From Mesorhizobium sp. WSM3860 (GTDB taxonomy: Bacteria > Pseudomonadota > Alphaproteobacteria > Rhizobiales > Rhizobiaceae), in NCBI RefSeq assembly GCF_002294995.1, contig NZ_NSGF01000005.1, positions 62,001 through 126,000 on the forward strand: a stretch of 64,000 nt of DNA, read 5' to 3'. Below the pieces are notes generated by a model. That model saw only the letters and a program-made list of their open reading frames with translations, ran no database searches and was not told where the DNA came from. This document shows positions 1 through 64,000 of the stretch, piece after piece. The first letter of the stretch is position 1. Every line of letters starts with the position of its first letter. The position numbers and the translations under genes were made by a program.

Positions 1-295
1 ACTGCAGCCAGCGGGCCCGATCGGGAAAGTCCTCGCGTCCGCGCATCACTTGCTCACGAAAGGGCCTACGAAAATCCTCGTAGCCATCAAAACCAAGCGC
101 GCGCGCCATTCGCACCAGCGTATTGGGCTTTACGTCTGCACCTTGCGCCATCCTTCTTATCGACGTGATGCTGATCATGTTCGAATTCTCGAGCACGTGG
201 GCAGCTGCCTTCTGCAATTCGGGAGTGAATGTGGATAGCCGGCTCGTAAGATCGTCGAGAACCGTTGTGGCTGTTTTTCCATTTGGTACATTCAT
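1..295 (-). CDS. RpiR-family transcriptional regulator, partial
   Basis: The reverse strand reads an open frame from an ATG at 295 that runs off the window start (98 codons visible). It begins MNVPNGKTATTVLDDLTSRL and carries the HTH_6 helix-turn-helix typical of RpiR regulators (ITSIRRMAQGADVKPNTLVRMARALGF, split here as ITSIRRMAQG then ADVKPNTLVRMARALGF). The C-terminal SIS sugar-binding domain would lie outside the window. It is divergent from the dehydrogenase gene at 366 with 70 bp between the starts, so it probably controls that operon. The family call rests on the N-terminal domain only. Confidence 0.75.
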   Translation of the reverse strand, partial: MNVPNGKTATTVLDDLTSRLSTFTPELQKAAAHVLENSNMISITSIRRMAQGADVKPNTLVRMARALGFDGYEDFRRPFREQVMRGREDFPDRARWLQ

Positions 296-365
296 GTGTT
301 TCATCCTTGACAATCGTACACTTGTTCGGTAGCTGTGTCTACAGGCAGTTTCTCGGGAGACGACA

Positions 366-2843
366 ATGAGCATATCTCACGCGCGGGTAGTAATCATAGG
401 CGGGGGCATCATGGGATGCGGCCTCGCCTACCACCTTGCGCATGAAGGCTGGACCGACATCGTGTTGTTCGAGAAGGCCGAGTTAACTTCGGGATCGACG
501 TGGCATGCGGCTGGGCAAATCACGCATTCGACGTCGAGTTTTTCGCTCGGCAAATGCGTCGGCTACAATATCGACCTCTATTCCAAGGTGCTCGAAAAGG
601 AGACTGGGCAGTCCGTGACCTGGCATGGATGTGGGTCTTTACGGCTGGCTTACACGGATGACGAACTCGACTGGCTCCGTCAGACGCTGAGCGTCGGAAA
701 GGCGCTGGGCTTCGCCATGGAATTGGTAGATCTGGAGCGCATCAGACAGCTTCACCCCTTTTATAATCTCGAAGGCGTGCAGGCGGCGCTGTACACGCCG
801 GATGACGGCCACGTTGACCCTTCCGGTGCCACTTTCGCACTTGCGCAAGGTGCACGCCAGCTCGGGGCCAAGACCGTACGTCAATGTCGGGTCTTGGACG
901 TAAAGCCGGAGCCCAATGGCGAATGGCGCGTCTTTACAGACCAAGGCGAGGTCGTTTGCGAGCATGTCGTTAACGCTGGTGGCACTTACGCGCGCCAGGT
1001 CGGCAAATGGGTGGGGCTCGACGTGCCCGTCACCTCGATGACACACCATTACTTGATAACGGACACTGTTCCGGAATTCATGACGTTGGAGAAGGAGCTT
1101 CCGGTCGTCCGGGATGATCGCTTGGTATCCGGCTACATTCGGATGGAGCAGAAATCGGGTTTGATCGGTATCTACGAGAAGGCGAAGCCCAACGCCGTTT
1201 GGATCGAAAGCTGCCCATGGGAAGCCGAGCATGAGCTGTTCGAGCCTGATTACGATCGCATTATGCCTTGGCTCGAAAATGCCATGGGTAGAATGCCTGT
1301 GCTCTCCCAACTCGGCATCAAGCGGGCTGTGCATGGTGCCATTTCACACCCCCCGGACGGGAACCCGCTGATCGGTCCTGCGCCTGGGCTTAAGAATTTT
1401 TGGCTCAATTGCGGCTGTCAGATTGGTATCGGATGGGGGCCAGGGCTGACGCGCGAACTGGCCCGTTGGATGGTCCACGGCGCCGCCGACATCAACATGC
1501 GCGACTACGATCCGCGGCGTTTTGGCAAGTTTGCTGATCAAAACTACCAAGTCACCAAGGCCAAAGAGGATTACCTTCTTCGCCATGAGATACCCTTCCC
1601 AAACCTCAACCGTCATCACGGGCGGCCGGTCAAGCCAAGTGCACTTTACGACCGTCTGCAGAAGCGTGGTGCTGTGTTTGAGGAGGTCTATGGTTGGGAG
1701 CGCCCCCGCTGGTTCGCAAAGGACGGTCTTGAGCAGAAAGACTACTACTCGTTTCGTCGACCCGCCTGGTTTCCCCTCGTTCAGAAGGAAGTCAGCGCGG
1801 TGCGCGAATGTGCCGGCCTGATGGATATCTCGGCCTTCTCGAAGGTTCAGGTGTCAGGCCCGGACGCTGCAGTGTTCGTTGATCGACTGATACCGAACCG
1901 GCTCCCGTCGAAAACCGGCCGAATTGGTCTTACGCATTTGCTCAACGACAGGGGACGCATCGAGCTGGAAACGACGATCGTTCGCTTGGCGGATGACAGC
2001 TTCTATTTCACCTGCGCTGCCTTCTTCGAACAGCGCCTCCTGGATCACCTGACGTTTGCGCGTACGGCAAACGAATCCGTGACCATCACCAATCTTTCGG
2101 ACAGGTGGGGGGCGCTTGCGCTCAACGGGCCACGGTCTCGTGACATTCTGGGACCGAATACCGAGGCTGCTCTTACAAATGCTGCTTTTCCCTGGCTGAC
2201 GGCTCAAGAAATCGAAGTCGCCGGGCAGAAGGTTTGGGCGTTTCGCATGTCCTATGCGGGCGAGTTGGGCTGGGAATTCCATGCCTCTAGAGAAAGCCTG
2301 CCGGCAATCTATGACGCCCTGCATGCCACCGGCAGCGCCTTCGGCTTAGTCGATTACGGCTCATTCGCAATGAACGTCATGCGCCTGGAAAAGATGTTCA
2401 AGGGAGCAGGTGAATTGACCAATGAAGTGACGCTTCCAGAGGCCGACGTCATGCGTTTCGTAAAGTTGGACAAGCCTCATTTCGCCGGAAAGCAGGCGAC
2501 GTTGGAAGCAATGGAGAGAGGCCCGGGTTGGATTTGCGCTTATCTTGCGATCGAAGCCGACGGCGTGTCCGATGGAAATGGCGGCGAAGCTGTCTTGCTG
2601 GGTGATCGGCAAGTCGGCTCCGTTAGCTCCATTGCTTATTCCTCGACTGTCGGGAAAATCCTGGCGTTCGCCTACATCGCTCCCGAAGCTGCGCGGGTAG
2701 GAACGAATTTGCAGGTCATGGTGCTGGGCGAGCCTCGAGCGGCGACGGTTCTGGGCGACGCCGCCTTCGATCCGGACAATGTACATCCACGGGTTGATGC
2801 GGAAAGCTCAAGCACGACCAAGAAGGTTGCGGCACATGCTTGA
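366..2843 (+). CDS. FAD-dependent dimethylglycine/sarcosine dehydrogenase-like protein with GcvT domain
   Basis: This 825-residue protein has an N-terminal DAO-type FAD domain (dinucleotide motif IIGGGIMGCG near residue 10) and the GSTWHAAG motif near residue 44, whose His carries covalent FAD in mammalian dimethylglycine dehydrogenase. The C-terminal half is a GcvT-type aminomethyltransferase/folate-binding domain. Family knowledge: such enzymes oxidatively demethylate N-methylglycines, pass the one-carbon unit to tetrahydrofolate and electrons to ETF. The nearby etfBA genes and a GATase-AraC regulator fit that role. The exact substrate (dimethylglycine, sarcosine or another N-methylated amine) cannot be read from sequence. 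The stop overlaps the next start by 8 bp, so the genes are probably coupled. Confidence 0.85.
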   Translation: MSISHARVVIIGGGIMGCGLAYHLAHEGWTDIVLFEKAELTSGSTWHAAGQITHSTSSFSLGKCVGYNIDLYSKVLEKETGQSVTWHGCGSLRLAYTDDELDWLRQTLSVGKALGFAMELVDLERIRQLHPFYNLEGVQAALYTPDDGHVDPSGATFALAQGARQLGAKTVRQCRVLDVKPEPNGEWRVFTDQGEVVCEHVVNAGGTYARQVGKWVGLDVPVTSMTHHYLITDTVPEFMTLEKELPVVRDDRLVSGYIRMEQKSGLIGIYEKAKPNAVWIESCPWEAEHELFEPDYDRIMPWLENAMGRMPVLSQLGIKRAVHGAISHPPDGNPLIGPAPGLKNFWLNCGCQIGIGWGPGLTRELARWMVHGAADINMRDYDPRRFGKFADQNYQVTKAKEDYLLRHEIPFPNLNRHHGRPVKPSALYDRLQKRGAVFEEVYGWERPRWFAKDGLEQKDYYSFRRPAWFPLVQKEVSAVRECAGLMDISAFSKVQVSGPDAAVFVDRLIPNRLPSKTGRIGLTHLLNDRGRIELETTIVRLADDSFYFTCAAFFEQRLLDHLTFARTANESVTITNLSDRWGALALNGPRSRDILGPNTEAALTNAAFPWLTAQEIEVAGQKVWAFRMSYAGELGWEFHASRESLPAIYDALHATGSAFGLVDYGSFAMNVMRLEKMFKGAGELTNEVTLPEADVMRFVKLDKPHFAGKQATLEAMERGPGWICAYLAIEADGVSDGNGGEAVLLGDRQVGSVSSIAYSSTVGKILAFAYIAPEAARVGTNLQVMVLGEPRAATVLGDAAFDPDNVHPRVDAESSSTTKKVAAHA

Positions 2844-4131
2844 CACCGGCGTGAATACGAGCGCGACACAAAGCGATTGGGTGAGCCGAGCGAAGGCGGT
2901 CCTGCCTGGCGGTGGATTTGGAAATTTTGATCCTTCCATCGTCATACGAAAAGGCCACGGCGCTCACGTCTGGGACGAGAATGGCAAGGAGTATATCGAC
3001 TTGTTGATAGGCTCGGGACCTATGATCCTGGGTCACGACAATCCCGAGGTCATCGAGGCCGTTCGCGAGCAAGCGACGAGGGGGCTTACCTTTTTCGCCA
3101 GCAACAGGCATGCGATCGAACTTGCAGAAATCATGTGCGAGGCGGTGCCGTGTGCAGAAAAGCTTCGATATGTTTCGACGGGCGGCGAGGCGGACATGTT
3201 CGCTATGCGTCTCGCACGAGCGCATACTGGTCGCGATAAGATACTAAAGTTCGAGGGCGGCTATCACGGGATGTCGTCTGAAGCCCTTATCAGCGTTTTT
3301 CCGGACCAAATTGGGAATTATCCCAACGGTGTTACAGACTCGGCTGGGATTCCGGAGCAAGTCCGCGACGGCGTCTTTGTCGCGCCATTCAATGACATTG
3401 AATTCCTGCGTCAATTCCTGGCGGAGCATGGCTCGAAGATTGCTGGAATCATCGTGGAACCGCTCCAGCGCTTGATCCCACCAGCGCCAGGCTTCTTGGA
3501 GACATTGCGCGAGGAAGCGTCGAAGCGAGGTATCGTTCTAATCTTCGACGAAGTCGTCACCGGGTTTCGCCTTGCCTATGGCGGCGCTCAAGAGCGATAC
3601 GGCGTGGTGCCCGATTTATGCACCTTGGGCAAGATCATCGGAGGCGGCCTTCCGCTTGCCGCTATTGCGGGTAAGACGGAGATCATGGCCCACTTCGACA
3701 AAGCAGCTGTTGGGAAGGACGGGTTCACCCTCCAAATCGGGACGTTGAGCGGTAATCCGCTTGCCGCTGTGGCCGGGCTCAAAACCTTGGAAATCCTCCG
3801 TCGACCCGGTAGCTATGACCGTCTTCGCGGTTATGGCGTAGGCGTCATGGGCATGCTCAGCAACGCGCTAGACCAAACCGGTATTGCTTACCAGATCGTC
3901 GGGGATCCAGTGCTGTTTGACGTGGTCTTCACAGAAAAAACCGTGAAATCGTATCAAGACGTCGCAAAAGGCAATTCCGCGGCTGCCGGTAGATTTAACA
4001 CCGCCCTGCGTGAGAAGGGGATCTTCAAGTCTCCGGGCAAGATCTATCCATCCCTTGCCCTGATCGACAGTGATCTGGCCTGGACGAAAGAAGCAATCGA
4101 TCACGCTGCCACTAGGCTGCTGGCAGCATAG
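2836..4131 (+). CDS. class III (glutamate-1-semialdehyde-like) aminotransferase
   Basis: A 431-residue PLP-dependent fold I enzyme. The cofactor Asp is in IFDEVVTGFR and the Schiff-base Lys in LGKIIGGGLP, arranged as in glutamate-1-semialdehyde aminomutase and related omega-transaminases. I chose the ATG at 2836 (MLDTGVNTSATQSDW), which overlaps the upstream stop; an upstream ATG at 2779 would place 57 codons inside the preceding gene and is unlikely. Position between a methylglycine dehydrogenase and an FAD reductase suggests an amine or amino-acid catabolic role rather than haem synthesis. Substrate unknown. Confidence 0.8.
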   Translation: MLDTGVNTSATQSDWVSRAKAVLPGGGFGNFDPSIVIRKGHGAHVWDENGKEYIDLLIGSGPMILGHDNPEVIEAVREQATRGLTFFASNRHAIELAEIMCEAVPCAEKLRYVSTGGEADMFAMRLARAHTGRDKILKFEGGYHGMSSEALISVFPDQIGNYPNGVTDSAGIPEQVRDGVFVAPFNDIEFLRQFLAEHGSKIAGIIVEPLQRLIPPAPGFLETLREEASKRGIVLIFDEVVTGFRLAYGGAQERYGVVPDLCTLGKIIGGGLPLAAIAGKTEIMAHFDKAAVGKDGFTLQIGTLSGNPLAAVAGLKTLEILRRPGSYDRLRGYGVGVMGMLSNALDQTGIAYQIVGDPVLFDVVFTEKTVKSYQDVAKGNSAAAGRFNTALREKGIFKSPGKIYPSLALIDSDLAWTKEAIDHAATRLLAA

Positions 4132-4157
4132 AGCACAAAGCATTCCCTGAGGAACAT

Positions 4158-5393
4158 ATGCAGGACAATGTTGTCATTGTCGGCACGGGGCAGGCTGCGC
4201 TCTCGTGTGCCGTAAAATTGCGCGACTCGGGCTACGAGGGCGCCGTTACCATGCTTGGTGATGAGCCCTGGCTGCCCTACCAAAGGCCGCCGCTGTCCAA
4301 GGCCTATTTGAAGGGCGAGACAACTGCGGACCGATTGGAGTTTCGTCCTCAGGAGTTCTTCGCAAAAGCCGGAATTGGGGTCGAGCGGGACAGTCGGGTT
4401 ACCTCTATCGATCGCAGCAACCGAAGCGTTACAACATCGGACGGCAGAAGCTATGCTTATACCAAGCTCGTTTTAACCACAGGCTCGCGGGCACGAACCC
4501 TTCCGGATGTGATGACGCACGGCCTGGATGGGATTCTGACCCTGAGGAGCATCGCGGATGCCGATCGCCTTCGGCGCGCGTTAGCAAGTGCAAAGCGCAT
4601 CGTCGTCGTTGGCGGCGGTTATGTGGGGCTGGAAGTTGCTTCGATTGCTGTGCGAATGGGCAATGCGGTTACCATCGTCGAAATGGCTGACCGTGTCCTC
4701 AAGCGCGTCGCAGGCGCTCCAACGGCTGAAGCGATCGAAGAGCTCCATGCGCGCCACGGTGCGACCATTCTAACCAATGCACAGCTGACAGGATTTTCCG
4801 GCCACAGCGGCAAAGTCGCTGGCGTTGCCTTGGAAAGCGGCACCATGCTCCCTGCAGATTTGGTTCTGGTCGCTATTGGTGGCACGGCGAATGTCGAGCT
4901 CGCCGCCGAAGCCTGCCTGACAGTCGAGAATGGGATTGTCGTTGACAGATTGGGACAGACCTCCGGCACCGACATCTATGCGGCTGGCGATTGTGCCGCT
5001 TTTCCTTTTGGCGGCCGGTTAATCCGCCTCGAATCGGTGCAAAACGCCATCGAGCAAGGCGGCGTAGTCGCCAATGCCATTTTGGGCAGGCCAGTGGAAT
5101 ATGAGCCCGTTCCGTGGTTTTGGAGCGACCAGTACGACACCAAGTTGCAAACGGCGGGTCTGGCGCTTGACTACGATGACATCCTTGCGGTGTCCGTGGA
5201 ACAGGGCTGTTCGGCGTTTTGGTATTTTCGCGATGGCTTGGCCGTGGCCGTCGACACGATGAACGACCCAAAAACGCATATGGCAGCGCGCCGGCTCTTC
5301 GGAGCTCGTGTCGAGCTCCGGCGTGAACTACTCCTAAAACCTGACTTCAACCTCATGCAGTACGTTCGTACGGCCGCCGACCCGTCTGGATGA
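4158..5393 (+). CDS. FAD/NAD(P)-binding reductase of the ferredoxin/rubredoxin reductase (BphA4) type
   Basis: The 411-residue protein has two dinucleotide-binding motifs (VVIVGTGQAALSC at the N-terminus and VVVGGGYVGLEVA in the middle), the RPPLSKAYL motif and the C-terminal FAD motif IYAAGDCA. This order is typical of flavin reductases that shuttle electrons from NAD(P)H to a ferredoxin or rubredoxin. The start at 4158 has GAGGA at good spacing. No partner ferredoxin gene is seen nearby, so its electron acceptor is open. It sits in the same-strand run with the dehydrogenase and etf genes. Confidence 0.8.
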   Translation: MQDNVVIVGTGQAALSCAVKLRDSGYEGAVTMLGDEPWLPYQRPPLSKAYLKGETTADRLEFRPQEFFAKAGIGVERDSRVTSIDRSNRSVTTSDGRSYAYTKLVLTTGSRARTLPDVMTHGLDGILTLRSIADADRLRRALASAKRIVVVGGGYVGLEVASIAVRMGNAVTIVEMADRVLKRVAGAPTAEAIEELHARHGATILTNAQLTGFSGHSGKVAGVALESGTMLPADLVLVAIGGTANVELAAEACLTVENGIVVDRLGQTSGTDIYAAGDCAAFPFGGRLIRLESVQNAIEQGGVVANAILGRPVEYEPVPWFWSDQYDTKLQTAGLALDYDDILAVSVEQGCSAFWYFRDGLAVAVDTMNDPKTHMAARRLFGARVELRRELLLKPDFNLMQYVRTAADPSG

Positions 5394-5409
5394 ATAAAGG
5401 AAAAATCCG

Positions 5410-6159
5410 ATGAAAGTGCTTGTGCCCGTGAAGCGGGTTGTGGATGCCAACGTCAAGGTCCGGGTGAAAGCCGACGGACTGGGCGTGGAGCTTGCCAACG
5501 TCAAGATGGCGATGAACCCGTTCGACGAGATCGCGGTCGAGGAAGCGATCCGCATCAAGGAAGCCGGCAAGGCTGAGGAAATCATCGTCGTCTCGGTCGG
5601 CCCGCAGCAGGCGCAGGAGACGCTGCGCACCGCGCTGGCCATGGGCGCCGACCGGGCCATTCTGGTCAAGACCGACGAGCAGACCGAGCCGCTCGGCGTC
5701 GCCAAGGTGCTGAAAGGCGTGGTCGAGGCCGAGAAGCCCGGCCTTGTCATCCTCGGCAAGCAGGCGATCGACGACGATTCCAACCAGACCGGCCAGATGC
5801 TGGCCGCGCTGCTTGGCTGGTCGCAGGGCACCTTCGCCTCCAAGATCGAGCTCGCCGGCGACAAGGCCAAGGTGACGCGCGAAGTCGACGGCGGCCTGCA
5901 GACGGTCGAGCTGAAGATGCCGGCGATCGTTACCGCCGATCTCCGCCTCAACCAGCCGCGCTATGCCTCGCTGCCCAACATCATGAAGGCCAAGAAGAAG
6001 CCGCTCGACGAGAAGAGCCCGGCCGACTTCGGCGCCGACGTCAAGCCGCGCCTCAAGGTGATCAAGACCGAGGAGCCGGGCGGCCGCAAGGCAGGCGTCA
6101 AGGTGAAGTCGGTGGCCGAGCTGGTCGAGAAGCTGAAGAACGAAGCCGGCGTTCTGTAA
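5410..6159 (+). CDS. etfB: electron transfer flavoprotein beta subunit
   Basis: The 249-residue protein starts [12 protein letters not shown] and includes the [14 protein letters not shown] segment of EtfB, with [10 protein letters not shown] and an AMP-binding region. It would pair with EtfA just downstream to carry electrons from acyl-CoA or methylglycine dehydrogenases to the quinone pool. It is of housekeeping type, not the nif-linked FixA. Codon use is markedly more GC-rich than in the genes on both sides, which suggests capture of a chromosomal-type copy into the island. Confidence 0.92.
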
Positions 6160-6182
6160 GGCATCGGGAAAGGACAAAGAAA

Positions 6183-7121
6183 ATGGCAATTCTCCTCATC
6201 GCCGAACATGACAACGCAAGCCTTTCCGACCAGACCGCAAAAGCGCTGTCGGCGGCTCTCCAGATCGGCCAGGAGGTCGACGTGCTGGTGGCCGGCAAGG
6301 GCGCCAAGGGCGCAGCCGACGCCGCCGCCAAGCTGAAGGGCGTGCGCAAGGTGCTGCTCGCCGAAGCCGACGAGCTTTCGGAACGCCTCGCCGAGCCGAC
6401 CGCGGCTCTCGTGGTGTCGCTTGCGGGCAGCTACGACACGATCGTCGCGCCGGCGACCTCTGCAGGCAAGAACATCGCGCCGCGCGTGGCAGCCCTGCTC
6501 GACGTCGCGCAGGTGTCGGAGATCATCGAAGTGGTCTCGCCCGATACCTTCAAGCGGCCGATCTATGCCGGCAACGCCATCCAGACTGTGCAGTCGACCG
6601 ACGCCAAGAAGGTCATCACAGTGCGCACGGCTTCCTTCGCGGCAACGCCGGAAGGCGGTTCGGCCTCGGTCGAAACGGCCAACGCCGCCGCCAATCCCGG
6701 TCTTTCGTCGTTCGTCGAGAACAAGCTTTCCGAGAACGATCGTCCCGAGCTGACCTCGGCCAAGATCATCATCTCGGGTGGCCGTGCGCTGGGGTCGTCG
6801 GAGAAGTTCCAGGAAGTTATCCTGCCGGTCGCCGACAAGCTCGGCGCCGCGGTCGGCGCCTCGCGCGCCGCGGTCGACGCCGGCTACGCGCCGAACGACT
6901 GGCAGGTCGGCCAGACCGGCAAGGTGGTCGCGCCCGATCTCTATATCGCCGTCGGCATCTCGGGTGCTATCCAGCATCTGGCCGGCATGAAGGATTCGAA
7001 GGTCATCGTCGCCATCAACAAGGACGAGGAAGCCCCGATCTTCCAGGTCGCCGATTACGGCCTGGTCGGCGATCTCTTCGTCATCCTGCCGGAACTGCAA
7101 AAGGCGCTCTCAAGCGGCTGA
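6183..7121 (+). CDS. etfA: electron transfer flavoprotein alpha subunit
   Basis: A 312-residue protein 23 bp after etfB. The C-terminal half carries the FAD-binding signature of EtfA ([12 protein letters not shown], then [22 protein letters not shown], read in two pieces, then [10 protein letters not shown]). With EtfB it forms the soluble heterodimer that collects electrons from flavin dehydrogenases such as the one encoded at 366. GC-rich codon use matches etfB and contrasts with the following AraC gene. The ETF:ubiquinone oxidoreductase is not in the window and could be chromosomal. Confidence 0.92.
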
Positions 7122-7212
7122 AAGATGGGAAATCGGTTCCGATCCTCGCTAGAGGCAGGAAACGACGCGGCGTCCTCTGGTCGTATGCCACCAAACTTCA
7201 GGCGGTGACAGA

Positions 7213-8259
7213 ATGAACTCAATAAATAACCGACTCGTCAGCCAGGGGAGATTGGACCCCGTAAACTTAGATGCCACGGCCTTCATGCCATTGGCTGATG
7301 GAACGACGGAATTTTTGATAATTCTTGTTCCGGGATTCTCGCAACTGTGTATGTCGTCCTTCATCGATCCACTGCGGTATGCAAACAGATTGTCCGGGCG
7401 CGAGCGGTTTCGATGGAAATTGATAAGCGACGACGGCACCCCCGTGATGTGTTCCAGTGGCATCCAAGTATGCGTGGAGGCAAGTCTTAACGCGGAAGCC
7501 AAGCTTCTGAAATCAAAGCGTCTACCCGATGGAATCGTGGTGTGCACGGGGGAGGGTGTCGAACACTATCGATCAGCATCATTGGTGTCCCTTCTACGCC
7601 AGTGTGCGCGTCAAAATGTCAGGCTTTACGGACTGGGCACCGGCGCTTGGGTCCTCGCTGCGGCCGGTCTGCTGTCAGGCACGCGTTGCACCATCCATTG
7701 GGACACGATGGCAGCCTTCTCTGAGACATTTGAAGGCCTTAAGCTGACTGACGCCCTCTTCGTCGAGCAGCGAGGAATAGTTACTTGCGCCGGCGAATTT
7801 GCCGCCTTTGATCTTGCGATTAGCTCGGTGGAATCGCGATGTGGTGCCGACGTGGCGCGATCGGTCTGCCGCTTCCTCACAGCTGATCGATGGCGCGAAG
7901 GGGAAAGCTCCCAATCTGCTCCCCTTGGGCTTCGCTTTAGCGGCGCCAGCGAAAAGCTAATCCGCATCATTCGAAGTATGGAAAATTCTGTAGATGAGCC
8001 GTTGACGATTAGCGCTATTGCGGAACAGCAGGGCCTTTCTTGTCGGCAAATTCAGCGCCTCTTTCTTCACCATCTCAAGTCGTCCCCGATGCGATATTAT
8101 CTTTTACTCAGAATTACTCGGGCGCGCCAACTACTCGAACTAACCGATATGTCCGTGCTGCAGGTTGCAATCGCTTGCGGTTTCGTCTCATCATCGCATT
8201 TTTCAAAATGCTATCGTGACCACTTCGGTGAAGCGCCGAGCAGTATGCGACGCGGTTAA
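7213..8259 (+). CDS. GlxA-type AraC-family regulator (DJ-1/PfpI domain plus HTH)
   Basis: The 348-residue protein has an N-terminal class I amidotransferase-like (DJ-1/PfpI) domain of about 190 residues (FLIILVPGFSQLCMSSFIDP) and a C-terminal double HTH of AraC type (ISAIAEQQGLSCRQIQRLF and VLQVAIACGFVSSSHFSKCY). This layout is shared by GbdR, the glycine-betaine/dimethylglycine regulator of Pseudomonas, which fits the catabolic genes upstream. That it senses a methylated glycine is inference from context. The start at 7213 has only a weak ribosome binding site. Confidence 0.85.
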   Translation: MNSINNRLVSQGRLDPVNLDATAFMPLADGTTEFLIILVPGFSQLCMSSFIDPLRYANRLSGRERFRWKLISDDGTPVMCSSGIQVCVEASLNAEAKLLKSKRLPDGIVVCTGEGVEHYRSASLVSLLRQCARQNVRLYGLGTGAWVLAAAGLLSGTRCTIHWDTMAAFSETFEGLKLTDALFVEQRGIVTCAGEFAAFDLAISSVESRCGADVARSVCRFLTADRWREGESSQSAPLGLRFSGASEKLIRIIRSMENSVDEPLTISAIAEQQGLSCRQIQRLFLHHLKSSPMRYYLLLRITRARQLLELTDMSVLQVAIACGFVSSSHFSKCYRDHFGEAPSSMRRG

Positions 8260-8396
8260 CGAGATTTTCCCGTGCGTAGCCCTGGCGATCCCAAACACTG
8301 ATGAGCCAAACGGAGTCAGTTCCACGTCGGCACGTGCCAACTTGAGCGGTGCGTCGCGCCAATACTTTGCGCGCAAGCTCGACAAAACCGAACGAC

Positions 8397-9326
8397 CTAC
8401 TGCAACTCTCGCGCACGTCCAGCGCCATTCCTGGTTTCCCAGATCGAGTCGAAGTTGCGTAACATCACTTCCGCGACGCTGAAGGTGTGCTTCCCTTGCC
8501 GGGAAGTCAGGCGAGCGTCGATGTCGGGATAGATAAAAAAAGGAAGGGAAATTCGTTCGGCCGGACCGGTGTGCACGACCTGATGGGGCGTGCTCTTGAA
8601 TCGATCATCGCTCAAGGCTTGAAGCATATCGCCCAGATTGACAACGAGACTGTCGGGCAAGCTCGGCGCCGGCACCCAGCGTCCCCCGAACCACACCTGC
8701 AAGGAGCGCGTGGGGAGTTCCTCCTGCAGCAGCAGGGTGAAGAACCCATTGTCGGTATGCTTTCCGGCCGTGCCGCCTGTGGATGGATATCGGATCACGC
8801 GTTGCAGGACCGTCGGCGGGTTGAAATGGCGTTGGAACCAGCCCTCTTCCATATCGAGCAGGTCGGCCAGCGCGGTCCCGAGCTGCGGCACAACCTCGTT
8901 GACCACGGTAGCCTGCAAAGCAAGCAGGCTTCGAGCGAAACCAGGAGCCAACGCTTCATCCGGAAGGCGTGTTCGACCAGCAAACGGACGCCGGTCACCT
9001 TCATTCTCGATTCCGAGGTCGAACATCTCCTTCGGATCGGGGCCGGCGTCGGGATGTAGCACCTCGCCGTGCAACGGACTGTATCCGCGAGCGGTCGGGG
9101 GATACACGTATTGGGCGGCGTGACCGAAACGTTCCTTTGTCGGCTGTGGCAACGCGAAGAAGCGCCTGGAAGCCTGGATCGCTTCTGAGATCTGTTCTTT
9201 CGGGATTCCGTGCTCAAGATAGAAGAATCCGTACTCTTCGCAGGCCAGGCGCAAGTTTTCGCGCTCTTCCTTTCGCGTTGCATCAGCGGCCAGTTTCGCC
9301 AGCGAGATTTGCGGTAGTGTGGTCAT
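8397..9326 (-). CDS. Fe(II)/2-oxoglutarate-type oxygenase of the isopenicillin N synthase family
   Basis: The 309-residue protein has the N-terminal DIOX_N region (EYGFFYLEHGIP) and a C-terminal 2OG-FeII core with the HTDNGFFTLLLQ motif (His and Asp ligands), the distal His in STPHQVVH and the RIS cosubstrate motif. Family members hydroxylate, desaturate or cyclise small molecules; the substrate cannot be told. It overlaps the methyltransferase gene upstream by 4 bp, and that gene overlaps the dehydrogenase gene, so the three form one operon reading leftward. Confidence 0.82.
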   Translation of the reverse strand: MTTLPQISLAKLAADATRKEERENLRLACEEYGFFYLEHGIPKEQISEAIQASRRFFALPQPTKERFGHAAQYVYPPTARGYSPLHGEVLHPDAGPDPKEMFDLGIENEGDRRPFAGRTRLPDEALAPGFARSLLALQATVVNEVVPQLGTALADLLDMEEGWFQRHFNPPTVLQRVIRYPSTGGTAGKHTDNGFFTLLLQEELPTRSLQVWFGGRWVPAPSLPDSLVVNLGDMLQALSDDRFKSTPHQVVHTGPAERISLPFFIYPDIDARLTSRQGKHTFSVAEVMLRNFDSIWETRNGAGRARELQ

Positions 9327-10027
9327 AACTGTTTCTCCGTTGATGCCGTGGCTCTATCGGGTACCTGGAAGACCCAGTAGTGTGCGCCTTCCTCCGCGAT
9401 GTATCTGCCGTCGATTAGACGCTGGGTCGTCACAAGCACGCCCGCATCCTCCAGACGACGCACCTCATCTACAAAGGATGTTGCCTCCGCATAGCTTTTG
9501 CGGGTGCTTGCTATGATGAATCCGTTGGGACGCGTGACGCGAGCCAGTTCGCGCAGTGCGTCCGGTCGGATGTGACCGACCGTGAAGACCCCGCAGCAGA
9601 CCGTAATATCATAGGTGGCACCGGAGCAGTCGGAGAGCGGCCCGTTAAGGTCGACATTGGCTTGGATGTGCCGGTAGACATCAGTTTTCCGGGCCTCTTC
9701 CGCCATCTCCTCGGAGAGGTCGATCCCGTCAATCAACTGGAAGCCGAGGCGTTTCAGTTCCACGCCAACGAGACCTGTTCCGCAACCAGCATCCAGGATT
9801 TCGATGGCTGCTCGCTTATTGGCCAAATAAGCTGTCTGCACGGTGCCCGCCAGTTCCGCAACGATCGTCGGCCCGCAGTATCCATCGCGGCCGACATCCA
9901 ACTCGTAGGAATTGACCCATCCGCGATAGAAGTGGACCAAGCTACCGGCGTCGCCGTCGAGGGCATGGGAATCCTTGATGCGCTTTCGTGAGGCTTGCGC
10001 CAATGCCGTCTGCTGATCGAGAGTCAT
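9323..10027 (-). CDS. class I SAM-dependent methyltransferase
   Basis: A 234-residue protein with a Rossmann methyltransferase core: motif I ILDAGCGTGLVG, the acidic residue of strand 2 in DGIDLSEEM, and a motif IV-like DITVCCGVFTVGHI. It resembles the small-molecule methyltransferases annotated as Williams-Beuren-like in alphaproteobacteria. It overlaps both neighbours by 4 bp, so it is translated in step with a dehydrogenase and an oxygenase. The three probably modify one metabolite, but nothing shows which. Confidence 0.82.
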   Translation of the reverse strand: MTLDQQTALAQASRKRIKDSHALDGDAGSLVHFYRGWVNSYELDVGRDGYCGPTIVAELAGTVQTAYLANKRAAIEILDAGCGTGLVGVELKRLGFQLIDGIDLSEEMAEEARKTDVYRHIQANVDLNGPLSDCSGATYDITVCCGVFTVGHIRPDALRELARVTRPNGFIIASTRKSYAEATSFVDEVRRLEDAGVLVTTQRLIDGRYIAEEGAHYWVFQVPDRATASTEKQL

Positions 10028-11340
10028 GACAGTTCCTCCATTTGGGGGCAGATGAGATGCGGCATCGTCAGCGGCGAAACGGCACCGGCTAGATGCACAA
10101 GCCGCTGGCTGCTGTATTGCTGAGCATGGCTATCCGACCATGCGGAGGCGCCCACGCTCCAGGTGATAACGTCGTGGATCAAGACATCGCTCAGGCCCAT
10201 CCCGCGTCCAAGATCAAACGCCTCTTCAAGAATCAGGCGATTGACCTGGGTGAGCTCGTCGACCAGGGACTTGAGCAAGTGGATCTGGATGTCAGTGAGT
10301 GGGACGTCGTCGAGCGGGAACACATGCTCCCGCTTCGGTTTGGTCCGACCGAGGGAATCGGTAAGGAATTCTTGGTCTAGAGGATACCCAGGGTCGGCAC
10401 CGTACTTGGATGGCGTGCGGTAACCCGGCACTTGCAATCGAACGCCGAAGACCACCTCCGCCAACTCGACAACTCGGAGATGGCTGTCGTATCGATCGAA
10501 CTTCCGTCCCGCTTCTCTATAGCGCTCTTCGACCGCGCGCCCGATCGGCAGTCCCACGCCGAGTTCGTCGGCCAGTTGGACGGTCAAGCCCATGTCCTTG
10601 ATCGTGATCTCCAGAGTGCAAGAGCGATCGTAGCTGCCATCCAGGAGAAACGGGACGAACTGCTCGATTGCAACGGAGTTGGCGGACGAGGCGACAAACT
10701 TGCGCCACGCTTGCTGCGCTGGAATGCCTTCGCGCACGCTTCGGCAGAGCGCGTGCCCGCTCGCAACGGCTGCAGCATAAAAGAGTAGGTTCGTCAGTAG
10801 TTTGACTGATTGGCCCTGACCGATATCTCCGACATGGAAGGAGATGGCTCCCATGGTTTGTAACACCGTCTGGCAACGCCCATAGGCCTCCGATGGCCCG
10901 CCCACGAAGAAGCTGACATTGGCGAAATCGACCCCCATGTGGGACAAGTTGCTTACGGGCGCTTCTAGTGAATCCACGCCTATTGCTGCGGCCCGGCGGG
11001 CGATCTCGACCGTGTTGTGGTAGTCGGTGGTGGACGTATCAATCCATACGCTCCCCGGTGGCATTCCGGCCAAAGCGCCTTGCTCGCCCGTCATGTTGTC
11101 AAAGACGTCGTGTGGCAGCGGCAGGCAGGTGATGACAATTTCGCAATCGCGAGCCGCGTCGCTCGGTGCGTCATGCCACCGGGCGCCCTTTTCGACCACG
11201 TCTTTCGCAGCCGGGGGATCGATGTCGTAGACGCCCACCTGATAGCCGGCCTGCAGGAGCTTGGCGATCATCGGTCGCCCCATGCTGCCGGTACCAATAA
11301 ATCCTACCCGTTGGATGTTGGGGAAATGAGCGGCGCTCAT
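10024..11340 (-). CDS. NAD(P)-binding beta-hydroxyacid (3-hydroxyisobutyrate-type) dehydrogenase with long C-terminal extension
   Basis: The N-terminal Rossmann motif VGFIGTGSMGRPM and the substrate-loop region around PVSNL, followed by helices with the catalytic Lys in SVKLLTNLL, match the 3-hydroxyisobutyrate/tartronate semialdehyde dehydrogenase family. At 438 residues it is about 140 longer than usual. The extra C-terminal part (after about residue 300) matches no domain I recognise. A GTG at 11358 with AAAGGA upstream is an alternative start. A direct-repeat operator candidate lies just upstream at 11407-11454. Confidence 0.8.
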   Translation of the reverse strand: MSAAHFPNIQRVGFIGTGSMGRPMIAKLLQAGYQVGVYDIDPPAAKDVVEKGARWHDAPSDAARDCEIVITCLPLPHDVFDNMTGEQGALAGMPPGSVWIDTSTTDYHNTVEIARRAAAIGVDSLEAPVSNLSHMGVDFANVSFFVGGPSEAYGRCQTVLQTMGAISFHVGDIGQGQSVKLLTNLLFYAAAVASGHALCRSVREGIPAQQAWRKFVASSANSVAIEQFVPFLLDGSYDRSCTLEITIKDMGLTVQLADELGVGLPIGRAVEERYREAGRKFDRYDSHLRVVELAEVVFGVRLQVPGYRTPSKYGADPGYPLDQEFLTDSLGRTKPKREHVFPLDDVPLTDIQIHLLKSLVDELTQVNRLILEEAFDLGRGMGLSDVLIHDVITWSVGASAWSDSHAQQYSSQRLVHLAGAVSPLTMPHLICPQMEELS

Positions 11341-11406
11341 AGACGTTAGGGCAGACACTAGCTTCCTTTCACAAATACAGCCGCGCCTTATTTCAATTTG
11401 GGCCCG

Positions 11407-11454
11407 GACCACCTCATAAATGGAATGAGGTCATGACCACCTCAAAATAGAATA
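11407..11454. promoter_or_regulatory. direct-repeat operator candidate upstream of the dehydrogenase operon
   Basis: Two imperfect 20-bp copies beginning GACCACCTCA start at 11407 and 11435, a 28-bp period. The first copy also contains a CCTCAT/ATGAGG inverted repeat (11412-11430). They lie about 50-70 bp upstream of the leftward dehydrogenase start, a usual place for a repressor site. Which regulator binds is unknown. Confidence 0.4.
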
Positions 11455-12387
11455 AGCGCTAGATTTAGAGTGGTGACAAGCGAAGATATATATAAAGTTG
11501 TTGCAGTTGTATTGCAAATGTAACGGCGCTATTAAATTTGTCGCGGACAAAATTCACAATTGGGATAAGGACGGAGTTAGAGAGGCGTTCATCCGGGTCG
11601 ACCACCATCAACGATCATGGTGATCCCCCGCATCGGTGCCGCGGCCGCCATCTAGGTGGACGCAGGACCGAAATGAAATAAAAAGTCTCAAAGAGAGAGC
11701 GAAGAGTTGCGGGGCCTCCAGCCTCTACTAAGAGGTCCCAGACCGCAAGATTGCCGAGCTGAAGCCTGGCGCCGTGTACCGCGGCCCGAGAAAGGGAAAA
11801 GGAGACCTTACCCTGCCGAGGAAAAAGCAACGTCCAGCTGTTCAGTCACAACTGTGGAAATTAGAGACGACCGATTCTTCAGAAGGCAATCGATCGCTGT
11901 ACTTTCGCCCGAACTCTGCGAATTCCTCGACACAGCTGCCAGTCCTATCCTGCTCCGCTTTTGAGGCGGTCTACCTGTACAACTGCACAGGATGCCAAAA
12001 CCCCTAGATTTGGGCTCCAATGGCGTGGAAGTTTCCGGAGGAGGCCTTCTATGACCGCGTTCATTGCGCCCGATACTACATCAACCTGCCGACAATATCG
12101 TGGGCAATCCATCGCCAGCCTTTACCTGCGCCTTCACGCGACGTTTGGCGCCGGCCGCCGCAGCCGGCAACCTATGAAGACGATTCTGTTGACCCGCTCA
12201 CACCGCGCTGATCGTTGCTGCGCGTCGATAGCCAGTTTGCTGATTGCCTGCGATTTCTTTCCTCGGCAACGTCAATCGCGTCCGGTTCGACAAAAGGGCA
12301 CCACTGATGTCTGGTGCTTTCGTCGCTGCTGTTCCGCCCGATCGCATGATGCTTCAACGTTTCTGGGCGGGGAGGGGAGCGGCAGTC
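11455..12387. other. gene-poor stretch
   Basis: No convincing gene is seen on either strand. Short open frames here lack family motifs and ribosome binding sites, and the composition is mixed. If the FseA-like gene that follows is real, its leader and promoter lie here, but I found no traI-type gene or tra-box palindrome upstream of it. Confidence 0.4.
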
Positions 12388-13192
12388 ATGCGAGTTCTTT
12401 TGACCGACGCTGATCAGGCCGACTGGTGGGAGGAAAGATCATACGATTACACCAGCGGTCTGACGCCACGCGGGTGGGCCTGGGAGTTCTTGCGCCGCAA
12501 TCCAGCATTCCAGCGTGCTGTGATCGCAGCGCCTCAGCAGGCCAACCCCTTGCCTCACCAGCCGTCTATCGACATGGTCACGCCGACCGGTGACTTGTCA
12601 CGCTGGGGTGTCCTGTTTCGCCGAGTCTTATGGGCGAAATTCGGTCGTATTCTGGTCTCCGCTTTGGTGCGTCCATGTGCTGCCAGTCATTGCAGAACAG
12701 CTGTCTGCATCCTGGGCGATATTGCCGTTCGAACTGTCGGCATTGCCATGTCTTGCGACGGTCCTGCTGGCGCCCGACAGAAGCCAGCACGTTCTTCTTC
12801 GCAATGCGGAGTATACGCTCCAGCTCGCCGTCTATGGCGCGGACATACTAAATCCTGTTTGCCTCCGTACCGAGGCTATCTGGCCGGCAATGTTCTCCAA
12901 GCCCCGCCTGAAGGCGCTCGAGTGCCTCAATACTTTAACTTTGGGTCAACAACTGCCTTCCCGGTTGTTTCCGCCGGAAAAACGCGGCCCCCGTCTAACG
13001 TTCGTACTTCGTGCGCTCGACGGCTCACGGGCTGGGGCATCACATCGCGAACTCGCGGAGGCGCTGATTGGTCAAGGGCGCGTCCATGCCGACTGGAGGG
13101 ATCCTCGCGGTCATTTGCGCGACCGCATTCGCCGCGCCGTCTCGCGTGGCCGCGCCCTCATGAATGGAGGGTACAAAGAATTCCTCACTTGA
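12388..13192 (+). CDS. fseA: DUF6499-DUF2285 protein read through a +1 frame change (FseA-like)
   Basis: From the ATG at 12388 (GGAGGGGAG upstream) the first frame encodes a DUF6499 domain (YDYTSGLTPRGWAWEFLRRN, then LSRWGVLF). The DUF2285 domain follows in the next frame (VVFWSPLWCVHVLPV, LQLAVYGADI, LRALDGSRAGASHRELAEAL, ending ALMNGGYKEFLT at 13192). The domains join if ribosomes shift +1 near TTT-C at 12616-12619, where tRNA-Phe could slip from UUU to UUC. In ICEMlSymR7A the excision activator FseA is made by programmed +1 frameshifting of two overlapping genes with these domains. Here frame one stays open far beyond the site, and the usual upstream traI gene is missing, so a decayed copy with one inserted base is the alternative. 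Confidence 0.6.
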
Positions 13193-14264
13193 AAGCAGTC
13201 CGCCCCTGTGCGTCAGCCGGCGAACAGCTGGGAGCTAAAACTCAGTCACGACCAGTTCACCCGGCCGAAAAGGCGGTAGCTCGCGGACTCCAGATCCGTG
13301 ACGAAGTCAACGGTCATGCCGACGAGATGGGGCTGGGAGCTTGCGTCTACGAACACGTTGGCCCCTCCCTTCCATGGCCGCATCCCCTCGCGCGAGACGC
13401 TTTCAAGACCAGGTACTTGAGGCCGGCGCAGCCGCCCGCCGCTCGACGATGATGCGAAAGTCTTCTGGCATGCTGCGCTCCAAAAGCCGAGGCCCGTATT
13501 GGGTTCTCTTCATCGTCATCGCACAGCGCAGTTTCGATAACCGTACCGATAGTGGCTTCTAGAGTACCCACGAGCCGACGCAGGATCGACGGCCCCTGGC
13601 GTCTCATTCGGTAGGGAGCCGGGATCTCAGGCGGAGGGGATATCTGGGCTGCAGCTGGTGTGATGGCGGCGCCGGTTCACAATTCACCGGCAACACATCG
13701 ATGGGAATAGGGCTGACAGTTGGACATAGCGTGGACGCAGTTCTATGGATCTCTGCGGTTTGAGCGGGCCGACTAGATCCTACAACAGTCAAACCTTCCA
13801 CGCCCTTTCAGACCTGTTTCGGCATTGGCCCCGCCGCCTGACGCAGACAGTGCCGCCACGGCGCACGTCCGAGGAGTAGTCTGCGCGGTGAAATGCTTCA
13901 GCGTCGAACATCTCTGGGCGAGTCTTGTGCACCACGCGGCGTAACGCTGCTGCCTGGGGGAAAGGCGCGCCGACCGCCTACCTTTTGGGCCATGCAGTTC
14001 GCCAGCTTTCCGTCTCACCAGCACTTCGCCAATTTCGTTGCGTTCTTGTTTAGGGGTTGCAACAAACCCTTCAAGAAAATTCATGTAATCTTTGCACCGA
14101 AAATCCTTGTGAATGGTACTCTCACTAGAACTTCGACTTCAGTGGCGGCAGAAATCTGATATAGTTGATATGTTCCATCGCCGAACAGCTTGCGAAGAGC
14201 GCGAAATGACAAAGCAAGCAGGACGAGGATTCGGGTGTTGTTCTATCTGTGGTCGTGCTGACCG
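13193..14264. other. gene-poor stretch before the ArsR-SHMT gene
   Basis: Only short frames without recognisable motifs are seen. Just upstream of the next gene there is a 9-bp direct repeat (GATATAGTT at 14158 and GATATGTTC at 14167) and an inverted repeat GCTTGC/GCAAGC around 14190-14220. Either could be a control site for the SAM-cycle genes, but both are weak. Confidence 0.3.
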
Positions 14265-15986
14265 ATGATGATGCTTATTGACCGCCTAATGACAGCAGCA
14301 CATCTTGATCGGTTAAGGATTCTGGGCCTTTGCGCGCATGCCGACCTGACTGTCTGCGAACTAGCAGAGATTCTGGGTCTGCATCGCGAGCACGTCGTGC
14401 GACATGTGCGGAGGCTCGCCAGAGCCGACTTTCTTTGCGGCAACGGACAACGTCCTTGGTCCTCATATCATCTCAACACAGTGGCCAAGGACCGAGGTTT
14501 GGTTCAATTCTTGGTCGATCTCCTGCCCCACGACGATGGGCCTCATAAGCGGGATCTGGAGCGGCTCGAGGCGGTACAAGGCGGCCGGGCCAGGGGGGCC
14601 GCCTGCTTGATGGGGAATAGATCCATCCAATTGGAGCGCGAAACTGCCACGCACAATTCGGCCGGCGGCGACACCACAGAACCCGACACTTACGGGGGGC
14701 TTCATCTTGCGGCCGTAGATTGTCGCGTTCACGAACTGCTTCTAAGACAGGAGCGCCAGGAGCGGACAACTCTCAAACTTATCGCCTCCGAAAACTTTGC
14801 CTCCTCGGCCGTCCTGGAAGCGACCGGCTCGATCTTCGCGAACAAGTATGCCGAGGGCTACCCGGGTGCGCGCTACTACGCGGGAAACGAGATTGTCGAT
14901 GAGCTTGAGACCCTCGCCATCGAGCGCCTGAAGACGCTATTTGGTAGTGAACACGCCAACGTCCAGCCCTATTCCGGCTCGCCGGCCAATCAGGCTGTCT
15001 ATCGCGCCCTTTTGATTCCCGGAGACAAAGTCATGGGTTTGCCTTTACCCGAAGGCGGCCATTTGACTCACGGTTGGTCCGTCAACTTTTCCGGCACTGA
15101 TTATCAACGCGTCCCGTATGGGCTGCACGAAAACACGCAGCAAATCGACTATGACCGCTTGCGCGAGACCGCCAAGCGGGAACGCCCGAAACTCATCTGG
15201 GTCGGTGGAACTGCCTATCCACGCATTTTTGACTACGCGGCAATGGCCGAAATTGCTTCGGAGGCGAACGCCTATCTAGTGGCCGACATCGCCCATATCA
15301 GCGGCCTAGTTGTGGCAGGAGTGCATCCGAACCCCGTGCCCCATTGCGATGTGGTCACCAGCACGTCTCACAAGTCGATCCACGGGCCCCGTGGAGGCTT
15401 TATTCTGTCGAAGAATGAAGATCGCTATCAGGCGCTTTATCGTCCGAACAGCCAATACAATCTGGCCAAACGCATTGACCGCGCCGTGTTCCCTCTCCTG
15501 CAAGGCGGACCGCATATGAATACTATCGCCGCGCTTGCCGTCGCTTTGCAGGAAGCAGCGAAGCCGTCCTTTCGTATCTACGGTCAGCAGATCATCAACA
15601 ACGCAAAGGCTCTGGCCCAGGCGCTTCTGGCGCGAGGTTATGAACTCGTCACAGGCGGGACTGACAATCACATGCTGATCCTTGACGTTCGGAACCGGCC
15701 GCTATCAGGCAAAGCCTATGCCGATCGCCTGGCAGGGGCAGGCATCATTACGAACTTTAATATGGCGCCGGGTGACCGACGGCATCCGGCGCTCACAAGC
15801 GGCATCCGCATAGGGACGCCAGCGGTGACGTCCATGGGCATGCGCGAGACGGAGATGGTGCAGATCGCCGATTTCATCCACTCGGTCTGCCGCCAGCCCG
15901 ATGACCAGGAAGTCCATGCGAGCGTACGAAGAGAGGTTGCCGACTTCTGCACTGCGTTCGACGTCCCCGGCATCAGCGACCGATAG
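14265..15986 (+). CDS. glyA: ArsR-type winged helix fused to serine hydroxymethyltransferase
   Basis: One continuous 573-codon frame. Residues 1-110 are an ArsR-family winged helix (DRLRILGLCAHADLTVCELA, LGLHREHVVRHVRRL) ending DLERLEAV, which resembles the linker of rhizobial ArsR-methyltransferase regulators. Residues about 150-573 are serine hydroxymethyltransferase with LIASENFAS, the PLP Lys in TSTSHKSIHGPRGG and complete C-terminal motifs. SHMT makes 5,10-methylene-THF and glycine from serine. A second start at 14610 (MGNRSIQ) could make SHMT alone, so the fusion may be a two-product gene. It is followed by metK and adenosine kinase, so regulation by SAM or SAH is a reasonable guess. 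Confidence 0.85.
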   Translation: MMMLIDRLMTAAHLDRLRILGLCAHADLTVCELAEILGLHREHVVRHVRRLARADFLCGNGQRPWSSYHLNTVAKDRGLVQFLVDLLPHDDGPHKRDLERLEAVQGGRARGAACLMGNRSIQLERETATHNSAGGDTTEPDTYGGLHLAAVDCRVHELLLRQERQERTTLKLIASENFASSAVLEATGSIFANKYAEGYPGARYYAGNEIVDELETLAIERLKTLFGSEHANVQPYSGSPANQAVYRALLIPGDKVMGLPLPEGGHLTHGWSVNFSGTDYQRVPYGLHENTQQIDYDRLRETAKRERPKLIWVGGTAYPRIFDYAAMAEIASEANAYLVADIAHISGLVVAGVHPNPVPHCDVVTSTSHKSIHGPRGGFILSKNEDRYQALYRPNSQYNLAKRIDRAVFPLLQGGPHMNTIAALAVALQEAAKPSFRIYGQQIINNAKALAQALLARGYELVTGGTDNHMLILDVRNRPLSGKAYADRLAGAGIITNFNMAPGDRRHPALTSGIRIGTPAVTSMGMRETEMVQIADFIHSVCRQPDDQEVHASVRREVADFCTAFDVPGISDR

Positions 15987-16044
15987 AGCCGCCCTAATCC
16001 AGAAACCTCCCAGCTAACTCCAACACTTGAAGCGAGGGCATTCC

Positions 16045-17340
16045 ATGACCAGGCAGTTCGTGTTCTCTTCCGAATCCGTCGGTGCGGGACACCCGGATAA
16101 GTTGGCAGACAACATATCGGATGCCATCCTCGATGCGGTCCTTCGCGAGGATCCTAAGGCGCGCGTCGCTTGTGAAGCATTGGTGAAGACGTGTGAAACG
16201 TTGGTGAAGACAGGGATGGTCGTTCTGGCTGGCGAGATCACCACCCATGCGCAGATCGATTACAGCCAAGTTGCCCGCGATACGATACTCGATATTGGCT
16301 ATGACGACGATGCCATAGGCTTTGATGGTCGACGTTGCGCCGTCGTTCTGGCTCTCACCGAGCAGTCGCCCGACATAAGCCAGGGTGTTGACGAAGGACG
16401 AGGGCAGGATCTCGAGCAGGGCGCGGGGGATCAGGGCCTCATGTTTGGATTCGCATGCAATGAGACGGATACATTGATGCCCTTGCCGATCCAACTCGCT
16501 CACCGTTTGACCAAAAGACAGGCAGAGGTCCGAAAAACGGGACAGCTTGGCTGGCTGCGTCCGGATGTGAAATCTCAAGTGTCGGTACGATATGAGGGTC
16601 TCCGCCCGGTGGCGCTGGATACGATAGTCCTGTCGACGCAGCATGACGTGGCGGTCTCCCAAGATACAGTACGCGAAGGCGTCATTGAGGAGATCATAAA
16701 ACCGGTCCTGCCGACCCACCTTGATACTTCTGGGATCAGATTTCTGGTCAACCCAACAGGGCGGTTCGTGATCGGTGGGCCCGCCGGCGACTGCGGCCTC
16801 ACTGGACGCAAGATTATCGTCGATTCCTACGGTGGAACGGGGCGTCACGGCGGCGGCGCCTTTTCGGGCAAGGACCCATCCAAGGTTGACCGCTCGGCGG
16901 CCTATGCCGCCCGGTATGTCGCGAAGAACATCGTTGCCAGCGGCCTTGCGGAGGTCTGCGAGGTTCAGCTTGCTTACGCGATCGGCGTGGCCAGTCCGGT
17001 TTCTGTCATGGTCAACACATTCGGAACCGCAAGGATTGAGGAAAAAAAGATCGAGCGCCTTATTCTTGAGCTTTTCGATCTCCGACCGAAAGGCATCATC
17101 AAGATGCTTGATCTCTTACGCCCGATATACCGCAAGACCGCGACATACGGGCACTTCGGCCGTGAAGAGCCTGAGTTCACCTGGGAAAAGACGGACAGAG
17201 CCGACGACTTGCTGCGTGAAGCAAGGACCGGCAGCTGCGTGAGGGCCGGTCAAGCGAATGCGGCAATCCATTCCAACTCGCTATACCCGCGCGCGGCCGG
17301 CATGCCAGATAGCCGGGTGGTTCCTTGGCGGAGATTTTGA
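16045..17340 (+). CDS. metK: S-adenosylmethionine synthetase
   Basis: The protein keeps the MetK signatures: [20 protein letters not shown] (split [18 protein letters not shown]), the [12 protein letters not shown] loop, and [19 protein letters not shown]. It makes SAM from methionine and ATP. Two oddities: residues CEALVKT and CETLVKT form a tandem 7-residue repeat where normal MetK has one copy (16171-16212), and the C-terminus has about 35 extra residues after the family's usual end. Start 16045 has GAGGG six bases upstream. The stop overlaps the kinase start by one base (TGATG). Function despite the duplication is likely but unproven. Confidence 0.88.
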
Positions 17341-18332
17341 TGCCGGAATATGACGTGCTTTGCATCGGCAATGCCATTGTCGACATCATCGCGCAGTGCG
17401 ACGAGGCTTTTCTTGAGACCAACGGCATCATCAAGGGGGCGATGAACCTTATCGACGCCAGGCGCGCCGAATTGCTCTACAGCCGCATGGGACCGGCGAT
17501 CGAGGCTTCCGGCGGCAGTGCCGGCAACACGGCGGCCGGCGTCGCCAGCCTCGGCGGACGAGCCGCCTTCTTCGGCAAGGTGTCGAACGACGCGCTGGGC
17601 GAAATCTACACGCACGACATCCACGCCCAGGGCGTGGCCTTCGACACCAGACCGCTCGCTGGCGAGCCGCCGACCGCACGCTCAATGATCTTTGTCACGC
17701 CCGACGGCGAGCGTTCGATGAACACCTATCTCGGGGCCTGCGTCGAGCTTGGGCCCGAGGATGTAGAGGCGGACAAGGCGTCCGGCGCCAGGGTGACCTA
17801 TTTCGAGGGCTATCTGTGGGATCCGCCGCGCGCCAAGGAGGCCATCCGCCAGACCGCCAAGCTGGCGCACGCCGCGGGCCGCGAGGTGTCGATGACGCTG
17901 TCGGATTCCTTCTGCGTCGACCGCTACCGCGACGAGTTCCTCGAGCTGATGCGCTCGGGCACCGTGGACATCGTCTTTGCCAACAGCCACGAGATCAAGT
18001 CGCTCTACCAGACCGCTTCCTTCGAGGAGGCGCTCGACGCCATCCGCAAGGATTGCAAAATAGCCGCTGTCACCCGGTCCGAGAAAGGCTCGGTGATCGT
18101 GCGCGGCGACGAGACCGTCACTATCGAGGCGACGAAGATCAAGGAACTGCTCGACACGACCGGCGCCGGCGACCTCTATGCCGCCGGCTTCCTTTATGGC
18201 TACACGACCGGACGGAGCCTCAAGGACTGCGGCGACCTCGGCTCGCTGGCCGCCGGGCTGGTGATCCAGCAGATCGGGCCGCGTCCGCGCCAGAATCTGC
18301 GCCGCGAGGCCGAGCAGGCCGGGTCGATCTAG
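17340..18332 (+). CDS. PfkB-family carbohydrate kinase, probable adenosine kinase
   Basis: The 330-residue protein starts [19 protein letters not shown], has the PfkB motif GGSAGNTAAG near residue 58 and the anion-hole motif DTTGAGDLYAAGF near residue 273. Rhizobial homologues of this length are called adenosine kinase. Adenosine comes from SAH breakdown, so it fits after SHMT and MetK in a SAM-recycling operon. Its codon use is more GC-rich than that of the two genes before it, suggesting a separately acquired chromosomal-type copy. Start chosen at 17340, which overlaps the metK stop. Confidence 0.85.
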   Translation: MPEYDVLCIGNAIVDIIAQCDEAFLETNGIIKGAMNLIDARRAELLYSRMGPAIEASGGSAGNTAAGVASLGGRAAFFGKVSNDALGEIYTHDIHAQGVAFDTRPLAGEPPTARSMIFVTPDGERSMNTYLGACVELGPEDVEADKASGARVTYFEGYLWDPPRAKEAIRQTAKLAHAAGREVSMTLSDSFCVDRYRDEFLELMRSGTVDIVFANSHEIKSLYQTASFEEALDAIRKDCKIAAVTRSEKGSVIVRGDETVTIEATKIKELLDTTGAGDLYAAGFLYGYTTGRSLKDCGDLGSLAAGLVIQQIGPRPRQNLRREAEQAGSI

Positions 18333-19074
18333 CCGGGCGATCAACGACGGGCTGCCCGTCTCCCCTCCTGCGGACCGTGCGGGGCGGTGCGCGTAAATCG
18401 AAATGTCGGATGCGCATCCGCGTGAGAAGCAACCGGGGGGCATGCCACGATGGATAAGGGTGAGTATCGCCCTCCAGTGCGAACCTTCTGCCGTGCGATA
18501 TGGGGAAGCGTTCCGATTAGCAGCTCGACCTATCGCAATCTTGCCCACCCGCCGTGGTCGCCTCGTGTGCCAACAGGCCGGCCGTGCGATACAGCGGGTA
18601 AGCGGCCGACTCGTGAATTGTCATGAAGGCATCGCCCGATTGAGATTATTCTGATGGGAGCGCACCGCTGTTCACGCCAGTCGGACGATCATGGGCAATC
18701 ATAAGGACCATCGTGAGCCACGCTGGCATCGCCATGACGGTGACACGGTTTTTTTGCGGAACGGCCTTCCGAGCCAAGCTACTTTCTGCGCTCGTCAACC
18801 GTAACCGCACGCGCTGTCAACGCCGACGTAATCTTGTTCAACACCAGCAAGGGTTTGGCTTTGTGAAATTGCCGCATTGAGGCACATCCGGGTGCTGGAG
18901 GCAGCGCGGAAGCCGCGGTGTTTCCGAGGGAAGGCGTCTCCAGGTCACAACGGAAGAAAGTCCAAGATGTCACCATGTCTCGCAAGTGCTGGAGGTCGGT
19001 AATCAGACCGCGAAAACTCAGCTACATACGCGTTGCGCTGGAGAGCCCGCCGCCGGAACGGCGCCCAGTTGGAG
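18333..19074. other. gene-poor stretch
   Basis: No supportable gene is seen between the kinase and the broken cold-shock gene. Short frames here have no recognisable motif. Confidence 0.35.
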
Positions 19075-19274
19075 AGCGAGGGCACGGTCAAGTGGTACAA
19101 TCCCCAAAGGGCTTCGGCTTCATTGCTCCTGAAAACCGTGAGAAGGATATCTTCGTTCATGCCACCGCGCTGACCCGCTCAAGACTGAGCACGCTGATGG
19201 AGGGTCAGAAGGTGTTTGTCCAATGCGGGCAGGGCAAGAAAGGCCCGGAGGTTCGGAGCATTCGCCTCGTTTAG
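19075..19274 (+). pseudogene. cold-shock domain protein (CspA-like), frameshifted
   Basis: The first strand of a cold-shock domain (EGTVKWYNP, from about 19077) is in one frame, while the rest (KGFGFIAPENREKDIFVHAT, then GQKVFVQCGQGKKGPEV and RSIRLV) is in the next. The break is at AATCCCC-AAAGGG near 19102-19112, inside the RNP1-like motif, so no single frame makes an intact domain. A longer frame from 18918 joins an unrelated N-terminus to the second part. Cold-shock proteins bind RNA or single-stranded DNA. It is probably a dead copy unless ribosomes shift frame here. Confidence 0.7.
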
Positions 19275-19324
19275 AGCCAAATGCTTTGCCCTAACGAAAT
19301 CGCGCCTTAGACAAAGAAGAAAGC

Positions 19325-19350
19325 CCGCTGCCGGGAGGAGGTGGCAGCGG
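19325..19350 (+). terminator. hairpin after the cold-shock pseudogene
   Basis: Arms CCGCTGCC (19325-19332) and GGCAGCGG (19343-19350) can form an 8-bp GC-rich stem around a purine-rich loop, followed by a short T-run (ATTTT). It would end rightward transcription, 50 bp after the cold-shock frame. Confidence 0.5.
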
Positions 19351-19532
19351 ACTCGATTTTCGAATGAGACACGGGAGGAGGTGCGCCCCATTCAGCGTCG
19401 GCACCACATCCGAGAGGAGTAGATGGCCGACAACATGATCATACCGATAGCCGCCGATATTGCAATGCACAAATCATGTCTCGCAGGTGCGAAATCATGC
19501 CGCATCGGCTTGGTCGATCGTTAAAAGTGCAG

Positions 19533-19994
19533 TCAGGCTGCGCCATTCTTGCGGGCGCGCTTGGCAGGTGCCGACGTTTCCGGTTCCTTCGGCTTGCGGC
19601 CCAGACCCATGGTCTTGGCCAATGCCGAGCGGGCCGCAGCGTAGTTTGGCGCCACCATGGGATAGTCCGCCGGCAGCCCCCATTTCGCGCGATATTCGTC
19701 GGGCGTAAGGCCATGGTGGGTAGCCAGGTGACGCTTAAGCGACTTGAACTTCTTACCGTCCTCAAGGCTGACAATGTAATCGGGTGTAACCGATTTTCTG
19801 ATCGGTACGGCAGGGTTGAGAGGTTCCGACTTTTCTGGTGCTGCACCACCGGCAGTGGCTTTCAATGCGATGTGGATCAGGCCGATAAGCCCAGGCAGTT
19901 CACTGACGGGAACCGGATTGTTCGAAACATAGGCTGAGATGACATGGGCGGTGAGTTCGATAAGGTTATCAGCTGTCTCAGTTTCTTCGGTCAT
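19533..19994 (-). CDS. MucR/Ros-family transcriptional regulator
   Basis: The 153-residue protein has the MucR/Ros fold: an N-terminal helical region ([20 protein letters not shown]) and the finger segment [20 protein letters not shown] followed by [12 protein letters not shown]. In classical Ros proteins a Cys starts the finger; here Ser (VSLED) stands at that place, so the site may not bind zinc. Mesorhizobium MucR/Ros homologues that fold without zinc are known. Members regulate exopolysaccharide, motility and symbiosis genes. It stands alone, facing left. Confidence 0.85.
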
Positions 19995-20235
19995 GAAAAC
20001 GCTCCTGCGGACTTAGACTAGGCGTGGGGAATCAATTCATAGCTTAATAGTGACGACCGCCTTTGATGGCAACCAAGCCATTGCACGATCTGTTCGCGGA
20101 TCGCTACACACCCGGCCGCAGTCGCAGGATAACTCTTCAGCCGTCATCGTCCTGACAACACCGCTGTGCCATGGTTGTGCCGCGTCGATGCGGCGCCTCT
20201 TCACCCAAATTTATTCGGATAGTTCGGAGAAACGA

Positions 20236-20538
20236 ATGAACGCTAAGGCTTTCAGCAACCCCCTTTTCGTGAAGCGCGCAACGCACATCATCCAAGAGAT
20301 TGCCGGCCTTGCGGATGCCATCGATTTTCTCAATGAATGGCCTGAAGATCGCAGAGACATGATCCACGAGATCGCCCTGAGGGCATGCTACGATGCATAC
20401 GATGGGCGCAAGCCGGTAAGCACGGCTCGCAATGCCTTTTTCGGCTTTGCGAAACGGGTCGACATATTGGAAGATCCAACCTCGGCGATGAAGTGGATTG
20501 CTTCCTGCAGATCGGGCAGTGGAAAAGTGCAGGTGTAG
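20236..20538 (+). CDS. DUF982 family small protein
   Basis: A 100-residue protein (MNAKAFSNPLFVKRATHIIQ) with the DUF982 pattern: a basic N-terminus, a central helix around WPEDRRDMIHEIALRACYDA and the C-terminal ARNAFFGFAKRVDIL. DUF982 proteins are common and multicopy on rhizobial plasmids and islands; their role is unknown. I chose the ATG at 20236, which follows CGGAGAAACGA; the longer frame from 20050 adds residues unlike the family. Confidence 0.65.
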   Translation: MNAKAFSNPLFVKRATHIIQEIAGLADAIDFLNEWPEDRRDMIHEIALRACYDAYDGRKPVSTARNAFFGFAKRVDILEDPTSAMKWIASCRSGSGKVQV

Positions 20539-20811
20539 ACCTCGACGACGTGTTTGAGACTGGCAAGGCGCGTCAAACAGTGCACTATTGTCCAGTTTTC
20601 ACGGCTAGACCGCGCGAATGAGAAGCAGTTCCTCACCACCGACTACAAAAGTCCAGATCGCACGCAACCTGACTATGGCCAGACGCAGCTCATGGCGATC
20701 GCTTGGTCGTGAATGGCCAGCCTCAGTGGTGCAGGTGCATCGGTCGCGTTCGACTGAGTAAACAAATACGACCGGGGCAGTTTGCCGCATAGTGGCTGTG
20801 GAGGAGGGGGG
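20539..20811. other. intergenic stretch between DUF982 genes
   Basis: About 270 bp with no recognisable gene. A run GGAGGAGGGG precedes the next start. Confidence 0.3.
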
Positions 20812-21060
20812 ATGACCGGGTTGATCAGATTTGAGAGGCCAGTCGTTGTTCAGGTCAGCCGCCGCAGCTCAGAGCGCATCGTGGTGGACGTCAACGACGC
20901 GGTCGCTATCTTGCTGCGGGATCTGCATAATGAGACCGATAAACGCAGAATAGCGATGGACGTCTGTCTGCAGGTGTTACGCGGTAAGACCCATGCGCCA
21001 GCCGCTCGACGAGCTTTCGTCGCAGCCGCGCTCGAAGCACGCATTCTGCGCAACGATTGA
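20812..21060 (+). CDS. DUF982 family small protein
   Basis: An 82-residue protein (MTGLIRFERPVVVQVSRRSS) with a typical DUF982 layout: a beta-rich N-terminus, the central segment AVAILLRDL and the C-terminal ARRAFVAAALEARIL. The start at 20812 sits right after GGAGGAGGGGGG, a strong ribosome binding site; the upstream ATG at 20782 is not so placed. Second member of this family within 600 bp, likely an old duplication. Function unknown. Confidence 0.7.
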   Translation: MTGLIRFERPVVVQVSRRSSERIVVDVNDAVAILLRDLHNETDKRRIAMDVCLQVLRGKTHAPAARRAFVAAALEARILRND

Positions 21061-21781
21061 GATTTATCACGCCGCTCATGAATTTCGGCCCTCTGCGCAT
21101 CGCTGTTGGCCACGGTCCGAACATCCCTGCCGGCATCCGCCAGGAGCAAACCAACCCCGTTACTTTCCGCAATGGCTTTCCTGGTCGCGCGTGGCATCTT
21201 CCACCATCAAAACACAAGGGCAGCCAAGCTGCGGTCGCTCGGCTTCGCCTGCGCGGCGATCGTAATTGGAGACAGAGGCAGACGGGCCATTGAGCGAGAG
21301 TTGGCCGACTGCAGATGGCGGAGCGTCGATACTGTCACGATAGTCAACAGAAGTGCCGTTTGAACCTCCCCCAGATTAGCCCTGCATCCGGTTTCCCGGA
21401 ACACCCTTGGACCGGCCCCGCGTGATCGCCGATGCCTCTCCCGATGGTCGCCGATGTCGGAACGGAGGTTTCGGCGATCGCATCGGAAAGATGATAGTGA
21501 TATTGGACTAGCTTAAATCCGGCGTAGTCCGAAACCGCTGGGGGTCAGCCGTCTGATCTCTGGCCGGCTCATTTGAGGGCCGGCCTGCTTCGATCGCCCA
21601 TAACGCCCGCCTTCGGAACAGCTGGCGTCGGCGCGCCATAACAAGGCCCGACCAGACCAAGCTTACGGAGGCGCTTCGGTCGGCGGCAGGTCGATTTCTT
21701 TGGGTGAGCCGGATAGCCTCCTCAACCTACTTCGCCCGGGGTGCAGCGTCGCCGCTCACCGCCGGCAAGTGTCACCGAGTC
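21061..21781. other. gene-poor stretch downstream of metE
   Basis: No gene is seen. A hairpin with GGCCGGC/GCCGGCC arms at 21562-21585 lies about 200 bp past the metE stop and may end transcription, though it lacks a clear T-run for the metE strand. Confidence 0.3.
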
Positions 21782-24136
21782 CTACGCCGTTTGCGCTTTT
21801 TCCCGAATTGCGCGTGCCGCAGCCACCATGTTCACCAGGGCAGGGCGGACCTCCTCCCATCTGCGCGTTTTGAGGCCGCAGTCGGGATTCACCCACAGTT
21901 GGTCATCCAACAATCGATCGCGCGCAAGCATGATGAGGTTGGAAATCTCGCCCACTTCCGGGACCCGCGGCGAGTGAATGTCATAGACGCCAGGTCCGAT
22001 TTCGTTCGGATACTTGAAGGTTCGAAGCGTATCGAGCAGTTCCATCTGCGAGCGCGAGGCTTCAATGGAGATCACATCGGCATCCATTGCGGCAATCGCA
22101 TCCACGATGTCGCCGAACTCGGAGTAGCACATATGGGTGTGGATCTGGGTCGCATCCTCGATGGCCGTTGAAGCCAGCCGGAAGCATTCGACGGCCCAGT
22201 CGAGATAGGCCTCCCAGTCGGCATGGCGCAGCGGCAAGCCCTCGCGCAGTGCGGCTTCGTCGATCTGGATCATCTTGGCGCCAGCCTTTTCAAGGTCGCT
22301 CACTTCATCGCGAATGGCGAGCGCGACCTGACGGCAGACGGCTGAGCGCGGAAGGTCGTCTCGGACGAAGGACCAGTTGAGGATCGTCACGGGACCGGTA
22401 AGCATGCCCTTCACCGGCTTCAGCGTCAGCGACTGGGCATATCGCCACCAATGTAGTGTCATCGGATTTTGTCGCGACACATCTCCAATGATGATCGGGG
22501 GGCGCACAAAGCGCGAGCCATAGCTTTGCACCCACCCGTGTTGCGTGAAGGCGAAGCCGCAGAGCTGCTCGGCGAAATATTGAACCATGTCGTTGCGCTC
22601 GAATTCGCCGTGGACCAGCACGTCGAGTCCGATCTCTTCTTGCCAGCCAACGGTGGCTTTTATCTCTTTCTTCAGGAACGCTTCATAGTCGACGTAACTC
22701 AGCTGGCCTTTGGCATGAGCTGCCCGCGCTTTGCGAATCTCGGCTGTTTGCGGGAAGGAGCCGATCGTCGTGGTGGGGAAGGGGGGCAGGCCAAATAGGC
22801 CGGCCTGAAGCTTGGAGCGGACGGCAAATGCGCTCTTCCGGCGCGTCATGCCGACCTTGATGCTGGCGACCCTGCCTTCGACGAGCGGATCATGCACCTT
22901 GGCGGATGTCGCGCGAACGGCGGCAGCCTCAGCCGACGCCTCCAGTTCGGCGGCCACTGCGTCCCGGCCTTCGGCCAGGGCACGGGCGAGCACGACCAGC
23001 TCGTCGGTCTTTTGCGCTGCGAAGGCGAGCCACGACCTCACATCCGCATCGAGTGCCGTCTCCAAGTCCAGGTCGATCGGCACATGCAGCATCGAGCAGG
23101 ACGGGGCAATCTCCACCCGCTCCAGCGCCCAACCGGCGACGATGGGCTTGATACGGTCAAATATCGCAGGCAGGTTCGCGCGCCAGACGTTGCGTCCGTC
23201 GATCAGCCCGAGCGAGAGCACAAGTTCCTTCCGCGCGAGCCGGCCGATAGCCTCCAACTGCTCTGGAGCGCGCACGAGATCCACGTGCAGTCCCGCCACG
23301 GGAAGAGAAATTGCGGTCTCGAGATTGTCTCCCAGCGATCCGAAATAGGTAGCGACCATGATCTTCAACTCGGGTGCTGCTTTCGACAGCCGGGAGTAGG
23401 CGAATTGGAGCGCATCCCGTTCGTTGGGAATCAGATCGAGCACGAGCGCCGGCTCATCGATCTGCACCCAATCGGCTCCCGCGAGCTTTAGCCTCTGCAG
23501 GAGCTCCTCGTAGACGGGCAGCAGCCGTGGCAGGAGCGCGATAGGGTTGAAACCTTCCTCAGGTGACTTCGCCAACTTGAGAAAGGTAACCGGTCCAAGC
23601 AGGACCGGGCGAGTGTGGATGCCGAGCGCCTTGGCCTCGAGAAAATAGTCGACCGGTTTCGCCGACGAGAGGGCAAAGCTCTGATCGTCCCTGAGTTCCG
23701 GCACAATGTAGTGGTAGTTGGTGTCGAACCATTTGGTCATTTCCATCGCGGCAAGGCCCTGCCCATTGGCCGCAGGCTCGTTACCGGCAGGTCCACAATC
23801 CGCGGCCTGACCTTGATTGCCGCGCGCCATGGCGAAATAGATATCGAGTGGGACCTCGCCGTCAGTCCAGGCGTATCGTGCCGGAACGGCGCCGACCATG
23901 GCGACTGTGTCGAGCACGTGGTCATAAAGCGAGAAATCGTTGGACGGGATTTTCGACACGCCGCGATCGTGCTGCTCCCTCCAGCTAGCGGCACGCAGCG
24001 TCTTCGCCGTCGCGAGCAGATCGGCAGCGCGAGATTTTCCGGACCAGTAGTTTTCAAGCGCGAATTTCAGTTCCCGCCGTCGACCGATACGCGGCACGCC
24101 GAGCGTTGCTACAGGAATCCGTTGAGAGACAGTCAT
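21782..24136 (-). CDS. metE: cobalamin-independent methionine synthase
   Basis: The 784-residue protein has the N-terminal MetE half (LGVPRIGRRRELKFALENYW) and the catalytic C-terminal half with GSFPQTAEIRKAR, the zinc ligands in HTHMCYSEFGD and NPDCGLKTR, and MLTGPVTILNWSF. It moves a methyl group from 5-methyl-THF (polyglutamate) to homocysteine without B12. Start taken at 24136 (MTVSQRIPVATLG); the frame upstream to 24211 overlaps the leader. A cobalamin riboswitch precedes it, so expression should fall when B12 is present. It completes the SAM cycle with SHMT, MetK and the kinase on the other strand. Confidence 0.95.
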   Translation of the reverse strand: MTVSQRIPVATLGVPRIGRRRELKFALENYWSGKSRAADLLATAKTLRAASWREQHDRGVSKIPSNDFSLYDHVLDTVAMVGAVPARYAWTDGEVPLDIYFAMARGNQGQAADCGPAGNEPAANGQGLAAMEMTKWFDTNYHYIVPELRDDQSFALSSAKPVDYFLEAKALGIHTRPVLLGPVTFLKLAKSPEEGFNPIALLPRLLPVYEELLQRLKLAGADWVQIDEPALVLDLIPNERDALQFAYSRLSKAAPELKIMVATYFGSLGDNLETAISLPVAGLHVDLVRAPEQLEAIGRLARKELVLSLGLIDGRNVWRANLPAIFDRIKPIVAGWALERVEIAPSCSMLHVPIDLDLETALDADVRSWLAFAAQKTDELVVLARALAEGRDAVAAELEASAEAAAVRATSAKVHDPLVEGRVASIKVGMTRRKSAFAVRSKLQAGLFGLPPFPTTTIGSFPQTAEIRKARAAHAKGQLSYVDYEAFLKKEIKATVGWQEEIGLDVLVHGEFERNDMVQYFAEQLCGFAFTQHGWVQSYGSRFVRPPIIIGDVSRQNPMTLHWWRYAQSLTLKPVKGMLTGPVTILNWSFVRDDLPRSAVCRQVALAIRDEVSDLEKAGAKMIQIDEAALREGLPLRHADWEAYLDWAVECFRLASTAIEDATQIHTHMCYSEFGDIVDAIAAMDADVISIEASRSQMELLDTLRTFKYPNEIGPGVYDIHSPRVPEVGEISNLIMLARDRLLDDQLWVNPDCGLKTRRWEEVRPALVNMVAAARAIREKAQTA

Positions 24137-24234
24137 GCCATACCCCGATGGTTGGGGCGGGGGACAAGGAACCCGCGAATAGGCGGCACGAAGCCGAGCT
24201 ACCGCGACCACCAGACACCCCGCCCGTGGACGTT

Positions 24235-24412
24235 GTTCGTCGTGGCAGGTCTCCTGGCTCGCGGGTCAAAGCCTCCGCCCGTCTTCCCGAGGCCGTTCGC
24301 CTCAGTGACATCAATGGGCTTGGCTCGCCGCTAACAGTTGCGGGGGCAGCGCCGGCATCGCACCGGCTTCCCTCTTAGCTCCGCTACGGCAGTGCCGCGC
24401 GGAGAACCATGA
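24235..24412 (-). promoter_or_regulatory. cobalamin (B12) riboswitch in the metE leader
   Basis: On the reverse strand the leader reads GGGAAGCCGGTGCGATGCCGG, shortened here to its parts GGGAAGCCGGTG and ATGCCGG, then CTGCCCCCGCAACTGT, the conserved cobalamin-riboswitch core, and ends with the B12-box-like AGCCAGGAGACCTGCCACGA. The box lies about 100 bp upstream of metE. Family knowledge: adenosylcobalamin binding shuts off the downstream gene. Boundaries are approximate. Confidence 0.9.
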
Positions 24413-24439
24413 CATGCGCACAATCACAGCCGCTTCGCT

Positions 24440-25179
24440 CCTTGTCAATACCATATAACGAGATGTTTATGTGATTATGCGAATAACCCCCTTACGCTGA
24501 TGGGGGCTCTTTCAAAAGCCGCATACGACGGTCGGGTCGGTCGAAAATCGCGGTCAGCGCCCCCGTCGCGCTCGAACTGCGCTCCCCCGAAGTGCTTCAG
24601 GATGTTTGCCGATTGGCCGGCCGTCGACGCAAGTGCCGGTCCGCCTTCCACAAACATGGGGGTCATCGGGTGCACTCACTTTTGGCCCGAAATCGAATTC
24701 GTCATGTCCGGACAACCAGACAAATGAAAGCGCGATGGCTTCCGTTTGATCGGCGCTCGTTGGAGGCGGCGCCCCTATTGTTGGAACGGCGTGATCATCA
24801 GGTGGTGCCTTCTCGGGTCGGCCGCGTCGCAGTGCTCTTGCACACAGGACGCATCGTCGTGCCAACTGGGAAAATCGTTAGGAACGATGCAATCGCGCTG
24901 GAAGCGTTGTGTCACCTCGCGGACATCGTCGAGATCCGAAAACGGCGCACCCGGTAAGCACCGGCTCAACTCCGGTGCGATCGCTGGAACGGCTGAACCA
25001 AAGCAGTGAAGCTCACAATGAACTTGCTTGCCCTACATGGGTGTACTTCGACTAAGTTGTCACGCTTGTCACTTCTTTTCTGGATGCGGGCCGGCTGTTC
25101 CTCACGATCACTGCCCAGGTTGACGGCCGGCATGCGGAACGTAGAGGAGGTTCGGTCTTCGTGTAGGCGTGCGTTCGGC
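24440..25179. other. gene-poor stretch
   Basis: No supportable gene is seen on either strand between the metE promoter region and the phosphatase gene. Short overlapping frames exist but carry no motif I recognise. Confidence 0.3.
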
Positions 25180-25953
25180 TTATTGGTTCACTATGATCTG
25201 GCCCAGATCCGCAAGGCACTCGACCACGTAGTCCGGTCTGAATGGAAACCGCTCTATGTCTGCCAGCTTGGTCACCCCAGTAAGCACAAGGGCTGTTCTC
25301 AGGCCCGATTCCAGCCCCGCGAGCACGTCGGTATCCATGCGGTCCCCGACCATGATGGTATCGACAGCTCGAACTCCCAGCCGGTCGAGCGCGCCGCGCA
25401 TCATGAACGGGTTCGGCTTCCCGACGAAATAGGGCTGACGGCCGGTGGCCTTCTCGATTAGTGCCGCGACAGCCCCGCACGCCGGATGGGAGCCCCGCTC
25501 GGTCGGGCCAGTGGCATCCGGGTTGGTGGCGAGAAAGCGCGCGCCCTTCGCCACAAGCTCAGCGCCAGTTGCGATCTGCTCGTAATGGTACGAAGTGGTG
25601 TCTCCGAGGACCACGAATTCGGGAGCAAACTCCGTTATTCGGCAACCTGCCTGCCGCAGGGCCTCGACCAGACCGTGGTCGCCGATGACATAGGCAGTTG
25701 ATCTGTGCTTTTGCAGTGCCATGAACCGCGCGGTGGCGAGCGCCGATGTGTAGATGTGCTCTGGCTGCACGGCGAAGCCAACCGCTCTTAGACGCTCGGC
25801 ATGATCTTCGGGCGTGAACCGCGAGTTGTTGGTGAAGATCTGAAACGGCTCACCCTTGGCGATTAGCCCGGCGACATAGCCGACCGAGCCAGAAATCGGT
25901 TGGCCGCCCCGGACCAGGACCCCGTCCATGTCGAGCAGATGCGCTGTAATCAT
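25180..25953 (-). CDS. HAD-superfamily sugar/phosphoglycolate-type phosphatase (NagD-like)
   Basis: A 257-residue HAD protein with motif I LDMDGVLVRG, motif II FTNNSR, and the motif III/IV region VGKPNPFMM and MVGDRMDTDVLAG. The long C2-type cap between motifs II and III and the length match the NagD/CbbY-like group (p-nitrophenyl or phosphoglycolate phosphatases). Substrate unknown. It stands alone with empty DNA on both sides. Confidence 0.85.
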   Translation of the reverse strand: MITAHLLDMDGVLVRGGQPISGSVGYVAGLIAKGEPFQIFTNNSRFTPEDHAERLRAVGFAVQPEHIYTSALATARFMALQKHRSTAYVIGDHGLVEALRQAGCRITEFAPEFVVLGDTTSYHYEQIATGAELVAKGARFLATNPDATGPTERGSHPACGAVAALIEKATGRQPYFVGKPNPFMMRGALDRLGVRAVDTIMVGDRMDTDVLAGLESGLRTALVLTGVTKLADIERFPFRPDYVVECLADLGQIIVNQ

Positions 25954-26453
25954 TGGATCTCAACCCTCAATGTCTTTCGTGCATGCACGGCCTGGGCACG
26001 TTGTGTCACTGAATCTCTCCAGGCGAGAATGCCGGCGACTGTACCGATTAAGAGCGATGCGCGAAGGGGGCTCAGTTGGCCGTGCGGCAATAAGGAGGTT
26101 GCGGCGTAAACGTTTCGGTGCGCCAATTCGCCGTGCGGACGTCCTGCATCGTCGGGTTGATTACATTCGCTGTCTCAGCGCACCTGATGCACAATCGCCT
26201 TCTTAGTTGCAGCAGACACTGGCCTGGCGAGACGTGCCGCGCTTGGATAGGTGAGAACCTACCGTCCGCAGGTGCACCTTGCCTCCTCGCTGTAGAGGGG
26301 GTTCAACGTAGCTGGGCGTCTAGATGCATACTTAAGGCGCGCAGGCGGGGGCACTGAAACGACCCGGAGCGATCCGCAACAAGGTTCCCCAACCGCTCGA
26401 ATCATCTCTTTGGTTTGATTCTGCGCCGCCCGAGGTGTCCATCCAGATAGAGA
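25954..26453. other. gene-poor stretch
   Basis: About 500 bp with no recognisable gene, RNA or repeat. Confidence 0.3.
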
Positions 26454-27929
26454 TCAGATGCCGCCCATGCAGAGGTATTTCATTTCGAGGTAGTCTTCGA
26501 GCCCGTGGCGGGAACCCTCCCGCCCGATGCCCGACTGCTTCATGCCGCCAAAGGGCGCCGCTTCCGAAGACATACGCCCCGTGTTGATGCCAACCATGCC
26601 GTATTCCAATGCCTCTGCAACGCGCCAGACACGCTTGAGGTTCGAGGCATAGAAATAGGCGGCGAGGCCGTAGATCGTGTCGTTGGCCTCACGCACAACC
26701 TGATCCGCATCTTCGAAGCGGATGATCGGCGCCAGCGGCCCGAAAGTCTCCTCTTGCGCAACAGCCATGATGCTGGAAATTTCGGTGAGCACTGTGGGCT
26801 TGAAGAAGGTGCCATCCTTGCCGATGCGTTCGGCCCCGCATCGAATAATCCCACCCTTGGCAACGGCATCTGCAATGTGCGACTCGATCTTGCGCAGAGC
26901 ATGGATGTCGATCAGCGGTCCAATGTCCACTCCGGCAACGAAGCCGTCGCCAACCGACAAGTGCCGCACTTTCTCCACGAACTTCTCGACGAACTCATCG
27001 TGAACGCTCGATTGGACGTAAAGGCGGTTCGCCGAAACGCAAGTCTGACCGGCGTTGCGGAATTTCGCCTGGATCGCGCCGTCAACCGCAGCGTCGATAT
27101 CGGCGTCATCAAAGACAATGAAAGGGGCATTGCCGCCGAGCTCGAGGCTGACCTTCTTGATCTGGTCCGAGCACTGGCGCATGAGCAGCCGGCCAACCTC
27201 GGTCGAGCCCGTAAAGCTGATCTTTCGCACCTTGGGATTTGAGCAGAGTTCGCGTCCTACGGCGTCACCTTCGGACGCATAGACCAGGTTGATGACGCCG
27301 TCGGGAAAGCCGGCTTGATGCGCCAGCGCAAACATTGCGCCTGCCACGAGCGGCGTCTGTTCAGCGGGTTTAAGCACAATCGCGCAGCCCGCCGCCAGGG
27401 CCGGCGAGATCTTGCGCGCCACCATCGACGCTGGGAAATTCCATGGCGTAATTGTGCCCACGACACCGATCGGCTGCTTGATCACCATCATGCGACGGTC
27501 AATCGATGGTGCGGGGATCGTCTCGCCGTAGATGCGATTGGCTTCTTCGGCGTACCATTGCAGATACGCGGCCGCATGCGACACCTCCGACTTGGCTTCG
27601 GCAAACGGCTTGCCCATCTCTGCAGTGAGTATCGCGGCAAGATCATCGGCGTGGTCAATGATCAGTTCATGCCACCGCCACAAAACGTCGCTGCGTTCTC
27701 GGGCGGTCAGTGCAGCCCATCTAGGCTGCGCCGTGTAGGCCTTGTCGATCGCAGCGCGTGTCTCCTTCACACCCATGTCGGGAAGCACCGCCAAGACTTC
27801 CCCGCTCGATGGATTGAGGACCTCGAATGTCCGCTCGCTAGCCGGCGTGCCGGGTGCTGGCAGGCGACCGATGGCGCCAAACAGGTCAGGGGATTTCAAG
27901 CGACGGATTATTGGCAGGCGCAGGGGCAA
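26454..27929 (-). CDS. gabD: succinate-semialdehyde dehydrogenase-like aldehyde dehydrogenase
   Basis: The protein (491 residues from a TTG start at 27929) has the aldehyde dehydrogenase motifs GTITPWNFP, FTGSTEVGR, the general base in LELGGNAPFIVFDDADID and the catalytic Cys in NAGQTCVSANR. The closest fit is GabD, which oxidises succinate semialdehyde to succinate with NAD(P). A longer frame to 28646 runs antisense through the P450 region and is not real at its N-terminus; the TTG follows GAGAGG by nine bases. GABA breakdown has been linked to bacteroid metabolism, but no transaminase gene is adjacent. Confidence 0.85.
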   Translation of the reverse strand: MPLRLPIIRRLKSPDLFGAIGRLPAPGTPASERTFEVLNPSSGEVLAVLPDMGVKETRAAIDKAYTAQPRWAALTARERSDVLWRWHELIIDHADDLAAILTAEMGKPFAEAKSEVSHAAAYLQWYAEEANRIYGETIPAPSIDRRMMVIKQPIGVVGTITPWNFPASMVARKISPALAAGCAIVLKPAEQTPLVAGAMFALAHQAGFPDGVINLVYASEGDAVGRELCSNPKVRKISFTGSTEVGRLLMRQCSDQIKKVSLELGGNAPFIVFDDADIDAAVDGAIQAKFRNAGQTCVSANRLYVQSSVHDEFVEKFVEKVRHLSVGDGFVAGVDIGPLIDIHALRKIESHIADAVAKGGIIRCGAERIGKDGTFFKPTVLTEISSIMAVAQEETFGPLAPIIRFEDADQVVREANDTIYGLAAYFYASNLKRVWRVAEALEYGMVGINTGRMSSEAAPFGGMKQSGIGREGSRHGLEDYLEMKYLCMGGI

Positions 27930-28204
27930 TACCGGATTCCTCTCAAGAGCAGCGGAGTTGTATGTCGGCAGGCCTCGGTTTGTACTCCGCACCTGCGGGT
28001 TCCTTATAGGACCTCGATCATACGGCTGGTAGAGAATTGGGGGTCGCCGCGTCCGATACTGGGAAAAGCCAGCTGGAGCGAAGTCTGGACCAGGGCGTAA
28101 GCGACAACGTTTACCACCCGAGCTTCGGGATGACCTCCGGTACTGCGCCGAGCGCCTGCTTCCCATGCAAACGCAGAACAACTGGCCGAGCCTTCCACTC
28201 AGAA

Positions 28205-29467
28205 TCAGTGAATCCGGGGCGAATGCCGCACTCTCTGGGGCATGGAAGGGCGGAAGGTGACCGGCAGGCTCTCCGGGCAGCGAATGACGTAAGACGGCAT
28301 GTAGACCACGTCCTCCGCGGCGATGCTCAGCGCCAGATCCTCCAGCCGCCCGAATAGCGCGGGGAAGGCGCAGCCCAATTCCAGGCGCGCCAGCGCAGCG
28401 CCCAGGCACGAATGGGGTCCCTCGCCGAACGACAGGTGCGGGTTGTGCAGCCGGGTGACATCGAACCTGTCGGCGCCGGGACCGAAGGCCTTTTCGTCCC
28501 GGTTCGCCGCATGTAACGCCATCAGCACGGCGTCGCCGCGGCGCACTATGCATCCGTCGATCTCCACGTCCTGGGTGGCATAGCGAAATGGCAGATTGGC
28601 CGCTGAGCTGCCCCACCGCAGAATCTCCTCGATCGCCTGTGACCACGGAACTTGGCCGCTGCGTACCAGGTGCAGTTGCTGCGGATGCGTCAGCAATGCC
28701 AGCATGCCATTGCCGATGACGCCGGCGACAGTCACGAAGCCTGCAGAGAGCACCATGAACAGCATGTCGATGAGCTCGGTGTCGGAAACGAGCTCGCCAT
28801 TGTCGCGTGCGACGATCAGCGCCGAAGCCAGATCGTCGCCGAGCCGGCGACGCTTGAGCGCGATCAGACGACGGAAGAACTCCGGGATGCGCTGCCGCGT
28901 CTGTCTTACCTCTGCGGCTGTAGCGGAGGTGCTGGCCAGGCTGTAGGTGAGGGCGACGATCTCTTCACGCTGTTCGTCCGGCAAACCGAACAGTTCGGCG
29001 ATCACGTTTGTGGGCAGCGGAACAGCGAACTCGCACATCAGATCGGCACTGCCGCCGCGCTGCGCCATCTCGGCCAGGAGTTGATCGACGCGTTGTTCGA
29101 TCAGTGGCGCCAGCAAGGCGATACGACTGGGCGCGAAGCTGCTGGACAGCAGGCCGCGCAAGCGCCGGTGATCGGCGCCGTGCGCTGTGGCCATGTTGTC
29201 CACTTTGCACATCCCGATCAGCGGATGATCCTCGGGAATCTCGCCATCCTGCAGCGCCCGCCACTGTCGCCAGTCCTTGTTGAAACGCTGGTCGGAAAGC
29301 ATCCGCCTGAGCGTCTGGTGACGGCCTGCCGCCCAGGCCACCACATCGCCAGGCAGCGACACCCGCGCCACTCCCCTCTGCTGCAGAATCGCAGAAGACA
29401 GATCATCAAGTTGCGTGGGAGCGGCCGGCACACCGATCACGTCGCAATGATCGTTTTCTACGCGCAT
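28205..29467 (-). CDS. cytochrome P450
   Basis: A 420-residue soluble-type bacterial P450. The haem-binding loop is FGEGPHSCLG, the ExxR motif is EEILR, and the oxygen-binding helix reads LSAGFVTVAG with the conserved Thr. The start at 29467 (MRVENDHCDV) has GGGAG eight bases upstream; 29491 is possible. It does not sit in the gibberellin operon known from rhizobia, and no ferredoxin gene is adjacent. It may share transcription with the GabD-like gene 275 bp downstream. Substrate unknown. Confidence 0.88.
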   Translation of the reverse strand: MRVENDHCDVIGVPAAPTQLDDLSSAILQQRGVARVSLPGDVVAWAAGRHQTLRRMLSDQRFNKDWRQWRALQDGEIPEDHPLIGMCKVDNMATAHGADHRRLRGLLSSSFAPSRIALLAPLIEQRVDQLLAEMAQRGGSADLMCEFAVPLPTNVIAELFGLPDEQREEIVALTYSLASTSATAAEVRQTRQRIPEFFRRLIALKRRRLGDDLASALIVARDNGELVSDTELIDMLFMVLSAGFVTVAGVIGNGMLALLTHPQQLHLVRSGQVPWSQAIEEILRWGSSAANLPFRYATQDVEIDGCIVRRGDAVLMALHAANRDEKAFGPGADRFDVTRLHNPHLSFGEGPHSCLGAALARLELGCAFPALFGRLEDLALSIAAEDVVYMPSYVIRCPESLPVTFRPSMPQRVRHSPRIH

Positions 29468-29561
29468 GCCAACAACTCCCTTTAGACCCATCGCGGTGCA
29501 CTTCTCGGCACGGATGATCCGGGCGCGGACCTGGGAAGTGCCTCTTCAGTGTGCTTCGTCG

Positions 29562-30254
29562 TTAGAAGCGGTAGGTGAGACCTGCGCCTACCAGCCAGGG
29601 ATCGAGCTTAGCCTTGCCTGTGAGCTTAGCGCCGGCGACAGTGACGTCGAAGTCGGGCTTAAGGAAAAGCTTCTTCACGTCGAAGTTGACGCCCCAGTGC
29701 TGGTCCACCATGTAGTCGAATCCGACCTGCAGCGCGGCGCCGAATGTGTTCTTGACCTTGAGATCATCGGCGCTGCCGGCTTGCTGATGATAGAAGATCG
29801 TATAGTTCAAGCCGGCGCCGACATAGGGCTTGAAGGGGCCGAAATCGGTAAAATGATACTGCAATGTGAGCGTTGGCGGCAGCAGCCAGACCTTGCCGAT
29901 CTCGCCCAGCCCGCCGATCGAACCTTGGCCATCGATGTTGGCATAGGTGGTGCCGAGTATGAGTTCGGCGGCGATGTTGTCGGTGAAGAAATATGATATA
30001 TCGAGTTCCGGCGTCACGCTGTTCGAATAGGAAAGACCGGAGCCGGGCACCGCGTTGACGTAGCCCGAATCCTCGGTGATCACCCCCAACGCGCGCATGC
30101 GGAGCTGCCAGGGGCTTGGAGCTTCCGCGACCGGGGCTCCTACCTTCGCAACGCTCGCGGCTCGATGAATATCTGCCGCGCCGGCCTGTCCCGCAACGAT
30201 GAGGACGACAGCCGCTGTTACTGCCCGCGCCACGCTAATTCGCGCTCTCGCCAT
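29562..30254 (-). CDS. OmpW-family outer membrane protein
   Basis: A 230-residue protein with a signal peptide (about 26 residues, ending GQAGA) and an eight-strand beta-barrel pattern typical of OmpW: WQLRMRALGV, FFTDNIAAELILGT, YVGAGLNYTIF and a terminal Phe in GAGLTYRF. AGGAGAG stands six bases before the start. OmpW proteins form narrow channels for small hydrophobic compounds. It reads toward the P450 gene with about 90 bp between them. Confidence 0.9.
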   Translation of the reverse strand: MARARISVARAVTAAVVLIVAGQAGAADIHRAASVAKVGAPVAEAPSPWQLRMRALGVITEDSGYVNAVPGSGLSYSNSVTPELDISYFFTDNIAAELILGTTYANIDGQGSIGGLGEIGKVWLLPPTLTLQYHFTDFGPFKPYVGAGLNYTIFYHQQAGSADDLKVKNTFGAALQVGFDYMVDQHWGVNFDVKKLFLKPDFDVTVAGAKLTGKAKLDPWLVGAGLTYRF

Positions 30255-31143
30255 ACTCTTCTCTCCTTGATCCGCAGAAGCGACGCACTGCGCCTTGATT
30301 GAACCCTGCTCGCATCAATCGAGATTGACGGAGCGGTCATGCGCGATAGCCCCCGCATAGGTCGTGCCAAAATGACAAATCATTGCGAAACAATGCGATC
30401 GCTCTGAGAGCGCTGTGTCTCATGTCCGACTTCGTCGAAGATCCGACAACGGTGCAGACGCAGCCATCAGGGTAGGCAAATGCAGTCCAGAGTCGGCCGG
30501 GTTCTGGGACGGGAACGGGCTGTACGTCTCAAACCCTCGGAGATTTCACACGGCGCCAGCCTATGTTCACGTGCGGTCGCAGACCCGGGGACCGTGGACA
30601 CAACGGGGAGTGGCTTGCCGGCATACCTACCCTGGCTGGCAATTCGCCGCATGAGCACTTCGGGCGGAGAACCTGTCCCACCTTGGTGAAGATGCGCTGT
30701 TTCGATTGCAGCGTCGCTGACGAGACCGCCGTGGCACAGAAGAAGCGGCCGCGGACAAGAGCTGGCAGCCCCATCTCCGGAGTCGGAAGATTCATCGGTA
30801 GACTGACAGACCCAGAGATTTTGCATCGCCGTTGGTTTTTTTAGCCGATGTCTTCTGCCAGGGTTTCGTGTGGTCGCCTGACCAACGGATTATGACGAGC
30901 CGCGCCCAGAACGAAAACACCGGTGGAGTTAGGCAAGGCGCAGCGAATGTTTTAGCTTTGGCACTTCGACTGGCGGCGAAGGCCTCAAAACCCCCATCCG
31001 GAAACAACGCTTAGATAGCGGGTAATATGTTTCAAGGTAGGAACCTAGGCGCTGTAATGCGCGACTGAGGTCGCACGGAATTGACTCGGTTCTGACTTTT
31101 TCTAGGTGTATCGTCTTCCCGTCGTCCGTCTGGGGAGACGAGC
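30255..31143. other. gene-poor stretch
   Basis: About 890 bp between the divergent OmpW gene and the small-protein pair. Nothing recognisable is seen. A TTGACT hexamer at 31081 could be the -35 box for the small genes, with GGGGAGACGAG just before their start. Confidence 0.3.
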
Positions 31144-31338
31144 ATGTCGGCATACGGTGTGGCGGATTCCGCCCAACTCGCAATTCTCACGAAAGCCCTG
31201 AACGACCGTTGTGCGAAGCACGCGGTCGCAGGCGATCATGAGCCCGAGCGCATAGCGCCTAAAGTCCTGGCGCTTTACCGGCGAGGCTCGATTGATCCTG
31301 ACCAGCTATCGGCAGAACTTGAACGGGTTGCCCGGTGA
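31144..31338 (+). CDS. small conserved-type rhizobial protein
   Basis: A 64-residue acidic helical protein (LTKALNDRCAKHAV; PDQLSAELERVAR) with GGGGAGACGAG before its ATG. Similar small proteins occur in Rhizobiales, usually as hypothetical proteins. No function can be assigned. It overlaps the next start by four bases (GTGA), so the pair is probably one operon. Confidence 0.55.
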   Translation: MSAYGVADSAQLAILTKALNDRCAKHAVAGDHEPERIAPKVLALYRRGSIDPDQLSAELERVAR

Positions 31339-31544
31339 TCCAAGAGATGCATCCATGGGGAACACAACGGCGGCTTGTCGATAGCGCGCGCCGCTTGATT
31401 GGCCGCACCCGCGCCGAAGTGGAAGATGCAAGATTGAAAATCGAGCAATCGCGGCTTGCCCTTGAACAGTCCCGCAAGCACCTCCAGAACTCACACCGTC
31501 TGGAGACACAGAAAAGCCCCAGCGCAGAGGGTGATCGGCGCTAG
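31335..31544 (+). CDS. small coiled-coil protein
   Basis: A 69-residue protein from a GTG at 31335 overlapping the previous stop, or from the ATG at 31347. The middle (TRAEVEDARLKIEQSRLALE) is a charged helix likely to form a short coiled coil. No known family recognised. Confidence 0.45.
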   Translation: MIQEMHPWGTQRRLVDSARRLIGRTRAEVEDARLKIEQSRLALEQSRKHLQNSHRLETQKSPSAEGDRR

Positions 31545-31861
31545 GGCTTTCAGGCATGTACGCTGTACCAGCATGACCTTACGTTAGCTTGCGCTAATAT
31601 CGTGAACGAAAAGTGAATCGCTGCCGCGACCCAGCCCCCCAAACCAGCGGATGAATGCGGCACCCTAGACCCAAGTAGCCGGTTTATTGATCGGGTTCTT
31701 CCCCTCCTAAGCACCACATCCGGAAACTGCGATGCCGCCACCTCTGCGTCGTCGGTGTAGTGTTGAACATGACACAGCTTTCTAGAGAGGGGACGGCACG
31801 GGAACGACGCCGCGCGGCTGGCACGGGGCGACGATACAAACTTGCTTGCCCACCTCTTGGG
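31545..31861. other. gene-poor stretch
   Basis: About 315 bp with nothing recognisable. Confidence 0.3.
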
Positions 31862-32074
31862 TTACATCGTGATGGGTTCGACTAGATCGGTATCATTCGT
31901 CACAAGATAGGCCACATCGAACGCATCGACGAAGGCGTCGCGGACGAGATAAGCGCCTAAATTGACGTCGCTGCCTTCTCTTCTGTTTTGGCCACCTATA
32001 CCACCGCTGGGGGTGGCATATCCCAGATGTAGCCATCTGGCGTAGCCTGAGGCGGGCTTACCAATCCAGCCCAT
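31862..32074 (-). pseudogene. NYN-domain (LabA/DUF88-like) protein fragment
   Basis: The reverse strand encodes GSDVNLGAYLVRDAFVDAFD followed by VAYLVTNDTDLVEPI, the middle of a NYN/PIN-like nuclease domain with its acidic residues (Asp of SDVNL and NDTDL). The frame ends right after this segment, and upstream residues do not look like the family's N-terminus, so only a fragment remains. NYN proteins are RNases in other bacteria. Confidence 0.65.
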
Positions 32075-32329
32075 TTTTCCGAATACAAAAACCCCCGTTA
32101 TGAATGCTGATTTCTGAGACCGTCCTCACCGCCGCCACCAACACCTGCTGGCGTTTTGGCGCATCGTTGTCGATCTTTCCTGACACAGCGGCTGTATAAT
32201 ATTGTCGGCGCCGACAGTCGTCCCCTAGGGTACCATTAGATCCGCCAAAGCCTTAAATTCAGCCACTTAATTGGGGCTGGTATTTGGTTCTTAGTAGAAA
32301 TTAAAAGCATCGATATAAAAAATTGCCCT

Positions 32330-32690
32330 CATGGGCGCGCCCCGCCCCGCCTACGCAAGCCGCTCCGGATCTCGGTCACCGCATCACCGGCGATCGAAAG
32401 GAACAATCCAACAGCCGCGGCATCGGATGGGAGTTCGTCCATGTCTGCATCGATGACTCTTTGACGTGTCGCCTTCTCGAAAATCTTGCCGACGAGAAGA
32501 AGGAAAGCGCCTCCGCCTTTCCTCAAGGCTGCTCTCCCCTCTGTGCCGGTCTTTGGGATTACCGTCGAGCGTGTCATGACCATAACGGCCCCTGCTATAG
32601 GTCGAAGGCCTTGCCAAGGCTTGCCGCAAAGTCGGGCGGAAGCTCCACATCGAGCCGACCTTCATCCATTAGCTAAATCGCAGGGTTCTA
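32330..32690 (+). mobile_element. IS481-family transposase remnant
   Basis: Pieces of a DDE integrase core appear in different frames: GIGWEFVHVCIDD and EKKESASAF in one, GITVERVMT in a second and NGPCYRSKA back in the first. Together they match the middle of IS481-type transposases (Asp in IDD, DNG motif partly lost). Several frame breaks and missing ends show it is dead. It ends about 25 bp before the noeK nod box. Confidence 0.7.
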
Positions 32691-32715
32691 CGGCGCTGAT
32701 CAAGAAGGCTTCCCA

Positions 32716-32763
32716 ATCCATGCCATGGATGCCTGCCATCCAAACAACCAAGTTTACCGATAC
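32716..32763 (+). promoter_or_regulatory. nod box upstream of noeK-noeJ
   Basis: The 48-bp element has the nod-box layout: ATCCATGCCATGGATG, then ATCCAAACAACCAAG and TTTACCGATAC. These correspond to the ATC-N9-GAT half-sites bound by NodD, with some mismatches to the consensus in the centre. It points toward noeK, with a leader of about 300 bp. This predicts flavonoid/NodD-dependent expression of the GDP-mannose genes. Confidence 0.8.
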
Positions 32764-33066
32764 GTCATAATGCTGCATAGCGAAGTACCGGCGGACACTG
32801 ACCGATCACTCCCTGCGTTGATCGTTAGATGAGCGCGCCAAGAGCTTCAATTGAAGGAGAGCTATGGATGCCCCTGACTGCCAGTGGAGTCCCTAACTTT
32901 CGTTCTGAGCTCCTGTTTGGGTCGTTCTGCAAATTTGATCGGCCGTTACCATGCTGAAGAGACATTACATGTGAATAGCAGGTGGCTGAGAACGATGGCG
33001 CTTTCAATAGAAGCTACTACCCCACCGCAATATTATACCTTACCTGTCCACCAGCAAAGCGAAGTC

Positions 33067-34497
33067 ATGAAGTTCGGGTCAAGCGGCATTCGAGGTTTGG
33101 ATTCGGAATTGCTCGGCAAGGCCAGCGGGCTTTATACCGAAGCTTTCGCCTGGCGTTTGAGTTCGAGCCAGGTTCAGCCGAATAGTTCGGTCTTCGTAGG
33201 CCGCGACCTGCGTGACAGCAGCCAAGCGATAGTCAACAATTGCATGGCGGCGTTGGCCGCAAATGGTTTCCAGCCGATCGATTGCGGCGCCATACCGACG
33301 CCTGCCCTGGCACTATATGCACGCAGACACGGCGCGGCGGCTCTTATGGTCACTGGGTCGCACATTCCAGCCGATCGCAACGGCATCAAATTCTACGGCC
33401 CGAATGGTGAAATCAGCAAGGCGGATGAGGCCGCGATTACGCGCTTTGTCGCCGAAAGATCAAATGCATATTGCTTGCCACCCGCTCCTCTGGGAACGAC
33501 GTGGCCTATCCGCCATGAAGAAGCGATGGCCTGTTATCGAGAGCGCGCCAATGACATGCTGGAGCCGGGCTCCCTTTCCGGCCTAAGACTTGGAGTCTAC
33601 CGGCACAGTTCGGTAGCAGCAAGACTTTTGGTGGAAGTTCTTCAATCGCTCGGCGCCGGCGTGGTCGCCGTCGGGAAAACTGAAACTTTCCTGCCTATCG
33701 ATACCGAAGCCGTGGATGCAGCCACGATTGCAAAATTGAAAGAATGGATCCGCGAATTCAATCTCGATGCCATCGTGTCGACCGATGCGGACGCTGATCG
33801 GCCACTCATTGCCGATGAAAATGGCGATCTGTTTCGCGGCGATCTGGTTGGGCTCGCCACGGCTCTCTTCCTGAAGGCGGATACCGTCGTGACGCCTGTG
33901 ACCTCCAATTCCGGCATTTCGAAAGCTTTCGGCTTCGACGTTCTGAGGACAAAGGTCGGGTCGCCATTTGTCATCGAAGCCATGGAGGCGTCACATCGTG
34001 CCGGCAGCATCGTTGTCGGCTTCGAGGCCAATGGTGGCGTTCTCCTGGGGTCGGATTACACGGCGAACGGGAAGACTTTGACCGCCCTGCCGACGCGGGA
34101 CTCGCTTCTCCCCATCCTGGCTGTTCTCGGTACCATGGCATCGACAAAGAAGAAGCTGTCGCAACTGCGCGAGCTCTGGAAGCTTCCGGTATGCGCGAGC
34201 GACCGGCTGCAGGATTTCTCCGCCGAGCGTTCAAGCAGATTGATGGATCGCCTCGCAAACCTCGACGCGCTGCAGCAATTTCTCGCCCCGTTCGGGACCG
34301 TAGCCGAAGTCGACAAAACCGACGGCTTCAGGGTGCGTATGCGCACAGGCGAGATCATACACCTGCGGCCCTCCGGCAATGCACCCGAACTGCGCTGCTA
34401 TTCGGAAGCTTCGAGCGAGAGCAGAGCCACGACGATCGTCGCCTCGGTGCTGAAAAGAGCACAGGCATTCTCGTCGCAGACGGTAGAGGGCATTTGA
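33067..34497 (+). CDS. noeK: phosphomannomutase for Nod-factor fucose supply
   Basis: From the ATG at 33067 (MKFGSSGIRGLDSELLG) the protein has 476 residues, the size of NoeK. It shows the phosphohexomutase motifs: catalytic Ser in TGSHIPADRNGIKFYG, the metal loop DADADRP, sugar-binding GFEANGGVLLG and the phosphate-binding RPSGNAPELR. It converts mannose-6-phosphate to mannose-1-phosphate. A longer frame from 32884 adds non-family residues. The stop overlaps the noeJ start (TGATG arrangement) and a nod box lies upstream, tying it to Nod-factor decoration. Confidence 0.9.
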   Translation: MKFGSSGIRGLDSELLGKASGLYTEAFAWRLSSSQVQPNSSVFVGRDLRDSSQAIVNNCMAALAANGFQPIDCGAIPTPALALYARRHGAAALMVTGSHIPADRNGIKFYGPNGEISKADEAAITRFVAERSNAYCLPPAPLGTTWPIRHEEAMACYRERANDMLEPGSLSGLRLGVYRHSSVAARLLVEVLQSLGAGVVAVGKTETFLPIDTEAVDAATIAKLKEWIREFNLDAIVSTDADADRPLIADENGDLFRGDLVGLATALFLKADTVVTPVTSNSGISKAFGFDVLRTKVGSPFVIEAMEASHRAGSIVVGFEANGGVLLGSDYTANGKTLTALPTRDSLLPILAVLGTMASTKKKLSQLRELWKLPVCASDRLQDFSAERSSRLMDRLANLDALQQFLAPFGTVAEVDKTDGFRVRMRTGEIIHLRPSGNAPELRCYSEASSESRATTIVASVLKRAQAFSSQTVEGI

Positions 34498-35912
34498 TGA
34501 AAGTGGTTCCTGTCATCATCAGCGGCGGAGCCGGCTCGCGGCTGTGGCCCGCCTCCAGGCAGTCGCACCCCAAGCCTTTCCTCAAGATGGCCGACGGGCA
34601 TTCACTCATTCAGCACAGCGTCTTGCGCGCGGCTTCGATTGTTGGGGCGGCCGAGCTCGTCACCGTGACCTCCAAGGACCATCTCTTCCTCACGAAAGAC
34701 CATTTTGACGAGCTGGATTCCGTCGTGCTCCCACGCACCTTCCTGCTCGAGCCGGAGGGCCGGGACACGGCCGCCGCGGTCGCCGCGGCGACCATCCACG
34801 CCAAGGCGACACAGGGGCCGGATGCAATCCTGTGCATTTTTCCCGCGGACCAGATGATCGGCGACCTGGCGGCCTTTGGAAGCGCCATCAGTCGGGCGAT
34901 CGAGCATGCGGGGCAGGGGCGCATTGCAACCTTGGGCATTAATCCAGAAAGGCCGGACACGGGATTCGGCTACATCGAGGCCGATGGCGAAAAAGTCGTC
35001 CGTTTCGTAGAGAAGCCGGACGTCGAGACCGCCAAATCCTATGTCGCCTCCAAACGTTTCTTCTGGAACGCCGGCATCTTCTGCTTCAAAGCGCAAGTCA
35101 TGCTCGATGAGATGGCCCTGCATTGCAAGGAGGTGGTCGATGCCGTTCTCGGCAGCTACGAGAACGCCGCAGTCATTGACGGCGAGCGCTTCGCCAGCAT
35201 CGAGCTCTCGGCCAAGCATCTCGCCGTGGCTCCGCGCATCTCGCTCGACCTTGCGGTGATGGAAAAGGCGCACAATCTCGCCGTTGTCCCTTGCGAGATG
35301 GGGTGGAACGACATCGGTTCCTGGAACGCAATGGCCGAACTGATCCCTCCCGACGAGAGCGGCAACAGGATCCGCGGCGATGTCCATCTAGTGGACACGG
35401 TCGACACCTACATAAGCTCGGACAAACGAATGATAGGGACGGTGGGCGTCAGCGACCTGGTGATTGTCGATTCCCCCGATGCGCTGCTCGTTGCATCCCG
35501 CGATCGCGTCCAGGACGTCAAGAAACTGTTCGAGGGGCTCAAGGCTGCGGGACACGAAGCGCACTTGCTTCACGGTACCGTGCACCGGCCCTGGGGCACC
35601 TACACGGTTCTGGAGGAAAGCGAGCGCTTCAAGATCAAGCGTATCGAGGTTAACCCGGGCGGGCGTTTGAGCCTGCAGATGCACCATCACCGCTCCGAGC
35701 ACTGGGTCGTGGTCAGCGGCACTGCGAAAATAGTCAACGGCGACCAGGAGCTACTCCTCACCACCAATCAATCCACCTATATCCCGTGCGGCCACAAACA
35801 CCGGCTCGAGAACCCCGGCAATATCGGCTTGGTTATGATTGAGGTCCAAAGCGGCGAATATCTAGGCGAAGATGACATTGTGCGGTTTGAGGACGTATAC
35901 GGCCGAACCTGA
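34497..35912 (+). CDS. noeJ: mannose-1-phosphate guanylyltransferase (ManC type)
   Basis: The 471-residue protein starts MKVVPVIISGGAGSRLWPAS, with the nucleotidyltransferase signature GGAGSRLWP and Lys in SHPKPFLKM, the FVEKP motif, and a C-terminal cupin phosphomannose-isomerase-like domain (VHRPWGTYTVLEE; SLQMHHHRSEHWVVVSG). It makes GDP-mannose from mannose-1-phosphate and GTP; GDP-mannose feeds NoeL and NolK to give GDP-fucose for NodZ. Those three genes are not in this window. It is co-transcribed with noeK. Confidence 0.92.
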   Translation: MKVVPVIISGGAGSRLWPASRQSHPKPFLKMADGHSLIQHSVLRAASIVGAAELVTVTSKDHLFLTKDHFDELDSVVLPRTFLLEPEGRDTAAAVAAATIHAKATQGPDAILCIFPADQMIGDLAAFGSAISRAIEHAGQGRIATLGINPERPDTGFGYIEADGEKVVRFVEKPDVETAKSYVASKRFFWNAGIFCFKAQVMLDEMALHCKEVVDAVLGSYENAAVIDGERFASIELSAKHLAVAPRISLDLAVMEKAHNLAVVPCEMGWNDIGSWNAMAELIPPDESGNRIRGDVHLVDTVDTYISSDKRMIGTVGVSDLVIVDSPDALLVASRDRVQDVKKLFEGLKAAGHEAHLLHGTVHRPWGTYTVLEESERFKIKRIEVNPGGRLSLQMHHHRSEHWVVVSGTAKIVNGDQELLLTTNQSTYIPCGHKHRLENPGNIGLVMIEVQSGEYLGEDDIVRFEDVYGRT

Positions 35913-36664
35913 CAGTCCGACGTCTACAGGTCGTGATCAGAAGGGAACTTCGTTGAGGTTTCCGTTTTCTCGTTAAGCTGTGACGTGCCGAGTTGAAGCG
36001 AGAAGGTTGCGTTGATTACTGGAACGGTGAAGATGCTCCCATTCGGCCGAAATGCCGGTTAAAAGAGCTATTCGGTCCATTACCTGCGCTGTCAGACGTC
36101 CCCTTCAATAAGGACAATTTGGAACTCAGTTCCTTCGGCGCATGGCACCTCTATGCCCTTCACGCGTGTGCCTCGCTAAGATAGCCGACCGTCCGATCGA
36201 CCAGACAATGCATTGCAGTCGGTCGTGGGCCGGTCGATGCGCAGTATATCTGCGAAATCCGGATCGGAGGTTTTGGATTCCCAAGTTTACGGCGAGGACA
36301 AAAACGTCACCGCACAGATTGGCGTTCAAAGCGATGCCACCGCGATCATCGCTGGCGAGTTGGTGCACTCGGCGGGCGCCACCCCAGCTTCCTCAGAAAC
36401 AGAGTTGCCATTCAGGCGGCGTTTATAGGGCCCCGATCTCAAAATACGGCTGTTCTCGATCGAAGGCTCGGCGGGGTCTTCTGTCCGACCAACTTCGGAC
36501 ATTGATCCTAACAGCATTTGCCACGCGCAAGGGCTATTGTGCATTGCACAAAATCCGACCCGCAGCTAGACGTCCTTCCGCTGCGGGAATCGGGCTTGGA
36601 ACCCAGCGGCGGGGCAGCGAGAACCGAGGCTTCGTCGATATCGCATTCATAGCTGAGGACCTTC
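35913..36664. other. gene-poor stretch
   Basis: About 750 bp between noeJ and the dioxygenase gene. No gene, nod box or transposase piece is convincing here. Confidence 0.3.
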
Positions 36665-37639
36665 ATGACCCTTTCGAGCCCTGACAAATCCGGCACCGCT
36701 AGTCTCGAGGCCATCGCGCGAGACGGCGGCGTTCTGCGCCGCATCGCCGTGCGCATTCCCACCTATCTGTCGGACATTCGGGAGAACCCGGCATGGCTGC
36801 CGATGTTCGTGCTGGCCCGCACCATGCCGGCCCGCAGGATGCACTGGCGTGGGGCAAAGCCGGTTTGCGTGTCGCAAAAGGCCCACGACACGATGTTTGC
36901 CGGCGTCGATCGCCAGGATGTTGTCGAGTCGCTGCGGTCGGACGGGCTGTTTTGCGGGCTCGTCCTTCCGACTTTCATCCATGAGGAGATCGCCGCCTTC
37001 GCCCGGTGCACGCCTTGTTTCGGCAATTTCGATCGGCGTTTCGAATTCATGCCTGAGGACCATGCCGGGGCCGAGAAGCGTTTCGGCCGTTCCTTGCTCA
37101 GCGGCCACTATTTCGAACGCATCCTCGGCTGCGAGGCAGCGGTCGCAATCCAGAACGACCCGCTGCTGCTCGACATCGCCGCGCATTATCTGGGCGCTCA
37201 GGCGAAACTGATCACCACACGCGTGTGGTGGAGCTTTCCCACCGGCCAGGCTTCCGACGCCGACAAGAACCGTGCCTCGCTGGGGAAGTATCATTTCGAT
37301 CTCGATGACTGGCGGATGCTGAAATTCTTCTTCTATCTGGCGCCGGTCGACGAGGGCACCGGCCCGCATGTCTATGTCCGGGGCAGCCACAAGCGGCGCA
37401 TCCTCAAGCATCAACTGACGCTGCTCGTCGGCCATCCCGCGCATGAGGTTCTCAACGTCTATGGCGATGACAGCCCCGTCACGCTGACCGGCGAAGCCGG
37501 CCTCGGCTTTGTCGAGGATCCGTTTGGCTTCCATATGGGCACCGTGCCTTCGCGCACGCCAAGGCTGATGATGGAAGTCGGCTTCGGCGTGTCCCCGCCC
37601 TCGCGCCGGCGCTTCCACGGCGAGCCGGTCATTCGCTGA
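36665..37639 (+). CDS. phytanoyl-CoA dioxygenase (PhyH) family protein
   Basis: A 324-residue protein. The Fe(II) ligands can be read as His and Asp in KYHFDLDDW and a distal His in DPFGFHMGTVPS, with Arg in SRTPRLMM for 2-oxoglutarate. GTGPHVYVRGSHKRR is also typical of the PhyH fold. Members hydroxylate lipids, amino acids or small metabolites with Fe(II)/2OG. Its position between noeJ and the flavin hydroxylase, inside the Nod region, hints at symbiotic metabolism, but no nod box precedes it and no substrate can be named. Confidence 0.82.
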   Translation: MTLSSPDKSGTASLEAIARDGGVLRRIAVRIPTYLSDIRENPAWLPMFVLARTMPARRMHWRGAKPVCVSQKAHDTMFAGVDRQDVVESLRSDGLFCGLVLPTFIHEEIAAFARCTPCFGNFDRRFEFMPEDHAGAEKRFGRSLLSGHYFERILGCEAAVAIQNDPLLLDIAAHYLGAQAKLITTRVWWSFPTGQASDADKNRASLGKYHFDLDDWRMLKFFFYLAPVDEGTGPHVYVRGSHKRRILKHQLTLLVGHPAHEVLNVYGDDSPVTLTGEAGLGFVEDPFGFHMGTVPSRTPRLMMEVGFGVSPPSRRRFHGEPVIR

Positions 37640-38049
37640 TCTCGCAAAAGTCCTGAAAACAGCTTTCCCCAGATCACACGCCTGGTTCTCCCTTGGGCTA
37701 GCTGGTGCCATGGCGTCGTCATGGGATCAGCTGGCACACTGGATCGAGGTCACTCCGGTTGGGGGCCTAGACTGACCCAGATCAAGGCCATGTCCTTGTC
37801 GGCGTGGTTTGATCGGCCAGTTCTTCAGGGGAAACGCATGTGCTGACCGACAGCCTGATCGTCGCTCCCATCATCTTGACAATCTGGACCATACGGCGGG
37901 CAAATGACGCTTCACCAGCCAGGAACCGACGCGAGAAACGCGCCTGAGGCGATGCGGCCGGCCATGGATCGCAGCGCGATCGATGTGCGACATACGGCTC
38001 GACTCCAGCAGCGTTTCGCGAAGAGAGCCGACGCGCAGGCGGCACGCTG
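37640..38049. other. intergenic stretch
   Basis: About 410 bp with no recognisable gene or nod box. Confidence 0.3.
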
Positions 38050-39231
38050 ATGTCTGGCCTTGACGACAGCTTCGACATCATTGTGGTTGGCGCCGGGCCG
38101 GTCGGTCTTTCCTTCGCCGCATCGCTTGCCCACAGCGAGCTCAAACTGGCGGTTGTCGAAGGACAGTCCCTGGAAAGACTGGCAAGTCCGGCTTTCGACG
38201 GTCGCGAGATCGCGCTCACCCACGCCTCGATTGGCATCCTTCGCGAGCTCGGCGCCTGGGATGTTATCCGCGCTTCGGACAAGTCACCGCTTCAAGGCGC
38301 ACGCGTCCTCAACGGATCGAGTCCCTTCGCGCTGTGTTTCGATTCGCCGGGCCGATCCGCAGAACCACTGGGCGTTCTGGTCCCGAATTGCCGGATCCGC
38401 GATGCCCTTTTCAAGATCATCCGCTTGCAGGGCCATGCCCGGCTGTTGTGCGGCCACTCGGTCGTTCGTGCAACAAACAGCCGCCAGGGAGCAGTCATAA
38501 CGCTCTCCAATGGCAGGCAGCTGACCGCCCGGCTTCTCGTTGCTGCCGATTCGCGATTTTCCGCCACCCGCAATCTGCTCGGCATCGGCGCCGATATCAA
38601 TCGGCTTGGCAACTCGATGCTGATTTGCCGGGTGAGGCACGAGCGCCCCCACAACCAGATCGCTATCGAATGGTTCGATCATCATCAGACGGTAGCGATG
38701 TTGCCCCTCGCGCAAGGCGTGTCGTCGCTGCTTTTGACTTTGGCCTCAAACGAGGCCGACGGACTGCTTGCCCTTGACGAGGAGTTGTTCCTGATTGAAT
38801 TGACAAAGCGCTGTCGAGGGCGTCTCGGCAAGATGAGCCTGGCAAGCCAACGCCATATCTACCCGTTGGTTACAACCTGGGCGCACAGGTTCCGGGCGCC
38901 CAGCGCCGCATTGATCGGCGACGCTGCCATCGGCATGCACCCGGTGACCGCGCATGGCTTCAACATCGGCCTCGGCGGCCAAAAGCATCTCGCCCGTGCT
39001 ATCCAGACAGCATGGCTTGAGCGTCGCGACATTGCCGATCCCGACATGCTCCACAGATATGAAAGCCGATTGCGCCTGTCGGCGGCGCCGCTCTATCATG
39101 CTACGAATATCCTCGTCGGACTCTACTCAAGCGAGCATCCGGCGGCGCGGCTAGCAAGGCATGTGGGGCTGCGCCTCGGACAACATCTTCCCTTTGTCCG
39201 TCATGGCATTGCGGCCATGCTGAGGCGGTGA
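38050..39231 (+). CDS. UbiH/COQ6-type FAD-dependent hydroxylase
   Basis: The 393-residue protein has the FAD motif IIVVGAGPVGLSFAASL at the N-terminus, a DxR-like segment LLVAADSRFSATR near residue 165 and the second FAD motif ALIGDAAIGMHPVTAHGFN near residue 290. The last is diagnostic of the UbiH/UbiF/VisC group, which hydroxylates aromatic rings. It may act on ubiquinone precursors or another phenolic. It is the last gene before the nodD stub and nodA nod box. Confidence 0.85.
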   Translation: MSGLDDSFDIIVVGAGPVGLSFAASLAHSELKLAVVEGQSLERLASPAFDGREIALTHASIGILRELGAWDVIRASDKSPLQGARVLNGSSPFALCFDSPGRSAEPLGVLVPNCRIRDALFKIIRLQGHARLLCGHSVVRATNSRQGAVITLSNGRQLTARLLVAADSRFSATRNLLGIGADINRLGNSMLICRVRHERPHNQIAIEWFDHHQTVAMLPLAQGVSSLLLTLASNEADGLLALDEELFLIELTKRCRGRLGKMSLASQRHIYPLVTTWAHRFRAPSAALIGDAAIGMHPVTAHGFNIGLGGQKHLARAIQTAWLERRDIADPDMLHRYESRLRLSAAPLYHATNILVGLYSSEHPAARLARHVGLRLGQHLPFVRHGIAAMLRR

Positions 39232-39835
39232 ACCCCGGTCACCTTGGTGTCATCATCAGCATGGCGGCGTAGCCCCAATTTTTGACCCGCGCAACGCGCA
39301 GCCGGCTCCTGCTTGCACGCATGTCGTTCTCAACTGGATACGGCGCAGCCGGCATACGAGACCTGTCCACCGCGCGAATTGGAAGCAGCGGTCCACGGCA
39401 ACGGCATCGCAGCCCCTCGTCAAATCGATCGGACAGGAGGCAGCTCAAGACGACAACCTGCGCCGCCTATCAGGCGACCTCGCCATCCGGGGGCGCCCTC
39501 CTTTCCGCTCTCAGGTGCTTTCACCGACAGTCCGGTTGACAGGCAACACTCGAGAGCATTGACCGACGATTTCTGTAGGCGAGCGCGACAATCGCGCCAT
39601 TGGCATGCCGCCTCGCCGCAACTTGTCGAGCCAGAGGCTTCCCGGAGCCTGTTGCCACCGGCCAACCAGAGCTGCGATCGTGCCTCAAAGGTCGCAATGT
39701 TTGCTGAAGCCTGACAGTCGGGCCCATCCTCCACTTGACCGCGGCTTCGGCACGGGGGCGCAGCCACGCGCTGGCCGTCTTGAAGCAGGTTGTGTCACCG
39801 ACAGCTGCCGTCGATGCCGTCGCTCCATCGGCCCA
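39232..39835. other. gene-poor stretch where nodD would be expected
   Basis: No gene is seen. In many rhizobia a divergent nodD fills this place. Only its first 15 codons are recognisable next to the nod box (39836-39880); I could not find further nodD segments in any frame here. Confidence 0.4.
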
Positions 39836-39880
39836 ATCGAGCACGACCAGAAGGTTCAGAGCAAGGCCTTTGAAACGCAT
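39836..39880 (-). pseudogene. nodD: nodD 5' stub
   Basis: The reverse strand from 39880 reads MRFKGLALNLLVVLD, the standard start of NodD (LysR family), then the similarity stops abruptly. The ATG lies 10 bp from the nod box, the usual divergent nodD-nodA geometry. So a nodD gene was once here and all but its 5' end has been lost or replaced, while the promoter region it shared with nodA was kept. Confidence 0.75.
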
Positions 39881-39889
39881 GGTTTTAGC

Positions 39890-39937
39890 ATCCAAAGCGT
39901 GGATGCTGGCGATCTAAACAATCAATTTTACCAATCT
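39890..39937 (+). promoter_or_regulatory. nod box upstream of nodA
   Basis: A well-conserved nod box: ATCCAAAGCGTGGATG, then GATCTAAACAATC and AATTTTACCAATCTG. It is about 95 bp upstream of the nodA start and should drive the nodA-nodC-nodI-nodJ-nolO operon under NodD control. Confidence 0.93.
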
Positions 39938-40031
39938 GTGCGGGTCGTTCATAGACCGCCCACATGACATGCACCGCCGCTGCACCAACCGCGTAGTGCG
40001 TAAAAGAACCCGAAAAAGAGGAAGTCTTCGC

Positions 40032-40625
40032 ATGCGCTCTGACGTGCAGTGGAGGTTGTGCTGGGAAAATGAGTTGCGGCTTTCCGATCATCTCGAACTC
40101 TCTGAGTTCTTCCAGAAGATCTATGAGCCTGTCGGAGCCTTTAGTGCAAAGGCTTTCGCAGGCGGTCGAAGTTGGGCCGGTGCTAGGCCGGAGGTCCGCG
40201 CAATCGGCTATGATGTGCACGGAGTAGCAGCTCACTTGGGCGTGCTGCGCCGATACATCAAAGTTGGCGACGCTGATCTGCTTGTCGCTGAACTCGGTCT
40301 ATACGGGGTGCGTCCGGATCTTGAGGGGCTAGGAATCGCCCATTCGATCAGCGCGATGTATCCAGTGCTGCAGCAGCTTGGCGTTCCATTCGCTTTCGGC
40401 ACGGTTCGGCACGCGCTCCGAAACCATGTTGGCAGGTTCTGCCGCAAAGGCTTGGCGAGCATTTTGTCGGGTGTCAGCGTGCGTTCAACCCACCCGGACG
40501 TGTACCCCGATCTTCCTCCCACGCGAGTCGACGACGACGTGCTCGTCATGGTGCTCCCAATTGGCCGCTCAATGAGCGAGTGGCCGGCCGGCACTTTGAT
40601 CGATCGGAACGGTCCAGAGCTATGA
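40032..40625 (+). CDS. nodA: Nod-factor acyltransferase NodA
   Basis: From the ATG at 40032 ([15 protein letters not shown]) the protein has 197 residues, the usual NodA length, and the conserved segments [18 protein letters not shown] and [18 protein letters not shown]. NodA N-acylates the terminal glucosamine of the de-N-acetylated chitooligosaccharide. GAGGAAG precedes the start; the frame extends upstream to 39969 but without family similarity. Its stop overlaps the start of a 44-codon frame (ATGA), in the place where nodB usually begins. Confidence 0.97.
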
Positions 40626-40756
40626 AGAACACTCACAATGATATCAGTCACCGCGACCCGCCCCTCATCGCATTGACCGATCTGAATCCAGCCTTGACCA
40701 CGGATTTATTGTCCGCTCGCTTCCTCAAATGCACTGAAAAACCTGACATCTCATGA
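40622..40756 (+). CDS. 44-residue mini-gene coupled between nodA and nodC
   Basis: An ATG at 40622 overlaps the nodA stop (ATGA) and the frame ends with a TGA at 40754 that overlaps the nodC ATG (ATGA), so it fills the nodA-nodC gap exactly. It encodes [20 protein letters not shown] and 24 further residues with no recognised family. In classical nodABC operons nodB sits here with similar overlaps; here nodB is 9 kb away. The mini-frame may be what was left, or put in place, when nodB moved, keeping nodC translation coupled. Whether a peptide accumulates is unknown. Confidence 0.5.
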
Positions 40757-42027
40757 ACCTCTTTGTCCCAGCCAGTATTGTCGCCGTCTGCTCTTATGCG
40801 CTGCTGTCGACCGTCTATAAGACCGCGCAGGTGCTTTATACCCTGCCTGCAAACGTACCGCCGACGTCTGGCGAACCGGCCGGCTGTGAGCCTTGGCCGA
40901 GCGTCGATGTCATTATCCCGTGCTACAACGAGGCACCTCGCACCCTCTCGGACTGCCTGGCTTCCATCGCAAGTCAGGACTATGCCGGAGAATTGAAGGT
41001 CTATGTTGTCGATGACGGTTCTGGAAACCGCGATGCCCTCATAGGTGTACACGAGGAATACGAGCGCGACCCGAGGTTCAACTTCATTGCGCTCCCAAAG
41101 AATGTCGGAAAGCGCAAGGCACAGATTGCGGCGGTTCGCCGCTCGTGCGGAGATTTGGTGCTCAATGTAGATTCGGACACGATACTCGCACCAGACGTCA
41201 TCACAAGGCTTGCGCTAAAGATGCAAGATCAAGCGATCGGCGCCGCCATGGGCCAGTTGGCGGCTAGCAATCGCAATGAAACTTGGCTGACGCGGTTAAT
41301 TGACATGGAATACTGGCTCGCTTGCAACGAAGAGCGGGCAGCGCAGGCTCGGTTCGGTGCCGTCATGTGTTGCTGCGGTCCGTGTGCCATGTACCGGCGA
41401 ACCGCGCTCGTTTCGCTGCTGGATCAGTACGAGACGCAGCGCTTTCGAGGGAAGCCGAGCGACTTCGGTGAGGACCGCCACCTTACGATCCTGATGCTGA
41501 AAGCAGGCTTTCGAACAGAATATGTCCCGGAGGCGGTCGCGGCGACAGTCGTTCCCAACAGCATCGGGCCTTATCTGCGTCAACAACTTCGCTGGGCCCG
41601 GAGTACGTTCCGTGACACGTTGCTGGGGCTCCAACTGCTGCGCGGCCTTAATATCTATATCACATTGGACGTGATTGGGCAGAACCTTGGACCATTATTG
41701 CTGTCATTGTCGCTCCTGGCGGGACTCGCCCAATTCGTAACGACAGGTACCGTGCCTTGGACGGCATGCCTGACGATCGCAGTCATGACTTTTATTCGCT
41801 GCAGCGTGGCAGCGTTTCGTTCGCGCCAACTTCGATTTCTCGGATTCTCGCTCCACACACTCATCAACATTTTTCTCTTGCTCCCATTGAAAGCATACGC
41901 GCTGTGTACATTGAGCAATAGCGATTGGTTATCGCGAGGCTCTGCGGCCAATGTGTCAAACACGGGTGGCGCCATTCCAAAGCACAACTTGGTGAGACCT
42001 GACGCAACTTACAGCGAACAGCAATAG
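40753..42027 (+). CDS. nodC: chitooligosaccharide synthase NodC
   Basis: A 424-residue family 2 glycosyltransferase. It has an N-terminal membrane segment, [12 protein letters not shown], the DxD-like NVDSD, the acceptor-site region GEDRHLT and the processive motif QLRWARST, then three C-terminal membrane spans (about residues 310-390). NodC polymerises GlcNAc to make the Nod-factor backbone at the inner membrane. The start overlaps the stop of the 44-codon frame. Confidence 0.97.
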
Positions 42028-42046
42028 TCACGTAGGTGGAAGAGCT

Positions 42047-43093
42047 TTGAGCCAGGACCAGGAACATCAAGTGTTGAGTGGGAAGTTGGGCCATGAGGAT
42101 TTGCGGCGGCTCGAGACTGGTCCGATCGAACGGAAGTCTGAGGGGCCAAGAAGCGCGAAAAGCTCCCTGCCTGACTTTCTGTCGACCGTGGCGGTCGATT
42201 TTGCCGGCGTAACCAAGTCGTATGGGAACAAGGTCGTTGTCGACGAACTGTCGTTCAGCGTTGCGTCGGGCGAGTGTTTCGGCCTCCTCGGACCAAACGG
42301 CGCGGGCAAAAGCACGATTGCGCGTATGCTCCTTGGCATGACATGCCCTGACGCGGGCACGATCACGGTGCTCGGCGTCCCGGTGCCGGCGCGCGCTCGG
42401 CTGGCACGCAGGGGCATTGGCGTGGTCCCGCAATTCGACAATCTTGACCAGGAATTCACCGTACGCGAGAACCTGCTGGTGTTCGGCCGCTACTTCGGCA
42501 TGAGCACACGCCAGAGCGAAGCGGTCATCCCGTCGCTTCTCGAATTCGCTCGCCTCGAGCGAAAGGCGGATGCGCGTGTCTCGGAACTTTCCGGCGGGAT
42601 GAAGCGATGCCTGACGATGGCGCGGGCGTTGATCAACGACCCCCAGCTCATTGTGATGGACGAGCCGACCACCGGCCTCGATCCGCACGCGCGCCACCTG
42701 ATCTGGGAACGGCTGCGCGCCCTGTTGGCACGCGGCAAGACGATTATCCTGACGACGCATTTCATGGAAGAGGCTGAGAGATTATGCGATCGGCTGTGCG
42801 TGCTCGAAAGAGGTCGCAACATCGCCGAAGGCCGCCCGCAGGCGCTTATCGACAAGCATATAGGATGCCAGGTCATGGAGATCTACGGCGGCGATCCGCG
42901 CGAGTTGCATTCGCTGGTCAAGCCACATTCTCAGCGCATCGAGATCAGCGGCGAAACCCTTTATTGCTATGCGCCAGACCCCGACCAGGTGCGCACGCAA
43001 CTGCAGGAGCGTGCAGGTCTGCGTCTTCTTCTGCGCCCAGCCAATCTCGAGGATGTTTTCTTGCGGCTGACCGGGCGCGAGATGGAGGAGTGA
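42047..43093 (+). CDS. nodI: Nod-factor export ABC transporter ATP-binding protein NodI
   Basis: A 348-codon frame with Walker [10 protein letters not shown], signature LSGGMKR, Walker [14 protein letters not shown] and the switch His in LTTHFMEE, as in NodI. With NodJ it exports lipochitooligosaccharides. The start is uncertain: a TTG at 42047, or a GTG at 42071 with AGGA at good spacing, which would remove eight residues. It follows nodC by 19 bp and ends three bases before nodJ. Confidence 0.95.
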
Positions 43094-43096
43094 ACG

Positions 43097-43885
43097 ATGA
43101 TTGAAGGTTTTGCCGCGGCGCTGCCGGCCAATGCGTGGAACTGGGTTGCGGTGTGGCGCCGCAACTATCTGGCATGGAAGAAAGTCGCACTCGTGTCGAT
43201 TCTCGGTAACCTAGCCGATCCGATGATCTATCTTTTCGGACTCGGCACCGGACTCGGCATAATGGTCGGCCACGTCGACGGTGCGTCGTATATCGCCTTT
43301 TTGGCGGCCGGCATGGTCGCGGTAAGTGCGATGACCGCCTCTACCCTCGAAACATTGTACTCCGCTTTCGCTCGCATGCATTCTCAACGCACATGGGAAG
43401 CCATGCTGTACACGCACGTTACCCTCGGCGACATCGTTTTGGGTGAACTGGCCTGGGCAGCCACCAAGGCCTTCCTGGCCGGTACGGCAATTACCATTGT
43501 CACCGTAACGTTGGGCTATGCAGCTTGGCCGTCCGTCCTCTATGGGCTGCCAATCATTGCTCTGACGGGGTGCGTATTTGCAAGCCTCGCGATGATCGTC
43601 ACCGCACTTTCGCCCAGCTACGATTACTTCGTATTTTACCAGACGCTTGTGCTCACACCTATGCTGTTCCTGTCGGGCGCCGTTTTCCCATTGAATCAGC
43701 TGCCTGAGACCTTTCAGAAGATAGCGCGATGCATGCCGCTGTCACATTCGATCGACCTCATTCGTCCGATTATGCTTGATCGCCCGATCGCCGGCATCGC
43801 CCTGCACATCGGTGTGCTCGGCCTGTACGCACTCTTGCCATTCTTTCTCTCGATGGCGCTGTTTCGCCGCCGACTGATGCGCTGA
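43097..43885 (+). CDS. nodJ: Nod-factor export ABC transporter permease NodJ
   Basis: A 262-residue ABC-2 type membrane protein with about six hydrophobic spans and the family segments [19 protein letters not shown] and [14 protein letters not shown]. It is the membrane partner of NodI. The start is three bases after the nodI stop. Confidence 0.95.
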
Positions 43886-44177
43886 CGCGAAAGAGAAGGC
43901 GAAAACTCATGCGCTATGGACGCAAATAAAACGACGTCGCCAGTATGTGCGGCGAGGGTTTGGCTGGCGTCGATTCAATCTCACGACGCTATGGAACGAC
44001 CGGCGTCTCGAGCACAGGATCTTATGTTGATCCCGGCGGACCCAAGAGAATTTCTTTGAGGTCAATGATGTCTGACTGGCGTTCGCCGGCGGCGAATGAC
44101 GACGCAGCCGGTCTTTCTGATCGAACGGCCTCGAGACAGGCCAATTTAGTATTCCTGTACGACAAATGGAGAGCAAG
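43886..44177. other. long gap between nodJ and nolO
   Basis: About 290 bp within an otherwise tight operon. No nodS-like or other recognisable gene is present; it may be a remnant of a deleted gene or just a spacer. Confidence 0.35.
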
Positions 44178-46193
44178 ATGCTGTGTCTAGGAGTGAACGG
44201 CGGATTGGACAAAGTCTATGAAAACAGGTTTCAGATTCCGAACACATTCATGCACGATGGCGCTGCGGTGCTCGTCCGGGACGGACAGGTCATTGCGGCA
44301 GTAGAAGAAGAGCGCCTCAATCGGATCAAACATTCCAACAAGCTCCCAATTAGTGCGGCTCAATACTGTCTTTCAGCAGCCGGGGTTCAGCTCAGCGAAA
44401 TCGATCGTGTGGCGTTCTACGCTACCGAAGCCTACTCGAATGCCATGCTGGAAAACATGCTTGTTTCCCAGCCGGATGCCTCCATTCCGTTGGATGCTAA
44501 ACTGTTGGTGCAGAAGCTGTTGGCGCAGGAATTCGGTACCGAACTTGACGCTTCGCGCATCTCGTTCGTAAGTCACCATCAGGCGCACGCCGTGAGTGCT
44601 TTTGCAATGTCGGGCTTCGAGCAAAGTCTGATTTTTGCGGTCGATGGCTCTGGTGATTTCCTGTCGGGCCTTATGGCGATAGGATCCGGTACTGAAATTA
44701 AGCAACTAGCGACTTTCCCAGAGAACAATTCCCTTGGGCAATTTTATCTCGAGACGATCCGGTATCTCGGCTACGGCTTGTTCGATGAGTATAAGGTAAT
44801 GGGGCTTGCCCCCTACGGCGATCCCGTTCCGTATCGCGAGCTTTTCGAGCAGTTCTATGAACTGTCAGCAAACGGCGAGTATCGCGTCCACCTGGACCGC
44901 ATCGGCCCGACTTTGCTCCGCAGCATTCAGGTTCGGCAAAAGGGAATGCCATTCACCCAGCAACATAAGGATGTGAGTGCGTCGTTACAGGAGGCGCTCG
45001 AACGCATCGTGTTTCACATTCTTCGGCATTATCGTGAGGCCACCGGGATGACGCGGTTGTGCCTGGCCGGGGGAGTCGCGCACAATTGCTCCATGAACGG
45101 CAAGCTGCTCTATTCAGGACTTTTCGAAGACATCTTCGTGCAGCCCGCATCGCATGATGCTGGGTGCGCACTTGGCGCTGCACTAATCGCGTCTAATGAG
45201 CTGGGCCGCCCCGCGCCGCGTGCGCGATTGCAGGAGGTTTATTGGGGGCCGGATCTCGCGAGTGATCACGCTGTCGAAGAGGAACTAAAGGCATGGGCGG
45301 GGCACCTGGAGTTTGAACGCACCGAGGAAGTGGCGGATAGGGCAGCCGAGTGGATGGCGGGTGGCGCCGTGATCGGCTGGGTGCAAGGTCGTTCGGAGTT
45401 CGGGCCGCGCGCGCTCGGAAATCGCAGCATTCTTGCCGACCCCAGGCCCGCCACAAACAAGGACCGGATCAACGCTATGGTCAAGAAGCGGGAAGGGTAT
45501 CGCCCGTTCGCCCCATCAGTGCTGGAGGAGGATGCGCGCGAATTTTTCGACCTCCCGGGGAGCGCGTGCGAATTTCCGTTCATGAACTTCGTAGTTCGTG
45601 TGCACGATTCCAAACGTGGTTTGCTCGGCGCCATCACGCACGTCGACGGTACGGCTCGGCTGCAAACAGTATCGCGCAAGGCCAGTCCTGCCTACTGGAA
45701 CCTCATCAATGCCTTCAAGCAGCGGACGGGCATCCCAATGCTGCTCAACACGTCCTTTAACAACAATGCCGAGCCCATCGTAGATTCAGTTGCAGACTCG
45801 ATTGCCACGTTCTTGACGACAGAGCTGGATGGACTTGTGGTCGGGCCGTACCTCGTCAAAAAACGGGCCGCAACGCTGCAGGACTGGACTGCGCTCGCGG
45901 TTTCATTGCCGCCTTATGTATCCCTGCATAAAGTCCGCGAATACACGGCGCAGGATCGCCAGGAGACCGTCTGCGAAATTCGAACGGATAACCGTGACTG
46001 TGCGCGTATATCACATGACTTGTTCGATCTGCTGACGCGGATCGAAGGCGAGGCCGTGCTCGCGGATCTCCTCGACACGATTACGCTGGATCAAGCCAAG
46101 CGCGAGGCTCTCACATCAGAGCTGAGACGATTGTGGGAGCAGCGCCACGTTCGGATGCACCCCTCACAAGCTGTTCGCGTTCACCAGAAATGA
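44178..46193 (+). CDS. nolO: Nod-factor carbamoyltransferase NolO
   Basis: A 671-residue NodU/CmcH/NolO-family O-carbamoyltransferase: N-terminal Kae1-like domain (HDGAAVLV; EEERLNRIKHSNK; HHQAHAVSAF), DGSGD metal/nucleotide loop, GGVAHNCSMNGK and the C-terminal GRSEFGPRALGNRSILADPR. The ATG at 44178 has GGAGAG upstream; 44166 is an alternative. NolO (about 670-680 residues) carbamoylates the non-reducing end, while NodU is shorter (about 560), and nodACIJ-nolO is the order known in M. loti. That is why I call it nolO rather than nodU. Confidence 0.85.
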   Translation: MLCLGVNGGLDKVYENRFQIPNTFMHDGAAVLVRDGQVIAAVEEERLNRIKHSNKLPISAAQYCLSAAGVQLSEIDRVAFYATEAYSNAMLENMLVSQPDASIPLDAKLLVQKLLAQEFGTELDASRISFVSHHQAHAVSAFAMSGFEQSLIFAVDGSGDFLSGLMAIGSGTEIKQLATFPENNSLGQFYLETIRYLGYGLFDEYKVMGLAPYGDPVPYRELFEQFYELSANGEYRVHLDRIGPTLLRSIQVRQKGMPFTQQHKDVSASLQEALERIVFHILRHYREATGMTRLCLAGGVAHNCSMNGKLLYSGLFEDIFVQPASHDAGCALGAALIASNELGRPAPRARLQEVYWGPDLASDHAVEEELKAWAGHLEFERTEEVADRAAEWMAGGAVIGWVQGRSEFGPRALGNRSILADPRPATNKDRINAMVKKREGYRPFAPSVLEEDAREFFDLPGSACEFPFMNFVVRVHDSKRGLLGAITHVDGTARLQTVSRKASPAYWNLINAFKQRTGIPMLLNTSFNNNAEPIVDSVADSIATFLTTELDGLVVGPYLVKKRAATLQDWTALAVSLPPYVSLHKVREYTAQDRQETVCEIRTDNRDCARISHDLFDLLTRIEGEAVLADLLDTITLDQAKREALTSELRRLWEQRHVRMHPSQAVRVHQK

Positions 46194-46259
46194 TGCCAGA
46201 GCCTGGACGACCGATACCAGCTGCCGAAACACCGGTCGTCCAAGAACCTTCTTATGACA

Positions 46260-46570
46260 CGCCGCCTGGTGCCGGGGATCCGGAGCAATTGGCCGAACAC
46301 CCGGATCCTGATCCACAGCCATTTATTGCAATCCGCAGGTCTTCGACTGGTGCCGCGCCAACTATATGGACTTCAGCCTCGGCCTGGCGCTCACACGACC
46401 TGCGCAAGGCATGTCGCGGATCTGGAGTCCCGCACAATGGCGCGCTTCGAGGCGTCGGCGAAAGGCGAGTCCGAAGATCAAATTCGTTCACGGAGCCGGC
46501 AGTTGGAGCCGCGTCGAACGCGTTATCGCCTCGTGTCGAGGTCAGCGAATGAGGGCGTGGCCAACGCGAG
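46260..46570 (+). mobile_element. IS1380-family transposase remnant
   Basis: Segments in three frames match an IS1380 transposase: NWPNTRILI, NPQVFDWCRANYMDFSLGLA, HVADLESRTMARFEASAKGE and GSWSRVERVIA. The frames change at least three times and no ends are visible, so it is a relic. It lies directly after nolO and may have cut off the original operon end. Confidence 0.7.
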
Positions 46571-47350
46571 CTGTTGGACTACTACGGGCGCATTGGATGT
46601 CGAAAATAAAACCGTTGATGTCGGCAGATCCGGAGGAAGGGGTTTGGCCGGTGAGGCTCTGAAGCGACCAGGTCGAAGCGATCCGTGGCGGCATAAGCCA
46701 GGCGATAAGGCGGCGCAAACTCGGATATCTGGCGGACGCGGGTCGGGCCGGCCGAGTGATTGATCGGACTATCGGCATCGCCAAGGATAAGCCGCGACGA
46801 CGGGCCGCTCTCGGCGTCGGTCGATCTGAGCCAAGGTGTTCGAGCGCGAATGATAGCGCCGATATCCGGATGGCCGGGACGAGTGATGCCGTCCGTTGTC
46901 TGCTACTGCAAAAGCCCGATGTGACGGCCTGGCTCTCACATACCGAGCGTCTGAGTGCCTCCGGCAAGGGCTGAACAGCCTCGGCGAATATTTCCGCCGC
47001 TTCCTCGACCGTTTCAGCAGAACGGTCGGTCTGCTCCTTTCGCTCAAGCACCCCGTTGTGCAACATCTCCAGCCGCGCGGCATGGTAGAGAGCGGTGCGC
47101 TTCTCAAGCTGCGCCACGCGTCGCTGAAGGATTTCCGCGAGGAACGTTGAACGTCTTCCTAGCGTGACGCGAACCTCAGTTGGCAACGCCGATCTAATCC
47201 ATGCGAGTTCGACTGGAGCGCCGCAGCCTATCGCGCGGGTAGCCGAATTGGCCGCTCGCAAACTGTGCCAGTTTTTCAGTCTTGGAGCGGGGGTCGGGCT
47301 CGGGCATCGACTTCGGACAACTCTTGGCTTTCTGCAACAATAGCTGCAAA
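46571..47350. other. decayed or unassigned DNA before the MocR gene
   Basis: A long reverse-strand frame (46542-47405, 287 codons) covers this stretch, but its residues resemble no family, it overlaps the IS1380 relic and the MocR start, and it lacks a ribosome binding site. I treat it as non-coding or as a decayed insertion. Confidence 0.35.
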
Positions 47351-47385
47351 CTGGTCCAGTTGGGAGGAAAAGAAATGGTCCAGTT
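47351..47385 (+). promoter_or_regulatory. MocR self-control direct repeat candidate
   Basis: CTGGTCCAGTT at 47351 and ATGGTCCAGTT at 47375 form a direct repeat with a 24-bp period; the second copy contains the MocR start codon. Regulators of the MocR/PdxR/TauR group typically bind direct repeats of CTGG(A/T)CC type near their own promoters, so autoregulation is likely. Confidence 0.55.
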
Positions 47386-48844
47386 TCCAAGTCCCGGTGG
47401 CTCAAACCGCTCGTACGGCATGGGTGCGCGCCAGATCTACGAATCGCTTCGCGAGCAGATCCTCAGAGGCGTCTACAACACCGGCAGCCAACTGCCCTCC
47501 TCACGTGGTCTCGCCGAGGAACTCGGAGTCTCGCGGACGACCGTCACCGCTGCCTACGAGCAGCTGGCGGCGGAAGGTTTCATCGACGTCCGTCAAGGCG
47601 CGCGCCATCGTGTCGCGTCCTCGCTGATCGGACCTGAGCTAACGGCCAATCCCCAAAAACAGGCCGGCCCGGGTCACTTGTCAAACTATGGCGAACGGCT
47701 GCGTGGCGCTCGGCGCTGGCCGGATTACCTGCCCAACAGGCTGAAGATCGATTTCCGATATGGCGACCTGGCGCCCTCAGATTTCCCGGCATCCGTTTGG
47801 AAGCGCACGATGAACGCGGTGATGGCGCAGCGGCCGGCACGGCTCGCCTACGACCATCCATGCGGTTCGCGCCGGCTGCGCCAGGCGCTTCAGGGCTATC
47901 TCTGGCGCGCTCGTACTGTGCGCTGCGACCCTGAGCAGATCGTCATCGTCAATGGTTCGCAGCAGGGGCTCGATCTCTGCGCGCGCCTGCTGCTCGACCC
48001 AGGGGACAGCTTCGTCATTGAGGACCCCTGCTACAGGATGGCGCGCGAGGTCTTTGCCAGTACAGGTGCCACGCCGGTTCCCGTCGAGGTTGACGAGCAC
48101 GGCATACAGACGGAGCAACTGGCGGGAGTCGCGGCCCGGCTTGCTTATGCGACGCCGTCGCATCAGTTTCCGCTCGGCGGCGTCATGCCGATCGCGCGGC
48201 GGCATCAGCTTCTGGAATGGGCGCGGGACGAGGGCGCCTACGTCATCGAGGACGACTACGACAGCGAATATCGCTACGATATCAGCCCCGTTCCCCCGCT
48301 GCACAGCCTGGAGGATCATGGGGCCGTCATCTACCTAGGCACCATCTCCAAGACGCTCTCGCCGATGCTGCGCATCGGCTATCTCGTCGTGCCGGTGGAA
48401 TTGCAGCAGGTTTTCGAAACTGCCAAGCAGTTTGCCGACCGGCATTCTCCGATAGCCGAGCAGGAGTCATTGGCCTCCCTGATCGAGAGCGGCAGCTATG
48501 AAAACCATGTGCGCCGCGTGCGCCGCCTCAACGGCGAGCGCCGGGAGGTATTGCTGACCACCATGAAACGCAGTTTTCAAGATAGGATCGCCGTCCAGGG
48601 GGCAGAGGCTGGACTGCACGTCGTCATATGGTTCAACGACCTGCCGCGGTCGCGCGAAACGCCGTTGGTCGAAGCCGCGCGATACGCGGGTCTAGGTCTG
48701 CACCCCATTTCGCCGCTTTATCATCGGCAGTCGGGAGCAGGCGAGGCCGATCGCGTCGGGCTTGTCATGGGCTATTCCGCCTTGGGCATCCGGCAGATCG
48801 AAAAAGGCGTCGAGATGCTGCGGGACGTCGTCGCTCAACTTTGA
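47375..48844 (+). CDS. MocR-type PLP-dependent GntR-family regulator
   Basis: A 489-residue protein: an N-terminal GntR winged helix (QIYESLREQILRGVYNTGSQ; LAEELGVSRTTVTAAYEQL) and a C-terminal fold I aminotransferase domain with the PLP Lys in GTISKTLSPMLRIGY and the DYDSEYRY motif. GGAGG lies eight bases before the ATG at 47375. Such proteins sense an amino compound-PLP adduct. No obvious target lies beside it except its own promoter; the gene stands between IS debris and the nodB nod box. Confidence 0.88.
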   Translation: MVQFPSPGGSNRSYGMGARQIYESLREQILRGVYNTGSQLPSSRGLAEELGVSRTTVTAAYEQLAAEGFIDVRQGARHRVASSLIGPELTANPQKQAGPGHLSNYGERLRGARRWPDYLPNRLKIDFRYGDLAPSDFPASVWKRTMNAVMAQRPARLAYDHPCGSRRLRQALQGYLWRARTVRCDPEQIVIVNGSQQGLDLCARLLLDPGDSFVIEDPCYRMAREVFASTGATPVPVEVDEHGIQTEQLAGVAARLAYATPSHQFPLGGVMPIARRHQLLEWARDEGAYVIEDDYDSEYRYDISPVPPLHSLEDHGAVIYLGTISKTLSPMLRIGYLVVPVELQQVFETAKQFADRHSPIAEQESLASLIESGSYENHVRRVRRLNGERREVLLTTMKRSFQDRIAVQGAEAGLHVVIWFNDLPRSRETPLVEAARYAGLGLHPISPLYHRQSGAGEADRVGLVMGYSALGIRQIEKGVEMLRDVVAQL

Positions 48845-49048
48845 GACGCTTACGGTTTCCGCGCGCGGGCAGGCCACGTTCGTGGGTGCTCGCCGAAAAC
48901 AGTCATCGTCGGAATAATTGACAGCCGGGCACACGGCCGCGCTCATGGCCGGCTGACTTGGGGTTGATCTGCTTGCCACCCCATGAGGTTGCGCTCGGTG
49001 GGTGCGTCGCACGACCAGGAGGTTCAGATCATGGCCTTTGTCTCGTCT

Positions 49049-49096
49049 ATCCGCAAAGTGGATGCTCGTCATCGAAACAATCGATTTTGCCGATTG
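49049..49096 (+). promoter_or_regulatory. nod box upstream of nodB
   Basis: A strong nod box: ATCCGCAAAGTGGATG, CATCGAAACAATCGA and TTTTGCCGATTG. It precedes nodB by about 290 bp, an unusually long leader that contains no recognisable gene. Confidence 0.93.
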
Positions 49097-49383
49097 AAAG
49101 GACGTCGCATAGAAGAATTCAAGATGCGGCCTTAGGTGGTGTTTGTCGGTGTATGCGTTTTCTGGTGTGTGCTTTCCTGCTCTGCGCCGAACTCTAAGCG
49201 AGCCGCTCTGCTTTTCGACCAGATCGTCGGTACCGCGTGGCGGCCATTGCGTCTACGTTCGCGAACGAGCCCACTCCGGAGTGCCGAGCCTCGACCTGCA
49301 CGTCTCGCGCGTTGAGCACGTGCTCTCTTGGCTATGCCGATTGCGCGGCCGATGTCCGGTACAACAATTGAGGATACGCAGCT

Positions 49384-50037
49384 ATGAAGCATCTTGATAA
49401 GATATGTGAGGTGCAGAGTGAATGCGCTGATGGAACCGGCCGTCCGAGCGTTTACCTGACGTTTGACGACGGTCCCGATCCATTTTTCACACCACAGATA
49501 CTCGATGTGCTGGCGCAAAACGGGGTGCCAGCGACTTTCTTCGTCATTGGTGCCTATGCCGCAGAGCACCCGGATCTCATCCAGCGAATGATCGCAGAAG
49601 GGCACGAGGTGGGCAACCACACGATGTCTCATCCGGATCTGTCCAAATGCGGCTTGGGCGAAGTGCAACGTGAGGTATTTGAGGCGAACCGTGCCATCAT
49701 GGGAGCATGCCCGCAGGCCTCGATCCGCTACATTCGCGCGCCATACGGCGCCTGGAGCGAAGAAGTGTTCACTGCGTCACAGATCGCCGGGCTGGCTGCC
49801 CTTCATTGGTCGATAGACCCAAGAGACTGGGCGCGGCCCGGCACCGACGCGATCGTCGATGCAGTGCTCGCTTCGGTCCGGCCTGGCGCAATCGTGCTCT
49901 TGCATGACGGTTGCCCTCCCGACGATTCCGGCACTCAAGCCGGTCTGCGCGACCAGACCGTTGTGGCGCTGTCCAATCTGATTCCGGCATTACATGCCAG
50001 CGGATATGAAATTCGCTCGCTTCCAGTACATCACTGA
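49384..50037 (+). CDS. nodB: chitooligosaccharide deacetylase NodB
   Basis: A 217-residue polysaccharide deacetylase (carbohydrate esterase family 4): catalytic base in TFDDGPDP, metal-binding NHTMSHPDLS, APYGAWSEE and the C-terminal LLHDGC motif. It begins MKHLDKICEVQ and ends LPVHH like other NodB proteins. It removes the N-acetyl group from the non-reducing end of the chitin oligomer. It is separated from nodA/nodC by about 9 kb and has its own nod box, as in M. loti. Confidence 0.97.
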   Translation: MKHLDKICEVQSECADGTGRPSVYLTFDDGPDPFFTPQILDVLAQNGVPATFFVIGAYAAEHPDLIQRMIAEGHEVGNHTMSHPDLSKCGLGEVQREVFEANRAIMGACPQASIRYIRAPYGAWSEEVFTASQIAGLAALHWSIDPRDWARPGTDAIVDAVLASVRPGAIVLLHDGCPPDDSGTQAGLRDQTVVALSNLIPALHASGYEIRSLPVHH

Positions 50038-50949
50038 AACGCAAGATCCTATGCCTGCTTTCCCAGCCTTTATCGTGTGGCCTTGCTTATGAAGGGCTTG
50101 CATATGATCCACTTCGCCATAAATTTTTTATTGGACTTGCCGGAGGTTTACATCGCGCGCCTTGGGGATCGCGGATTACGTCCACAAGGTTTGGCCAACC
50201 AAGCCGCCGTTGCCGTTATAAGGGGTACGCCCGACCGCTCGGCTGCGAATCAGGCCGGTCCTCCGACTCGCGCACCCCGCTGTGGATCTGCTCGTTGATC
50301 GTCACGATGATCCGGCGCGCGACGCCATCTTTCACCTGGCCGAGTTCGTGGTGCAGAACGGCGCTGCTGCGCCGAGCCGCGCTCCTCCCACCTGGTAATG
50401 GCGCCGCCGACATTGACATACGCCCACATGCGGCCATGCGGGCCTGCAAGCGAATGCGGTCATGGTGATTTTCGCCGCCCACCGCTCGCAGCCGATGATG
50501 AGGGGAGGGACGCAATCGCGCAAAGGTGCGTTCCTCTGCCACGGCCGTCACAACAATTTAGCGAATCCAAAGCATCAAGTCTCGCCGCCGTTTGAATAGC
50601 AGCGCGGCTTCGACCGGCGTGCAGATGTCGACATCGCGCCCGGACTGTCACAATCAGGCATTTCGAAGCACAAAAGGGCGAACACGGAGAGGCTGTAATG
50701 ACGCTGGTTCGTGTTTGCTCTCCGATACGAGCGTACCTCAATCCCTACATCCGTCATGAGTGAGATGGTCTGGTCATTCGATGGAGTGGGTTGGCCAAGC
50801 ATGCTTGCCAGCTGAGAGCGCCCGTTACACCCGGACAATATCAGACGACAGCAACTTCAGTTCAGCGTTCACCAGAATGGATTTGGTCTCTTGCGCTAAT
50901 ATTTGCTTTGAGAGATGCTGGCCTCAGCCATGGGAGGGGTTGGGGGGAT
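50038..50949. other. gene-poor stretch
   Basis: About 910 bp between nodB and the lipoprotein gene. Short frames on both strands have no recognisable motif. Confidence 0.3.
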
Positions 50950-51450
50950 ATGCAAATAAAGGTGTTGCCGGCACTCTGTGCGGCTGCCGCTCTATGCGGC
51001 TGTCAAACTAGCAACCAAGCAGATTACGTTCAGATCGGGTATGGGCCGAGTTTCGATGTCGCTCATGCACAGTGCGAACTTCAGAAAAGGTCAGTAGACC
51101 AAGGCTATATTGCTATCGGGTCGCCGGGGTTTGTTGCCGGTGCCGGGGTTGGCAATGCTATCGGCAATGCGATTGCCGAGGATGATTTCATGAGAAATTG
51201 TCTCATCATCAGCGGTTGGAAGCGAGCGCCGCATGGACAAGCTGGCGCGGCAGCAGCGCCGGTTGTTACCGGTGCATCGGCTACGCCCTATGGGATTGCC
51301 CGCGCGCCTGGCAGTTGGATCAACACCGCGCTGTTGGACTGGAAGGATGCGAACAACAAATGCGTTGCTGGTGACAAGGCGGCTTGCGCCACGCGAGCTA
51401 AACTTGGAGTGAAGTTGAAATCAGCCGGCATCAATCCCTCCCCGGTGTAA
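50950..51450 (+). CDS. small lipoprotein with glycine-rich segment
   Basis: A 166-residue protein with a lipoprotein signal (MQIKVLPALCAAAALCGCQT, lipobox LCGC, Cys near residue 18), then a short body and a glycine-rich hydrophobic segment (GFVAGAGVGNAIGNAIAEDD) near residue 60-80 resembling a glycine zipper. GGAGGGG precedes the ATG. The family is unknown to me. It opens a same-strand run of six genes (50950-55931). Confidence 0.65.
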   Translation: MQIKVLPALCAAAALCGCQTSNQADYVQIGYGPSFDVAHAQCELQKRSVDQGYIAIGSPGFVAGAGVGNAIGNAIAEDDFMRNCLIISGWKRAPHGQAGAAAAPVVTGASATPYGIARAPGSWINTALLDWKDANNKCVAGDKAACATRAKLGVKLKSAGINPSPV

Positions 51451-51465
51451 GGCGGGAACGACGCT

Positions 51466-51849
51466 ATGCGAAGGAAGATCTCGATGTGCGTCGCAATCGT
51501 GGCCTTGAGTGTTAGCGGCTGCGCGGCCGACTATCTCAACAACTACGACACGATGACGTTGGCGTCAGGTGACTCCGCTCGCCAGAACCAGCTTCTCCAG
51601 ACGGTCGACCCGTTCAACCCCAACAGCAACAACACGAAGATCGAGGGCGACGGGCAGCGGATGACGGCTGTCATTCAAAAGTACCGCGGAACGGCGCAGC
51701 CGGCATCTGCCTTGCCAAACACCGGCGCCGATCTGGACTGCGCCGGCGGCAGGGGCAACAACCCCGTCGTCCAGGGACCTGTCTCGGTCGGCCCGTCCGA
51801 TCGCAACCGCCTTGACCGTGATCACGATGGCGTGGGTTGCGAGAGGTAG
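51466..51849 (+). CDS. lipoprotein with Excalibur-like calcium-binding motif
   Basis: A 127-residue protein with a lipobox (LSVSGC) at the N-terminus and a C-terminal segment DLDCAGG ... LDRDHDGVGCER that matches the Excalibur motif (two Cys and DxDxDGxxCE), thought to bind calcium outside the cell and often found beside or in nuclease-like exported proteins. Here a nuclease gene lies 215 bp downstream. Role unknown. Confidence 0.7.
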   Translation: MRRKISMCVAIVALSVSGCAADYLNNYDTMTLASGDSARQNQLLQTVDPFNPNSNNTKIEGDGQRMTAVIQKYRGTAQPASALPNTGADLDCAGGRGNNPVVQGPVSVGPSDRNRLDRDHDGVGCER

Positions 51850-51858
51850 GGGAGCAAA

Positions 51859-52068
51859 ATGAAATTCGGGATCCGCAGACCAAGCATCAAACGCAGCTTG
51901 GCGGCCAGAACATCCGTCAAGCGTATGGTGAAGCAAAGTCTCGGCATGAAGGCTCCACGCGGTATGGGATGGGTCACCGACCCTAAGCGAGCCGCTTACA
52001 ATCGGGTCTATGACCGCACCACCGTCAGTTTCTGGAGCCTGCTCAAAAGGTTGTTTGGCGGCAGATGA
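51859..52068 (+). CDS. small basic protein
   Basis: A 69-residue very basic protein (RPSIKRSLAARTSVKRMVKQ; GMGWVTDPKRAAYNRVYDRT). Similar small basic proteins with a GMGW.(K/D)P segment occur in phages and Firmicutes, with no known role. GGGGAGC precedes the ATG. It overlaps the next gene by four bases (ATGA), so it is likely translated with the nuclease. Confidence 0.6.
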   Translation: MKFGIRRPSIKRSLAARTSVKRMVKQSLGMKAPRGMGWVTDPKRAAYNRVYDRTTVSFWSLLKRLFGGR

Positions 52069-52871
52069 AGCAACTCCGCGCCAAGCGCTCTCGCGCCAGC
52101 CGTTGGGCAAGCGTGCCGCTCCGCCTCGTGCTGGTAACTGTGGCGGCGGCTACCGCCCTGGTGACGCAGTTTGTCATGCACAACACCGGCTCGCTGCCAG
52201 AGATCAATTTGCAAAACCTGATCAAGCCGAAGCCAGTCGCGATTGGTGGAGTCGCCTCGGTCATCGATGGCGATACGATCGAGGTACATGGTCAACGAAT
52301 ACGTCTCAACGGTATCGACGCGCCGGAGAGCCGCCAGTACTGCGACGATGCGAAGGGGTTCGAATATCCCTGCGGCCGGCGTTCCGCCCAAGCGCTGGAT
52401 GAGTTCCTGGCTGCCTCCAGGCCGATTCACTGCTCGTTCGTTACGTGGGATCGCTACGGGCGCTTTGTCGGAGATTGCACCCGGTCCGACGGCGCCAACG
52501 TGGCGGCGTGGATGGTCGAGCATGGCGAAGCTCTCGATTGGCCGAAGTACAGTCAGGGCGAATATGCAACGCAACAATCGAAGGCCAGTGCTGCGAGGGT
52601 CGGTTTATGGGTGGGATCTTTTCAAGCGCCGTGGGACTGGCGAGCGCAACATAGTGACGACGGGCCAACGACTGCACCGCTTTCAGTTTTCAGTAGCGGA
52701 AATGCCGGCTGCAATATCAAAGGCAATATATCGGCTGAGGGCGAACGCATCTATCACATACCGGGACAAAAATATTATAGCGTCACCCTAATTAGCCCGG
52801 CTAAGGGGGAAAGGTGGTTCTGCTCGGAAGCCGAGGCCGTCGCAGCCGGTTGGAGACGGTCAAAGCGGTAG
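52065..52871 (+). CDS. membrane-anchored staphylococcal-nuclease-type (SNase) protein
   Basis: A 268-residue protein. Residues about 15-35 are a membrane span (LVLVTVAAATALVTQFVMH), so the nuclease probably faces the periplasm. The SNase domain has VIDGDTIEVHGQRIRLNGID (Asp and Arg of the active site) and DRYGRFVGDC, GLWVGSFQAPWDWR. A C-terminal domain of about 50 residues with GYHIPGQKYYS-like spacing (IYHIPGQKYYSVTLIS) and WFCSEAEAVAAGW follows, as in several rhizobial exported nucleases. It is overlapped at its start by the small basic protein gene. Confidence 0.85.
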   Translation: MKQLRAKRSRASRWASVPLRLVLVTVAAATALVTQFVMHNTGSLPEINLQNLIKPKPVAIGGVASVIDGDTIEVHGQRIRLNGIDAPESRQYCDDAKGFEYPCGRRSAQALDEFLAASRPIHCSFVTWDRYGRFVGDCTRSDGANVAAWMVEHGEALDWPKYSQGEYATQQSKASAARVGLWVGSFQAPWDWRAQHSDDGPTTAPLSVFSSGNAGCNIKGNISAEGERIYHIPGQKYYSVTLISPAKGERWFCSEAEAVAAGWRRSKR

Positions 52872-53182
52872 AGTTTCTCTACAGGACGGAAACCCCTCTT
52901 TGCACTTCGAGCTCGGTCCCTGCGCGAAAACAATGCCAGAGCTCCGCACTCGGATTCTTGAAGTAGGCCCCTTCGCGTTCGACCAGCCGAGAAAGCGGTC
53001 AAACGAGCCCATGTCTGAGGGTTCTGTTGCCGGCTTGTTCTACGGGAACACAACTCGTCCAGATCATAGTAACGATATTTCCAACTTGTTGACCGCCTTG
53101 TCCCGTTTCAGAAAATTTCCTGATGCAAGCCGAGCAATTAAATGGCAGGGTAAAAATGGGAAAGTAAAAAGGCGGGCGCCGA
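52872..53182. other. intergenic stretch
   Basis: About 310 bp with no reliable gene; a 117-codon frame here overlaps the next gene and has no ribosome binding site or family match. Confidence 0.3.
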
Positions 53183-54772
53183 GTGAATTCAAGCATGAGC
53201 CAAAAGCTGGCCAGCTACGGCCAGTGGACATACCGTGGCGCTTGGGCGCTTGAGATTACAGCATCCATCATCGGTTTGGCCACCGGTCTGGCTTTGGGTG
53301 TTCAAGCCTTCGAAGCCAGCCAATCAGCTACGGCAATGGACTTGGTTCTGGCGAGCGCTCCTTTCTTCATTGTGTCGATTGCCGAACTCACCAAAATCCC
53401 GATCGCAACGCTTCTGTACAGCGCGTCCTGGTTCTGGAAGCCTGTGCTTTTGATCTTCCTGCTCCTGCTTGCCGGCATCACTTTCGAAACTGTGCTGCTT
53501 GGCCTGGAGCGCGCCGGCACTCTTCGTGAACTGCAATACGAGGAGATCGCCGATGAGATCGACACTCTCACCAGGGAGAACGCAAAGCTGACCGCCTCGG
53601 ACGAAGCGGCAAAACAGACGGATCAAGTTGCCAAAGCAAAGGCCGATCTTGAGGAGGTGGGCACGCTTGCCGACAATGCGCGAAAGGAAATTCAATCACG
53701 CATCGGGGATGTTGACGCGGAACTACAGGCAACCACGGCACTGACGCCTGAGGCGGCAAAGGCAAGAGAACAGCTTAAGGATCAGGAGCAAAGGCGCACG
53801 GACCTAGTTGCCGAAAGAGACACAAGGGTCAAGCAAGCGGTCGAGGAATTTGAGCGGCAAAGAGACAGTTACGTCGAACGGATCAAAGACGCCAGGGAAA
53901 GCGGCGACGCGGCTTCAGCGAAGCGCTGGGAAGACGAGATCGGAAAGCTCGCTAATCCCCGCACGAAAACGGAGGCAAAGTACGACCCGCAGATTCAGAA
54001 CCTTGATGAGCAGATCGCGGCTGCCCGCGCTGAGTTCGACCGGCTGAGGCTACAAAGCCCCAAGATGACCGATGAACAGAAGCAGGTGCTGCAAAATCGG
54101 CGTGTAGATCTGGAGAAGTCACTGGACGAGATTTCGGCCGATTGGGAGCGACGGCTTTCTCAAGCGCGAGGAGACCTGTCCGCGGCGCAGAGCGCCGAAG
54201 CGACTGAAGGAAAGGTGCTTGCAGCAAACCAGGCGAGACGCGACGAGATAGCAAAGCAACTCAACGAGCTTGAGAAAAGGCGAATCCCGCTGGCTCGGAC
54301 TGATCAGATCCGGCGAATTGCAGCGCGGTGGTACAGCGAGAAGCCCGAACAGGTAAGCGAAGGCGAGGCAGGAAAGATAGCGGCCATTTGGTTTGGCTCG
54401 CTTGCGCTCATCGCCGGCCTTGCCGGACCGATCACCGCGATGGTGGCTCTCGGTCTGCAGCGCATCGCTGCACAGGCTGAATCTCGTTCCGAGAACCGGT
54501 TGTCACGTCTGATCAGGCGCCTGCTTCTAAGATGGCGCTGGCGCCGAGTGCGAACTGTCAAAGTCCCGGTCGAAGTGCCGGTTGACAGGGAGGTGGAAAA
54601 GCGCGTCGAGGTCCCGGTCGAAAAAGTGGTGAAGGAGATTCTGTATGTTCCAGTCCTCACCGACGATCCGGACGCGCTGCGCAAAGCATTGAACGAGGAA
54701 TTGCCGGCCGACGTCGTGGATCTCGTGAAGGTAGCAGCAAAGGGCGGTCGCAAACGTGCTGGTCCGGCATAA
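53183..54772 (+). CDS. four-TM protein with long cytoplasmic-or-periplasmic coiled coil
   Basis: A 529-residue protein of unknown family. Three hydrophobic spans occupy about residues 24-45, 53-75 and 87-107, a highly charged heptad region (about 110-390) follows, and a fourth span is near 398-425. The C-terminal tail is very basic (RRLLLRWRWRRVR) with repeats of VPVE/VPVD/VPVEK. A GTG at 53183 has GGCGGG six bases upstream; an ATG at 53195 is the alternative. The layout suggests a membrane-organising or sensing protein. Its stop overlaps the next start by 17 bp. Confidence 0.7.
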   Translation: MNSSMSQKLASYGQWTYRGAWALEITASIIGLATGLALGVQAFEASQSATAMDLVLASAPFFIVSIAELTKIPIATLLYSASWFWKPVLLIFLLLLAGITFETVLLGLERAGTLRELQYEEIADEIDTLTRENAKLTASDEAAKQTDQVAKAKADLEEVGTLADNARKEIQSRIGDVDAELQATTALTPEAAKAREQLKDQEQRRTDLVAERDTRVKQAVEEFERQRDSYVERIKDARESGDAASAKRWEDEIGKLANPRTKTEAKYDPQIQNLDEQIAAARAEFDRLRLQSPKMTDEQKQVLQNRRVDLEKSLDEISADWERRLSQARGDLSAAQSAEATEGKVLAANQARRDEIAKQLNELEKRRIPLARTDQIRRIAARWYSEKPEQVSEGEAGKIAAIWFGSLALIAGLAGPITAMVALGLQRIAAQAESRSENRLSRLIRRLLLRWRWRRVRTVKVPVEVPVDREVEKRVEVPVEKVVKEILYVPVLTDDPDALRKALNEELPADVVDLVKVAAKGGRKRAGPA

Positions 54773-55931
54773 CACTGCACTCCTCGAAAAGGCGGTCGAG
54801 CTGGTCGTCAAGCGAGCGGCAATTCCCACTCTGGAGGCTGAAGCTGCAGCCTACGACAGGATGGCCCGCGCTAATGCCTTCCGCAGGATGATGACGGGCG
54901 CAGCCGTGGCGGTTGCTGCGGTCGGCATTGGTTATGGAGCAGCATTGTTCTTCGGGCGTGAGATCAGACCGCCAGTCGCGCCTGATAAGCCGGTCGAGAA
55001 GCACACCGACAGACTTGATCCGTCCGACATGACCACACAACCCAAGTCGGTCCGAACCGATCCACCTAAGGAAGCAAAGCCGGTTGAGCCTTCACCGGCA
55101 CCGCTGCCCAAGCCTGACAAGGTGACCGAGGATTTCAACAAGTTCCTCACGAAGGAGGTCGACTTCGGGGGTGCTCACTGGACGCTTACATCGGGGCACT
55201 ACTTCACCGAAGAGAACGATCCCACTTGGGATCGAGCGTGGTGCTACACCCGTCGGCTTGTGAACGGCGTCGACGTCAACACAGACCTTGTAAACCGGCT
55301 GACCCCAACGGCGACGCCCCAAGCTCCCATCGCGCCGCCAGCGACACTCGCATCAGTCGGGCTAAACGACGATTCCGCCAGGGAGCTTGCATCCAAATGT
55401 GCTTGGCTCGACGGCAAGGCTTTTAGCCCAGCAGACTTCCAGCTCCCTTCTGGACGGGCCGAAGCGGCCAAGAAGCTCATCGCGCAAGATGGTTGGGACG
55501 CGATGGGGTTCGACCTCCAAGGAATGCCGCTCATGAACCTCTCGTTCGATCAATGCCAGACCAGATGCGAGGGTGACGATCAATGTCAGGCCATCACCTA
55601 TGACAAGAAGCACTCCGCGTGCTTCCTGAAGGGCGATGCCTCGATCCTGGTTAGGGCTCCGGACGCCGCCATGGCCGCAAAGCCCGCGGTCGCGAGCAAG
55701 GTCGAGTATTCCAGCCTAGTCTTCTACAAGAATACGGTGGTCGTAGGCGATTCCTATTCGAACGAGCCTAGCAATTATGCCAGTTGCGTGACTGCTTGCG
55801 CCGTGGATCAGAAATGCTTGGGCTTCAATTTCGATGGTCCGAACAACATGTGTTCGATGCTGAACCAGGTGTCCTCGCTCTCTGTCTTTAAGGGCGTGGC
55901 TTCCGGAACAAAGGCTGCCGGCAATCAATGA
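54756..55931 (+). CDS. membrane protein with two PAN/Apple-like domains
   Basis: From a GTG at 54756 the 391-residue protein has a short N-terminal helical part, a TM span near residues 48-67, a Pro-rich linker and two Cys-patterned PAN-like repeats (LSFDQCQTRCEGDDQCQAIT with CFLK, and NYASCVTACAVDQKCLGFNF with MCSMLN). PAN domains bind proteins or carbohydrates outside the cytoplasm. It overlaps the coiled-coil gene by 17 bp, so the two products likely act together. Confidence 0.75.
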   Translation: MLVRHNTALLEKAVELVVKRAAIPTLEAEAAAYDRMARANAFRRMMTGAAVAVAAVGIGYGAALFFGREIRPPVAPDKPVEKHTDRLDPSDMTTQPKSVRTDPPKEAKPVEPSPAPLPKPDKVTEDFNKFLTKEVDFGGAHWTLTSGHYFTEENDPTWDRAWCYTRRLVNGVDVNTDLVNRLTPTATPQAPIAPPATLASVGLNDDSARELASKCAWLDGKAFSPADFQLPSGRAEAAKKLIAQDGWDAMGFDLQGMPLMNLSFDQCQTRCEGDDQCQAITYDKKHSACFLKGDASILVRAPDAAMAAKPAVASKVEYSSLVFYKNTVVVGDSYSNEPSNYASCVTACAVDQKCLGFNFDGPNNMCSMLNQVSSLSVFKGVASGTKAAGNQ

Positions 55932-56230
55932 CCCGATCCCTGACAGGCTTCCTCGATAGTCTGCAGGAGCCGCGGACGCCCTACAACTCGCCGAAGCGGC
56001 TATCGCAGGCGCTCGGCGTGAAGGTGCCAACCTGGCCCAGTTGACGGGGGTTCACCGCAACAGGCTCCGTAACCCGTCATCGGAGCGCCTGCAGGGTCGA
56101 ATGCGCGAGATGGTGAAGGTGATCTCGGCTGCGACGGAACTTACCGGCGACATAGACAAGGCGATCTACTGGTATCGCAACGAACCGATCGCCGACTCCC
56201 GGACAGCCCCTGGCAAAAATGGGACTGTCC
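55928..56230 (+). pseudogene. Xre/MbcA/ParS-type antitoxin, frameshifted
   Basis: MTRSLTGFLDSLQEPRTPYN and LSQALGVKV are in one frame and TGVHRNRL, MREMVKVISAATELTGDIDK and AIYWYRNEPIAD in the next. One missing G in AAGGTG-CCAAC near 56025 explains the break. The joined sequence is an antitoxin of the Xre-RES type with the C-terminal toxin-binding domain, cut off soon after NEPIAD. Confidence 0.75.
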
Positions 56231-56450
56231 GGGCGCCAGATCGCTCGCATCGAGAAGAAAACCCCGCCATCATGGCAGCTTGCGGACATGAGTCATCACG
56301 GCCGGGCTGCGCGGCATCCTGTTCCCGTCGCTGCGTCATGCCGGTGGGGCACCAACCTGGTGATCTTTCCGGCCAACCTTGTCGACAGCGATCATGTCGC
56401 GGTTCACGATCCCGATCACCGGCTGCCACCCGACCAGTCGTCCTGTCCTG
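56230..56450 (+). pseudogene. RES-domain toxin fragment
   Basis: Pieces in two frames read as the C-terminal end of a RES toxin (GILFPSLRHAGG in one frame, GTNLVIFPANL and DHVAVHDPDHRLP in another). The N-terminal catalytic part is missing. It follows the broken antitoxin, so the whole Xre-RES pair is decayed. Confidence 0.65.
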
Positions 56451-56564
56451 AGCCTGTCGCTGTGGCGCAAAGCGACAACGCCCAGGTGCTGCTAGCCGCC
56501 GGCGACCGACACAACTCATAAAGGGCGGCCGGCGAGTTCAGCGCGAATGTCATCGATGACCAAG

Positions 56565-56801
56565 TCAAGACACCCCTTGCCTACGACGCAGCGCGAGCAC
56601 CTCGCGCGGCGCCGCTTCGTTGGCTGCAATGATCACCGCTTCGACGCGGCCCATCCATTCGGGCCAGCGCAGTTCCACCGGCTGATGTTCCGGTTCGGTC
56701 TCGAACAGCGACGGCTGATCGTTCGGCTTGCGGCGGGCGGACGCTTGGCTGATCGCGAGAGCCCAAACAGCCGGAAGGGGGTGCGGCCCGACAGCTCGCA
56801 C
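56565..56801 (-). pseudogene. ScpB-like fragment
   Basis: The reverse strand reads DQPSLFETEPEHQPVELRWP and EWMGRVEAVIIAANEAAPRE, matching the start of ScpB-like (segregation/condensation) proteins found on rhizobial islands, then ends at a stop soon after VLALRRRQG. The rest of the gene is absent. Confidence 0.6.
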
Positions 56802-56915
56802 ACCGCCTCGAGCAGTTACAGTCGCTCGAACAGGCGCGGCGTCGCAAAGCCCGACAGGTTTTTGTCACAAGCGATCCGGCGACAGCATCTTCATTCAGGA
56901 GTAAAAATAACGCCG
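56755..56915 (-). pseudogene. DUF1403 C-terminal fragment
   Basis: The reverse strand shows LFLLLNEDAVAGSLVTKTCR and, after a frame change, FATPRLFERL, an in-frame stop, then LEAVCELSGRTPFRLFGL. This matches the C-terminus of DUF1403 proteins, which lie just upstream of ScpB-like genes on rhizobial plasmids and islands. Only the end remains and it is broken. Confidence 0.6.
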
Positions 56916-56999
56916 CCGGCGCCCTTGGCGCGCAGTTCTGGTGCCGCCGCCAAGAGTTTTCGGCGCGGCGACAGCTCGCCGGCCAGCCGGCAGGCACTT

Positions 57000-57481
57000 C
57001 AGCCAGCGCCAGGCAAACCGCCCGCTCAAAACGTTTGTTCCCAGCGCGGATGCGCTTGCCGCAACTATAAACCCTGCGTCAAGATTGCAGTGGCCAGAAG
57101 CCGCCCCAGCCAAATCGTCACAGCGCCCGAACATGAAATCATACCGGCCGGCGGACTTGCACGAGCTCGGCCGGCTGACTTGCACGGGGTCGGCCAACCT
57201 TGCACGCTGCAAGTGGAGCAGGCGAGTGAAGGAACACATGAATCGGGGAGGGGTCTTCAATATTTTGCCTTGCTCTAATCGATTATAGTCGTGAAGAGCA
57301 ATTTCCGTCCCTTTACTTGCCGCTCAAGTCACGGATAAAAGAGCGCAGCACCGATTCGGTAGCTTATTCCCTGTCTTTCGCGTACTCGCGGTCCGTGGCG
57401 CCGCGTGGACGATTGAAGACCGACGGACTCACCAGCAGGTGGGCACGGGGGGCGGGATTGGCAAGCCACAGGAGTAGGATA
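57000..57481. other. leader region of the ubiquitin-like operon
   Basis: No gene is seen. The promoter of the Ubl operon should lie here; a weak TTGCCT/TATAGT pair near 57267-57291 has too short a spacer to be trusted. GGAG stands about nine bases before the Ubl ATG. Confidence 0.3.
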
Positions 57482-57775
57482 ATGTCGAAGGATTCAGGTA
57501 AGAACGATCACGCCGGCGGGCCAGGCAAGATCGAGATCACGGTGGTGGTGAACGGCCAGCCCACGCAGGTCGAAGCCAATCCCAACCAGCCGCTGCACGT
57601 GGTTCGTACCAAAGCCCTTGAAAACACGCAGAACGTCGCCCAACCGGCCGAGAATTGGGAATTCAAGGACGAGGCCGGCAACTTGCTCGACGTCGACAAA
57701 AAAGTTGGCGATCTCGGTTTCGCGAACACTGTGACCCTGTTCCTCAGTCTGAAGGCGGGCGTTGCAGGTGCCTGA
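57482..57775 (+). CDS. ubiquitin-like modifier protein (BilA/DUF2604-like)
   Basis: A 97-residue protein with a disordered N-terminal 15 residues and a beta-grasp pattern: KIEITVVVNGQPTQVEANPN (strands 1-2), LHVVRTKALENTQN (helix), ENWEFKDEAGNLLDVDKKVG and VTLFLSLKAGVAGA. It resembles the DUF2604-type ubiquitin-like proteins encoded next to E1/E2/JAB genes. It lacks a di-glycine tail; the last residues are AGVAGA, so a peptidase may have to trim it to a Gly. It overlaps the E2-like gene. The fold is inferred from pattern and context. Confidence 0.8.
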   Translation: MSKDSGKNDHAGGPGKIEITVVVNGQPTQVEANPNQPLHVVRTKALENTQNVAQPAENWEFKDEAGNLLDVDKKVGDLGFANTVTLFLSLKAGVAGA

Positions 57776-58385
57776 ACCCCAAACTGTGGATCCGGAGGTC
57801 TCCCGAGCGAAGTTTGATCGGGAGATCGGCCGTTTCCGGCCATATGCCGATGCCTATCGGGCTCAGGGCTGCTTCCTGCTTGAGGCGAGCTTCCCACGCG
57901 CTTTCTTTATTTTCGGAAGCCCCAAGTTAAAACCGCGGGTGATTAGCGCAGCGAGCGAGGTCGACTTCACCAACTACGACTTAAGACCGCCGTCGGTGGG
58001 CTTCGTCGATCCATTTACGCGCCAGCGGATTGCCCGGAAAGATCTATACCTGAAAATGCTGAGACGCCCGCCGCTGCCCGGAACGCCGCCGGAGATGATT
58101 GGAGCTCTCATCCAGCAGAACGCCGTGCCGCTGACGGACTTCATCCAGGCCAACGGGCCCGAGCACGAACCTTTCCTGTGCATGGCGGGAGTGCGGGAAT
58201 ACCACGATAATCCAGCCCATTCGGGTGACCCATGGCTACTTCATCGGGGTTCTGGAGAAGGCTGTTTGGCCTTCATTCTGGACAAGATCATCAAATACGG
58301 AATCAACCCTATAGAGCAGTTGCAGATTCAGCTCCAACCGACCATCGTGGGAATGGCGGTGTCGCCTCAGGCGATACCGGAATGA
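57768..58385 (+). CDS. E2-like ubiquitin-conjugating protein
   Basis: From a GTG at 57768 (TTG at 57762 also possible) this 205-residue protein resembles the divergent E2 (UBC-like) proteins of bacterial Ubl operons: SFPRAFFIFGSPKLKPRV fits the UBC beta-sheet, and REYHDNPAHSGDPW plus RGSGEGCLAFILDKI carries His146, His151 and Cys166, a candidate catalytic Cys at the family position. Cys138 (PFLCMAG) is the alternative. Its start is inside the Ubl gene and its stop overlaps the JAMM gene start. Confidence 0.75.
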   Translation: MPEPQTVDPEVSRAKFDREIGRFRPYADAYRAQGCFLLEASFPRAFFIFGSPKLKPRVISAASEVDFTNYDLRPPSVGFVDPFTRQRIARKDLYLKMLRRPPLPGTPPEMIGALIQQNAVPLTDFIQANGPEHEPFLCMAGVREYHDNPAHSGDPWLLHRGSGEGCLAFILDKIIKYGINPIEQLQIQLQPTIVGMAVSPQAIPE

Positions 58386-58870
58386 CTGAATTGAAAGATG
58401 TAACGAGCGTGACTCTCCCGCGGAGCTGCATCTCGACCACGCATGCGCATCTGCGCTCAGCTGGTCGCGAGGGCAATGAGGGGATGGCGCTCTGGGTCGG
58501 CGTTCAGCAAGACCGGCAATTTGCCGTGACAGAGACGGTTATCCCGGCGCAGCGTCACATTCGCACAAGCGATGGCGTTTGCGTGATAGTTCCGGCCGAA
58601 GAACTGCACCGGCTCAACGTCTGGCTCTACAAAAGCGGCCTGAAACTGTTGGCCCAGATTCACAGCCATCCGGGCCGCGCCTACCATTCGACGACCGACG
58701 ACGCTTATGCGGTTGCTACAACGGTTGGGTGTCTGTCGCTGGTGGTGCCGAATTTCGCCCGTGAGCCTTTCGATCTTGCTCGCGTCGCTGCCTATCGACT
58801 TGACGCAAAGGCGAACTGGAATGAGGTCGCGTCCGCGGCCCTGATGCGAATGATCACGATAACGAGCTGA
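58382..58870 (+). CDS. JAMM/JAB-family metallopeptidase (deubiquitinase-like)
   Basis: A 162-residue protein with an intact JAMM zinc site: Glu33 (GNEGMALWVG) and HSHPGRAYHSTTDD with His94, His96, Ser103 and Asp106. Such peptidases cut isopeptide bonds or process the Ubl C-terminus in Bil-type systems. The start overlaps the E2-like stop (ATGA) and the next gene starts two bases after its stop. Confidence 0.9.
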   Translation: MTELKDVTSVTLPRSCISTTHAHLRSAGREGNEGMALWVGVQQDRQFAVTETVIPAQRHIRTSDGVCVIVPAEELHRLNVWLYKSGLKLLAQIHSHPGRAYHSTTDDAYAVATTVGCLSLVVPNFAREPFDLARVAAYRLDAKANWNEVASAALMRMITITS

Positions 58871-58872
58871 CG

Positions 58873-60432
58873 ATGGCCCTTGCAAACTTCATCGACCGCG
58901 CTGCCACGGCGGCATCTCAGGTGCTGGCCGACTTTCATCTGGGCGACTTCAAGGCAGCTCTCGAAAAGCAGGTCGTGGCTGTCGCCTTCGACAATCAGGC
59001 CGCTTCGTGCGCCGAAGGCCACGCGACGCTGGATCTTGCGGTGAGGTTGCTCGCCAGACTCTATCCGGTTCTGGCAATACTCCCCTTGGACAGCGCGGCA
59101 AACGCGCAAGCCCGAGCGCTGGAGCGCTTGGCAAAGTCGATTAATCCGAAAGTAGGCATCCGGCGCTCCGGCAAGTCTGCCAGCGTGTGCGTGGTGGCAG
59201 GGGCAACGTGCCCATCACTGCGGTGCCCAACCTTCTTCATGGGATCGGACGGTTGGGCGGCAAAGCTGTCGCGTACCGACCCGGTGGGCTCTGGCCCAAG
59301 TTTGCTGCCCTATGGAGCTGGCGCCGCCAGTTGTTTCGGCGCCGCCAATGTCTTTCGAACGATCTTCGCCGCCCAGCTCACCGGCGCCGAGTTGGACGAA
59401 ACCATCGACCTCTCGTTATACAGCTACGACAAGACCAAGGCCGGCGATGCCGGCCCCATCGACTTCCCTGTCAACCTTGGCGAAACGCACCTCGTCGGGC
59501 TCGGCGCGATAGGTCATGGCGCGCTTTGGACGCTAGCGAGACAACCCGGTCTCTCGGGTCGCCTGCATGTAATCGATCCCGAAGCGATCGAACTCTCAAA
59601 CCTGCAGCGCTACGCATTGGCCGGCCAGGCGGAGATAGGCATGTCCAAGGCGGTCCTTGCAACCACCGTCCTTCGATCGACCGCCCTCGATGTCGAGGCG
59701 CACCCGGTGAAGTGGGCAGAATATGTTGCGCGCAGGGGCAATTGGGTCTTCGACCAAGTGGGTGTGGCGCTTGACACCGCCGCCGACCGTCTGGCTGTCC
59801 AAGGTGCTCTGCCCCGATGGATCGCGAATGCCTGGACCCAGGAGCACGATCTCGGAATCTCCCGGCATGGTTTCGACTACGGCCAGGCTTGCCTTTGTTG
59901 CATGTACATGCCGTCCGGAAAATCCAAGGACGAGCACCAGCTGATTGCCGAGGAACTGGGAATACCGGAAGCACAGGAGCAGGTGAAAACGCTCCTGCAG
60001 ACGAATGCCGGAGTTCCCAACGACTTTGTTGTTCGGGTGGCTGCTGCGATGGCTGTGCCGTTTGAACCGCTAGCCCCGTTTGTTGGCCAGCCGCTGCGCA
60101 CCTTTTATCAGCAGGCGATCTGCGGCGGTCTGGTGTTCCAGCTCAGTAATGGAAGTCGCCTCGTTCGAGCCGCGGTTCCGATGGCGTTTCAGTCAGCGCT
60201 TGCCGGGATTATGCTTGCCGCGGAACTGGTCAAGCATAGTGCGGGTTTTCCCATGAGCCCGATGACGAGCACTCGGGTGAATCTTCTGCGGCCCCTTGGC
60301 TCTCATTTGCACGATCCGAAGGCCAAAGATTCCAGCGGCCGCTGCATCTGTAGCGACGACGATTTCCTTGCCGCTTACAGGCGCAAATATAGCAAGAGCG
60401 TTGAGCAGCTAAGCGATGTCTCCGCCGCCTAA
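58873..60432 (+). CDS. E1-like (ThiF/MoeB-fold) ubiquitin-activating protein
   Basis: A 519-residue protein. Residues 1-180 are a separate N-terminal region of unknown type. The ThiF domain has GLGAIGHG (209-216), Asp235 in VIDPEAIELSNLQRY, the loop at 296-306 and four Cys that could bind zinc (C340/C343 and C491/C493). Cys417 in QAICGGL is a candidate catalytic Cys. It would adenylate the Ubl and pass it to the E2-like protein. With the three genes before it this completes an operon of Ubl-E2-JAMM-E1, the order of type II bacterial Ubl (Bil-like) systems. Confidence 0.88.
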   Translation: MALANFIDRAATAASQVLADFHLGDFKAALEKQVVAVAFDNQAASCAEGHATLDLAVRLLARLYPVLAILPLDSAANAQARALERLAKSINPKVGIRRSGKSASVCVVAGATCPSLRCPTFFMGSDGWAAKLSRTDPVGSGPSLLPYGAGAASCFGAANVFRTIFAAQLTGAELDETIDLSLYSYDKTKAGDAGPIDFPVNLGETHLVGLGAIGHGALWTLARQPGLSGRLHVIDPEAIELSNLQRYALAGQAEIGMSKAVLATTVLRSTALDVEAHPVKWAEYVARRGNWVFDQVGVALDTAADRLAVQGALPRWIANAWTQEHDLGISRHGFDYGQACLCCMYMPSGKSKDEHQLIAEELGIPEAQEQVKTLLQTNAGVPNDFVVRVAAAMAVPFEPLAPFVGQPLRTFYQQAICGGLVFQLSNGSRLVRAAVPMAFQSALAGIMLAAELVKHSAGFPMSPMTSTRVNLLRPLGSHLHDPKAKDSSGRCICSDDDFLAAYRRKYSKSVEQLSDVSAA

Positions 60433-60495
60433 GCAGACGCCGACGTCTCCCTTGCCGCAGGGCGGCGGCTTGTGCGCGTGACTATCGGGGCGCCA

Positions 60496-62466
60496 CTATG
60501 ACACGCCTGGCCCGCTCCTCTGCCGGCCGAAGTTCCAGGAAATCCCTTCACCGCGCACGATCCCGGACACCTCCTTACCGAGGTGTCGATCGAGCACAGG
60601 CCGCCATGGTACCAGCGTGAACTCGCGCGATTTCTCGATGACGGCATATTTGCCGCTGGCAAGCTCCAACTTTTCGCGCAGCCTGCCTGCTATCCGAACC
60701 CCAGGCTTGGCTTCGGAATACGACAGTCCAAGTTCGTTCGATAGTTGGCCAGCCACACGGTTCAACTCACGCTGCCGCAGGATCGAAAGCATGTTGGCGC
60801 GGTAAACGATCCGATCCTGCTCTTCGCGCGCGAGGTCTTGCGCGATCAGCCATTGCCGCCGGCGGGCTTGCGCTTCCCGGACGTCACGGCCAAAGCCGGA
60901 GTTGTGCAACGATCCCGGCATATCGGAGACCAGCTCGCGGTCGAGCCAGGTGGCGCCGTCAAAGCCGACCTGCCGCTCCAGGGGCATCGAAGTGAGCTTC
61001 TCGACGGTGACGGGCTCGGTCCTGGCCCGCTGGCGCTCGTAGTCGCAGACGCGATCGAGATGGTCCGTCGCGATGATCCAGGTGCCGTCCGGCTCGCGCT
61101 CCACGCCGCCGATGGCGCGCCGGATCGCCTCCAATCGACGGACATGCGTTTGCGCAAAGCTCTCGGTGGCGGATTTGTCGTGCTTCAGATGGATATCCAC
61201 GTCGTAATGGCCGCCATGGGCGGCGGCGATCTCGGCGACAGTACGGTCGACCTGCCTCGGCTCGGTGCTCCTCGGGGTGGCACACACGATGCAGCCTTCG
61301 GGCGTGGGTTCGGTGGCCTCACCTTTGCCGATGTCGATCCAATGGCTTTTACCGTCAACTCCGTCGACGACAAGGTATTGCCGGTCATTGATTTCGTCGG
61401 CGAGCCCGCGCGCCACGACGCGGCCGACGACGGGCTGTGCCGCCTCGCCGGATCGATCGTGGATCACGCAGTCGGCGGCACTGCGCGTGAGCCCCTTGCC
61501 GGCCAGCTCGCGATGCATGGTCTTGATGATGTCGCCGCGCTCGCCGATGCGCCGCAGGGTGGTTTCCAGCTCGCCCTCGAGTCGCCAGCGGCCCGGGCCG
61601 ACTTCATCAGCCAAGCCCATCCGCTCGAGCTTTCGCAAGCGACCCTGGTGCAGCGTCTGGCGAAAGGTGTCGCGGCCGTTCGTCGAAACAAGACCGTCAT
61701 CGTCACGCATGCGCAGCAGCTGCCGGTCGATGCTGGTAAAGCGTTCCTGCTCCATTTCCTGGCGCAGGCGCTGTTCGATCTCGCGATCGGTGCGAGGTCC
61801 AAGGTCGAGGCTGACCAGCTCTGCCGCGCGCTCGCGGATTCCACTCGAGACATACTGCCTTGCGATGACGAGGTTCTCGCCGCGATCGTCCTTGCCGCGC
61901 ACGATGATATGCGTATGCGGATGGCCGGTGTTGAAATGGTCGACCGCGACCCAGTCGAGCTTGGTCCCGAGGTCCTCTTCCACCTGAGCCATCAGACGTC
62001 GAGTCAGCGGCTTCAGGTCCTCATACTCGATGCCGTCTTCTGGTGCGACTATGAAGCGGAACTGATGGCGGTCGCCATCAGTGCGATCGGCAAACGCCTT
62101 ACCATCGATGCGGTCGCTATCGCCGCCATAGAGCTCGCCAGCTTCGTCTTCGCGGGTGACGCCGTCGCGCTGGAGATAGCGCAGATGCGCACGCGCCCCG
62201 TCCGCGCCCTTGCCGGCGAGCTTGACGAAGCGGGCCTTGACGACGACCCGCCGCTGGCGGAAGGCGGCATAGCGATCGCGCGATTTCAGCAGCGCAGCCG
62301 CCGCCCCGCCGCGCCCTGTACGGCTTCCGGTGAAGCGACCACCGCGCTGCGGCCGGCCGCCGGCCCTGTTGATCGCGGCCCGAACCTGACCGGCATAGCG
62401 TTTGCCGGCCTTCGAACCGCGGGAGCCTATTTTCCCGAGCTTCGGTCGGAACTCATCATCCTGCAT
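60496..62466 (-). CDS. rlxS: RlxS-type relaxase (VirD2-like with DUF3363)
   Basis: From the ATG at 62466 (GGAGG upstream) the protein has 656 residues. The relaxase histidine triad is in DHFNTGHPHTHIIVRG (H182, H184, H186), preceded by RHQFRFIVAPEDG; the second half (VARGLADEINDRQYLVVDG and later TWLDRELV) is the DUF3363 region of RlxS relaxases. It would nick and carry the ICE at oriT. The gene order matches rdfS-traF-msi107-rlxS of ICEMlSymR7A. A tandem-repeat candidate oriT is just upstream of its start. Confidence 0.92.
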   Translation of the reverse strand: MQDDEFRPKLGKIGSRGSKAGKRYAGQVRAAINRAGGRPQRGGRFTGSRTGRGGAAAALLKSRDRYAAFRQRRVVVKARFVKLAGKGADGARAHLRYLQRDGVTREDEAGELYGGDSDRIDGKAFADRTDGDRHQFRFIVAPEDGIEYEDLKPLTRRLMAQVEEDLGTKLDWVAVDHFNTGHPHTHIIVRGKDDRGENLVIARQYVSSGIRERAAELVSLDLGPRTDREIEQRLRQEMEQERFTSIDRQLLRMRDDDGLVSTNGRDTFRQTLHQGRLRKLERMGLADEVGPGRWRLEGELETTLRRIGERGDIIKTMHRELAGKGLTRSAADCVIHDRSGEAAQPVVGRVVARGLADEINDRQYLVVDGVDGKSHWIDIGKGEATEPTPEGCIVCATPRSTEPRQVDRTVAEIAAAHGGHYDVDIHLKHDKSATESFAQTHVRRLEAIRRAIGGVEREPDGTWIIATDHLDRVCDYERQRARTEPVTVEKLTSMPLERQVGFDGATWLDRELVSDMPGSLHNSGFGRDVREAQARRRQWLIAQDLAREEQDRIVYRANMLSILRQRELNRVAGQLSNELGLSYSEAKPGVRIAGRLREKLELASGKYAVIEKSREFTLVPWRPVLDRHLGKEVSGIVRGEGISWNFGRQRSGPGVS

Positions 62467-62568
62467 CCCGGCCTCCGGGTAATCCAAAGCCAGATCAACC
62501 GCTTAGGCGCCGCAGCCTCCTGGCGCCGCAAACTGCCTCCTGGAAAAACGATGTGCAGACAAAGACTT

Positions 62569-62638
62569 CACCACCTCAAAGAGGCGGTGCCTTTATCTTG
62601 CCTTACGCGCCTTGCCTCACGCGCCTTGCCTTTGCGCG
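62569..62638. repeat. hairpin plus three tandem 14-bp repeats, candidate oriT
   Basis: In the gap before rlxS, an inverted repeat CACCACCTC-AAA-GAGGCGGTG (62569-62589, one mismatch) is followed by three adjacent copies of a 14-mer starting CTTGCC (62597, 62611 and 62625), the third copy diverged. A hairpin next to short tandem repeats beside a relaxase gene is typical of oriT. No nick site has been identified. Confidence 0.5.
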
Positions 62639-62656
62639 CGCCACCGCCCCAAACTC

Positions 62657-63340
62657 CTAGCCATCCGGCTCCTTTGGCCGCATGCCATCCTTGCCAAGCG
62701 GCACGAAGAGATCGCCGTTTCGCATGCCGGCGCGAACACGGTCGTGGAGGAAGAACAACGAGCGCCCCGAGGGTGCCTTTGGCCCCTCCGGAGCGACAGA
62801 TTTGCCCTTGAATTGCTTCATGTCGGTGGCCGAAATCCCCGCCGCCCTGAGCTGCTCGAGGTAATCGACGGTCTCTTTGGGCAATGGCTTGCCGTGCTTC
62901 AAATACCCTTCGTAGCGCCCGGGGCCTGCGTTGTAGGCGGCGAAGAGGCCGGGGAATCCGAAGCGGTCATACATGGCTCGCAGATAGGCGGTGCCGGCCA
63001 GAATATTGTCGCGCGGATCGTGCGGATTTGGGCCGAGACCATTGGCCACGCGCATCTCCGCATAGGTGGCGGGCATCACCTGCATGAGGCCAATGGCGCC
63101 GGCGCGAGAGGTGATGGGGCGGCCGTCGCGCATGGTGTTGCCGCCGCTTTCGGCATTCATGACGGCGCGGATCCAGGCCTGCGGAACACGAAAACGCCGG
63201 CTGGCTTCCGCGACGAACTTCTGCCACTTTCCAAGCTGCGGACTTTGGGAGATGGCGACCGGCTCGGCGCCGGTCGAGGCGGAAAAGGCGCATGGCGCGG
63301 TGGCGATCATGCCCAACATCAGGAGGGTCACTCGGTCCAT
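62657..63340 (-). CDS. lytic transglycosylase of the transfer system
   Basis: From the ATG at 63340 (MDRVTLLMLGMIATAPCAFS) the 227-residue protein has a signal peptide and an SLT/lysozyme-like domain with the catalytic Glu in AVMNAESGGNT, then GAIGLMQVMPATY and AAYNAGPGRYEGY. It cuts peptidoglycan to let the transfer machinery through the wall. It overlaps traF by 13 bp. In ICEMlSymR7A the gene in this place is msi107. Confidence 0.9.
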   Translation of the reverse strand: MDRVTLLMLGMIATAPCAFSASTGAEPVAISQSPQLGKWQKFVAEASRRFRVPQAWIRAVMNAESGGNTMRDGRPITSRAGAIGLMQVMPATYAEMRVANGLGPNPHDPRDNILAGTAYLRAMYDRFGFPGLFAAYNAGPGRYEGYLKHGKPLPKETVDYLEQLRAAGISATDMKQFKGKSVAPEGPKAPSGRSLFFLHDRVRAGMRNGDLFVPLGKDGMRPKEPDG

Positions 63341-63876
63341 AGCGGCACGAGCCTCCCGATGATTTTTTGGGCCGGCACCGGCCCGAAATAGCGGCTGTCG
63401 AAGGAGCGATTGGTCTCGTTGCCGAGCAGGAACACCTCGTCCTTGGTGAGTGCCCGGCAGCCGTTCCACCATGGCAAGGGCCGGCCTTGGGCGTCGATCT
63501 TGAGCCGGCGCGCGACGATGTCGCCGCCGATGATGATGGCGTCATGGAAGGCGCAGACATGCTCGCCTGGCAGTGCGGCAAGGCGTTTGACCAGCGCCAC
63601 ATTGCCAGGCAGATAGCCGCGTTGGGCCGCCAGATACGCCACGTAATCAGGCGGGCGGACGAGCACCAGATCGCCCAGCGCCGGCGTGCCCGTAGCGATG
63701 CGATAGAGGCCGATCGGCGCGCTGGCCGAGGCGTTCCAGACCAGCCAGGGCGTGGGTTTTGCGAACGTGGTGAAGCCTAAAAGGCTGAGGCCAATCGTGG
63801 CAATGGCGATCGTCTTGCGGGCGCGAACGCGGCGCAGGCCGGAGCCGATGATGCGCAGAAAAGGACGCCGGCTCAT
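63328..63876 (-). CDS. traF: TraF-type signal peptidase (S26 family)
   Basis: From the ATG at 63876 (MSRRPFLRIIGSGLRRV) the 182-residue protein has an N-terminal membrane segment (IAIATIGLSLLGFTTF), the catalytic Ser in SASAPIGLYR and the catalytic Lys in VKRLAALPG, with box E-like NETNRSFDSRYFGPV. TraF-like peptidases process (and often cyclise) the conjugative pilin. It overlaps the rdfS-like gene (ATGA) and the lytic transglycosylase gene. Confidence 0.92.
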   Translation of the reverse strand: MSRRPFLRIIGSGLRRVRARKTIAIATIGLSLLGFTTFAKPTPWLVWNASASAPIGLYRIATGTPALGDLVLVRPPDYVAYLAAQRGYLPGNVALVKRLAALPGEHVCAFHDAIIIGGDIVARRLKIDAQGRPLPWWNGCRALTKDEVFLLGNETNRSFDSRYFGPVPAQKIIGRLVPLWTE

Positions 63877-64000
63877 GAGCGGCCCCCATCGTCGGCCGGC
63901 GTGGAACCGGCTTTGGGAGCGCCGTAGTGCGGATGGCCTTTCGACCATTCGTCGAGCTCGTCGATGTGATAGCGGACATAGCGGCCGTGCTTGCGGAATT
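63873..64000 (-). CDS. rdfS: RdfS-like excisionase (winged HTH), partial
   Basis: The frame entering from the window end reads FRKHGRYVRYHIDELDEWSK and ends GGRS with a stop overlapping the traF start. This is the C-terminal half of an excisionase-like HTH_17 domain, and the position before traF, a lytic transglycosylase gene and rlxS matches rdfS of ICEMlSymR7A, the recombination directionality factor. Only 42 codons are visible, so another small HTH protein is possible. Confidence 0.7.
   Translation of the reverse strand, partial: FRKHGRYVRYHIDELDEWSKGHPHYGAPKAGSTPADDGGRS

Follow-up and report, generated by a model that had tools for sequence, protein, structure and literature searches.

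The gene at positions 12388 to 13192 of a 64,000-nucleotide stretch of the Mesorhizobium sp. WSM3860 genome, hereafter the window, is, judging from its sequence, very probably an fseA gene of the ICEMcSym1271 type on a symbiosis ICE, that is, an orthologue of msi172-msi171 expressed by +1 frameshifting, in which unshifted ribosomes would usually read on. FseA is the switch by which symbiosis islands, which turn soil bacteria into legume symbionts, leave the chromosome, and the frameshift of fseA was reportedly described in a PNAS 2015 paper. The WSM3860 gene belongs to an FseA sub-type that is already described, and the clade-wide open frame 0 is its added feature. In the FseA literature covered by our search, which was available in part and did not include the PNAS 2015 paper, no description of a clade-wide open frame 0 was found.

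Reading frames, domains and slip site

The frame opened by ATG 12388 (frame 0) encodes a DUF6499 domain at residues 12-78 (PF20109, E 5.9e-13, score 49.4 bits, cut-off 23.8) including the motif AWEFLRRN, and the +1 frame encodes a DUF2285 domain (PF10074, E 3.9e-20, score 72.9 bits, cut-off 26.4), which bears out the initial annotation on both domains. The msi172-like part runs on the forward strand from 12388 to the slip codon at 12618, and the two frames are joined at CTG-TTT-CGC (12613-12621), where the codon TTT (12616-12618) is followed by C 12619; after TTT has been read, a slip onto TTC would make GCC the next codon, so that the msi171-like part, i.e. the linker and DUF2285, is read from 12620 to 13192, with its stop at 13190-13192. 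The joined product with the +1 slip at TTT-C has 267 residues, and its W236, R248 and R249 have the same spacing (counted by hand) as Trp235, Arg247 and Arg248 of FseA, which are required for activation (PMC10359603). In the 12 codons 5′ of the slip site synonymous variation is lower. A search against NCBIfam assigned no family.

The C-terminal part of the protein also matched the structure 6xz5 of Yersinia RovC (E 9.6e-6), which has a C-terminal DUF2285-type domain like that of FseA. RovC controls the type VI secretion system of Yersinia, and we know of no use of frameshifting by it.

Frame 0 stays open over 12244-13452. It continues past the slip site across the whole DUF2285 region (12619-13452, forward strand, 277 codons after TTT), and its stop is reached 278 codons past TTT, in agreement with the earlier observation that no stop lies near the slip site. 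This frame-0 tail is arginine-rich, with 15% Arg in the window copy. An antisense gene behind the stop pattern was ruled out, the antisense stops in the window copy numbering 5, 5 and 5.

Conservation of the slip site among homologues

A DNA match was present in 97 of the 146 genomes of the genus, and 89 places were examined among the matches listed; together with the window, the plasmid-record loci L004, L008 and L009 and the decayed L015, these gave 94 stretches. The slip motif, searched by the amino acids around Phe-Arg and not by codons, was found in 92 of them (L015 and L139 were without it), and all 92 rows with the motif used the slip codons TTT-CGC. The TTT-C join at 12616-12619 that had been proposed is upheld. 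The 92 rows comprise 67 of the clade of the window copy, 23 canonical ones, and L137 and L138, which fall in neither clade; two plasmid copies are counted twice (L004/L020 and L008/L019).

Both DUF6499 and a full-length +1-frame DUF2285 were retained in 52 of the 67 window-clade rows, while the other 15, L004/L020 and L008/L019 among them, failed the length criteria for one half. Frame 0 remained open past the end of DUF2285 in 38 of the 52 intact window-clade copies vs none of the 23 canonical copies, and among the readings offered initially a variant frameshift fits best. In the canonical copies, among which that of R7A itself is not included, the frame-0 stop lies 7 codons (20/23) or 37 codons (3/23) after TTT, compared with 278 in the window; one of the three with 37 codons, L127, belongs to a genome in which the plasmid match has, as we infer, the coordinates of pMLa of MAFF 303099. 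Fifteen loci of the wider family (L141-L155) yielded the slip motif in seven, namely six copies of other genera and the window-clade copy L141; the six from other genera have their frame-0 stop at codon 7 (four copies) or at codons 16 and 74. The +1 layout is thus common to canonical, window-clade and other-genus homologues. The distance of exactly 7 codons was seen in L009, L114-L122, L124-L126 and L128-L134 (canonical) and in L145-L147 and L149 (other genera), and such a constant slip-to-stop distance may affect frameshifting.

In a FastTree tree the window clade is star-like, with the window copy on a longish branch. Near the base of the clade lie L110 and L111, which form a pair, and L113, all with a stop 2-5 codons past the slip site, as well as L041, whose first frame-0 stop is at 107; L028, inside the clade, has its frame-0 stop at 2. 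L113 is located between traR-like and qseM-like genes, which is the canonical place. From the placement of these copies the open frame 0 may be derived.

The 30 loci L080-L109, which come from species-level genomes, resemble one another closely, with an identical DUF2285 coding sequence in 12 rows, suggesting the recent spread of one ICE lineage. Copies from the same clade that lie on plasmids (L004 of M. huakuii 583, L008 of M. loti 582, and L005-L007) are broken, either by a stop within DUF6499 together with a changed phase or by the replacement of DUF6499 with other DNA.

The upstream region and the other parts of the switch

A tra-box-like palindrome, CCTGTACAACTGCACAGG, is located at 11974-11991 on the forward strand, with its centre 405 bp before the fseA start. 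It has 0 mismatches to a tra-box pattern that we wrote ourselves and is the sole match in the window, where 0.15 chance matches are expected at up to 2 mismatches. The same pattern, with 0-2 mismatches, occurs 380-409 bp upstream in 25 of the 31 clade loci examined (the window, L018-L045, L110 and L113), the misses being L019, L020, L042-L044 and L113. The canonical copies had it upstream in 1 of 23, a count that is uninformative as the stretches there are possibly too short.

An ORF that starts at ATG 12051, 69 bp after the palindrome, and extends on the forward strand to 12413, overlapping the fseA start codon, appears to be a truncated traI2 remnant (5′ end MTAFIAP...). By eye, its leader and first residues look like those of the less damaged traI2 of L009, and a Pfam search of 12051-12413 found no domain left. 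The statement that no traI lies upstream of the gene is therefore to be revised, since this truncated traI2 and the tra-box palindrome are both present.

The genome holds two further, decayed fseA copies. One lies at about 45.45-46.09 kb of contig C44 (about 9450-10086 of L015), between traR (C44 44719-45444) and a QseM-like gene on the reverse strand (C44 46117-46437, with a DUF2285 match just below the Pfam cut-off), both some 28-29 kb from the window fseA, and thereby occupies the site where a canonical fseA belongs; the other is a remnant at 29.0-29.4 kb of contig C25 (5020-5446 of L010). The suggestion that the gene might be a second copy holds to this extent. A DUF6499 search of the genome at E 0.01 recovered the window copy alone.

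The predicted target operon lies at the far end of the window, on the reverse strand. There we identified by Pfam an rlxS-like relaxase gene (60496-62487), an msi107-like transglycosylase gene (62657-63472) and a traF-like peptidase S26 gene (63328-63948), followed by the 3′ end of rdfS (63876-64133, running past the window end; rdfS starts at C44 126133). The names rlxS, msi107, traF and rdfS were assigned by analogy with the published operon. A perfect FseA-box-like repeat, GGCGAA-N16-TTCGCC, is present at C44 126201-126228, 68-95 bp upstream of rdfS, and was recognised by a layout that fits the text of PMC10359603, not by its letters. Its hexamers were perfect in 20 of the 20 rdfS loci examined, with a spacer of 16 in 19 of them and of 17 in one. 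The rdfS operon with its inverted-hexamer repeat is accordingly located on the same contig as the window fseA.

The genome further contains three AHL-synthase genes and two trbI genes, one of each on this contig; near the same-contig AHL-synthase gene (L209) no tra-box pattern was found, so that quorum control of fseA in WSM3860 is only putative. NodA and other nodulation-type genes are encoded within the window, and from these we conclude that the element is a symbiosis ICE. The symbiosis region also includes a ubiquitin-like pathway cluster (57488-60432) of DUF2604, CEHH metal-binding, JAB (BilC-like) and E2-E1 (BilD-like) genes. Elsewhere in the window, a serine hydroxymethyltransferase ORF (14265-15986) with an in-frame N-terminal extension, weakly like an ArsR/Crp-type HTH (below the Pfam cut-offs), precedes metK- and adenosine kinase-like genes.

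Comparison with known systems

The closest known counterpart is ICEMcSym1271 of M. ciceri bv. biserrulae WSM1271, in which traI2-msi172-msi171 has moved away from traR2-qseM-qseC. Its traI2 has undergone internal truncation, the remnant overlaps with the start of msi172, and the centre of a tra-box lies 398 bp upstream (PMC5882170). In that strain, msi172-msi171 is increased about 60-160-fold under quorum sensing and its overexpression raises transfer 38-fold (PMC5882170). The WSM1271 copy in our set (L197) belongs to the window clade, has 83% amino-acid identity to the window copy over the DUF2285 frame and carries the palindrome at exactly 398 bp; because a second copy, though a partial one (L207), is present in WSM1271 as well, L197 was matched to the published, cloned gene by this tra-box distance. 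The two elements share the slip site, the palindrome about 400 bp upstream, the truncated traI2 overlapping the fseA start and an rdfS operon located elsewhere on the element. They differ in that the first frame-0 stop of WSM1271 lies 98 codons after the slip, compared with 278 in the window, and in that WSM3860, unlike ICEMcSym1271, has kept a decayed fseA at the traR-qseM site.

ICEMlSymR7A resembles the window in having an fseA (msi172-msi171) of DUF6499 and DUF2285 joined by a +1 frameshift, under tra-box control and with rdfS as the target (PMC10359603, PMC11963761); there, however, fseA lies in an operon downstream of traR with traI2 and qseM-qseC (PMC5882170). The antiactivator QseM is of the same DUF2285 family as the fseA product but stands alone, without DUF6499; it is reported to bind FseA through the DUF6499 part of the latter but not to bind the FseA box, and two-hybrid experiments show QseM interacting with the portion of FseA that msi172 encodes (PMC10359603).

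Alternatives to a working frameshift gene

The two frames might be what is left of an fseA duplicate that a one-base change has disrupted, the initial annotation having also raised a recently broken gene. In favour of such a break, the two other fseA copies of the genome are decayed, the 15 window-clade rows mentioned above (two plasmid copies being counted twice) fail the length criteria, and DUF6499 is missing from other plasmid copies as well, that of pMLa for instance. Homologues read through in a single frame had been named as the sign of a simple mutation, and among the rows read one such case was found: in the M. wenxiniae copy L031 (also L200), both domains have come into a single frame through a deletion that precedes the slip site. 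The same M. wenxiniae genome holds a second copy (L105), which is two-frame. Against the broken-gene reading, the +1 layout recurs in both clades and in other genera, both halves are kept in the majority of window-clade rows, and the WSM1271 gene, which is active (PMC5882170), appears to be of the same layout. In addition, the window copy compared with five relatives gave dN/dS values of 0.14-0.30 in the DUF2285 frame and 0.18-0.44 in DUF6499, so both halves are under purifying selection. On the homologues and these dN/dS values a recent break was rejected, and we consider it improbable that the gene is a pseudogene. Some mild decay of the window copy itself is nonetheless conceivable in view of its longish branch and of its DUF6499, which shows more changes at codon positions 1 and 2 than that of the relatives (ratio 1.09 vs 0.74).

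It seems more improbable still that two separate proteins are made with no slippage, i.e. a DUF6499 protein with a long frame-0 tail and an internally started DUF2285 protein. A GTG at 12590 does open the DUF2285 frame, and Azorhizobium homologues are described with start and end codons of their own (PMC9601964), but no conserved start codon was seen by eye in the translations of the DUF2285 frame before the slip, the slip codons are invariant, and the FseA already known acts as a fused protein (PMC10359603). We thus retain the reading as a frameshifted fseA of the ICEMcSym1271 type.

Stop codons in the unshifted frame

The openness of frame 0 could be due to chance or to selection. In the window copy, 0 frame-0 stops were found vs a mean of 5.1 in codon shuffles of the DUF2285 frame (P 0.002). 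This value was not taken at face value and, like other single-sequence shuffle P-values, was corrected, because ordinary genes are depleted too: 26 of them in the window had 273 such stops vs 414 expected by shuffle, 34% fewer, and 2 of 78 comparable, half-overlapping 190-codon segments were stop-free, which indicates that part of the depletion is codon context. For the window gene alone a fair P is about 0.03, and the evidential weight on the openness of frame 0 rests with its relatives.

Synonymous-codon shuffles were applied to 32 distinct DUF2285 sequences of the window clade and 18 canonical ones, of 189-191 codons, which are related, so that the tests are not independent. All 32 clade sequences were below the shuffle mean, 30 of them with P<0.05, vs 1 of the 18 canonical sequences at that level. 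In 27 clade sequences 0.33 frame-0 stops per gene were seen vs 5.2 after shuffling, compared with 3.0 vs 5.1 (n=10) and 5.5 vs 4.7 (n=8) in the canonical sets; frame 2 of the clade was not depleted (4.89 seen, 4.56 shuffled). By alignment column, a T was present in at least two rows in 1 of the 20 columns where it makes a stop, vs 66 of 133 other columns (Fisher P 7e-5). The same test gave P 0.07 and 0.12 in the two canonical sets, and a canonical sub-test on C-majority columns gave P 0.039.

In order to account for common ancestry, a tree-aware null was used, in which sequences were simulated along the tree under the DUF2285-frame constraint only and with the measured context bias, in 250 runs for each starting sequence. 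The set comprised 27 distinct sequences of exactly 190 codons, without L110, L111 and L113; it also lacks L028 (stop 2 codons after the slip) and L035 (three stops) and includes the single-frame L031. Nine stops were observed vs means of 50, 62 and 40 for the three starting sequences, which corresponds to P <0.004 and 0.004 when starting from L023 or the window and to P 0.028 from L045. For the 19 stop-free copies of 27, P was 0.004, 0.004 and, from L045, 0.048; without context bias all P were <0.004. The P-values with which frame 0 is depleted of stops as a second frame thus range, by null, from <0.004 to 0.05, and those of the simulations are slightly too small, as the simulated third-position divergence was about 46-48 compared with 42 in the real sequences.

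These simulations replaced earlier ones on a star tree (7 stops among 15-16 tips, with means of 38-42 without and 22-24 with context bias), which overstate independence. Six hand-picked tip pairs were dropped, as most stop-carrying tips were left out of them. The broken L004, L008, L019 and L020, with many stops in the DUF6499 frame, were set aside as evidence of selection because DUF2285 has changed phase relative to DUF6499 in them and the stops fall in another frame.

A sequence-conserved protein overlapping in frame 0 was unsupported. In all 29 comparisons, the identity of frame 0 to relatives differed by no more than 0.04, up or down, from that of frame 2, which is not used. The DUF2285 frame showed no reduction in the ratio of third- to second-position changes (3.09 in the window clade vs 2.93 and 2.46 in the canonical sets).

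Two accounts of the stop pattern must be weighed. In our judgement it is an even question whether codon context and shared descent alone have left frame 0 open, without selection acting on it. The depletion in ordinary window genes, the higher P-values from L045 with bias, the likeness of frames 0 and 2 in their identity to relatives and the canonical C-majority result all speak for this, as do the one or two frame-0 stops carried by 8 of the 27 distinct clade sequences and the stop at codon 98 in WSM1271. It is harder to reconcile with the total-stop P-values obtained from L023 or the window, with a column effect that is stronger in the clade than in the canonical sets, and with the absence of depletion in frame 2. 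Only tentatively, and leaning slightly against it, do we propose that selection in one Mesorhizobium branch keeps the unshifted fseA frame free of stops across DUF2285, with indifference to the amino acids encoded.

Proposed mechanism and significance

Following the R7A analogy, TraR and its signal at the tra-box would lead to transcription of the traI2 remnant and fseA. Ribosomes would translate DUF6499 up to TTT 12616, and a minority of them would slip +1 onto TTC and continue into DUF2285; from the conservation and the published gene we infer both the slip and its rate, and the activity of the product and any role of the unshifted one are inferences too. The 267-residue FseA would then bind the GGCGAA-N16-TTCGCC box before rdfS and switch on the excision and transfer genes on the same contig. 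Unslipped ribosomes would read frame 0 through the whole of DUF2285, whereas most canonical copies would release them soon. The resulting DUF6499 with its arginine-rich tail might titrate QseM, which is possible because of the reported interaction of the msi172-encoded part with QseM (PMC10359603); alternatively, reading through in frame 0 might protect the message.

If selection does keep frame 0 open, the gain might be that unshifted ribosomes keep moving, which would, for example, shield the message from Rho-dependent termination or prevent release and re-start of a lone DUF2285, or else that a DUF6499 product with a long arginine-rich tail can titrate QseM. In that case there would be two designs of frameshift gene, one to stop soon and one to read through.

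Since the first stop of WSM1271 is at codon 98, a frame-0 stop near the slip site was not counted as defining for FseA; such a stop appears unneeded, and its absence is compatible with a working gene. The existence of a branch without the nearby stop, which very probably includes the experimentally active copy, argues that the stop is not required for the +1 frameshift, and it would spare annotators from calling such genes broken or from taking the long frame-0 ORF for a separate gene.
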